This document shows positions 1 to 32,695 of a stretch of DNA of 32,695 nt, one piece after another (positions within the stretch are counted from its first letter, which is position 1; each line of letters begins with the position of its first letter). The DNA comes from Patescibacteria group bacterium. GTDB taxonomy: Bacteria; Patescibacteriota; Microgenomatia; Levybacterales; UBA12049. The notes below the pieces were generated by a model. The model was not told the DNA's origin. It saw nothing but the letters and a program-made list of their open reading frames with translations, and searched no databases. Where the stretch lies: the NCBI GenBank assembly GCA_023485865.1, contig JAMCZC010000019.1, positions 1-32,695 of the forward strand. The letters are read 5' to 3'. The position numbers and the translations under genes were made by a program.

Positions 1-1
1 T

Positions 2-994
2 ACAAACTACGAAGGATTTTCCAATGAAGAGAGAGAAGCAGTAATTTTAATTACCAAAAAAAATAATTACTTATTAACAGATAGGAGATATTTAAGTGAA
101 TTGAATTACTTGAAGAATTTTAAACTTGAAGAAATTTCCGTTGAAAATCCCTTATTAAAGATTCTTACAAGAATAGCAAAAGAAAACAATTTGACAACGA
201 CGGGTTTTGAAGAAAACAATATAACCTTTAGTGAATATAGGAAATTTAGAAAAGTTTTTAAGAATTTTAAATCTTTTGAGGATCTAATTGAAGAATTAAG
301 AGAAATAAAAACCAAGAAACAAATAGAGAAAATTAAAAAATCCTGTAAACTTTCCGATCTGGGCTTTAACTTTATTTTAGAGCATATCAAGGAAAACGTT
401 ACGGAACAGGAACTCGCAATAAAACTTGAAATATTCCTGAAAAACAAACACGCGGATACATCTTTTAAGCCTATTATTGCTTTTGGAAAAAACTCTGCAG
501 TTCCCCACCATTTGAATTCCCAAGTTAAACTGCAAAAGGGAAATATTGTACTTCTTGATATTGGCGCAAAATTTGAAGGCTACTGTTCGGATATGACGAG
601 GACAGTTTTTTTCGGCTCCCCTACCCCGGAATTTAAAAGAATGTACGAAACAGTTCTCAACGCTCAAAAGTTAGCAATTCAGCAATTTAACAATTCAGCA
701 ATAAATGAAATAAAAGCTTCAGCTGTTGATAAAGCCGCCCGCGAATATATTATTCAAAAAGGTTATGAAACAATCCCCCATAGTTTGGGACACGGAGTAG
801 GAATAGAGGTTCATGAAAAACCAAGTCTTTCTCCCAAATCCAAAAGCATTTTAAAAAGCGGAATGGTGTTTTCAATGGAACCAGGAATTTATCTAAGCGG
901 CTGGGGCGGAGTTAGAATTGAAGATCTTTTCCTACTGAAAGGAAACTCTTTGGAAAAAATTACCCATTCCACTTCTGAAATTATTAGTCTATAA
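2..994 (+). CDS. M24 family metallopeptidase (Xaa-Pro aminopeptidase/prolidase type), 5' partial
   Basis: The reading frame is open to the left edge of the window. Codons from position 2 read a creatinase-type N-domain ending in LLTDRRYL, so the TTG at 101 is not the real start and the gene begins outside the window. The C-terminal pita-bread domain is complete, with metal ligands in VLLDIGAKFEGYCSDMTRT (two Asp), HSLGHGVGIEVHE (His), GMVFSMEPGIY (Glu) and GGVRIED (Glu). Members remove an N-terminal residue preceding proline using two metal ions in the cytoplasm. An Asn-rich stretch (QQFNNSAINEI) sits in the loop where relatives have a short xxIKPG turn and is encoded by a repeated AT-rich word (676-705). 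The 3' end overlaps the -10 box of the next gene. Family assignment is secure; exact substrate preference is not. Confidence 0.93.
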   Translation, partial: TNYEGFSNEEREAVILITKKNNYLLTDRRYLSELNYLKNFKLEEISVENPLLKILTRIAKENNLTTTGFEENNITFSEYRKFRKVFKNFKSFEDLIEELREIKTKKQIEKIKKSCKLSDLGFNFILEHIKENVTEQELAIKLEIFLKNKHADTSFKPIIAFGKNSAVPHHLNSQVKLQKGNIVLLDIGAKFEGYCSDMTRTVFFGSPTPEFKRMYETVLNAQKLAIQQFNNSAINEIKASAVDKAAREYIIQKGYETIPHSLGHGVGIEVHEKPSLSPKSKSILKSGMVFSMEPGIYLSGWGGVRIEDLFLLKGNSLEKITHSTSEIISL

Positions 995-995
995 T
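990..995 (+). promoter_or_regulatory. -10 box of a leaderless promoter for the AI-2E permease gene
   Basis: A perfect TATAAT overlaps the TAA stop of the upstream peptidase and ends 6 nt before the ATG at 1002. A transcript starting about 7 nt downstream of the box would begin at the start codon. There is no convincing -35 box and no Shine-Dalgarno sequence. Confidence 0.55.
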
Positions 996-1001
996 AAAAT
1001 T

Positions 1002-2018
1002 ATGATAGACGAATTTAAAAAAGAACTGACCTCGCTTAGGCTTTTGGCGATTCTTTTAACCATTGCCGTTTCTCTTTATCTTTTTCAAATTGCCTGGCAG
1101 GTTTTGGGCAACTTCTCCGACGTGATAGTAATTATGGTCTGTGCGTGGCTTTTAAGCTTTATTTTAGAACCGGCAGCTTTTAAAATCTCACAAATTGCAA
1201 AGCTTTCAATGGTGTGGTCCGCTTTAATAGTTTATATTATTATTGCGGCTATTTTTACGGTTGCAACGATTATATTTATTCCAACCGTAATCGCACAACT
1301 TCAAACTTTATCCACAATCGCTCCCGTATATCTTTCCTATGCCCCAAAGGCAGTTCAAAGCTGGAACTATAATTTTGCCTCCGCTTTTGACAATTTTTTA
1401 AACTACGTCCCATCCGTTGCGCAATCCCTTGTTTCGATATTGATGATTCTAATTCTTTCTTTTTATTTTATAGTCGATAAAGAAAGAATTAACGCCGAAA
1501 TCTATAACCTGGCGCCTAAAAAATGGCACGAAAATTTAAAGTTTATCCAAAAAGTAATCGACGACACTTTTGCTTCGTTTTTACGAGTCCAAGTGCTGTT
1601 TGGGATTTTGGCCGGCATATCAACGTGGACAGTTTTAACTATTTTCGGGATTAATTTTGCCGCCTCAACCTCTTTAATCGCAGGAATATTAAATATAATT
1701 CCTCTTATCGGACCACTTTTAGGAATAATTCCGGCCGTATTAGTAGTTTTGGTTTCTGATCCGGCTAATCCGACGAAAGCTCTGCTTGTTTTTGTAATTC
1801 TGCTTCTTATCCAGCAAATTACCTTTAACGCTATCGGTCCAAAAATTATGGGAAAAGCCTTTAAACTTCATCCTATTATTATTCTTCTTTCGTTTGCTAT
1901 CGGAGCAAAAATTGCCGGACCCCTGGGTGCCGTATTTGCAATTCCCGTTCTTGGTATTATCGGCATAATTTTTAGGGAACTCGGCCACTACTTTATAAAT
2001 CCTACAAAATCCTCATAG
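1002..2018 (+). CDS. AI-2E family transporter (YdgG/TqsA/PerM type)
   Basis: 338 aa, the usual family length, strongly hydrophobic with about eight predicted membrane segments. Two to three lie near residues 12-100, a soluble region follows around 120-195, and then come clustered helices including IIPLIGPLLGIIPA and IGPKIMGKAFKLHP, which are typical of the family C-terminus. Family members are inner-membrane permeases or exporters. The AI-2 label is historical, and some members act in Na+(Li+)/H+ exchange, so the substrate cannot be read from sequence. The gene starts 7 nt after the peptidase stop and has its own -10 box at 990-995, so it may be transcribed both by readthrough and as a leaderless mRNA. 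Confidence 0.88.
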   Translation: MIDEFKKELTSLRLLAILLTIAVSLYLFQIAWQVLGNFSDVIVIMVCAWLLSFILEPAAFKISQIAKLSMVWSALIVYIIIAAIFTVATIIFIPTVIAQLQTLSTIAPVYLSYAPKAVQSWNYNFASAFDNFLNYVPSVAQSLVSILMILILSFYFIVDKERINAEIYNLAPKKWHENLKFIQKVIDDTFASFLRVQVLFGILAGISTWTVLTIFGINFAASTSLIAGILNIIPLIGPLLGIIPAVLVVLVSDPANPTKALLVFVILLLIQQITFNAIGPKIMGKAFKLHPIIILLSFAIGAKIAGPLGAVFAIPVLGIIGIIFRELGHYFINPTKSS

Positions 2019-2128
2019 CATTATTTACCACTTATCATTTACCATTTATCATTCATTTAACAATTCAGCAATTTAACAATAAAACAATTCTTTAATTTTT
2101 AATCCTTAATCTTTACTCTTTTTTGTGG
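2019..2128. repeat. AT-rich word-like spacer
   Basis: The spacer is made of short recurring words: TTATCATTTACCATTTATCA, then AACAATTCAGCAATTTAACA. The second word also occurs inside the aminopeptidase gene at about 677-702. There is no ORF and no stem-loop terminator that I can defend. Confidence 0.6.
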
Positions 2129-2134
2129 TACCAT
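2129..2134 (+). promoter_or_regulatory. Extended -10 box of hisS
   Basis: TGG followed by TACCAT ends 6 nt before the ATG at 2141. It has the same spacing as the other leaderless promoters here. The -35 region is poor, as is common with an extended -10. Confidence 0.5.
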
Positions 2135-2140
2135 AAGCTT

Positions 2141-3355
2141 ATGATAAAAGCTCAAACCCTTAAGGGTTTTCGTGATTTTTTGCCAAAAGACGCAAAAAAG
2201 CGTGAGTACGTAATAAACGCTTTAAAGAAAGTGTTTGAGTCCTATGGTTTTGAACCATTGGAAACCCCCAGCCTTGAATACGAAGAAATTTTAGCAGGAA
2301 AATATGGGACTGAAGGCGATAAATTAATGTATAAGTTTGAAGACAACGGCAAAAGAAAGATTGCTTTAAGATATGACCAAACAGTCCCTTTGGCAAGAGT
2401 TGTTGCGGAGTATCAAAATGACTTGCCAATGCCTTTTAAAAGGTACCAAATCCAAAATGTCTGGCGGGCGGAAAATACGCAAAAAGGCAGATACCGAGAG
2501 TTTATGCAATGCGATATCGATACTGTCGGCTCCCCCTCTCTTTCGGCAGATGCGGAAATAATTTCTTGCGCTTTGGAAACAGTTAGGAAATTAGGATTTA
2601 AAAATGTTAAAGTTTTAGTAAACGACCGTTCTGTTTTTTACTTCAAAACTAGTTTTGATATCTCTTCTGATAAAATATCTTTTGTTATAAGAACAATAGA
2701 TAAACTCAAAAAAATTGGTGATGATGGTGTTCTTTCAGAACTCAAAAAGGGCGGTTTCGCTAAAGAAGAGGCTGAAGAAATTTTAAACGGAATAAAAAAC
2801 ATCAAAGAAACTAATTCAATAAGCAATATCCGTACTCTCTTAAAAGATGCGGGTGTAGATGAATCTTTAATAGAATTTTCACCAAGCCTAGCAAGAGGAT
2901 TAGATTATTATACGGGTATTATTTTTGAAATTGTTTCCGAAGATTACCCTTATGGTTCCGTTGCCGGCGGAGGAAGGTATGATAATTTAATCGGAGTTTT
3001 TTCAGGCAAGCAAATTCCCGCAGTTGGAATCTCTTTTGGGTTTGATAGGGTTATTGAGGCTATGGATGAATTAAACTTATTTCCCGCAGGCCTTTCGGTT
3101 ACCAAAGTTTTGATAACAAATACTAATGAGAAAAAAGCTTTAGAAGTAGGAAAAACTTTAAGAGAAAATAATATTAATACGGAAATTTATTTAGAGGAAA
3201 AAGATTTGGAAAAACAATTAAAATACGCGGATAAAAAAGACATTCCTTTTGCAATAATTTTTGACAAAGATAAATTAATTCTCAAAGATATGATAAGGCG
3301 AACCCAGGAAACTTTAACAATTGAGGAGATACTTACAGAATTAAAAAAACCCTAA
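2141..3355 (+). CDS. hisS: Histidyl-tRNA synthetase
   Basis: 404 aa class II synthetase that charges tRNA-His with histidine. The N-terminus MIKAQTLKGFRDFLP is the canonical start of motif 1. Other landmarks are RYDQTVPLARVV, motif 2 at RYQIQNVWRAEN through REFMQCDID, the histidine signature LARGLDYYTG, GGGRYDNLIG, and motif 3 at GISFGFDR. A C-terminal anticodon-binding domain of about 85 residues follows. I start at 2141 because the TTG at 2123 lies just ahead of the -10 box. The YDQTVPLAR form resembles the archaeal/eukaryotic-type HisRS (YDLTVPFAR) more than the E. coli form, which suggests an acquired or lineage-specific type. The stop is directly abutted by the next gene (TAA then ATG), suggesting coupled translation. 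Confidence 0.95.
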   Translation: MIKAQTLKGFRDFLPKDAKKREYVINALKKVFESYGFEPLETPSLEYEEILAGKYGTEGDKLMYKFEDNGKRKIALRYDQTVPLARVVAEYQNDLPMPFKRYQIQNVWRAENTQKGRYREFMQCDIDTVGSPSLSADAEIISCALETVRKLGFKNVKVLVNDRSVFYFKTSFDISSDKISFVIRTIDKLKKIGDDGVLSELKKGGFAKEEAEEILNGIKNIKETNSISNIRTLLKDAGVDESLIEFSPSLARGLDYYTGIIFEIVSEDYPYGSVAGGGRYDNLIGVFSGKQIPAVGISFGFDRVIEAMDELNLFPAGLSVTKVLITNTNEKKALEVGKTLRENNINTEIYLEEKDLEKQLKYADKKDIPFAIIFDKDKLILKDMIRRTQETLTIEEILTELKKP

Positions 3356-4297
3356 ATGCCCTTTAGAAATTTTTTAATATCACAAAACAAAACAAAACTG
3401 GCAATTTTTGCACTTATTTTTGCAAATATTATTTGGGGCGCCGGTCTTCCTATTTATAAATGGACACTTCAGGTTATTCCCCCATTTACTTTTGCTTTTC
3501 TAAGATTTTTCTTGGGAGCAGTTATTCTTATTCCGTTTATTTTTAAAAATTTCAAGTTTGCAAAAGAAGACATACCGCAGCTTTTCTTTGTATCAATAAT
3601 TTCCATTACTTTTCAAATTCCCCTTCTTTTCTTCGGATTAAAACTTGCCCCAAGTATTAATGCTCCGATTATAATTTCCGCAGGCCCCATAATCCTCTTA
3701 GGAGCTTCGATAATTTTTTTTAAAGAAAAAATATCGGCAAAATTACTAACAGGAACCCTCATTAGTCTTTTGGGCGTTTTAATATTAATTTTTAAACCTG
3801 CCCTGGAAGCCGGATTTTCAGGCGGAGTTTTGGGAAATTTTCTTATTTTTCTTGCAACCATCTGCAGCGTAATCCAAGCACTTATTGTTAAAAAGATAAT
3901 GAAAAGAAACGGGCCTCTTATAACCGTATTTCTTACTTTTCTCATAGGGTCTGTTTCACTTTTACCTGCAGTTTTAATTGAGTATAATTCGGTAGGTTTT
4001 TTTGTATTAAGTACCCAAGCTGTTTTAGGCATTGTTTACGCAATAATGTTTTCTTCTGTTTTGGGTTATTTTTTCTTTTATTTTGGTTTAAAAAATATAA
4101 AAGTGTCTGAAACCGGAATTTTTACATACGTTGATCCTATTGCCACAATTTTAGTTGCGGTTCCATTACTAAATGAGGTTATTACGCCGTCTTACGCCAT
4201 CGCAGCATTTCTTGTATTCTCGGGTATTTATATTGCGGAAGGAAGAATTCATTACCACCCTTTCCATCTTCTAAAAAAACAGGCTTCGGAATTTTAA
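3356..4297 (+). CDS. EamA/DMT-superfamily permease
   Basis: 313 aa with about ten hydrophobic helices in two EamA repeats of roughly 140 residues each (approximately 15-150 and 160-300). Repeat 1 opens with ALIFANIIWGAGLPIYKW and contains FLRFFLGAVILIP. Repeat 2 ends in TYVDPIATILVAVPLLNE, the usual DMT signature (lxPv.a.l.....lgE). DMT permeases export or import small metabolites across the inner membrane; the substrate is unknown. The ATG directly follows the hisS stop, so it is probably cotranscribed and translationally coupled. It converges with the next gene after 8 nt. Confidence 0.9.
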   Translation: MPFRNFLISQNKTKLAIFALIFANIIWGAGLPIYKWTLQVIPPFTFAFLRFFLGAVILIPFIFKNFKFAKEDIPQLFFVSIISITFQIPLLFFGLKLAPSINAPIIISAGPIILLGASIIFFKEKISAKLLTGTLISLLGVLILIFKPALEAGFSGGVLGNFLIFLATICSVIQALIVKKIMKRNGPLITVFLTFLIGSVSLLPAVLIEYNSVGFFVLSTQAVLGIVYAIMFSSVLGYFFFYFGLKNIKVSETGIFTYVDPIATILVAVPLLNEVITPSYAIAAFLVFSGIYIAEGRIHYHPFHLLKKQASEF

Positions 4298-4305
4298 AAA
4301 GCCAG

Positions 4306-5100
4306 TTAATTAAATTCCAGAAATAAAGGCAGATGGTCGGAAACCTCGTCCTGCAAAACCTTAAAACCTAAGACTTTTATGTCTTTTGAAACCAAGATAT
4401 AGTCTGCAAATTTATCCTTTCTGGTATGCAGATTACTTCTTGTGCTTTTTACTTTATACTTTTTAACTAAATTAACCATATTTTTTTCCAAGATCAGCAT
4501 ACTCTTTGTATCCGGGTTTAGGTTAAAATCCCCGCAAAGAATTTTTCTATGTTTATATGAACGCAGGAATTTTATTATTCTATCCGATTGTTCGAATCTT
4601 TCCGGTGTATCTTCCTTTGATTCGGATATCCAAAATCCATGCAGATTAGCTATCAAAGTTTTTTTTACTTGTCTTGAGCCCGCCGAAGGATTCTCTATGT
4701 CAACAAAATGAATATTCCTTGGAAAGTCCATAAAATTACCATCTCTTACGGGTTTTGTGCGCTCCTGGCCATATGAGCCATAAACAAAAATATCTCCCTC
4801 AGATAAAATCTTTATTGAATTCTTAACAAAAGTGGCCTGTCCAAAAAGAAGTTCGAAATCAACCTTTTCTTTGGTATCGTGTCCTGCAAACATGGGGGCA
4901 AAATAACCGTTATAATCTTTTAAGATCTTGGCAATGTCGGAATAAACATTCGTCTTTATACGATTATGAAAAATATTTCTGTCGGATTTGAATACTTCCT
5001 GAAAACAAAATACATCAACGATTTTACTCTGTTTTTTTAAAAAATTTATCAACGGTTCGTAAACCTGCCCTCCCCAAATATTTAACGCAATTAATTTCAT
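4306..5100 (-). CDS. Endonuclease/exonuclease/phosphatase (EEP) family protein
   Basis: 264 aa DNase I-like fold. Visible motifs in order are LIALNIWGG (Asn of strand 1), DVFCFQEV (catalytic Glu), LIANLHGFW, LCGDFNLNP (GDFN), ADYILVSKDI and the terminal SDHLPLFLEF (SDH). All catalytic residues are present, so it should be an active metal-dependent phosphodiesterase. Substrates in this family range from DNA and RNA to lipids and inositol phosphates and cannot be chosen here. There is no signal peptide. Residues ENPSAGSRQVKK are encoded by a REP-like element at 4668-4694 that seems to have inserted in frame in a surface loop. The ATG has a TATAAT 6 nt upstream. Confidence 0.88.
   Translation of the reverse strand: MKLIALNIWGGQVYEPLINFLKKQSKIVDVFCFQEVFKSDRNIFHNRIKTNVYSDIAKILKDYNGYFAPMFAGHDTKEKVDFELLFGQATFVKNSIKILSEGDIFVYGSYGQERTKPVRDGNFMDFPRNIHFVDIENPSAGSRQVKKTLIANLHGFWISESKEDTPERFEQSDRIIKFLRSYKHRKILCGDFNLNPDTKSMLILEKNMVNLVKKYKVKSTRSNLHTRKDKFADYILVSKDIKVLGFKVLQDEVSDHLPLFLEFN
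4668..4694. repeat. REP-like short element inside the EEP gene
   Basis: On the minus strand this contains CCTTCGGCGGGCTCAAGACA. From memory, closely similar CCTTCG...GCTCAGGACA words are dispersed through many bacterial and metagenome assemblies. It is GC-rich against its AT-rich surroundings. It stays in frame and encodes PSAGSRQ in a non-catalytic loop. Confidence 0.45.
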
Positions 5101-5106
5101 TTAAAC

Positions 5107-5112
5107 ATTATA
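5107..5112 (-). promoter_or_regulatory. Extended -10 box of the EEP gene
   Basis: The minus strand reads TTTCCCGTGA then TATAAT, with 6 nt to the ATG at 5100. The TTTCCCGTG prefix is shared with the promoter at 6572-6577. Confidence 0.65.
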
Positions 5113-5140
5113 TCACGGGAAAAATTAAAACTAAATAAAA

Positions 5141-5226
5141 AAATAGATTACTGCAGGTATACTAGTATACTTACAATAAAAAGACTATGTAGTGATGTAT
5201 CAATACAGTAAGACATATCTAATTAA
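5141..5226 (-). repeat. Structured repeat, copy A (86 bp, two hairpins)
   Basis: It aligns without net gaps to 6601-6686, with 73 of 86 positions identical. Stem 1 (5149-5178) has 7-bp outer arms, an inner GTATAC pair and a 2-nt centre. Stem 2 (5183-5189 with 5214-5219) closes a 24-nt segment identical in both copies that includes TGTAT/ATACA. On the minus strand stem 1 is followed 5 nt later by T7 (5137-5143) and then the EEP promoter. As a minus-strand RNA it could terminate the 5264 gene; it could also be a regulatory leader, a small RNA or a mobile repeat. Confidence 0.75.
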
Positions 5227-5263
5227 TAAATGTCCGGGGAAAAATTCCACGGTAAAACTATCG

Positions 5264-5518
5264 TTACGCGGTAATCGCGGTTAAATCCGCAAGTTCAGAT
5301 TTGTATTCATACGGTAAGCTATTCCAAATAATTGTGTGCGCCAGAACCGCCCCTTCTTTTTCCCGTTCGGCTAGAGAATCATAAGAAAGCTGTCTTTCCA
5401 GAATAAGCAAGCATGACAGGGCGCTTCTGATTTGACCGTCAGACGAAACTCTGCAATAATCTCTTTTGCTTGGAACCTCTCCGATAATCTCGATTTGTAC
5501 CGGTTGTTTTTCCGCCAT
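5264..5518 (-). CDS. Hypothetical protein, 84 aa
   Basis: I do not recognise it. It is a soluble, mildly acidic protein with no membrane segment or signal. It begins MAEKQPVQIEIIGEVPSKRD, has a central leucine-rich helical part (SALSCLLILERQLSY) and two cysteines. Support for a real gene: ATG start, a TATAAT exactly 6 nt upstream, and a following structured terminator-like repeat. It lies in the ORFan stretch between the two repeat copies. Confidence 0.6.
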   Translation of the reverse strand: MAEKQPVQIEIIGEVPSKRDYCRVSSDGQIRSALSCLLILERQLSYDSLAEREKEGAVLAHTIIWNSLPYEYKSELADLTAITA

Positions 5519-5524
5519 TACGGT

Positions 5525-5530
5525 ATTATA
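5525..5530 (-). promoter_or_regulatory. -10 box of the 84-aa hypothetical gene
   Basis: Minus-strand TATAAT followed by ACCGTA and the ATG at 5518 (6 nt). No Shine-Dalgarno is present. Confidence 0.6.
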
Positions 5531-5590
5531 TTATTTATTATAGGATATTTCAAATGATGATAGGGATTAGCGGGAGAAATTGGGAGATGT

Positions 5591-5887
5591 TTATTGAATT
5601 GGGATTCCCTCGTCTGTCCTCCAGTTGGGGTTAGGACCTTTAGGTTCCCATGGAGCTTTCCATGCGGAGCTGGAAAAAAAGAAGCTTACCCTTTGTGCAT
5701 CTGCTTGTTTTTTTGTGAGATTTATAAAAACTCCGCCTTCTTCCCTTTCTATCGCTTTTTCTGCTTCACGGATTGTTTGTTCATCGGTTCCAAATATAGT
5801 GTATAGAGTTTCGACACTGTCTCCTACTCTCCTGGACATCTCTGGTATAAAAATCGCTGCTTCTGTTTTGTTTTCTTGATGTGACAT
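5591..5887 (-). CDS. Hypothetical protein, 98 aa
   Basis: Not recognised. It is a small soluble protein with a likely alpha/beta N-terminal part (AAIFIPEMSRRVGDSVETLY, then a Glu/Arg-rich helix DEQTIREAEKAIEREEGG) and a Trp/Pro-rich tail (WKAPWEPKGPNPNW). It reads on the minus strand behind an extended -10 box. The antisense frames over this interval are less protein-like. With the 84-aa gene 73 bp downstream it forms two same-strand genes, each with its own promoter. Confidence 0.6.
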   Translation of the reverse strand: MSHQENKTEAAIFIPEMSRRVGDSVETLYTIFGTDEQTIREAEKAIEREEGGVFINLTKKQADAQRVSFFFSSSAWKAPWEPKGPNPNWRTDEGIPIQ

Positions 5888-5893
5888 TCGGCA

Positions 5894-5899
5894 ATTATA
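5894..5899 (-). promoter_or_regulatory. Extended -10 box of the 98-aa hypothetical gene
   Basis: Minus strand CCGGTGA then TATAAT, 6 nt to the ATG at 5887. It resembles the CCCGTGR-TATAAT promoters at 5107 and 6572. Confidence 0.65.
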
Positions 5900-5963
5900 T
5901 CACCGGAAGCGAGATAATCAAATTCGTGGGGAAAATTGGTTTTGCTAATCATAAATTTAGGTA

Positions 5964-5987
5964 TATAATAAAATTAAAGGAGGTGAT
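5964..5987 (+). promoter_or_regulatory. -10 box plus consensus Shine-Dalgarno of the 60-aa gene
   Basis: TATAAT at 5964-5969 is followed by AAAGGAGGTGAT at 5976-5987, a near-complete complement of the 16S tail, 5 nt before the ATG at 5993. This is the strongest ribosome-binding site in the window and contrasts with the leaderless neighbours. Confidence 0.75.
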
Positions 5988-5992
5988 TTGAA

Positions 5993-6175
5993 ATGCCAAG
6001 AGAAACAGGAGAAATTCCGACTGTTCCGCCGCCCAACGAGGTTTCTAGAAAAACTCCCAAGCCTGGAGATACGCAGGCAATTTCTAACCCAGATTTATTA
6101 GATAGGCTACAATCAGAAGCGGCTAGGACACGTGGAGCAAAACAAGCCGGACAAATCGGCAATTCTCATACTTAA
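5993..6175 (+). CDS. Hypothetical protein, 60 aa
   Basis: Unrecognised and probably disordered. It is Pro/Thr-rich (GEIPTVPPPNEVSRKTPKPG) with a short helical part (NPDLLDRLQSEAARTRG) and no membrane segment. The consensus Shine-Dalgarno and upstream TATAAT make it very likely translated, and favour this strand over the overlapping antisense frame. A TATAAT on the opposite strand at 6187-6192 points into it and could make an antisense transcript. Confidence 0.65.
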   Translation: MPRETGEIPTVPPPNEVSRKTPKPGDTQAISNPDLLDRLQSEAARTRGAKQAGQIGNSHT

Positions 6176-6186
6176 ACCTTGAGCAG

Positions 6187-6192
6187 ATTATA
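6187..6192 (-). promoter_or_regulatory. Possible antisense promoter
   Basis: The minus strand reads TTTCCCGCAG then TATAAT, sharing the TTTCCCG prefix of the promoters at 5107 and 6572. No ATG lies within 12 nt, so it would give an RNA antisense to the 60-aa gene. Confidence 0.35.
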
Positions 6193-6220
6193 CTGCGGGA
6201 AAATTTGCGGGGGAAAAAAT

Positions 6221-6565
6221 TTATATTTTCATTTTATCTTTTATTTTTTCAAGTCCTGCGTTAGTCATTTTCCCTTCTTTTATTAATTTTTTTATTCTTT
6301 GTTTATTGCTCTCCTGTAAATTGCTTTTTTGTTTTCTTGGGGTAAATCTGCCTGTAAATCTTTCTTTGTCAATCCCCTTTTCTATGCTATCTATCCAGTC
6401 AAAGCAAAGAGCCTCTTCAACCGCGTCGTTATAAGAAATTGTTGGTTTTCCTGTTGTTTTCTTGTAATAGATAAGCCAAATTTCTTTTTCTTTATCGAAG
6501 TTTTTGGAAAGCCAATCCCTCCACTCTTTTCTATTTTTTATATAAAGAGTTTTCCCAATATTCAT
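6221..6565 (-). CDS. YdeI/OmpD-associated (OmdA-like) family protein, short form
   Basis: 114 aa matching what I know of the N-terminal part of this family: KNRKEWRDWLSKNF, EIWLIYYKKTTGKPTISY, DAVEEALCFDWIDS, GRFTPRKQKSN and the helical NKQRIKKLIKEGKM. Full-length relatives are about 190 aa. This copy stops after NAGLEKIKDKMKI, so the C-terminal half is missing or this is a natural short form. The conserved Trp after the RFTPR block is Leu here. Biochemical role is unknown. It has an ATG start with an extended -10 box 6 nt upstream and a structured repeat further upstream. Confidence 0.8.
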   Translation of the reverse strand: MNIGKTLYIKNRKEWRDWLSKNFDKEKEIWLIYYKKTTGKPTISYNDAVEEALCFDWIDSIEKGIDKERFTGRFTPRKQKSNLQESNKQRIKKLIKEGKMTNAGLEKIKDKMKI

Positions 6566-6571
6566 AAACCA

Positions 6572-6577
6572 ATTATA
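6572..6577 (-). promoter_or_regulatory. Extended -10 box of the YdeI-like gene
   Basis: Minus strand TTTCCCGTGG then TATAAT, 6 nt to the ATG at 6565. It is followed upstream by a T8 run and the structured repeat, the same arrangement as at 5107. Confidence 0.7.
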
Positions 6578-6600
6578 CCACGGGAAATCTGAAGCTAAAA

Positions 6601-6686
6601 AAAATGATTATCACAGGTATACAAGTATACTTGTGATAAAAAGATTATGTAGTGATGTATCAATACAGTAAGACATAATCAATTAA
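6601..6686 (-). repeat. Structured repeat, copy B (86 bp, two hairpins)
   Basis: Partner of 5141-5226. Stem 1 (6609-6638) pairs TATCACA with TGTGATA around GTATAC-AA-GTATAC. Stem 2 pairs GATTATG (6643-6649) with CATAATC (6674-6680). Relative to copy A, two stem-1 positions carry double compensatory changes and two more change to G-U on the minus strand. It lies between the divergent YdeI-like and rpmE genes, where no upstream minus-strand gene needs a terminator. Confidence 0.75.
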
Positions 6687-6696
6687 GTTGCGAGGC

Positions 6697-6713
6697 TCAA
6701 CCCCGGGGGTTGA
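6697..6713. repeat. 17-bp palindrome ahead of rpmE
   Basis: TCAACCCC, a single G, then GGGGTTGA. It is a very GC-rich perfect inverted repeat about 60 bp upstream of the rpmE promoter, in an AT-rich region. Confidence 0.55.
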
Positions 6714-6774
6714 CGCTGGAGAAATTCGAAGATTGAGCGGGAAATTTGCGCCCTCTGAAACTCTCAAAAAAGCC

Positions 6775-6803
6775 TTGTATTGAGTTCGTGTTTGCGGTAT
6801 AAT
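6775..6803 (+). promoter_or_regulatory. rpmE promoter
   Basis: TTGTAT (6775-6780), a 17-nt spacer and TATAAT (6798-6803). Seven nt separate the -10 from the ATG, so the predicted transcript is leaderless. Confidence 0.75.
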
Positions 6804-6810
6804 ATTCCCT

Positions 6811-7098
6811 ATGAAACAGCAAATTCACCCGCAATATTTTGATAATGCGCAGGTTATTTGTGCCTGCGGAAACAGATTTACAACTGGAAGCACCCAGGAA
6901 ATAATCCGCGTGGAACTCTGCGGCAAATGCCATCCTTTTTATACAGGGGAACAAAGATTCGTCGATTCGGGTTCTAAAATCCAAAAATTCCAGGCTAAAC
7001 AGGAAGCCGCCAAAGCTTATGTTGCCAAGAAAAAAGAAGCTAAAAAAGACACCACCGGACCGCAGACGCTTCGCGAAATGCTGGAAGCCATAAAGTAG
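6811..7098 (+). CDS. rpmE: 50S ribosomal protein bL31 (zinc-binding form)
   Basis: 95 aa. It starts [20 protein letters not shown] and has the zinc ligands CAC and [10 protein letters not shown], followed by [11 protein letters not shown], all typical of Zn-type bL31. A Lys/Ala-rich tail of about 25 residues extends beyond the common 66-70 aa length. bL31 sits at the central protuberance and bridges the subunits. The gene is directly followed by prfA, the order seen in many bacteria. Promoter and ATG spacing predict a leaderless mRNA. Confidence 0.95.
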
Positions 7099-7130
7099 CC
7101 CTCCTTTACCAAGGCTTCGGAAGGACAAGC
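7099..7130. repeat. REP-like hairpin element carrying the prfA ribosome-binding site
   Basis: A GC-rich element between rpmE and prfA with CCTT-TACC-AAGG and a second AAGGA (7121-7125) six nt before the prfA ATG. TCCTT at 7102-7106 can pair with that AAGGA, so the Shine-Dalgarno could be sequestered. The tail GGACAAGC recalls the element at 4668-4694. Confidence 0.4.
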
Positions 7131-7131
7131 T

Positions 7132-8037
7132 ATGGATTATAGAAAAATACAACTTCAGGAACTCGATAAAAAAATTGAAGAAACAAAAACCCTTCTTTCC
7201 GACCCTTTTTTGACCGAAATGGCAAAAACAGAAATAGAAAATTTAGAACTTCAAAAGACGGAGATTTTAAAAACTTTTGAAACCAACAGAGAAGAAGCAG
7301 ACGATTCTTTTGATACAAGAAATGTAATTATCGAAGTTTCGGGTGCGGCCGGCGGCGAAGAAGCAAAAATCTGGGGACAGAATCTTTTGAGAATGTATAA
7401 ACGCTTTGCCGAAATCAAAGGATTTAGGGTTGAGGCTTTGGATGAAAATGTAGTTAAGGTGGAGGGTAACGGAGCCTTCGAATTATTTAAATATGAAGCA
7501 GGAGTTCATAGAGTACAAAGAACTCCCGAAACCGAAAAACGGGGCAGAATTCACACCTCTACCGCAACCGTTTCTGTTTTGCCAGAGCTTGAAGACATTG
7601 ATTTACACATTAACCCCGACGATATTACTTTTGAAGCCTTTAGAAGCGGCGGACACGGCGGGCAAAACGTCAACAAAGTCTCTACTGCCGTTAGGCTGAT
7701 ACATAAACCCACAGGCATTGTTGTAAATTGTCAAACCCAAAGGTTTCAGGCGCAAAACCGGGAATTGGCAATGGAAATGCTAAGGGCCAAGCTTTGGGAA
7801 GCGGAAGTTGAAAAACAACACGGGGAAATAGCAGGTTTAAAGGCAACGCAGGTTGGCAGAGGTATGAGAGCGGAAAAAATAAGGACTTATAACTTCCCGC
7901 AGGACAGGCTCACCGACCACAGAATTAATAAATCCTGGCATAATTTAGAGGGAATTCTGGAGGGAAACTTAAACCAGGTTATTGAAGATATGCAGGTTTT
8001 GGAAACTACTTCAAATACTCCAAATCCTTCTGTTTAA
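7132..8037 (+). CDS. prfA: Peptide chain release factor 1, short form
   Basis: 301 aa against about 355-360 in most bacteria; the N-terminal domain is short. The catalytic loop [11 protein letters not shown] holds the GGQ motif that triggers peptidyl-tRNA hydrolysis. [14 protein letters not shown] carries the codon-recognition tripeptide as PET, fitting the RF1-type PxT (UAA/UAG) rather than the RF2 [27 protein letters not shown] is the conserved C-terminal RF1 block. It is probably cotranscribed with rpmE. Its 3' end overlaps the convergent antiporter gene by 32 bp. prmC, often next to prfA, is not here. Confidence 0.94.
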
Positions 8038-9694
8038 GCTTTTCTATCTTTTCCCAATCTTCCTCGACCAGCATTTTTGCAATATGCATTCCTCCTGCCA
8101 AGTGGGGTAAAATGACATAGTCCGCCTTTGCTCTATAAAGAAGTTTTGCGTCGTAACCATCTAAAGCCATAACCACAACTTTTGCTTTTCTGTTTTCGTG
8201 TCTTAATTCTTTTAAAAGCAAAAGGTTGTCTTCAACGTCCGGTATCGTTGAGATAACCAGCTTCGCATTGTCAATTTGTGCCCTTTCCTGGATATCCAAA
8301 TCGGAAATATCCCCGAAAAGCCTGTGCACTTTCTGCGTAACGAGCTTTTGCACAACCGTCGGGTCAAAATCTATAACTACGACTTCGTCTCCCGAATCAC
8401 TAAGCGCGTCCAAAATGCTCTGGCCCATCTGGTCTCCCCCCACTACAACCACGTGGTCTTTTAGATTTTCCAGTCCATCCGTTGCAACAATTTCATCCTT
8501 CTTATTATGTTTTCTTTCCAGGAAATTAATTTTTTTGCCAAACGACAAATACAGCTTGTTGCCTTGTAAAATAAGATAGCTGGAAAAAGCAAAAGTAATA
8601 ATCGCTACCAGAGTTGTTAAAGAAACGACGCTATCCGAAACGTGCCCCAATTTATTACCTAAAAATATAATAATCAAAGAAAATTCCGAAATTTGCGAGT
8701 GGGTTATACCGGTTAAAAAAGAAGTTCTTTTTCTGTAACCCGTAAGGCCTAAGATAATCATTATTATTAAGGGCTTTACTGCTAAAACAAATATCGATAT
8801 TATTATTGCCGGAATTAGCACTTTTGAAAAATTAACAAAATTCATTTGAGCGCCCAAAAGAACAAAGAAAATTACAATAAAAAAATCTCTTAAAATTTTG
8901 GCTTTGGCAATTATCTGGTAATTTACAATGGAATTTGCCAGCGCAAGACCCGCTAAAAATCCTCCGATTTCGGTTGAAAATCCAACATATGGCGAACTTA
9001 CAAGCGCGGTTAACCCAAAAACCCAGGCCATACTGACCAAAAATAAAGTTTCCGAACTCCTGGCGATAAGTTCAAAAAGCTTAGGGAAAATATTGATGCT
9101 TAAATACCAAACACCAGTAAAAAGAACTATTCCTTTTATAGCAATTAGGAAAAATTGAGCTAAGGGCAGAGCTCCTCCCGTTTGCTGGCTAAAGCCGGAA
9201 AGAAACATTAAAAGGAGTATTGCCAGTAAATCCTGGGCCAGCAAAATTACCAGGGAAATTTTTGCATAAAGGCTGTGAAGGTCACGCTTGTCAGATAGGA
9301 TTTTGACAACAATAACAGTCGTTGAAAAAGTAAGCGCAATGGCGATGTAAAAGCTCGGCAAAATGGCAAAATTAAGTAAACTGGCAAGGACAAAGCCTAA
9401 GGAAAAAGTGACAAGAATCTGCCCCAGAGCAACAGCCAAAAGAGATTTTCCAAGAGTAAAAAGGTCCGATACTCTAATTTCTAGCCCAACCATAAATAAC
9501 AGTAGGGTTATTCCAAGCTGGGACATTGTCTGAAGAATATCCTGATTTGCGGACCTGAAAACTATCAAAGGACCAATGATAATTCCGGTAAGGATATAGG
9601 CTAAGATTTCAGGCTGTTTTAATAATCTGAAAATTAAAGACAGACCCGCCGCAAGACAAATAATAACAGTTATGTCAAGGAAAAGATTACCCAT
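8006..9694 (-). CDS. CPA2-type cation:proton antiporter with RCK/TrkA-N domain (KefB/KefC-like)
   Basis: 562 aa. Residues 1-385 form about 12 membrane helices of the Na+/H+ exchanger fold, starting near [16 protein letters not shown], with the membrane-buried block [16 protein letters not shown] and [13 protein letters not shown] cytoplasmic linker (about 385-410) leads to a Rossmann RCK domain: [37 protein letters not shown] and [12 protein letters not shown]. These systems exchange K+ or Na+ for H+ under nucleotide control. The nucleotide-binding loop reads GGDQMG rather than GxGxxG. It is divergent from the flavoprotein gene and its 3' end overlaps prfA. Confidence 0.92.
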
Positions 9695-9701
9695 TAGATT
9701 A

Positions 9702-9731
9702 TTTATACTATATTATCCTGTTAAATTGCAA
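9702..9731 (-). promoter_or_regulatory. Antiporter promoter
   Basis: Minus strand TTGCAA (9726-9731), an 18-nt spacer and TATAAA (9702-9707), then 7 nt to the ATG at 9694. Confidence 0.55.
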
Positions 9732-9732
9732 A

Positions 9733-9749
9733 GCCGAGTTTGACTCGGC
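9733..9749. repeat. 17-bp inverted repeat in the divergent antiporter/flavoprotein promoter region
   Basis: GCCGAGT, TTG, ACTCGGC: perfect 7-bp arms between two divergent promoters. It could be an operator or a transcribed hairpin. Confidence 0.55.
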
Positions 9750-9774
9750 AAAGCACGATTTGACAGAGTGAAAG

Positions 9775-9798
9775 TTGACGCTTTATCAATGTGATAAT
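9775..9798 (+). promoter_or_regulatory. Promoter of the flavoprotein gene
   Basis: An extended -10 (TGT then GATAAT, 9790-9798) ends 8 nt before the ATG. TTGACG at 9775-9780 is only 12 nt away from it. TTGACG is 17 nt from an alternative TATATA at 9798-9803, so the exact pairing of boxes is unclear. Confidence 0.45.
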
Positions 9799-9806
9799 AT
9801 ATAGAG

Positions 9807-10493
9807 ATGGAATTAACGCTTATTGAAAAAAAGCCCGAAACTTTGGATGCTATCTCGTTTTTTTTCAAACCTGCTATTCCTGTTTTATGGACACCCGGAC
9901 AGTTTTTAATTTATACTCTTGACCATAAAAATCCCGACGTGAGGGGAAAAATGCGGTTTTTCACGATATCGTCCGCGCCTTTTGAAAACCATATCGCAAT
10001 TACTACCAAAATTGACGATAAGTCCCCCAGCAGTTTTAAAAAAGCGTTGAACGAAATGCCTATCGGCGGAAAGATTGTAGGAAAAGGACCTGACGGGAAT
10101 TTTGTTGTTGAAGATGTATTCGCAGAATATGTTTTCATTGCGGGCGGAATAGGTATTACGCCGTTTAGGCCGATTATCCTTGATCTTACAAAAGACAAAT
10201 CCCCGATAAAAATTACGCTTTTATATGCAAATAAAAATGACGATATTCTTTTTAAGAACGGGCTTGAAGAAATTACCAAATCAAATCCAAACATTAAAAT
10301 ACACTACTTTGTAAGCCCAGTTCACATTGACGGAGATTCTATTAAGAAGCTTGTCTCCGATTTGAAAAAACCTTTATATTATATTTCCGGACCAAATGAT
10401 ATGGTTGAAGATATGCTGAATATATTAAAAAACCTAAAGGTTGAAGACAGGAAAATCAAAAGCGACTATTTCGGCGGTTACAAAGCAATTTAA
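9807..10493 (+). CDS. Ferredoxin-NAD(P)+ reductase-like FAD/NAD-binding oxidoreductase
   Basis: 228 aa, a minimal FNR module. Residues 1-100 form the FAD-binding barrel with PGQFLIYTLDH and the FAD motif RFFTISSAP. Residues 105-228 form the NAD(P) domain with FIAGGIGITPFRPII, LYANKNDDILF, YISGPNDMVEDM and a terminal SDYFGGY. There is no attached 2Fe-2S, globin or membrane domain, so its electron partner must be a separate protein. It is cytoplasmic, with no signal. Its stop overlaps that of the convergent DUF3467 gene within one TTAA. Confidence 0.88.
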   Translation: MELTLIEKKPETLDAISFFFKPAIPVLWTPGQFLIYTLDHKNPDVRGKMRFFTISSAPFENHIAITTKIDDKSPSSFKKALNEMPIGGKIVGKGPDGNFVVEDVFAEYVFIAGGIGITPFRPIILDLTKDKSPIKITLLYANKNDDILFKNGLEEITKSNPNIKIHYFVSPVHIDGDSIKKLVSDLKKPLYYISGPNDMVEDMLNILKNLKVEDRKIKSDYFGGYKAI

Positions 10494-10750
10494 TTATTGC
10501 TTCCTGTTTTTACCTGCCCTCCGGTTAAAGCCAGAATCTTTCCAAGCTCGGTTGTAAACTTTTTTGCCTGTTCCCTGCTCATACCAATTCTTGCGACAAC
10601 CCTAACCTGATTTGTGTTTGCCAAACGCTGAGTAACGTCCAAAACTACGCCATCGGGATTAACCGTAATTATGACGTTATCTGTATATAAAATCGGAGTC
10701 GTATCTAAATTAATGTTAACTGCCAATTCTTGTTTCTTCTTTTCATCCAT
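10490..10750 (-). CDS. DUF3467 family protein
   Basis: 86 aa. LDTTPILYTDNVIITVNPDG followed by VRVVARIGMSREQAKKFTTE matches my recollection of DUF3467 (small beta-rich proteins of unknown function). It has a clear Shine-Dalgarno, GAGGTGAT, about 5 nt before the ATG. It follows murB by 78 nt on the same strand through a GC-richer spacer that may fold, so it may be the last gene of a murB transcript. Confidence 0.75.
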   Translation of the reverse strand: MDEKKKQELAVNINLDTTPILYTDNVIITVNPDGVVLDVTQRLANTNQVRVVARIGMSREQAKKFTTELGKILALTGGQVKTGSNN

Positions 10751-10828
10751 TCTTAATCACCTCTCAATCCGCCGCTAAAACGCTCCGTGAGCCGTATTCG
10801 AACAGAATTGAAAAGGCGAACGGTAAGT
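10751..10828 (-). other. Possible structured leader of the DUF3467 gene
   Basis: The spacer is noticeably GC-richer than other spacers. On the minus strand TCCGCC at the end of murB can pair with GGCGGA near 10770, and a GCTC-ACG-GAGC hairpin and CCGT/ACGG pair lie within. The end runs into the Shine-Dalgarno. It could equally be a REP-like repeat. Confidence 0.35.
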
Positions 10829-11785
10829 TTAGGCGGACCCTAAATACATTATTTCTTCTTCGAGTTCTATGCCGAATTTTTCTAAAACCGCGGCTTTTGC
10901 AAAAGCAATTAATGCTTTAACATCGTTGGAAGCCGCATTGCCTAGGTTGACAATAAAATTAGGGTGTTTTTCGGAAATTTGCGCATTACCTATTCTTTTG
11001 CCCTTAACGTTTGCCAAAAAAAGCAATTTGGCAGAGGGAATTACGGGAAACGGATCATTTTTTATATATTGAGTGAGTTCTTTTTTCCAATTTTCCGGAA
11101 CAGCTTCTACCTTTACATTTTTAAAAGTACTGCCGATGTTTGGATACTCCATCGGATGCTTTGCGTTTCTGTAATCTATTTTTTCCTGTATTGAGTTTCT
11201 AATTGTTTCTTTATCACCATTTTTTAAACTAAGAACTACCGATAGAATAATCTCATTTTTCCCCTGCTCCGATTTAAAGAAACTGAAACGGTAATCAAAA
11301 AGACATTCAAGCTTTGCTCTTTTCTTTTCTTCAAGCGTATCAAGATTTAGACTTGTTACTTCTTTTACATTATCTTTTGTCTCTCCGGAAAAAGCGCCTG
11401 CGTTCCCCCTAACAGCCCCCCCTACTGTACCCGGTAAGCCCCCCGCCCATTCAAAACCGGATAATTGATTTTCGATACAATAACTTAAAATTTGCGAAAC
11501 CAGAACTCCGGACCCGATAACTAAATCCTCTCCCCTTCTTTCTATCCCCGGGATGTTATTGTGAATAATAAGGCCGTTAAATCCTTTGTCGCTAATTAAA
11601 ATATTTGTGCCTTTTCCCAATACAAAAATGTTTTTTTTATCTTTCGGAAAACTTGACGAAATCCCCTGCCACTCTTTTAAACCCTGCAGTAACTCTTCCC
11701 TTGTAGAAACTTCTAGAAAATAAGCTGCAGGTCCGCCTATTTTATAATTACTGTAATCTTTAAGAGGAACGTCTCGTCTAATCAT
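10829..11785 (-). CDS. murB: UDP-N-acetylenolpyruvoylglucosamine reductase
   Basis: 318 aa flavoenzyme that uses NADPH to make UDP-MurNAc for peptidoglycan. FAD-binding landmarks are NYKIGGPAAYF, LGKGTNILISDKG, and WAGGLPGTVGGAVRGNAGAF. The C-terminal domain has FDYRFSFFK, PNIGSTFKN (proton-donor Ser), AKLLFLANVKGKRIG and HPNFIVNLGNA. Its presence shows that the organism makes its own cell wall. The start is fixed by an extended -10 6 nt upstream; MIRRDVPLKDYSNYKIG is the usual N-terminus. Confidence 0.95.
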   Translation of the reverse strand: MIRRDVPLKDYSNYKIGGPAAYFLEVSTREELLQGLKEWQGISSSFPKDKKNIFVLGKGTNILISDKGFNGLIIHNNIPGIERRGEDLVIGSGVLVSQILSYCIENQLSGFEWAGGLPGTVGGAVRGNAGAFSGETKDNVKEVTSLNLDTLEEKKRAKLECLFDYRFSFFKSEQGKNEIILSVVLSLKNGDKETIRNSIQEKIDYRNAKHPMEYPNIGSTFKNVKVEAVPENWKKELTQYIKNDPFPVIPSAKLLFLANVKGKRIGNAQISEKHPNFIVNLGNAASNDVKALIAFAKAAVLEKFGIELEEEIMYLGSA

Positions 11786-11791
11786 ATTCTG

Positions 11792-11797
11792 ATTCTA
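11792..11797 (-). promoter_or_regulatory. Extended -10 box of murB
   Basis: Minus strand TTTGTGG then TAGAAT, 6 nt to the ATG at 11785. Confidence 0.65.
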
Positions 11798-11807
11798 CCA
11801 CAAAGAT

Positions 11808-11900
11808 AATGACTAATGATAAATGACTAATAAGCAAATGAATATTTAAATGATTTAATGATTAATTCATTAATTTGAAATTTGCTTATTTGCTTATTGG
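11808..11900. repeat. AT-rich word-like spacer
   Basis: Recurring words: AATGACTAATGATAAATGAC, AATGATTTAATGATTAATTC and ATTTGCTTATTTGCTTATT (11880-11898). The last 19-mer is repeated exactly at 26161-26179. Both copies sit at the 3' end of minus-strand genes. Confidence 0.65.
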
Positions 11901-11901
11901 G

Positions 11902-13050
11902 TTATTGATTTGGGGCTGTTGTTAATGTTGCCTTAAAATCAAGAGTCTTGCTATTTCTCCAAACAGTAATTGAAATCGTGTCGCCTGCTTTTTTATCCGC
12001 AATTAAACCGGCCAATTCGCCGGTGTCTGGTAAAACTGCCTTATCATCCAGCTTAACAATTATATCGCCTGTGGCAATTCCCGCTTTTTCCGCAGGAGAG
12101 GAAGTAACCACACTTTGAACGTAAGCTCCGGCGGCAACATTATTTAGAAGTGCCACGTCTTTAGTTATCATTTTATAGGCAACTCCAAGATATGGTCTGT
12201 TAAATTGTCCGTGCTTGTTAAAACTTACCAAAGAGTCTTTAAGAAGGTTTATTGGTAAGGCAAAACCGATATTTTGTCCGTTTTGGGCGATTGCGGAAGT
12301 TATGCCAATAACCTTTCCGGATGAATCAACCAGCGGTCCGCCTGAATTCCCAGGGTTTATCGCAGCGTCTGTCTGTATAACGTTGTCTAATCTTTCTACA
12401 AAACCCTGGAATTCATTTCCCGCGGTTACTCCCCTGCCAAGCCCTGAAATAACACCGGTTGTCACCGTATTCCTAAATTGACCAAGCGCTGTTCCGATTG
12501 CCACCACAAATTGCCCGACTTCAAGATTAGAGGAATTACCTAGGATTGCAGGCCGGAGAGTCTGATTAGAATTCTCCCCGGGATTAACTTTTAGAAGAGC
12601 AATATCATTTAAAGGATCCCTGTAAATTTGCTGTACGGCATATTTTTTATTATTACTTGTAATAACGTTATATTTCGCCCCAATGTCAGCTACAACGTGC
12701 TTGTTGGTAACGATTAACCCGTCCGCCGAGACTACAAAACCCGATCCGATGCTTGCAGGAGACGGTGTCTGGTTAGGCTCAGGCTGAGGAAGCCCAAAAA
12801 TCTGAAAAGGGCTTTGGTTAAAAGGTAAATTATTCCTCTCGGGCAAAGCCTCTTTTTCGACAGTTACCACCGAAGGGCCAATTTGCTTAACGTCATTTAT
12901 AACAACTGACTCCTCTGTTACGACTTTTACGGCTTCTTTGGGTTTAGCGCCATTTATACCCTGCAACGTTACGGGTAAATAAGAGGATGCTATATTCCAA
13001 ATGCCTAAAAATGCTAAAAGTATTATAACTAAAATAATAAGTTTTCTCAT
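11902..13050 (-). CDS. HtrA/DegP-type serine protease (S1C), membrane anchored
   Basis: 382 aa. An N-terminal hydrophobic helix (about residues 4-20) acts as an anchor or signal, followed by a Pro-rich linker (about 75-100). The trypsin-like domain has His118 in IVTNKHVV, Asp149 in DPLNDIALLKV and Ser236 in INPGNSGGPLVD. One PDZ domain spans about 285-380 (AGAYVQSVVTSSPAEKAGIA, GDIIVKLDDKAV). It degrades misfolded proteins outside the membrane. It lies 7 nt after ctpA, so the two envelope proteases are almost certainly one transcript. No Shine-Dalgarno is visible at its ATG. Confidence 0.94.
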   Translation of the reverse strand: MRKLIILVIILLAFLGIWNIASSYLPVTLQGINGAKPKEAVKVVTEESVVINDVKQIGPSVVTVEKEALPERNNLPFNQSPFQIFGLPQPEPNQTPSPASIGSGFVVSADGLIVTNKHVVADIGAKYNVITSNNKKYAVQQIYRDPLNDIALLKVNPGENSNQTLRPAILGNSSNLEVGQFVVAIGTALGQFRNTVTTGVISGLGRGVTAGNEFQGFVERLDNVIQTDAAINPGNSGGPLVDSSGKVIGITSAIAQNGQNIGFALPINLLKDSLVSFNKHGQFNRPYLGVAYKMITKDVALLNNVAAGAYVQSVVTSSPAEKAGIATGDIIVKLDDKAVLPDTGELAGLIADKKAGDTISITVWRNSKTLDFKATLTTAPNQ

Positions 13051-13057
13051 AGAGGTT

Positions 13058-14338
13058 TTATTTTACCAGCACTTCTATCGCTTTTTCAAGTTGGGTATCT
13101 TCGCTTGGATCTTTTGGATTTGAGTTAACAGACACATCAGGCGCTAAACCTTTTCCGTTAACCCAAGTACCGTTGGGAGTAAGCCATTTTGCAATTGTTA
13201 CATGCAGCCCCGCTCCTCCTCCTAAGTCCTCCGCCTCCTGAATGGTCCCTTTGCCAAAAGAGGTTTCCCCAACCAGCTTTGCCCTGTTATTATCCCTTAA
13301 AGCTCCGGCGACTATTTCGCTTGCCGAAGCACTTCCTTTATTAATAAGTACCACTATCGGAAGATTTACAAATGTCCCCCGCCTTTCTGCGTAAAGGGTT
13401 TTTTTGTCTCCCGGGATTCCGTCTTCTTGTGAAACTACAGGCAATCCTTGGCTTACAAATTCCGAAGCAATAAAAGTAGCATCCGTTAAATAACCGCCGG
13501 GATTATTTCTCAAATCCAAAATTAAACCTTTTACATTTTTACCCGACTTTACTTGAGCGTTTAGCTTGTTAACAAGAGCTAACCATTCCTGATTGGTGTT
13601 GTCGCCAAATTGGGACAGCCTTATGTAGACGATTTCACTGGAATTTGTTTTGGCTTTTGACAAATCAACTGCTACGCATTTATTGCTGCAATCAACCGGC
13701 TTGACCCAGCCGTCAACGCTTTTAACCGTTATCGTGTCTCTGGTGATTTTTATTTCCTTGGGAGCGTTCTCATCTTTATGTAAAATTGTTAAGCTAACCT
13801 GCGTGCCTTTCGGACCTCTTATTTTTTCTACCGCCTGGTTTAGGCTCCAGCCGTTAGTTGACTCTCCGTTAACTCCAAGTATTGAATCCCCCGGTTTTAT
13901 TCCCGCTTTTTCCGCGGGACTTCCGGTTAAAGGAGCAATGACAATGATTTGCTTGTCTTTTGTTCCAAGTTCTGCTCCGATTCCGGAGAATTGTCCGGCC
14001 AAGCCCTGCTTGAAATTATTATTTTGAATCGGGGGAAGATAAATAGTGAACGGATCGCCTAACGCCCCGACCATCCCCGTAATTGCGCCGTTTAGCATTT
14101 TTTGGGTATCAAGCTTTGACTTGTCATAATAATTAGTCTGGAGCTTTTCCCAAACCGCCCAGAAAGGCGTTGCGTCAATTGCAATGACACCCGTCGGAGG
14201 CTCTTTGCTTATAATCTGAAACTGTGGTTTGTAGTTTTTCCACTCAACATTTACTTTATTAACCCCAAAGAAATAACCGGCCAAAACTGATATCGCGATT
14301 ATCAAAACTATTTGCAGTTTAAAAATTCTGTTTTTCAT
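13058..14338 (-). CDS. C-terminal processing peptidase (S41 family, CtpA/Prc type)
   Basis: 426 aa. An N-terminal membrane helix (about 8-26) is followed by a PDZ domain at about 105-190 (GIGAELGT, SPAEKAGIKPGDSILGVNG). The protease core runs from about 235 with GLILDLRNNPGGYL, the catalytic Ser338 in GSASASEIVAGAL and Lys363 in GETSFGKGTIQ, spaced 25 residues as expected for the Ser-Lys dyad. A Cys pair (DCSNKC, 217-221) in the region before the core could form an extracytoplasmic disulfide. Its ATG overlaps the TGA of the preceding gene (ATGA). Likely role: C-terminal trimming of exported proteins. Confidence 0.94.
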   Translation of the reverse strand: MKNRIFKLQIVLIIAISVLAGYFFGVNKVNVEWKNYKPQFQIISKEPPTGVIAIDATPFWAVWEKLQTNYYDKSKLDTQKMLNGAITGMVGALGDPFTIYLPPIQNNNFKQGLAGQFSGIGAELGTKDKQIIVIAPLTGSPAEKAGIKPGDSILGVNGESTNGWSLNQAVEKIRGPKGTQVSLTILHKDENAPKEIKITRDTITVKSVDGWVKPVDCSNKCVAVDLSKAKTNSSEIVYIRLSQFGDNTNQEWLALVNKLNAQVKSGKNVKGLILDLRNNPGGYLTDATFIASEFVSQGLPVVSQEDGIPGDKKTLYAERRGTFVNLPIVVLINKGSASASEIVAGALRDNNRAKLVGETSFGKGTIQEAEDLGGGAGLHVTIAKWLTPNGTWVNGKGLAPDVSVNSNPKDPSEDTQLEKAIEVLVK

Positions 14339-15093
14339 AAAACAACTATCGATTTGTTTTCCGGGTCTAGATAAACCTGCCCTTTTTTATGTTTTGCCAA
14401 TTTTAAAAAGTCTTTTTCTTCTATTTGAAAAACTGGTGATTTTATTCCTTTTTCTTCCAAATCCTCAAAATCACTTTCCCTTATTTCTACTCCTATTACC
14501 CCTAACGCTCCAAGGCCCAAAGCTTTAAAAATCGAACCTTTTTCGAACTTTCCTCCTAAAACTATTTTCTTTGCTACCTCTTTTGGTACCTCACTAAAAT
14601 CTATATCTTTATCCTCTATTACAAATAGCTGTCCTCTTGCTTCTTCTCCGACAGCTTTTTCTGCAACGAGAGTCTCCTTGTCGGTTTTTACGACGATTTT
14701 ATCATTATTACAGAAATCAACAGTTCCATCAACAGGGGAAATAAGCGTGATTAAATTCTTATCTTTTGACCCTGTATGAATTAGAACATCGCCGTTTTCT
14801 TCATCTATCCTAATTATAGTCCCCGAAAATTCGCTGATAATTTTTTTTGCGCCCAAGCCCAAGCGTCCCTTTTTAACCGCCAAAACATCTCCTTTGGAAA
14901 CGCTGTCTCCCAAATTTTTCCTTAGGGTTTTTGCCATATGCTTTGGAGAAATAGCAAAAATCTGGGAAACGTGAATAACCTCTTCTATCCCCTTTTGGGA
15001 TTTTTCTGCAATAATCTGGCCTGCCGTTAACTTATCATTCACGGATACTTTCGTGGTAAAGCCTTCTGGAAGAAGAATAGGCAGCAAAGTCAT
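14335..15093 (-). CDS. Unrecognised beta-rich protein (possible barrel-sandwich/hammerhead domains), 252 aa
   Basis: I cannot name it. It is soluble and mixed charge, with recurring short beta segments resembling biotinyl/lipoyl-like hammerheads: DKLTAGQIIAEKS, DSVSKGDVLAVKKG, FSGTIIRIDEENGDVLIHTG and SPVDGTVDF. A central helix-poor part has GQLFVIEDKDIDFSEVP and GVIGVEIRESDFEDL. There is no signal peptide. It lies 8 nt after rpsR and overlaps ctpA by 4 nt, so it is in the rpsF-ssb-rpsR to htrA string. It ends in TGA, evidence that UGA is a stop here. Confidence 0.7.
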   Translation of the reverse strand: MTLLPILLPEGFTTKVSVNDKLTAGQIIAEKSQKGIEEVIHVSQIFAISPKHMAKTLRKNLGDSVSKGDVLAVKKGRLGLGAKKIISEFSGTIIRIDEENGDVLIHTGSKDKNLITLISPVDGTVDFCNNDKIVVKTDKETLVAEKAVGEEARGQLFVIEDKDIDFSEVPKEVAKKIVLGGKFEKGSIFKALGLGALGVIGVEIRESDFEDLEEKGIKSPVFQIEEKDFLKLAKHKKGQVYLDPENKSIVVL

Positions 15094-15101
15094 TGTTTTA
15101 A

Positions 15102-15344
15102 TTACCTTACTATAAAAGGCAAAAGAGCTAAATGCCTTGCGTGTTTTACTGCAATCCCTAAAGCTTTTTGATGCTTAGAGCAAAGTCCCGACCTTGACCT
15201 TGGAATAATTTTCCCTCTTTCGGTAATAAATCTTTGCAAAACTGCCGTGTCTGCGAACGTCGGTTCTTTTTTCTCATCGCAAAAATAGCACTTTTTAGGG
15301 GCGTTTGTTTTTTGAATTCTTCGTTTTGGTTTTGATTTTGCCAT
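15102..15344 (-). CDS. rpsR: 30S ribosomal protein bS18
   Basis: 80 aa. After a basic N-terminus (KSKPKRRIQK) come CYFCDEKKEP, a CxxC pair, then DTAVLQRFITERGKIIPRSR, GLCSKHQKALGIAVKHARHLALLPF. The CxxC plus C-x-x-H suggests a zinc-binding C+ form of bS18. It binds 16S rRNA with bS6 on the platform of the small subunit. Third gene of the rpsF-ssb-rpsR order, separated from ssb by an 80-bp word-like spacer. Confidence 0.95.
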   Translation of the reverse strand: MAKSKPKRRIQKTNAPKKCYFCDEKKEPTFADTAVLQRFITERGKIIPRSRSGLCSKHQKALGIAVKHARHLALLPFIVR

Positions 15345-15349
15345 AATCC

Positions 15350-15424
15350 TACTTTTAGTCGCAAATCCGAAATCCTAATATCGAAATCCGAAATTTTCGA
15401 ATTTCGAGTTTCGTGCTTCGAATT
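15350..15424. repeat. Word-like spacer between ssb and rpsR
   Basis: Built from repeats of CGAAATCCGAAAT and related words such as TCGAATTTCGAGTTTCGTGC. No ORF. I recall similar text-like repeats from many CPR assemblies. Confidence 0.6.
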
Positions 15425-15931
15425 TTAGAACGGTATATCGTCAGGAACTATTTCTTCCTCTTCCGGAGATTCTTTAGACTCCTCTGCTTTCTCTTCTTTT
15501 TTAGTTTTAGAACTTTGTTTTGCAGGAGTTTTTTCCTCTTCTTTTTCGGAATGTTCCGGTTCCGGTGATTCCGAAACCTGATTAGGAGCGTCTGGTCTTT
15601 TGGAATCGAGTAAAATCATATCCGAAATTACAATTTCGGTTGTCTGCTTTTGGTTTCCGTCCTGAGCCGTCCAGGACCTAGTTGTAAGTCTTCCCTCAAC
15701 AAATACTTTTCTTCCTTTTACCAAAAATTGTGAGCATAATTCGGCCAGCTTATTCCAGGCAATAATTCTATGGAACTCAACCTCTTCTTTTTTCTCGCCC
15801 GTATCGGTTGTCCAGCTTCTGTTTGTCGCAATAGAAAAAGAACAAACCGCAGTGCCTTGCGGCGTGTACCTTAATTCCGGGTCTCTGGTTAAATTTCCAA
15901 TTAATTGAACTCTGTTTAAACTTCGTGCCAT
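15425..15931 (-). CDS. ssb: Single-stranded DNA-binding protein
   Basis: 168 aa. An OB-fold spans residues 1-110 (LNRVQLIGNLTRDPELRYTP, FSIATNRSW, EFHRIIAWNKLAELCSQFL, GRKVFVEGRLTTRSW). A Glu/Lys-rich disordered tail of about 55 residues follows, ending in the protein-recruiting acidic tip DDIPF. It protects ssDNA and recruits repair and replication partners. The middle position between rpsF and rpsR is classical. A weak Shine-Dalgarno-like TAAGG lies close to the ATG. Confidence 0.96.
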   Translation of the reverse strand: MARSLNRVQLIGNLTRDPELRYTPQGTAVCSFSIATNRSWTTDTGEKKEEVEFHRIIAWNKLAELCSQFLVKGRKVFVEGRLTTRSWTAQDGNQKQTTEIVISDMILLDSKRPDAPNQVSESPEPEHSEKEEEKTPAKQSSKTKKEEKAEESKESPEEEEIVPDDIPF

Positions 15932-15934
15932 ACC

Positions 15935-16022
15935 TTATTAATTTTAAATTTTTAATTTCTAATTTTCAATCAATGATTCAATGTTCAAATGAAAATTCAA
16001 TGAAAATTGAAAATTGTTACTT
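15935..16022. repeat. Word-like spacer between rpsF and ssb
   Basis: AT-rich words such as AATTTTAAATTTTTAATTTC and AATGAAAATTGAAAATTG. No ORF or terminator. Confidence 0.6.
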
Positions 16023-16028
16023 GAAAAT

Positions 16029-16304
16029 TCATCTTCTTAAAAAAAGATGTCTAAGGATTTCCTCTTGTGCCATAAGTTTTTTCTCAAAATCCAAAGGGGG
16101 AACATCTTTTGCTTCTAACAGATAATTAAGATAAAAACCCGCCGTTTCTTTTTTTATAGAATGAGCTAAGGGTTTTTGTCCCCATTCTTCTTCCTTTGCT
16201 ATTTTAACATCTTTTAGCCAAGTTTTAATGGTTGCTAACAGTTTTTTTCTTTGAATTTCCGACAAAGACGCCCTTAGAACTAGTACCAATTGATAATTTC
16301 TCAT
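16029..16304 (-). CDS. rpsF: 30S ribosomal protein bS6
   Basis: 91 aa. It starts MRNYQLVLVLRA and contains WGQKPLAHSIKKETAGFYLN and the terminal EEILRHLFLRR, covering the ferredoxin-like bS6 fold. bS6 pairs with bS18 on the platform. It heads the rpsF-ssb-rpsR operon. In several bacteria the bS6:bS18 complex represses this operon through an mRNA hairpin. Here the predicted 24-nt leader consists almost only of a hairpin (16312-16326). Confidence 0.93.
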   Translation of the reverse strand: MRNYQLVLVLRASLSEIQRKKLLATIKTWLKDVKIAKEEEWGQKPLAHSIKKETAGFYLNYLLEAKDVPPLDFEKKLMAQEEILRHLFLRR

Positions 16305-16311
16305 TGTTTAC

Positions 16312-16326
16312 TCACGTTTGACGTGA
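16312..16326 (-). promoter_or_regulatory. Hairpin in the rpsF leader
   Basis: On the minus strand TCACGT-CAA-ACGTGA has perfect 6-bp arms. It starts about 2 nt after the predicted transcription start and ends 7 nt before the rpsF ATG. No Shine-Dalgarno is present. Candidate autoregulatory or mRNA-stabilising hairpin. Confidence 0.5.
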
Positions 16327-16334
16327 TGCCTTTT

Positions 16335-16363
16335 ATCCTACCATATGAAAGATTCTAAAGCAA
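16335..16363 (-). promoter_or_regulatory. rpsF operon promoter
   Basis: Minus strand TTGCTT (16358-16363), 17 nt, then TAGGAT (16335-16340) with the TGG extension. Divergent from the PP2C-like promoter, whose -35 is 27 bp away. Confidence 0.6.
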
Positions 16364-16390
16364 GACCAAAATGAAAGCTTTTTGTACGGT

Positions 16391-16419
16391 TTGACCTCAT
16401 GGCGAATTGCTGATAGAAT
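16391..16419 (+). promoter_or_regulatory. Promoter of the PP2C-like gene
   Basis: TTGACC (16391-16396), a 17-nt spacer, TAGAAT (16414-16419) with TGA extension. The predicted leader is about 12 nt with no Shine-Dalgarno. Confidence 0.7.
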
Positions 16420-16437
16420 AACTCCAACGTCCTTGGT

Positions 16438-17865
16438 ATGGTAGAATCAACAGCCAGGTCTATTTCTTTACCCCTACGAACCGTAGGAGGCCTAACGACG
16501 GAAGTTCATCATTCATCCGACCCCGCAATCAGAAAACTTCACGAGCTTACTCAAGCAGAAACCCGGGGAATACCAACGTTCAGCTTTCTAAACGATGTCC
16601 AGAAAACTACGGACCCAGTAATCGAGGCTTTCTATGGTCCTCTACACACAGACAGGCTCGCAAAAGTGCAATTCAACTCCGATCCCGTAAGCCTCATCCA
16701 AGTTCCAGGAGCCGAAGCAGGAGGAGAATCAGGCTTCATGCTTGTCCAGGCAAATACCTGGGGAGCAGATATAAGAAGAACACATAGGTATGAAGGAAAA
16801 CTAAACGAAGACGCAACTCTTGTGGCGCCTTTTGGATACGGCAGGCTTTTAGCTGTTATGCTTGATGGCGCTAGCAGCCGAAGACCAATAAGCGGACTCG
16901 CCGAATTTGGAGTAACAGGATCATGGTATATTTCCCATATTGCTTCCTTGAAATTTCCATATTCAAAAGAATACATAGCGTTACTGACTGCGCCCGACAT
17001 AACCGCAAAAGATGTTATGATAAGTCTTAACGGTTGGTTAAAGAATGAGCTTGAAAAAATAGAAGGAGTTAACTATAGCGATGTTCTATCGATTCCGGGA
17101 ATGGCGGCAACTATCGCACTCGTTGATTACAATAGGCGGATAGTAAGTATTGCCCATGTGGCAGATACAATGGCTGTGGCAGAATATGATACGGATTTTG
17201 CAGTTTTGACAGACGATAAAAACTACCAATGGGATGAAAGAAAACGAAGACTGATAGATGATGTAGTTGCGGAAAGTGAAAAACTGGGTACTCACACTAC
17301 AAGAGTCACAGCAAAAGAAGATCCAAGGGTAAAAACCCATTTAGAAGAAACTTTTAGAGCCAAGATTAATACTCTTCCAATAGGCACGGGGATACTTAAC
17401 GGTCAGCCGGAATTAGTGCAAAACGACTTAATTTACTCCGACACCATAGAAATTCCAGCTGAAGGCGGATTAAAACTTCATTTGATGACAGACGGCGTTT
17501 ACACGATTTGGATGGGCCGGGGAGGCCAAGACAGCTTAAGAATTAGTGCAAGAAAATTATTGGGCGCATTAGACAATCCCTACAATTATCCCGGAAATAC
17601 TTTATCCGAAGTTGCCCAAAGAATATCCCTAGACCCTGATGGCCTAGTTTTAGCAAGAGCTAATGATGACTCAAGTAGGATATCTTTGGTGATACGAGAA
17701 GGGAAAGACTCGGTTGAGGCGGAAAATTTTAGAAACGAAAACGTGAGGCTCCTTTTGAGAGACAGCGATGAACTAGTTAAAGCTCGTGTAATTGCCGAAG
17801 AAATGATGCATCGGCCACAACCACAAACATTATTTCCCGACCCCAAAATACAAATTCAATACTAA
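16438..17865 (+). CDS. PP2C/PPM-like protein phosphatase, divergent
   Basis: 475 aa. The core has the ordered PP2C metal motifs: KLNEDATLVAP (about residue 123), AVMLDGASS (about 143), GMAATIALVDYNRRIVSIAHVADT (GTT...GDS region, with G-D replaced by A-D), LHLMTDGVYTIW and RANDDSSRISLVI. The four key Asp positions are retained, so activity on phospho-Ser/Thr is plausible. The first about 110 residues are an extra N-terminal region I do not recognise, and a tail of about 60 residues follows the core. There is no membrane segment. It is followed after 48 nt by a small membrane protein with a similar promoter. No kinase gene is nearby. Confidence 0.72.
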   Translation: MVESTARSISLPLRTVGGLTTEVHHSSDPAIRKLHELTQAETRGIPTFSFLNDVQKTTDPVIEAFYGPLHTDRLAKVQFNSDPVSLIQVPGAEAGGESGFMLVQANTWGADIRRTHRYEGKLNEDATLVAPFGYGRLLAVMLDGASSRRPISGLAEFGVTGSWYISHIASLKFPYSKEYIALLTAPDITAKDVMISLNGWLKNELEKIEGVNYSDVLSIPGMAATIALVDYNRRIVSIAHVADTMAVAEYDTDFAVLTDDKNYQWDERKRRLIDDVVAESEKLGTHTTRVTAKEDPRVKTHLEETFRAKINTLPIGTGILNGQPELVQNDLIYSDTIEIPAEGGLKLHLMTDGVYTIWMGRGGQDSLRISARKLLGALDNPYNYPGNTLSEVAQRISLDPDGLVLARANDDSSRISLVIREGKDSVEAENFRNENVRLLLRDSDELVKARVIAEEMMHRPQPQTLFPDPKIQIQY

Positions 17866-17876
17866 AATTTTTGAAC

Positions 17877-17906
17877 TTGACAAGAATGCTATTGACGGGA
17901 TAGAAT
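17877..17906 (+). promoter_or_regulatory. Promoter of the 108-aa membrane protein gene
   Basis: TTGACA (17877-17882), an 18-nt spacer, TAGAAT (17901-17906), then 7 nt to the ATG. A near-consensus leaderless promoter. Confidence 0.8.
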
Positions 17907-17913
17907 CTGTTGG

Positions 17914-18240
17914 ATGTCAGCGGAAATCCCAAGAAGTCAGGACAAAGTCGAGGCTCAAGCAACAAAAATGCAAAGATTAGGATACTTCCTTGCATCTGTC
18001 GGAGTAGTTTTAATCGGCCGCGCTCTTATCGTAAACAATGACGTAGATTTTATAAGAGGAGTGGAAGTCGTAGGAGGCACTCTTAGCCTGGCATCCAGCC
18101 TATTGTCCTTTGAAGAAGCTAAATTTTTTAGGGGACAAGTAGAAATGAGACGCACTATAGATGCGCTGGAGAAACGTCTGGATCCTTACGGGTTCCGAGA
18201 TACATCCAGTCCGCCAGTGGGAATGACAACAGAATATTAA
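17914..18240 (+). CDS. Small membrane protein, 108 aa, unrecognised
   Basis: A charged N-terminus (about 1-22) precedes two hydrophobic segments, GYFLASVGVVLIGRALIV (about 23-41) and VEVVGGTLSLASSLLSF (about 49-67), joined by a short polar loop (NNDVDF). A basic, possibly coiled tail follows (FFRGQVEMRRTIDALEKRLD). A hairpin topology with both ends in the cytoplasm is plausible. Function unknown. It follows the PP2C-like gene on the same strand but has its own strong promoter. Its stop overlaps that of the convergent ychF in one TTAA. Confidence 0.65.
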   Translation: MSAEIPRSQDKVEAQATKMQRLGYFLASVGVVLIGRALIVNNDVDFIRGVEVVGGTLSLASSLLSFEEAKFFRGQVEMRRTIDALEKRLDPYGFRDTSSPPVGMTTEY

Positions 18241-19343
18241 TTCCCGATTTTAAACTCTATTACGTCTCCATCTCTTACAATATAATCCCGGCCTTCAAGC
18301 CTGTCTTTTCCGTGTTCCCTGCTCCCTTTCCAGCCGTTGTATTGAACAAAATCTGGAAAGCTGACAACTTCCGCTTTAATAAATTTTTTCATAAAATCGG
18401 TATGGATTTCGCCGCTGGCCAAAAGCGCATTTGCACCCTTTTTGATAGTCCATGCCCTGACCTCTTTCTCTCCCGCCGTAAGAAATGAAATTAAACCAAG
18501 CTCCTCGTAGGCTTTTTTGATAAGTCTTTCCAAGCCCGATGTTTCAAAACCCAGATCTTTTAGGTACTGTTTTTGTTCATCTTCCGATAAAACCGCTAAA
18601 TCAGCCTCTATTTTGGCACAAATTACAACTATTTTCTCTTTCTTAATTCCTAATATATTAGTATACTTGTATACTAGTGGTTCTATATTATCTTTTAAGT
18701 ACTGGTCTTCCGAAACATTTAAGACAACAATTTCTTGTTTTGCGGTTAAGAAATTAAGCTCTTTTATTGCTTCCTTCTCCTGTTCATCAAGCACCATGTC
18801 TGAAATCGAAATTCCCTGATTTAGTTTTTGCTCAATCAAATCCAAGAAATTTTGATTTTTGAGTTGCATTTTTGCCTTTTGAGTTTTGAGTTTTGAGTTT
18901 TGGATAGTTTGCAAATCGGCAATTTGCAACTCTGTCCTGATTGTATCGTAGTCGCTTTTTGGGTCAACCGCCCCTTCTTTCAAGATATTTTCATCCTCAA
19001 ACGCCCTGACAACGTGGGCAATAACACTAACTTCGCGAATGTGCGACAAAAATTTATTACCCAATCCCGCACCCTCGCTTGCACCCTTAACAAGCCCCGC
19101 AATATCAACAAAATTGACAACCGCCGGCTTTATGGGCGGTTTCAATCCGCGCGAATCCGATTCCTGAACAATCTGCGCTAATCTTTCCAATCTTTCGTCC
19201 GGAACAGGAACTATCCCGACATTCGGCTCAATAGTGGCAAAGGGATAATTAGCAACAAACGCCTGCTGCTTCTTCAACAGCGCATTAAAAAGAGTAGATT
19301 TGCCAACATTCGGAAGTCCTATAATACCAATCGAGAGCGACAT
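18237..19343 (-). CDS. ychF: Obg-family ATPase/GTPase YchF
   Basis: 368 aa, standard length. The G domain has GLPNVGKSTLFNALL (P-loop), the switch DIAGLVKGASEGAGLGNKFL and NVSED in place of NKxD, the YchF hallmark giving ATP preference. A TGS domain closes the protein (FVQYNGWKGSREHGKDRLEG, YIVRDGDVIEFKIGN). It binds ribosomes and is linked to stress responses. The helical insertion around 150-175 (TIQNSKLKTQKAKMQLKNQ) is encoded by TTTTGAG word repeats and replaces the usual sequence. TATAAT lies 8 nt before the ATG. Confidence 0.95.
   Translation of the reverse strand: MSLSIGIIGLPNVGKSTLFNALLKKQQAFVANYPFATIEPNVGIVPVPDERLERLAQIVQESDSRGLKPPIKPAVVNFVDIAGLVKGASEGAGLGNKFLSHIREVSVIAHVVRAFEDENILKEGAVDPKSDYDTIRTELQIADLQTIQNSKLKTQKAKMQLKNQNFLDLIEQKLNQGISISDMVLDEQEKEAIKELNFLTAKQEIVVLNVSEDQYLKDNIEPLVYKYTNILGIKKEKIVVICAKIEADLAVLSEDEQKQYLKDLGFETSGLERLIKKAYEELGLISFLTAGEKEVRAWTIKKGANALLASGEIHTDFMKKFIKAEVVSFPDFVQYNGWKGSREHGKDRLEGRDYIVRDGDVIEFKIGN
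18876..18902. repeat. In-frame word repeat inside ychF
   Basis: Three tandem TTTTGAG units on the plus strand encode the QNSKLKTQK segment on the minus strand. Peptides of the form NSKLKTQNSKLK are, from memory, a recurring artefact of this repeat class in CPR proteins. Confidence 0.55.
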
Positions 19344-19351
19344 ATTTTAAT

Positions 19352-19357
19352 ATTATA
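19352..19357 (-). promoter_or_regulatory. -10 box of ychF
   Basis: Minus strand CTCGTGT then TATAAT, 8 nt to the ATG at 19343. Confidence 0.55.
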
Positions 19358-19388
19358 ACACGAGAGGTAGCTCTATAAAGATAAATTT

Positions 19389-19643
19389 TTATCTACTTAC
19401 AAAACGATGAAGTATCGAACTTACTAATGTTTGATAAGGGATACCTGTTTCAATTGCCTTTGTCTTCAGTTTTAAGACGTCCTTTTCAGATAAACGAATG
19501 TTAATATTTTTTGTTTTATTTAATGTTGCAGCAGCATATGCTTGATATTGCTTTATTTTATTTTTACCGATAGAAACAAGCTCTCCCCTCTCAAAGTCTT
19601 CAAGTAATTGTTTCTCTTCCTTATCTAAATCAAAATATTTCAT
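19389..19643 (-). CDS. BrnA/CopG-type antitoxin (ribbon-helix-helix)
   Basis: 84 aa. The N-terminal acidic half (LDKEEKQLLEDFERGELVSI) fits toxin-binding regions of CopG-antitoxin proteins. The C-terminal NINIRLSEKDVLKLKTKAIE then GIPYQTLVSSILHRFV is a ribbon-helix-helix DNA-binding domain. Expected roles: neutralise the toxin and repress the operon through the palindrome at 19942-19963. Its ATG directly follows the toxin stop, and the consensus Shine-Dalgarno AAAGGAGG lies inside the last toxin codons, so translation is coupled. Toxin-first order is the brnTA arrangement. Confidence 0.82.
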   Translation of the reverse strand: MKYFDLDKEEKQLLEDFERGELVSIGKNKIKQYQAYAAATLNKTKNINIRLSEKDVLKLKTKAIETGIPYQTLVSSILHRFVSR

Positions 19644-19928
19644 TTATTTTCCCCTCCTTTCTATAATATATTGTTTTGTTGCTTTTCTACTTGGAATAAT
19701 TGTCTTTAAGAAAATTTTTTCTTCATCTTCAACAAATGGCACTAAATATGCATAATCATTAATAGTAACGATAAAAATCTTTTGATTTGGATATCGATTT
19801 TTGTTTGGATGTTCGACGATATCTAACAAGTTACTTTCTTCTATTGCATTTAGTATGTCCTCAAATGAAATTTCTCTTTCTTGTTTTAGTTGCTCATTCT
19901 TCTTCTCATCCCAATCGATATATTTCAT
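19644..19928 (-). CDS. BrnT-like RelE-superfamily toxin
   Basis: 94 aa from the ATG at 19928. MKYIDWDEKKNEQLKQEREI then SFEDILNAIEE is the BrnT N-terminus. IFIVTINDYAYLVPFVEDEE is the central sheet and KTIIPSRKATKQYI the C-terminal motif with its basic residues. BrnT-type toxins are ribonucleases that block translation; activity here is inferred. I reject the upstream TTG at 19964 as start because it is the -35 box. The ATG lies 7 nt after the -10, giving a leaderless toxin message while the antitoxin has a strong Shine-Dalgarno. Confidence 0.78.
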   Translation of the reverse strand: MKYIDWDEKKNEQLKQEREISFEDILNAIEESNLLDIVEHPNKNRYPNQKIFIVTINDYAYLVPFVEDEEKIFLKTIIPSRKATKQYIIERRGK

Positions 19929-19935
19929 TACGCCT

Positions 19936-19964
19936 ATAATATGACATTTCATATGAAATGTCAA
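19936..19964 (-). promoter_or_regulatory. Toxin-antitoxin promoter with overlapping palindromic operator
   Basis: On the minus strand the -35 box TTGACA (19959-19964), exactly 17 nt and TATTAT (19936-19941). A perfect 22-bp palindrome (19942-19963; half-site TGACATTTCAT) fills the spacer and overlaps the -35. This is what an autoregulated TA operon with a ribbon-helix-helix repressor should look like. Confidence 0.85.
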
Positions 19965-19986
19965 TAGGCTACTTTTATAAGCGCCG

Positions 19987-20112
19987 TCAAGATGCCGCTG
20001 AATGAACTATCTTTCCCCATTGATCTCTTTCTATAATTTCTCTTTCTTTTCGTGGTTTTGGGAGTTTTACTTTAATTTCAAAGGGGAAATGTCGTGTTGT
20101 ATTCGTGCTATC
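19987..20112 (-). pseudogene. Possible gene remnant, about 41 codons without a start
   Basis: Stop-to-stop minus-strand frame with protein-like composition (FPFEIKVKLPKPRKEREIIE, then RDQWGKIVHSAAS). No ATG, GTG or TTG precedes it in frame. An overlapping frame has an ATG-started 20-codon ORF, so a frameshifted remnant is possible. It may be chance. It lies between the TA promoter and the IMPase-family gene. Confidence 0.25.
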
Positions 20113-20125
20113 TCAATACTTAAAT

Positions 20126-20914
20126 TCATATTTTTGAAAGAATATTAACTAATTCCTGATGAAGCGATAAGCCATTACTGGCAATGTTTCTTCCAACAGA
20201 TAAATTTTCTATTCCCATACCACTCCAATCGGTAACCTTTGCTCCTGCTTCTTTTGCTATAAATGCCCCCGGTATGGCATCGTATTCGTTTGTTTCATCA
20301 TTTAGCATTGCTTCAATTTCCCCCTCAGCCAACAAGCAATAATAATAGATTCCGCACCAATCATCTAGCTTTCTGCGGATGCGTAAATCGTATAGCGCTT
20401 TATCAATTTTGTTCCTTATATCCGAGGGGGTGTTATACGAATAGTTTGTATGAACGTTGCTTCGATTAACATCGTTGTTACTATTCACTTTAATTTGCTG
20501 TCCATTTTTAAAAGCGCCCTTCCCTTCTACTGCGTAGTACGTTACATCTGTTATCGGGTTATAAACCATGGAAAAAAGACATTTTTCTTTATCAGCCAGC
20601 GCAATTGCGATTACAAAAACAGGAATGTTTAATGTAAAATTTGAAGTTCCTTCAAGAGGGTCAACAATAAAGCGGTAAGCGCTATTTGTTCTTTTGTCTG
20701 ATTTTTCTTCGGAATAAATATCGACATCTGGATACTTTTCTCTTAATTTGGAAACAATAATATTGTTGCTTTCTAAATCGGCTTTTGTAAGCAAATCTCT
20801 AACGCTCGTTTTTTCTTTAAAATCCACCCTGCTTTTAAAATGCCTTAAAAGCACTTTACCCGCTGACTTAAGAATACTTTCAATATAATCTATATCTTCT
20901 TTGCTTATACTCAT
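20126..20914 (-). CDS. Inositol monophosphatase family protein (SuhB/CysQ-like)
   Basis: 262 aa, normal length. Metal-binding motifs are DIYSEEKSD (first Glu pair), FIVDPLEGTSNFTLNIPVF (usual DPLDGTxNF, second Asp here Glu) and the C-terminal block EYDAIPGAFIAKEAGAKVTD (usually WD...AG...EAG). This Li+-sensitive Mg2+-phosphatase fold acts on inositol phosphate, PAP or fructose-1,6-bisphosphate. The Asp-to-Glu change and the Trp-to-Tyr before the last Asp leave the substrate open. Start chosen at the ATG with TATAAT 6 nt upstream. Confidence 0.88.
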   Translation of the reverse strand: MSISKEDIDYIESILKSAGKVLLRHFKSRVDFKEKTSVRDLLTKADLESNNIIVSKLREKYPDVDIYSEEKSDKRTNSAYRFIVDPLEGTSNFTLNIPVFVIAIALADKEKCLFSMVYNPITDVTYYAVEGKGAFKNGQQIKVNSNNDVNRSNVHTNYSYNTPSDIRNKIDKALYDLRIRRKLDDWCGIYYYCLLAEGEIEAMLNDETNEYDAIPGAFIAKEAGAKVTDWSGMGIENLSVGRNIASNGLSLHQELVNILSKI

Positions 20915-20920
20915 GAAAAG

Positions 20921-20926
20921 ATTATA
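20921..20926 (-). promoter_or_regulatory. -10 box of the IMPase-family gene
   Basis: Minus strand TATAAT then CTTTTC and the ATG at 20914 (6 nt). Confidence 0.65.
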
Positions 20927-20953
20927 GCAGAATCCCCTTTTTGCCTGTTGTCA

Positions 20954-20972
20954 ACTCCGATTCAATCGGAGT
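20954..20972. repeat. 19-bp palindrome ahead of the surface-protein promoter
   Basis: ACTCCGATT, C, AATCGGAGT: perfect 9-bp arms ending 11 nt before the -10 box, where a -35 would sit. Placement fits an operator or a terminator-like hairpin between divergent genes. Confidence 0.6.
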
Positions 20973-20983
20973 CAATTGCGTGG

Positions 20984-20989
20984 TATAAT
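20984..20989 (+). promoter_or_regulatory. Extended -10 box of the surface-protein gene
   Basis: TGG then TATAAT, 6 nt to the ATG at 20996. The -35 position is occupied by the palindrome. Confidence 0.7.
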
Positions 20990-20995
20990 TTTGTT

Positions 20996-22321
20996 ATGAA
21001 ATTTAAACTGCCAAAATTTCCTAAATTTACCCGCTTACCCCGATTTAATATAGAACCGGTAAGAAAAATAATGGCTTTTCTGATTAAACATAAAATTCCG
21101 GCCACAGGCTTAGTTTTTGTGATTGCCTTTATTGCGGTGGCGCTGTGGTACCGCGGTTATCTTATTTCTAAGATGAATGCTGTACCGGACAATGCCAGCA
21201 GTGAAAGTTCCTATTCCTTAAAGTCTGACAGTCCGCTCCCGACCAATTCTACTTCCCCAACCCCCTCTGACACTCCTGATACTACCGATGTCTTAGGTAC
21301 TTCCACTAAAAATTCCGCTTCTTATAACAATGTACCGTTAACATTACCGACGCCTTTTCCGACTTTTGCTCCTCTGCCGACAATCGCCCCCTTGCCAATC
21401 ACAACCACAACAAATACTTCTTCCGGCAATAACACCCCTGCAAATCCTAACTGCACCACCGGCGCGGGTGTACCAAATTCCTGGTACTCCGATGTCTATC
21501 CAAATCCTTCGGCTTCATCGACCAATACCGGCTCTATAACTTTGTACGTCTACATCCGCGACTGCAATAAAAATACAGCCCCGGTGTCAGACAAACTGAA
21601 CATTTCTTTAAGTTCCGGTGATTCCAACACGCAAATTAATGAACACAGTCTTCCTTATTCCGTAACTACGCAAAACGGGATAGCTTCCTTTACCGTCAGC
21701 TCTCAAGTTTCCGGAATCGTCACTTTAGTAGTACAAGACGCCACCAGTAACTTTACCGTAACCAATATTTATAATAATAATCCCAGCATCACGTTTACCA
21801 ATACCACGGTTTCGGGAAATTCTACCGGTAATTCCAACTGCACCACCGCTTCGGGCGTTGCGAATTTTTGGTATTCCGAGGTTTCTCCTGCATCTCCCAT
21901 TCCGGCCAACACCGGCTCGACGGTAATACTGACAGTTAATATAAAAGACTGTAACAAAAACAATGTCTCGTCCGATAATTTAACTTTTTCCCAAACTTCA
22001 AACGATTCGAGCCTGACTGTTAACGGGCATGCTCCGCCAATTACTGTTCAAGCCCAAAACGGAGTGGCGACTTTTAATGTTACCTCCCAAAATGCCGGAA
22101 CAGACACTTTTACCATTCAGGATACTACCAGTAATTTTACTGTCACCGACGCCAACAACCATAATCCGAGCATTGTTTTTAGCGGTTCGTCACCAATACC
22201 GACTCCCGCACCGAGCGCTACTCCAACCCCGAGTCCGAGCGGTTCGCCCACACCCACACCGTCGCCGTCTGGTACCCCCACTCCCACCCCAAGTCCATCC
22301 GCTACCCCTACTCCAACATAA
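20996..22321 (+). CDS. Membrane-anchored surface protein with two Cys-containing Ig-like repeats
   Basis: 441 aa from the ATG at 20996. A basic cytoplasmic N-terminus (about 1-35) precedes one membrane helix (TGLVFVIAFIAVALWYRGYL). A Ser/Thr/Pro linker follows, then two homologous domains of about 115 residues. Each starts N-C-T-T, has W-Y-S, a second Cys in D-C-N-K-N, and ends with D-x-T-S-N-F-T-V-T and N-P-S-I-x-F. The paired Cys suggest one disulfide per domain. The pattern resembles invasin/Big-type Ig-like folds. The end is a long Pro/Thr/Ser tail of PTPSPS units. It looks like a cell-surface stalk or adhesin; the ligand is unknown. Confidence 0.78.
   Translation: MKFKLPKFPKFTRLPRFNIEPVRKIMAFLIKHKIPATGLVFVIAFIAVALWYRGYLISKMNAVPDNASSESSYSLKSDSPLPTNSTSPTPSDTPDTTDVLGTSTKNSASYNNVPLTLPTPFPTFAPLPTIAPLPITTTTNTSSGNNTPANPNCTTGAGVPNSWYSDVYPNPSASSTNTGSITLYVYIRDCNKNTAPVSDKLNISLSSGDSNTQINEHSLPYSVTTQNGIASFTVSSQVSGIVTLVVQDATSNFTVTNIYNNNPSITFTNTTVSGNSTGNSNCTTASGVANFWYSEVSPASPIPANTGSTVILTVNIKDCNKNNVSSDNLTFSQTSNDSSLTVNGHAPPITVQAQNGVATFNVTSQNAGTDTFTIQDTTSNFTVTDANNHNPSIVFSGSSPIPTPAPSATPTPSPSGSPTPTPSPSGTPTPTPSPSATPTPT
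22198..22318 (+). repeat. Pro/Thr/Ser low-complexity repeat
   Basis: Tandem imperfect repeats encode the terminal PTPSPSGSPTPTPSP-type tail. Such tracts are prone to slippage. Confidence 0.7.
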
Positions 22322-22362
22322 ACATTCCTTGCTGTTCCTCCCTTCCTCTTGTCAAATGAGGA

Positions 22363-22390
22363 TTGATTATTACTTAAAATAAGTTATAAT
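22363..22390 (+). promoter_or_regulatory. Promoter of the adenylate-kinase-like gene
   Basis: TTGATT (22363-22368), 16 nt, TATAAT (22385-22390). The leader is about 13 nt, pyrimidine-rich, with no Shine-Dalgarno. Confidence 0.6.
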
Positions 22391-22409
22391 TTTCTCAACT
22401 GCTCTTTCT

Positions 22410-23141
22410 ATGAAACAGCAACGTCCTGCCTTAAGACTTATCTTTTTTTACGGAAAGGGCGGCGCGGGGAAAGATACCGAAGCAGAAAGAATTGTCAGGG
22501 ATAACCCCGGCTGGGCAATTATTTCAACCGGTGACAGAATCAAACAAGCCCGCAATCCTAATGACGAACTTCACTCGGTTATTGCACCTTACGAATATTT
22601 AATTGACCAGGGGATAAATCTTCCGATGACGGTGATAATTAACCCTGAGGTTCCTGAAAAAAGTATAATTCCCTCATTTATCGCGGGCGAAATAGAAAAA
22701 GGTATATCCGCAATTATCTCTACGGGATTTCCGAGGACTCACGAACAGCTGGATGCACTTGATGCGTATCTAAAAAAACTTGGCCAACAAGGTTACGACG
22801 TTACTGACGAACATTTTTATTTTGATGTTAGCGATGAAACATCTTTAAAAAGAATACTTGGCAGACCCGCAGAATATGCTGCGCTTGGAAAATCCGTGCG
22901 AAGTGATGATACCGAAACGGCGGCACGAAAAAGATTGGAAGTATTTATTTCGGATACCTTACCTGTTGTTGATGAGCTAAGGGCAAGAGGAAGAATTTTG
23001 GAAATCTCCGGGGAAGGAACAAAAGACCAAACGCATAGCTTGGTTGAAGAAGCTCTTTTTCCAAAATCTGCGCTGGAAATTTCTTCCCTTGGCGCCGGAG
23101 AGTCTTATCCAATAGGCAGACTTCCCGGAGAAAGAAGATAG
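22410..23141 (+). CDS. Adenylate-kinase-like nucleoside monophosphate kinase
   Basis: 243 aa. The P-loop is FFYGKGGAGKDTEAE (usually GxPGxGKGT). Then come the NMP-binding IISTGDRIK, the GFPRTHEQLDALD block and RSDDTETAARKRLEVF with the Arg/Asp pair of adenylate kinases. There is no zinc-finger LID. The middle contains an unusual stretch (HSVIAPYEYLIDQGINLPMT) and the C-terminus is extended by about 25 residues. Most likely it transfers phosphate from ATP to a (d)NMP, but P-loop differences make a non-AMP substrate possible. Confidence 0.8.
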   Translation: MKQQRPALRLIFFYGKGGAGKDTEAERIVRDNPGWAIISTGDRIKQARNPNDELHSVIAPYEYLIDQGINLPMTVIINPEVPEKSIIPSFIAGEIEKGISAIISTGFPRTHEQLDALDAYLKKLGQQGYDVTDEHFYFDVSDETSLKRILGRPAEYAALGKSVRSDDTETAARKRLEVFISDTLPVVDELRARGRILEISGEGTKDQTHSLVEEALFPKSALEISSLGAGESYPIGRLPGERR

Positions 23142-23182
23142 TCCCTCTCCCCTTTGTCAATTTTATTTTTGCGGAAAAATGT

Positions 23183-23188
23183 TATATT
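23183..23188 (+). promoter_or_regulatory. -10 box of the riboflavin kinase gene
   Basis: TATATT ends 6 nt before the ATG at 23195; no Shine-Dalgarno. TTGTCA lies further upstream at 23154, with a spacer too long for normal pairing. Confidence 0.5.
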
Positions 23189-23194
23189 AGTTTA

Positions 23195-23581
23195 ATGAAA
23201 CCCTTGTTTACGTTCCGGGGGAAAGTTAAAAAAGGAAAAGAAAGAGGAAAAGTCTTAGGTTTTCCAACGGCAAATATTGCTCTTCGCAAAAACATTCCTG
23301 AAGGAATTTATGCCTCTATTGTAAAAATTGACAATAAAGAATACTTTGCCGCAACATTTATCGGTTCTGCGAAAACTTTTAACGAGACCGATTACAAAGC
23401 GGAAAGTTATATTTTAGACTTTGATAAAAACATCTACGGAAAGCCTATCACCGTAACGCTTTTTAAATTTCTTCGGGGAAATAAAAAATTTAACTCGGAA
23501 GAGAAACTTATTAGCCAAATGAAGCAAGATATATTGGCTGTAAGAAAATTCTTCAACTCCTCCTCTTATCGTGTTTTATAA
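23195..23581 (+). CDS. Stand-alone riboflavin kinase domain
   Basis: 128 aa, equal to the C-terminal flavokinase half of bifunctional RibF. FRGKVKKGKERGKVLGFPTA holds the GFPTAN nucleotide motif. EGIYASIVKI, AESYILDFDKNIYG (catalytic Glu) and the C-terminal EEKLISQMKQDILAVRKFF follow the family. It phosphorylates riboflavin to FMN. The FAD-synthetase half is missing; ATG and promoter position show that this is the true start, not a truncation. FAD-dependent proteins in the window (MurB, GlcD-like, FNR-like) still need an FAD source. Confidence 0.88.
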   Translation: MKPLFTFRGKVKKGKERGKVLGFPTANIALRKNIPEGIYASIVKIDNKEYFAATFIGSAKTFNETDYKAESYILDFDKNIYGKPITVTLFKFLRGNKKFNSEEKLISQMKQDILAVRKFFNSSSYRVL

Positions 23582-23584
23582 TGC

Positions 23585-23590
23585 TATACT
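23585..23590 (+). promoter_or_regulatory. Extended -10 box of the DUF167 gene
   Basis: TGC then TATACT, 6 nt to the ATG at 23597. Confidence 0.6.
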
Positions 23591-23596
23591 TAAAAT

Positions 23597-23815
23597 ATGA
23601 AGATAAACGTTATAGCCCATCCTAATTCAAAGAAGCCAAAAATTGAAAAGGACCTTTTAGGAACTTTACATGTTTACGTGAGCCAGCCGCCTTTGGAAGG
23701 AAAAGCAAACAAGGCAATAGTTGAGGCTTTGGCTGAACATTTTAAGGTAAAGAAAAGCTCCGTGGTGTTTATTTCAGGGGAAAAATCAAGAAATAAACTA
23801 TTTGAAATTAGCTAA
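23597..23815 (+). CDS. DUF167/UPF0235 (YggU) family protein
   Basis: 72 aa. MKINVIAHPNSKKPKIEKD, HVYVSQPPLEGKANKAIVEA and FKVKKSSVVFISGEKSRNKL are the family hallmarks (P-x-x-G-x-A-N and G-x-x-S-R-x-K). This small alpha/beta protein has no established function. It lies 15 nt after the riboflavin kinase and its stop lies 5 nt from that of the convergent sensor gene. Confidence 0.9.
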   Translation: MKINVIAHPNSKKPKIEKDLLGTLHVYVSQPPLEGKANKAIVEALAEHFKVKKSSVVFISGEKSRNKLFEIS

Positions 23816-23820
23816 AGCGG

Positions 23821-24345
23821 TTATTTTACTTGTGAATCGGATATAATAACGGCACCGGTAATGTCCCCCTTAGCGTTTTTTACCGGCACGACAATTTCTA
23901 AAATGCCGTTTGGATAGTCCGCACTTCTTTCCTCAAACGAACGTGTCTGTCCGTCTTCAATAGTCATTTTGACCTCATTATTAGTATCATAACCGTAATT
24001 TCTTCCGTTGTTTACCGGAATTGTATCCGCCAAAATTTTATCAGATTTGTCAATTACAACGATGTCTCTTTTTAACTGTTTGGAAAGAGCTGTGACATAA
24101 TTTTGTAACCCGACGGACGGAATATCCGAAACAGATTGAGCAATAATCACGCCGTAATCACTAATCTGTCCCGTTGGCTTTCCTTGGGAATTCATCCAAA
24201 TAGTAGACTGGGTGTATTTTACCAAAGACCACTTAAGATGAGCATATTTAACGCCTAAAACGGCAAGAAGAATAAGCAAAATTACGATGGCAATTTGGTA
24301 AATATGGACCGTAAAAGCATGGACACTAATCTTTTTTCTTTCCAT
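23821..24345 (-). CDS. Membrane-anchored Cache-like sensor domain without output domain
   Basis: 174 aa. A short basic N-terminus is followed by one helix (YQIAIVILLILLAVLGVKYA, about 16-35), then an extracytoplasmic domain resembling single Cache/PAS-like sensors: AQSVSDIPSVGLQNYVTALS, DIVVIDKSDKILAD and a late sheet LEIVVPVKNAKGDITGAVII. In histidine kinases or chemoreceptors this fold precedes HAMP or kinase domains. Here the protein ends right after the sensor. It may signal through a partner or act as a lone ligand-binding surface protein. TATAAT lies 5 nt before the ATG. Confidence 0.65.
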   Translation of the reverse strand: MERKKISVHAFTVHIYQIAIVILLILLAVLGVKYAHLKWSLVKYTQSTIWMNSQGKPTGQISDYGVIIAQSVSDIPSVGLQNYVTALSKQLKRDIVVIDKSDKILADTIPVNNGRNYGYDTNNEVKMTIEDGQTRSFEERSADYPNGILEIVVPVKNAKGDITGAVIISDSQVK

Positions 24346-24350
24346 ACTCT

Positions 24351-24356
24351 ATTATA
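24351..24356 (-). promoter_or_regulatory. -10 box of the Cache-like gene
   Basis: Minus strand TATAAT then AGAGT and the ATG at 24345 (5 nt). Confidence 0.6.
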
Positions 24357-24417
24357 AGCATAATAAGAAGTATTTTGTCAAATCCGCGCTGAAAATTTCC
24401 TGAAAATAGGAGAATAA

Positions 24418-26070
24418 TTACCAGTTTACCCTAATGTGGCTCATTGCAAAGTCCATGCTCCCGCCCACCTTTTTGCCGGGGTTAAAAATATTATCGGGGT
24501 CAAAAACACGCTTCGTTTCTTTAAAAAGCTCTACTATTTTCCCCCCGTACATTCCTTCAAGATACGGCGTCCTGATAATTCCGTCGTTATGCTCTCCCGT
24601 TATCGAACCGTGATACTTATTAATAATTCCGTATACTTCTTGGAAAATTTGCGGAATTGCCGTTCTGACTTTTGGATTGGTAATATCAACCAGCGGAATA
24701 ATATGGAAATTTCCATCGCCCACGTGTCCCGCAACGGTAAAAATAAATTCCGGGTGGCGTTTTAAAATCGCAGTTACCTGGGGGATAACTTCTGCAATAT
24801 CTTTTGGATTAATAACAAAGTCGTCAACAAAAGGCGCCGTATGTTTGTCGCGGATCTTGTTTCGCAGGAGGTTAAAACTCTCCCGTCTTACCAGCCAATA
24901 CTTTTTCTCCTGGTCTTCAATTGCAATACGGGTTTTGGGATGGAACGGTTTTAATTTTTCCCTTAAAGCGGCAATTTTTTGTTTTAATTCCTCGGGATCA
25001 TCGCCTGTAAAATCGATTTGTAAAATAAGTTTTGGCAAATGCCCCGTAAACATCTGTAAAAATGCGGGCAAAAATGCCAAGCCCGCCTGGATAAGGCTGC
25101 CAACGCCTAGCTTACGAGCAAATTCCGGAAAATATCTAAGCGCTAACTTAAGCGTGTTGTCATCGTAGCTTTCAAAACTTTCAGGCTTAAGAGGAAGCAC
25201 CGCGTCTATAATTTGCCCCAGGTGGCTCATGTCGCGAAGGAAAATAATTTCCATTTCCCGGTGTTTATGCACCGGCACCAATTGAATGTCCGCCTCAAGA
25301 AGCAGTCCAAGCGTGCCCTGCGCCCCAACCCACAACTTTGTGAGGTCGAAAATACCGGTTTTTTTATCATACACATTCCATAAATAATAACCGGCGGAGT
25401 TTTTACTGACATTTGGTTTTGCATTGATGATCTCGTCGTAATTTTTGGAGACAAGTTCATACATTTTTATATAAATTTCTCCTTCCAATGTTTTTAATTG
25501 CATTTTTTCTTTAAGCTCTTGTTCCGTTAAGGGTTTTATTTCATATTGATTGCCGTCGGAAAGAACAACCCTAACTCTTTTTACGTATTTTTCGGTTTTC
25601 CCGTATTGCAAAGATTTTTCCCCGCCCGAATTATTGTTAACAATTCCTCCCATGGCGCAAATTTCCCGGGATGCAGGATAAGACGGAAAAATAAGACCAT
25701 GTTTTAGAGTTTCTTTTTCAAAATCGCGGTAGAAAACTCCGGGTTGGGTCGTTGCGGTTTCATTTTTGACAGTTGGGGTATGATTGAAATATTTGCCGAA
25801 GGCAACGATTATTGATTCGTTTATTGAACCGCCTCCCATATCCGTCCCCGCGCTTCTTCCGGTTAAGGAAAGCTTTGGATAAGCTTTTTTATGTTTGGCA
25901 ACAAATTTAACTAAAGCTTGAACGTCTTCGCCGTCTTTTGGATACACAACAGCTTGCGGTTTTACTTCAAAAAGCGACGCGTCGTGGCTAAAAGTATTGA
26001 GCGTCTCCTCGTCTGACGCAACATCTCCTTTAACTTGTTTTTTTAATTCATTAAGTAGTCCATCGTCCAT
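24418..26070 (-). CDS. FAD-binding oxidoreductase, GlcD/D-lactate dehydrogenase type
   Basis: 550 aa. An FAD_binding_4 (PCMH-type) domain spans about 35-215: PQAVVYPKDGEDVQALVKFV, SLTGRSAGTDMGGGSINESI, ICAMGGIVNNNSGGEKSLQY and GAQGTLGLLLEADI. The FAD-oxidase C domain spans about 270-535 with HVGDGNFHIIPLVD (active-site His), GEHNDGIIRTPYL and the final DPDNIFNPGKK. Relatives oxidise 2-hydroxy acids such as glycolate or D-lactate. There is no CCG iron-sulfur partner gene nearby. It follows the transketolase C gene across a word-like spacer. Link to glycerate/glycolate metabolism is inferred from neighbours. Confidence 0.9.
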   Translation of the reverse strand: MDDGLLNELKKQVKGDVASDEETLNTFSHDASLFEVKPQAVVYPKDGEDVQALVKFVAKHKKAYPKLSLTGRSAGTDMGGGSINESIIVAFGKYFNHTPTVKNETATTQPGVFYRDFEKETLKHGLIFPSYPASREICAMGGIVNNNSGGEKSLQYGKTEKYVKRVRVVLSDGNQYEIKPLTEQELKEKMQLKTLEGEIYIKMYELVSKNYDEIINAKPNVSKNSAGYYLWNVYDKKTGIFDLTKLWVGAQGTLGLLLEADIQLVPVHKHREMEIIFLRDMSHLGQIIDAVLPLKPESFESYDDNTLKLALRYFPEFARKLGVGSLIQAGLAFLPAFLQMFTGHLPKLILQIDFTGDDPEELKQKIAALREKLKPFHPKTRIAIEDQEKKYWLVRRESFNLLRNKIRDKHTAPFVDDFVINPKDIAEVIPQVTAILKRHPEFIFTVAGHVGDGNFHIIPLVDITNPKVRTAIPQIFQEVYGIINKYHGSITGEHNDGIIRTPYLEGMYGGKIVELFKETKRVFDPDNIFNPGKKVGGSMDFAMSHIRVNW

Positions 26071-26179
26071 AAATTAAATAATTTCAAATATGCAAATTTT
26101 AAATGAATTACTTAATGCCTAAATCATTGAATCATTTAATTATTAATTTGCTTATTTAGTATTTGCTTATTTGCTTATT
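26071..26179. repeat. AT-rich word-like spacer
   Basis: Words include AATCATTGAATCATTTAATT and ATTTGCTTATTTGCTTATT (26161-26179). The latter is identical to 11880-11898 and overlaps the stop of the transketolase C gene. Confidence 0.65.
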
Positions 26180-27164
26180 TTTTTCTGGTGAGCACTTTTT
26201 TAACTGCTTTTTCAATCGCAACTTCATCCATTCCGTATTTTTTAATTAATTCTAAAGCCTTACCCGATTCTGCAAATGTATCCTGGAGTCCCACAAATTC
26301 CATCGGAAGCGGTTTGTTTCTGGCAAAAAACTCGGATAAAGCACCTCCCAATCCTCCCGTAACCTGATGGTCTTCAACGCTGACAACTGCACCGGTTTTA
26401 GCTAATTCCAGTACGCTTTCCCCGTCCAGCGGTTTTATGCAGGAAACATTTGCAACTAAAACATTTATTCCGTTTTTTTCTAAATTTTTGGCCGCCAAAA
26501 GCGCGTAGTATAAAAGATGTCCGGTTGCAAAAATTGTAACTTCCGGATTATCCGATACCCAGAAGGTTTGGGCTTTCCCAGGCGTATAAGGGGTTTTATC
26601 TGTTGTTATGATTGGTGTTTTGTCTCTTGTGAAACGAAGATAAACAGGCCCCTTGGTTTCTGCCGCTAAAATCGTGGCTTTTTTAGCTTCAATAGCATCG
26701 CAGGGAACAATTACCCGGATTCCGGGCCAGGCTCTGGTTATGGCGATATCTTCTGTTGCCTGGTGCGTTGCTCCGTCAGGGCCGGTTACTATCCCTGAAT
26801 GATGTCCTGCAATTTTTACATTAGCCTCGTTATAAACAATAGTTGTGCGTATTGTTTCCCAATTTTTTCCGGGAGAAAAAGTTGCATATGAAGAAACAAA
26901 AGGAATTTTACCCGTTACTCCCATCCCGGCCGCAATAGCAGCCATATTTTGCTCCGCTACCCCGCATTCAAAAAAACGTTCCGGGAATCTTTTGGCAAAT
27001 TCTTCGCATCTTGTGCTGTCGGATAAATCCGCAGTTAAAACAACAACGTTAGGATTTGTTGTTCCTAAAAAAACCAATCCTTCCCCGTAGCCGTCTCTGG
27101 TTGGCTTAGCCTCCGCCTCTTTGTCAAAAAGCTTGGAATTTAAATGTAAATAAGGATTAAGCAT
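26175..27164 (-). CDS. Transketolase, C-terminal subunit
   Basis: 329 aa, the pyrimidine-binding plus C-terminal domains of a split transketolase. FLGTTNPNVVVLTADLSDST, the conserved catalytic Glu region FFECGVAEQNMAAIAAGMG, SYATFSPGKNWETIR and ITRAWPGIRVIVPCDAIEA are typical, with a C-terminal GAVVSVEDHQVTGGLGGALS. It pairs with the product of the upstream 27226 gene to move two-carbon ketol units between sugar phosphates. No Shine-Dalgarno is visible at the ATG. Confidence 0.93.
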   Translation of the reverse strand: MLNPYLHLNSKLFDKEAEAKPTRDGYGEGLVFLGTTNPNVVVLTADLSDSTRCEEFAKRFPERFFECGVAEQNMAAIAAGMGVTGKIPFVSSYATFSPGKNWETIRTTIVYNEANVKIAGHHSGIVTGPDGATHQATEDIAITRAWPGIRVIVPCDAIEAKKATILAAETKGPVYLRFTRDKTPIITTDKTPYTPGKAQTFWVSDNPEVTIFATGHLLYYALLAAKNLEKNGINVLVANVSCIKPLDGESVLELAKTGAVVSVEDHQVTGGLGGALSEFFARNKPLPMEFVGLQDTFAESGKALELIKKYGMDEVAIEKAVKKVLTRKK

Positions 27165-27225
27165 AAGAGATTAATTTTCAATTTTCAATGAATTCGTAAA
27201 TCATAAATCTTATATCTTAAATCAT

Positions 27226-28086
27226 TTATTGAGACTCACTTTCAATTTTTCCCTCCAACGTTCTTAATTCCGAAAGCGCTTTTTTTGCCTGGTCTTTGTC
27301 GGGCGTTTTTCCATGCCAGGTAAAATCATTTTCCATAAAGTCAACGCCTTTGCCGGGAATTGTATGGGCGATTATAACCGTCGGCTTTTCATGTATGGAT
27401 TTTGCCTGCGCTGAGGCGTCTATAAACGCCCTGATGTTATTTCCGTCAACTTCCAAAACATGCCAGTTAAACGCTTCATATTTTTCTTTAAGAGGCTCTA
27501 AAGGCATTACGTCTTCGGTAAATCCGTCTATCTGGATATTATTTCTGTCAATTATAAGCGTTAGGTTATCCAGTTTTTGTTTTCCGGCAAACATTACCGC
27601 TTCCCAGGTGTTTCCTTCCTGATGCTCCCCGTCTGAAGATACGCAATAGATATGGTATTTTTTCTTATCCAGCCGTGCGGCCAAAGCAATTCCTATGCTT
27701 TGCGATACGCCTTCGCCCAAAGGCCCTGATGTTGTTTCTACCCCCGGAAGCGAAGTCCTGTGGGGATGTCCCTGAAGCCTTGAATTAATCTTCCTTAAAG
27801 TCTTTAATTCTTCGATGGGAAAATATCCTGATAAGGCCATTGCCGCGTATCTTACCGGACAAATATGACCGTTTGATAAAACCAGCCTGTCGCGCTCGTC
27901 CCATTCGGGGTTTTTTGGGTCGTGGTTTAACAGGTGAAAATAAAATGCGGCAAAAATATCAGCCATTCCCAAAGACCCCGCCGAATGTCCGGAACCGGCT
28001 TCAAGCAAACTTGAGATAGTTAGCTCCCTTATCTTATTTGCCTTTTCCTCAAGCTCTATAATTTTTGCGTCGTTTAATTCAAACAT
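27226..28086 (-). CDS. Transketolase, N-terminal subunit
   Basis: 286 aa thiamine-diphosphate-binding domain. GSGHSAGSLGMADIFAAFYF is the N-terminal signature, RDRLVLSNGHICPVRYA follows, and the Mg/ThDP motif is SSDGEHQEGNTWEA through IIDRNN. GPLGEGVSQSIGIALAARLD and HTIPGKGVDFMEN complete the pattern. The start overlaps the end of the glycerate kinase gene by 8 nt. With the C subunit it reconstitutes a whole transketolase, as in archaea and many CPR. Confidence 0.94.
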   Translation of the reverse strand: MFELNDAKIIELEEKANKIRELTISSLLEAGSGHSAGSLGMADIFAAFYFHLLNHDPKNPEWDERDRLVLSNGHICPVRYAAMALSGYFPIEELKTLRKINSRLQGHPHRTSLPGVETTSGPLGEGVSQSIGIALAARLDKKKYHIYCVSSDGEHQEGNTWEAVMFAGKQKLDNLTLIIDRNNIQIDGFTEDVMPLEPLKEKYEAFNWHVLEVDGNNIRAFIDASAQAKSIHEKPTVIIAHTIPGKGVDFMENDFTWHGKTPDKDQAKKALSELRTLEGKIESESQ

Positions 28087-29362
28087 TTGCTTTTAAAACA
28101 ACCATTAAATCCGAAACGTTGGATGCAAGTTTACCTGTAAAAATCCCGTCCCCCGTTTTTTGGAAGAACTCATAACTATTATCATCGCTCAAATATTTTT
28201 GCCGGTCAAGTTTTAGTTTTTGTGCTTTATTGAGAGTTCCCAAGTCTCCTATTGCCCCTGCGAAATGATAAAAATCAACTCCGTCCGAATCAAAAGAAGC
28301 GATAACTGTTTTTTCATCAATAAACGGCAGCGCCGCCAAAACCAAAGTCTGGTTTCTTCCTCCTTTTCCTTTTCCCGCCACTTTTACCGTTGTCTCCCCG
28401 CCTGCCAGAAGAATTCTCTCCATTTTTGCAACTTGAATTAATTGTTTTCCTATTAATTTAGCGTCTCCCTGGAGTCTGTCGGAATACAAATCCGTTTCGT
28501 AGCCCAAGGAACTCGCCTTATCTTTCATTGCCGAAAGCGCGGTTTCGTTACTGATAATTATATTATTGTGAACATTTTTGAAATATTTCTTATCTTTAGG
28601 AAGTTCTGTAAAAAAATCCGGCGAAATAGCAATGTTTTTTTGAAGATCATATTTTTTGATTATCCCGAAAGCATCGTTTAGTGTAGTTTTATCCTGAACT
28701 GTCGGCCCAGAAGCAATTGTTGATAATTCATTGCCCGGAACATCGGAAAAAATTAGGCTCGCAACGGTTGCCGGATATAAATGTTTGGCAAACTGGCCGC
28801 CTTTAACTTTTGACAAATGCTTTCGTACTACGTTCATTTCCGAGATTGTCGCACCGCTTCTTAGCAGTAACTTTGAAATTTTAACTAAGGTCTGAAGGTC
28901 AATTCTAAATGGTGCCTCAAACATCGCGCTTCCCCCACCGCAAATAACTACCAAAACTAAATCTTTTTCGGTAAGGTTTTTTATTTTTGAAAGGACATTT
29001 TCCGTAAACCCTATATTTTCCGCAGACGGCAAGGGATGGCTTCCCGGGGTAAAGTTTATTTTTGAAAATTTTTGCGGGATATTGTCGATAACGTACCCTT
29101 CAGTTAGAAAATCTTGCAGCGTATTTTCAATGATTTTTGAAATCCCCCCCGAACCCTTGCCAAAGCCTACTAGAAATATCCTGTTGTAATCTTTGAGGTT
29201 AAATTCTTTATCTTTTACCGTCACCGATGAACCATCAACTAAGAACGATTTCCTAAGAACTTTTTTGGGCTGTATTGCTTCGAGACCAGCTTCTATTACT
29301 TTTAGGACAATTTCCCGCTTGGGGGTAGTCGCAAGACTCTTGAAATTAGCAATTAACGGCAT
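28079..29362 (-). CDS. Glycerate 2-kinase, type 2 (GckA/TtuD, DUF4147-MOFRL)
   Basis: 427 aa from the ATG at 29362. The N-terminal DUF4147 domain has FLVGFGKGSGGISKIIE, FTPGSHPLPSAENIGFTENV, LVLVVICGGGSAMFEAPF, MNVVRKHLSKVKGGQFAKHL and SDVPGNELSTIASGPTVQD. The C-terminal MOFRL domain has RILLAGGETTVKVAGKGKGG, RNQTLVLAAL and DSDGVD. It phosphorylates D-glycerate to 2-phosphoglycerate using ATP. The TTG at 29398 is the T-T-G of the -35 box, so I shorten the gene to the ATG 7 nt after the -10. First gene of the transketolase operon. Confidence 0.92.
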   Translation of the reverse strand: MPLIANFKSLATTPKREIVLKVIEAGLEAIQPKKVLRKSFLVDGSSVTVKDKEFNLKDYNRIFLVGFGKGSGGISKIIENTLQDFLTEGYVIDNIPQKFSKINFTPGSHPLPSAENIGFTENVLSKIKNLTEKDLVLVVICGGGSAMFEAPFRIDLQTLVKISKLLLRSGATISEMNVVRKHLSKVKGGQFAKHLYPATVASLIFSDVPGNELSTIASGPTVQDKTTLNDAFGIIKKYDLQKNIAISPDFFTELPKDKKYFKNVHNNIIISNETALSAMKDKASSLGYETDLYSDRLQGDAKLIGKQLIQVAKMERILLAGGETTVKVAGKGKGGRNQTLVLAALPFIDEKTVIASFDSDGVDFYHFAGAIGDLGTLNKAQKLKLDRQKYLSDDNSYEFFQKTGDGIFTGKLASNVSDLMVVLKANV

Positions 29363-29369
29363 TAATTTT

Positions 29370-29398
29370 AGTTTAGTGCGCTTTGGATGATTAGTCAA
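29370..29398 (-). promoter_or_regulatory. Promoter of the glycerate kinase-transketolase operon
   Basis: Minus strand TTGACT (29393-29398), exactly 17 nt, TAAACT (29370-29375), then 7 nt to the ATG at 29362. A leaderless mRNA is predicted. Confidence 0.75.
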
Positions 29399-29415
29399 TA
29401 AAAATTTGCCCTTTT

Positions 29416-30132
29416 TTACGAACTTGCAGGCTCGCCTTTTTTTGGAGGATTTTTTAAGTATGGGGTAGCAGTGACATAGTCCTTCTTGGTCGATTTTCTG
29501 GCACCGGGCTCCAAGCTAATTCTTCCAGCATTGACTTCTTGCGCTAATACTTCTTCATCTACTTCTGGTTTAATAGTTACTCTACCACTGTTTCTTGCAT
29601 ATCTTCCTAAACTACGCAGCATCTGACCTGCTTCATAAACTGCGACTTCTGGAGATAAACCTCTGGCTAAACTAAACTCGACTATTACTCTTTCTCTTCT
29701 TACAACTTTTCGATGTTTTTCTCTGGACATTGACGCCCTTAAAAGCATTGCGTCGTAAACAATATTTTCTTCTCTTTCAACGTCTGTTAATCTAACGTCG
29801 TCGCCCGATGATTCGACACCTACCCAGTCCTCATATTGTTTGAAAATAGGCATAACTTTCGTGCGTAAAGCTTCCCTTGCGTCTTCATGAGTTTTTAACA
29901 ATGCGTCTTCTTGCTTAAGCTGTATTGCTATTGGCAAAAGCTCGTCGACAGCTGCCACTGGGATGTCTGTAGTGGAATTGGGTTTCATTAGTACAGACAC
30001 TCCTTCGTGTCCAAAAACTTCTCTACTTTCAAAAACACTTCCTCTTCTTTTTCTAACTACTTTTGCTACCTCTGTTCCTTCCACTGGACGAATTGAATGT
30101 GATCTTCTATCTCTTTCCTGTTGTCCTCCCAT
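29416..30132 (-). CDS. Hypothetical protein, 238 aa
   Basis: Not recognised. It is a charged soluble protein, rich in Arg, Glu and Val. The N-terminus is basic and probably disordered (GGQQERDRRSHSIRP). A mostly helical middle holds EDALLKTHEDAREALRTKV and RASMSREKHRKVVRRERVIV. The segment FSLARGLSPEVAVYEAGQML could be a small helical domain, and the C-terminal about 45 residues are basic and proline-containing. The start has TATAAT 11 nt upstream inside an inverted repeat. GC content and codon choice look slightly higher than in neighbours, similar to the PP2C-like gene. Confidence 0.6.
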   Translation of the reverse strand: MGGQQERDRRSHSIRPVEGTEVAKVVRKRRGSVFESREVFGHEGVSVLMKPNSTTDIPVAAVDELLPIAIQLKQEDALLKTHEDAREALRTKVMPIFKQYEDWVGVESSGDDVRLTDVEREENIVYDAMLLRASMSREKHRKVVRRERVIVEFSLARGLSPEVAVYEAGQMLRSLGRYARNSGRVTIKPEVDEEVLAQEVNAGRISLEPGARKSTKKDYVTATPYLKNPPKKGEPASS

Positions 30133-30134
30133 AA

Positions 30135-30154
30135 TAGGCTGTAATTATAGCCTA
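30135..30154 (-). promoter_or_regulatory. -10 box flanked by an inverted repeat
   Basis: TAGGCT (30135-30140) and AGCCTA (30149-30154) bracket a minus-strand TATAAT (30144-30149). The dyad covers the -10 region and could bind a repressor or form a hairpin in the 11-nt leader region. Confidence 0.5.
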
Positions 30155-30178
30155 CTTGCCGAATTTCTTCAAGCTGAA

Positions 30179-31093
30179 TTACTTTGCGGTAAAAATTCTG
30201 TAGAAATTGGTGAAGTTTTCACTGATTAAAGACACAGTTTCTTCCCGAGTTTTCGTACCGCTTCTAAAATCCGAAATTGCCTGCCAAAAAACCGTTCTGC
30301 CAACCGCAAAACCAATAACGCCGGTAACGCTTTTTCCCACCTCTAGCCATTCATCGACTTTTTCCTCGTTTTCTCCCCTTCCCAAAATTACCAGACTAAC
30401 GTTACTTCGCCCGTTAGCTCTTGCCGCCTCAATAATTTCTTTATATTCCTCCGCCGTATCAAATCCCTCCAGTTTCCACACATCCGGCTCAACACCGGCA
30501 TTTTGAAGCTCCTTTATCATTTTGACGGTTAAATCGGGGCGCATGGTTTTATCGAATACCTCTTTTGAGCTACTTACGCTTTCTTTCTGCTCTTTAGTTG
30601 CAATAAGCAAAACCTCGAGTAAAAATTTATAACCTTTAACCTGGCAAAAATCCGTTACTAATTTTAACTTTTCCAGCTGGCGGGCTTTTAAATCTTCGCC
30701 GTCTTTTGGGTTATATTTTATTAAAACTTTTACAAACTGCGGGCTATATTTTTCGATATGAGCCGGAAAATCTCCGTTATATTGAAATTCAAACTCCTCC
30801 TGCCCGCTTTTTTCGGTTGTCAAAAGAATTACATACCCTTCTTCTTTAGCGTTTCTTACGATTTCGTCTCCAAACTCTTCATCTATTAAAATTGCCGCAT
30901 TTTCTTTTGGAATTCCTGTCTGAACCGCTTTTTTAAACCCCTCATAAATAATTTGCTTATATTCCGTAATTAGCTGATGCTCCTTGCTGGTTAAATCTGC
31001 TATTGAGTTTTTATTGAAAATTTTTTGCGCAAAGGTAGCTCTGTGATCAAAAGGAAGAATATATAAAGGTTCCGTGTATCCCAAATTTTCCAT
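30179..31093 (-). CDS. DUF2090 aldolase-like protein (IolC C-terminal domain type)
   Basis: 304 aa TIM-barrel-like protein. LYILPFDHRATFAQKIF is the characteristic start of DUF2090. AAILIDEEFGDEIVRNAK, PQFVKVLIKYNP, FLLEVLLIAT, MRPDLTVKMIKELQNAGVEP, DVWKLEGFD and the terminal GVIGFAVGRTVFWQAISDF follow the class I aldolase-like pattern with a buried Lys. In inositol catabolism the related domain cleaves a keto-deoxy-gluconate phosphate. No other inositol gene is here, so the substrate is unknown. It lies 12 nt after the DUF4382 gene, probably in the same transcript. Confidence 0.82.
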   Translation of the reverse strand: MENLGYTEPLYILPFDHRATFAQKIFNKNSIADLTSKEHQLITEYKQIIYEGFKKAVQTGIPKENAAILIDEEFGDEIVRNAKEEGYVILLTTEKSGQEEFEFQYNGDFPAHIEKYSPQFVKVLIKYNPKDGEDLKARQLEKLKLVTDFCQVKGYKFLLEVLLIATKEQKESVSSSKEVFDKTMRPDLTVKMIKELQNAGVEPDVWKLEGFDTAEEYKEIIEAARANGRSNVSLVILGRGENEEKVDEWLEVGKSVTGVIGFAVGRTVFWQAISDFRSGTKTREETVSLISENFTNFYRIFTAK

Positions 31094-31105
31094 CTAATAT
31101 CTAGC

Positions 31106-32080
31106 TTACCTTGTCTCAAGAAGTCTTGCAACCACCGGTTTGAGGAGATAATCGCCGTTTCCCCTAGCGACAACACTGCGTTGTGCGTCAAAATCCATTG
31201 TTAAACTGGTTGTTTTACCCGCAACAATTGTAAACGGCTGAACTATTCTTACGATATTATTTTTACCAACTATTGTTAATGTTACATTTGTTCCATCGCT
31301 AAGCTTGGCCGTAGCGTTTGAAACATAAAGTCTGACTTGCGTATATTGTCCTGCCGCAAGCTTTGTCAGTCCCAAGGCCGTAACTCCGCCTTTTGCCAAC
31401 TCAACCAAGTCAACCGATGTGGGCGAAGGAACGTTGAGGGTTTCCCAATGGTCAACAGGCGTTCCGCTTGGCTTTGCTCCCGGCGTTGACGAAGGTTTAC
31501 CTGCCTGCGGACTAACGTTAGGTCGCTGACTTCCCGGAGTTCCAAGATATGCCAAGTGAACCTCAACTTTTGTGATTTTGAGTATTAATGACGTTACTGT
31601 TTGGGAACCATTCAATCCTGCCTGCGGGCTAACCGATGGCTGTCCGCCGGAAGGCGAGTTTATCGGACTTGATTTTGGGCACATATCCGAAGTAATGGGC
31701 AGCATGCAAGGCGGAGTAGCATCTAAACAAGCAGGCCTTGGCTGGCAGGTTGGGGTAGGAGAGAGTTTCTTTCCTAAAGCGTTTCCGTAGGGGGGTGTTC
31801 CGCTTGGCTGACCTTGAACAGGATCGGTAACGCTAAAAATAAGCGAGCCTACGCTATCTGGAGCAAGAGAGTTGGAAAAATTACTATACCAGTTTGCAGG
31901 TCCCATAGACCCGTCATAATTTCTTGAATCTGCTACCTTCTCACCTGTATTTATGTTGATGATTTCCGATGCACCCTGCCTGTTTTCCGTGGACTGCCTG
32001 GAGACATTAATCGCCAGAATTGCGCCTACCGCGAGGACTGCTACTACTGCCAATCCGACTTTATTATTAAAGCCTTTCAT
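31106..32080 (-). CDS. Anchored surface protein with DUF4382 domain
   Basis: 324 aa. An N-terminal helix (VGLAVVAVLAVGAILAINVS, about 8-27) serves as anchor or signal. The region up to about 155 is Pro/Ser/Thr-rich with a four-Cys segment (PTCQPRPACLDATPPCMLPI, then MCP). DUF4382 follows: TVTSLILKITKVEVHLAYLG, HWETLNVPSPTSVDLVELAK, LAAGQYTQVRLYVSNATAKL, VRIVQPFTIVAGKTTSLTMD and YLLKPVVARL. Between the first two strands a Pro-rich insert of about 30 residues interrupts the domain. DUF4382 proteins are exported beta-sandwiches of unknown role. Confidence 0.8.
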   Translation of the reverse strand: MKGFNNKVGLAVVAVLAVGAILAINVSRQSTENRQGASEIININTGEKVADSRNYDGSMGPANWYSNFSNSLAPDSVGSLIFSVTDPVQGQPSGTPPYGNALGKKLSPTPTCQPRPACLDATPPCMLPITSDMCPKSSPINSPSGGQPSVSPQAGLNGSQTVTSLILKITKVEVHLAYLGTPGSQRPNVSPQAGKPSSTPGAKPSGTPVDHWETLNVPSPTSVDLVELAKGGVTALGLTKLAAGQYTQVRLYVSNATAKLSDGTNVTLTIVGKNNIVRIVQPFTIVAGKTTSLTMDFDAQRSVVARGNGDYLLKPVVARLLETR

Positions 32081-32094
32081 TAATATTAATTTAT

Positions 32095-32122
32095 TTTATA
32101 AGGGAATATTATGGGTTGTCAA
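32095..32122 (-). promoter_or_regulatory. Promoter of the DUF4382 gene
   Basis: Minus strand TTGACA (32117-32122), 16 nt, TATAAA (32095-32100), 14 nt to the ATG at 32080. No Shine-Dalgarno; the leader is only about 8 nt. Confidence 0.6.
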
Positions 32123-32233
32123 GAGATAATCTAAAGCTATTTTCCCCACAAAAAGCAACCCCCCGGCAAGAGTAAAACCCGAGTGCCGCATGGACTGTTT
32201 AATTTTTACCTAACCGCATTAAAACAACAATGC

Positions 32234-32695
32234 TTAATGAACCTGTAAGTTACCACTTGTTATAACAAAATCTCCATCAGGTTTTACTTTGTTGGCAACG
32301 TTGTATTTCGCAGTACTGTAATCTGTGAAGATTCCCCAAATATGATCTACCAAATACGCCGGCTCACCACCGTCGTGATCGGCAACTTGAACCCAATTTC
32401 CGATCCAACTTGGTTGGCTCGCTGATGTTACCAAACCTGCAAAGTAAGCATCTGTTCCATCTACATTGACGTATTGAACATTGGCGTAATACCAATCTCC
32501 ATTGACATCAGAGTAGTAGAAAGTGCCTTTGGCTGTACATCCCGTTACAACAGTAGTAGCGTTGCCTGAAACAGTCCAATCTGAAGCTCCGAATGTTCCA
32601 CCAGTAATTGTTAAGCTCCCATCTGGATTAACTGTTCCAATAACTGTATAGCTATAACTAGTTTCAGCATAAGTAGCCGTAAAAGTAAAAGTATT
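32234..32695 (-). CDS. Exported beta-rich protein, 5' partial
   Basis: The frame runs without a stop from the right edge of the window to TAA at 32234 (153 codons), so the GTG-type start at 32434 is not real. Composition is that of an exported protein: many Thr, Ser, Tyr, Trp and Gly, few Lys. Sequences such as SYTVIGTVNPDGSLTITGGT, KGTFYYSDVNGDWYYANVQY and VKPDGDFVITSGNLQVH suggest beta-strand repeats (a PDG...T pattern occurs twice). It looks like a surface or secreted protein. Ligand or enzyme function cannot be judged from this part. Confidence 0.6.
   Translation of the reverse strand, partial: NTFTFTATYAETSYSYTVIGTVNPDGSLTITGGTFGASDWTVSGNATTVVTGCTAKGTFYYSDVNGDWYYANVQYVNVDGTDAYFAGLVTSASQPSWIGNWVQVADHDGGEPAYLVDHIWGIFTDYSTAKYNVANKVKPDGDFVITSGNLQVH

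Follow-up and report, generated by a model that had tools for sequence, protein, structure and literature searches.

The window analysed here, a stretch of 32,695 nt from a Patescibacteria group bacterium, very probably harbours a chromosomal type II toxin–antitoxin (TA) operon of toxin-first order, which is putatively autorepressed, and in which the toxin appears to be translated leaderless whilst the antitoxin is led by a Shine–Dalgarno (SD) sequence. Judged from sequence and from comparison with relatives, the operon with a predicted leaderless toxin and an SD-led antitoxin, noted in a preliminary description of this DNA, is confirmed as a real observation, the argument resting on the families of the two genes, the geometry of promoter and start codon, the conservation of that geometry, and the covariation of operator and antitoxin. 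In the proposed mechanism, the first gene would encode a BrnT-family, RelE-fold toxin of ribonuclease type, and the second a ribbon–helix–helix (RHH) antitoxin. The antitoxin, probably in a toxin-bound form, would bind a palindrome filling the −35 region and spacer, repressing the operon. Transcription beginning at the toxin ATG, or within approximately 1 nt of it, would generate a leaderless mRNA for toxin translation, whilst the antitoxin would be translated from a strong internal SD and be coupled to the toxin gene at its 3′ end.

Organisation of the locus

The host genome is 680 kb and 94 % complete, a size that is usual for Patescibacteria/CPR. On the minus strand, the elements of the locus are arranged 5′ to 3′ as −35, spacer, −10, 7 nt, toxin and antitoxin:

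19959–19964, minus strand: −35 hexamer TTGACA, identical in 34/34 aligned relatives of the N class (in an alignment anchored on TTGACA)
19942–19963, no strand assigned: operator palindrome TGACATTTCATATGAAATGTCA, with the conserved core TGACA-n4-ATAT-n4-TGTCA
19936–19941, minus strand: −10 hexamer TATTAT, separated from the −35 by a 17-nt spacer and from the toxin ATG by 7 nt
19644–19928 (including stop), minus strand: toxin gene, BrnT family, 94 aa, PF04365 at 35.9 bits, predicted leaderless
19651–19659, minus strand: SD sequence AAGGAGGGG within the final toxin codons, predicted to serve the antitoxin
19389–19643 (including stop), minus strand: antitoxin gene, CopG_antitoxin/RHH, 84 aa, PF12441 at 28.8 bits

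The promoter described beforehand, TTGACA-17-TATTAT, is present, and with 11/12 consensus matches it is the strongest within a 1.8-kb region. A promoter scan by itself is not significant (6 found vs 6.0 expected), and the significance of this element derives from its conservation in relatives rather than from the scan. The 22-bp palindrome said to overlap the −35 is indeed perfect (19963–19942) and takes in the entire spacer along with five bases of the −35; the chance expectation for perfect palindromes of this length in the window is 0.013. Three occur in 191 kb of the host genome, the other two lying at L090:1064 and L095:2856 (ACTTGCCACTTAAGTGGCAAGT and CTCAATTTCTTAAGAAATTGAG), and the operator core pattern has a zero-mismatch match in the host genome at the window locus only. 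As the −10 hexamer ends 7 nt from the ATG, the usual transcription start would be the A of the ATG or the nucleotide before it. No SD-like sequence is found ahead of the toxin ATG.

The layout is that of a type II TA locus, with two small, co-oriented genes and the toxin stop abutting the antitoxin ATG. The toxin runs from an ATG at 19928 to a TAA at 19646–19644, and the antitoxin ATG (19643) follows immediately; a −4 gene overlap (ATGA) is frequent among relatives. The consensus SD proposed for the antitoxin inside the last toxin codons is borne out by AAGGAGGGG, its AGGAGG (19658–19653) lying 9 nt ahead of the antitoxin ATG.

Directly downstream of the pair is ychF/OLA1 (18237–19343, minus strand; YchF-GTPase_C, 112.5 bits), which has its own promoter, TTTATA-16-TATAAT, 8 nt before the ychF ATG. 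In Escherichia coli, YchF has been reported to hold leaderless translation in check (PMC8138138). The adjacency recurs in one relative (L039). A functional link was considered and rejected: in the other genomes with BrnT that were checked, ychF does not neighbour brnT, and the adjacency is therefore likelier to be coincidence.

Families and predicted folds of the two proteins

The BrnT/BrnA type II TA system was reportedly described from Brucella abortus. The window pair shares with it the toxin-first order, a BrnT-family toxin (PF04365), a predicted RHH antitoxin and a putative operator within the promoter. The two Pfam families suggested beforehand are both matched, narrowly in each case: the toxin scores 35.9 bits against BrnT PF04365 (gathering cut-off 34.5) and the antitoxin 28.8 bits against CopG_antitoxin PF12441 (cut-off 28). 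The toxin also passes DUF4258 (26.5 vs a cut-off of 25). Among relatives, 69/74 toxins match BrnT and 59/59 antitoxins match CopG_antitoxin, both at E ≤ 0.01. Accordance with the earlier designation of a BrnT/BrnA pair is thus partial, in that the BrnT toxin stands whilst BrnA is not supported for the antitoxin, which falls below threshold for both Pfam PF14384 (16.3 bits vs 26.1) and NCBIfam BrnA (19.2 against 60), and belongs instead to the CopG_antitoxin family.

The AlphaFold model of the toxin (pLDDT 93.4) has YafQ, RelE and HP0894 as its closest solved folds, with a probability of up to 0.98, a TM of ~0.5 and an E of 0.027, which is of modest significance; on this predicted model the toxin has a RelE/BECR fold. 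The monomer model of the antitoxin, with a low pTM of 0.43, displays an extended stretch followed by helices at 53–66 and 70–83, and its predicted DNA-contacting strand is KNINIRLS. From the Pfam scores, the matches of relatives and the toxin model, the toxin is therefore best viewed as a divergent member of BrnT whose partner is an antitoxin of CopG type. By analogy with these families, the toxin would act as an RNase and be neutralised by the antitoxin.

The marginal BrnT score (35.9 vs 34.5) and the second pass to DUF4258 might instead suggest a degenerate or repurposed RelE-fold protein accompanied by an RHH regulator, rather than a working TA pair. Yet both reading frames are intact, residues K10, R18, Q49 and T76 are invariant over 74 relatives, all antitoxins of the aligned set match CopG_antitoxin, and the two-gene order and operator are retained; such a reading is thus very improbable.

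Conservation of promoter and start geometry

Relatives, largely from CPR, were gathered by toxin protein similarity alone, and promoters therefore had no influence on their choice. With start codons inferred from alignment, 57/81 relatives with enough upstream sequence carry a promoter (10/12 matches or better) with 4–9 nt between the end of its −10 and the toxin start; a gap of exactly 6 nt is the commonest, at 35 loci. This geometry is found for 6/346 other ORFs of those loci, a background whose starts are loosely inferred and for which each candidate start up to codon 30 was admitted (Fisher p ~2 × 10−44, with related loci counted as separate). An upstream start codon is excluded for 38 of the 57, where the toxin frame is closed by a stop between the −35 and the start. 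An alignment of 34 relatives that share the window's operator class shows conservation from 2 nt ahead of the −35 to the end of the −10, with information content near zero both upstream of the promoter and within the 6-nt gap. It is thus the length of the gap that is kept and not its sequence, and, given that the relatives were found by protein, the near-zero conservation around the promoter indicates that the pattern does not stem from leftover similarity of the DNA. Contigs with the labels Rhodoferax, Polaromonas, Chloroflexus, Aminicenantes and Elusimicrobia also show it (for Elusimicrobia with a gap of 3 nt), although such labels, as for MAGs outside CPR in general, may include binning errors.

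The strict geometry is lacking in 24/81 relatives; no promoter can be recognised in the cyanobacterial members, and a few other loci (L003, L040, L043 and L054) have gaps of 11–26 nt. With a minimum length of 5 nt, an SD precedes 37/76 antitoxins vs 4/81 toxins (p ~1 × 10−10). Comparative support for a leaderless toxin start, as predicted beforehand, is therefore strong so far as conserved sequence geometry can indicate it.

A different origin for the main transcript can be envisaged, with transcription starting upstream, or reading through from the inositol-monophosphatase-family gene at 20126–20914, and the toxin ATG being used without an SD. This neighbour shares the strand of the toxin and lies 197 nt away from it, and as no terminator was found between the two, long-leadered transcripts may arise by read-through. 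That such a leadered transcript is the main one is nonetheless improbable, as a near-consensus promoter sits at leaderless distance and in register in 57/81 relatives with unrelated upstream DNA, and no upstream promoter is conserved. Initiation at or next to the toxin ATG is thus the preferred reading.

With regard to mobile elements, tblastn returned no phage relatives. Plasmid relatives comprise 39 records, including 35 Piscirickettsia salmonis plasmids and three Megaera plasmids, and the toxin relatives on these are mostly annotated as hypothetical proteins.

Operator classes and predicted antitoxin recognition

The operator of the window type has the consensus TATTGACAWWnnATATnnWTTGTCATA. 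Full 22-bp symmetry occurs in just 3/33 distinct sites, and symmetric covariation of the inner palindrome positions is not significant (p 0.25). Because these inner bases do not covary, full symmetry is not claimed as a requirement, and the perfect symmetry of the window locus is in part incidental.

Site type varies with the antitoxin β-strand. Antitoxins with an N-N-R strand are accompanied by TGACA/TGTCA sites in 37/40 cases, those with R-N-R by GGCACAC-type sites in 13/13, and those with S-T-R by GTATGTAC in 4/4. In known RHH repressors, alternating residues of this strand touch DNA. As the type of site follows these same alternating positions, the covariation is good evidence, at the level of sequence, that the antitoxin reads its operator, and it lends support both to an RHH antitoxin whose strand contacts the site and to the earlier proposal of an operator within the promoter. 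Binding to DNA and autorepression would follow the pattern of this family. The operator classes coincide in part with clades. Resolution of the toxin tree is poor, and those of its branches that are well supported require few operator switches. Two relatives with Ignavibacteria/Melioribacteraceae labels (L047 and L055) keep the GGCACAC operator without a σ70-type −35/−10, and in L055 an AAATTTG stretch directly before the start is perhaps a Bacteroidota-type promoter.

Start type in the lineage and in related systems

The start types of the host were surveyed in a sample of stretches of its genome (L090–L099 and the window). Within this sample, −10 hexamers peak 6–7 nt before starts (20/99 leading genes vs ~3 expected), and only 22/156 genes bear an SD of 5 nt or longer, which suggests that leaderless genes are common in the host. 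A control set of canonical BrnT genes from the same class (L102–L131), which score 70–92 bits vs 35 for the window toxin, has a promoter of at least 9/12 matches 4–12 nt before the start in 18/28, and an SD in 0/28. Operators of these canonical genes differ from that of the window, being GTATATAC-like or repeated ATATG boxes, which either overlie the −10 and the start codon or lie between them; genes with such operators have very short leaders and no SD. The GTATATAC-like sites are nearer to the start point than the window operator. Given the genome sample and the canonical genes, a leaderless toxin is thus not peculiar to the window locus, and its start type may be a lineage default rather than a TA-specific device.

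On this account, which is reasonably probable, the operon is as described, but the toxin is leaderless through lineage default or the compactness of its operator-promoter, and start type has no special regulatory role. It is favoured by both the genome sample and the canonical BrnT genes, whilst against it stand the recurrence of the 6-nt geometry amongst relatives that bear the labels Rhodoferax, Polaromonas, Chloroflexus and Aminicenantes, and the stricter geometry of the window subfamily in comparison to canonical BrnT (57/81 vs 7/28). What stands out is this strictness, and its persistence in other phyla. A default of this kind competes only with the claim concerning toxin:antitoxin ratio and stress, and not with the identity of the operon; its confidence therefore overlaps that of the best explanation.

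The competing claim, of a toxin:antitoxin ratio tuned by the leaderless/SD split, is speculative. In its fullest form, the split would be a selected, module-borne translational switch moved between phyla, with ribosomes that favour leaderless messages producing more toxin relative to antitoxin from one mRNA, and this we consider unlikely. At present, a lineage default is the likelier explanation when set against an effect of ratio or ribosome state.

Leaderless toxin-first TA loci are already known from Synechocystis 6803, where the mapped transcript start of sll1651, sll1965 and ssl7039, all in toxin–antitoxin order, is the toxin start codon (PMC4963859). The window pair resembles these loci in having its toxin first with a leaderless start, albeit predicted here and mapped there. 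Differences exist, however, as ssl7039 consists of a RelE/gp49-type toxin and an Xre antitoxin, and the DUF497/DUF4415 (BrnT/BrnA-type) locus of Synechocystis, ssr0757, has a 45-nt leader (PMC4963859). In Mycobacterium tuberculosis, TA operons are likewise predominantly leaderless (32/37 of those with primary start sites), but around a quarter of all genes are leaderless in that organism, and the TA families are others (PMC3898074). Our literature search found nothing that joins BrnT with leaderless initiation beyond general reviews mentioning both words, and nothing on leaderless genes in Patescibacteria.

Implications

The pairing of operators with antitoxin strands constitutes a natural set of RHH DNA-recognition variants with their cognate sites. 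As the promoter and start geometry is kept across deeply diverged relatives, leaderless toxin initiation becomes open to study as a trait inherited with the module, and not as one of a single host. Different start types on one mRNA would, in principle, allow ribosome state to shift the toxin:antitoxin ratio. Should the split in start type matter, TA output would be tied directly to the state of the ribosome, and a long-debated idea would become directly testable.
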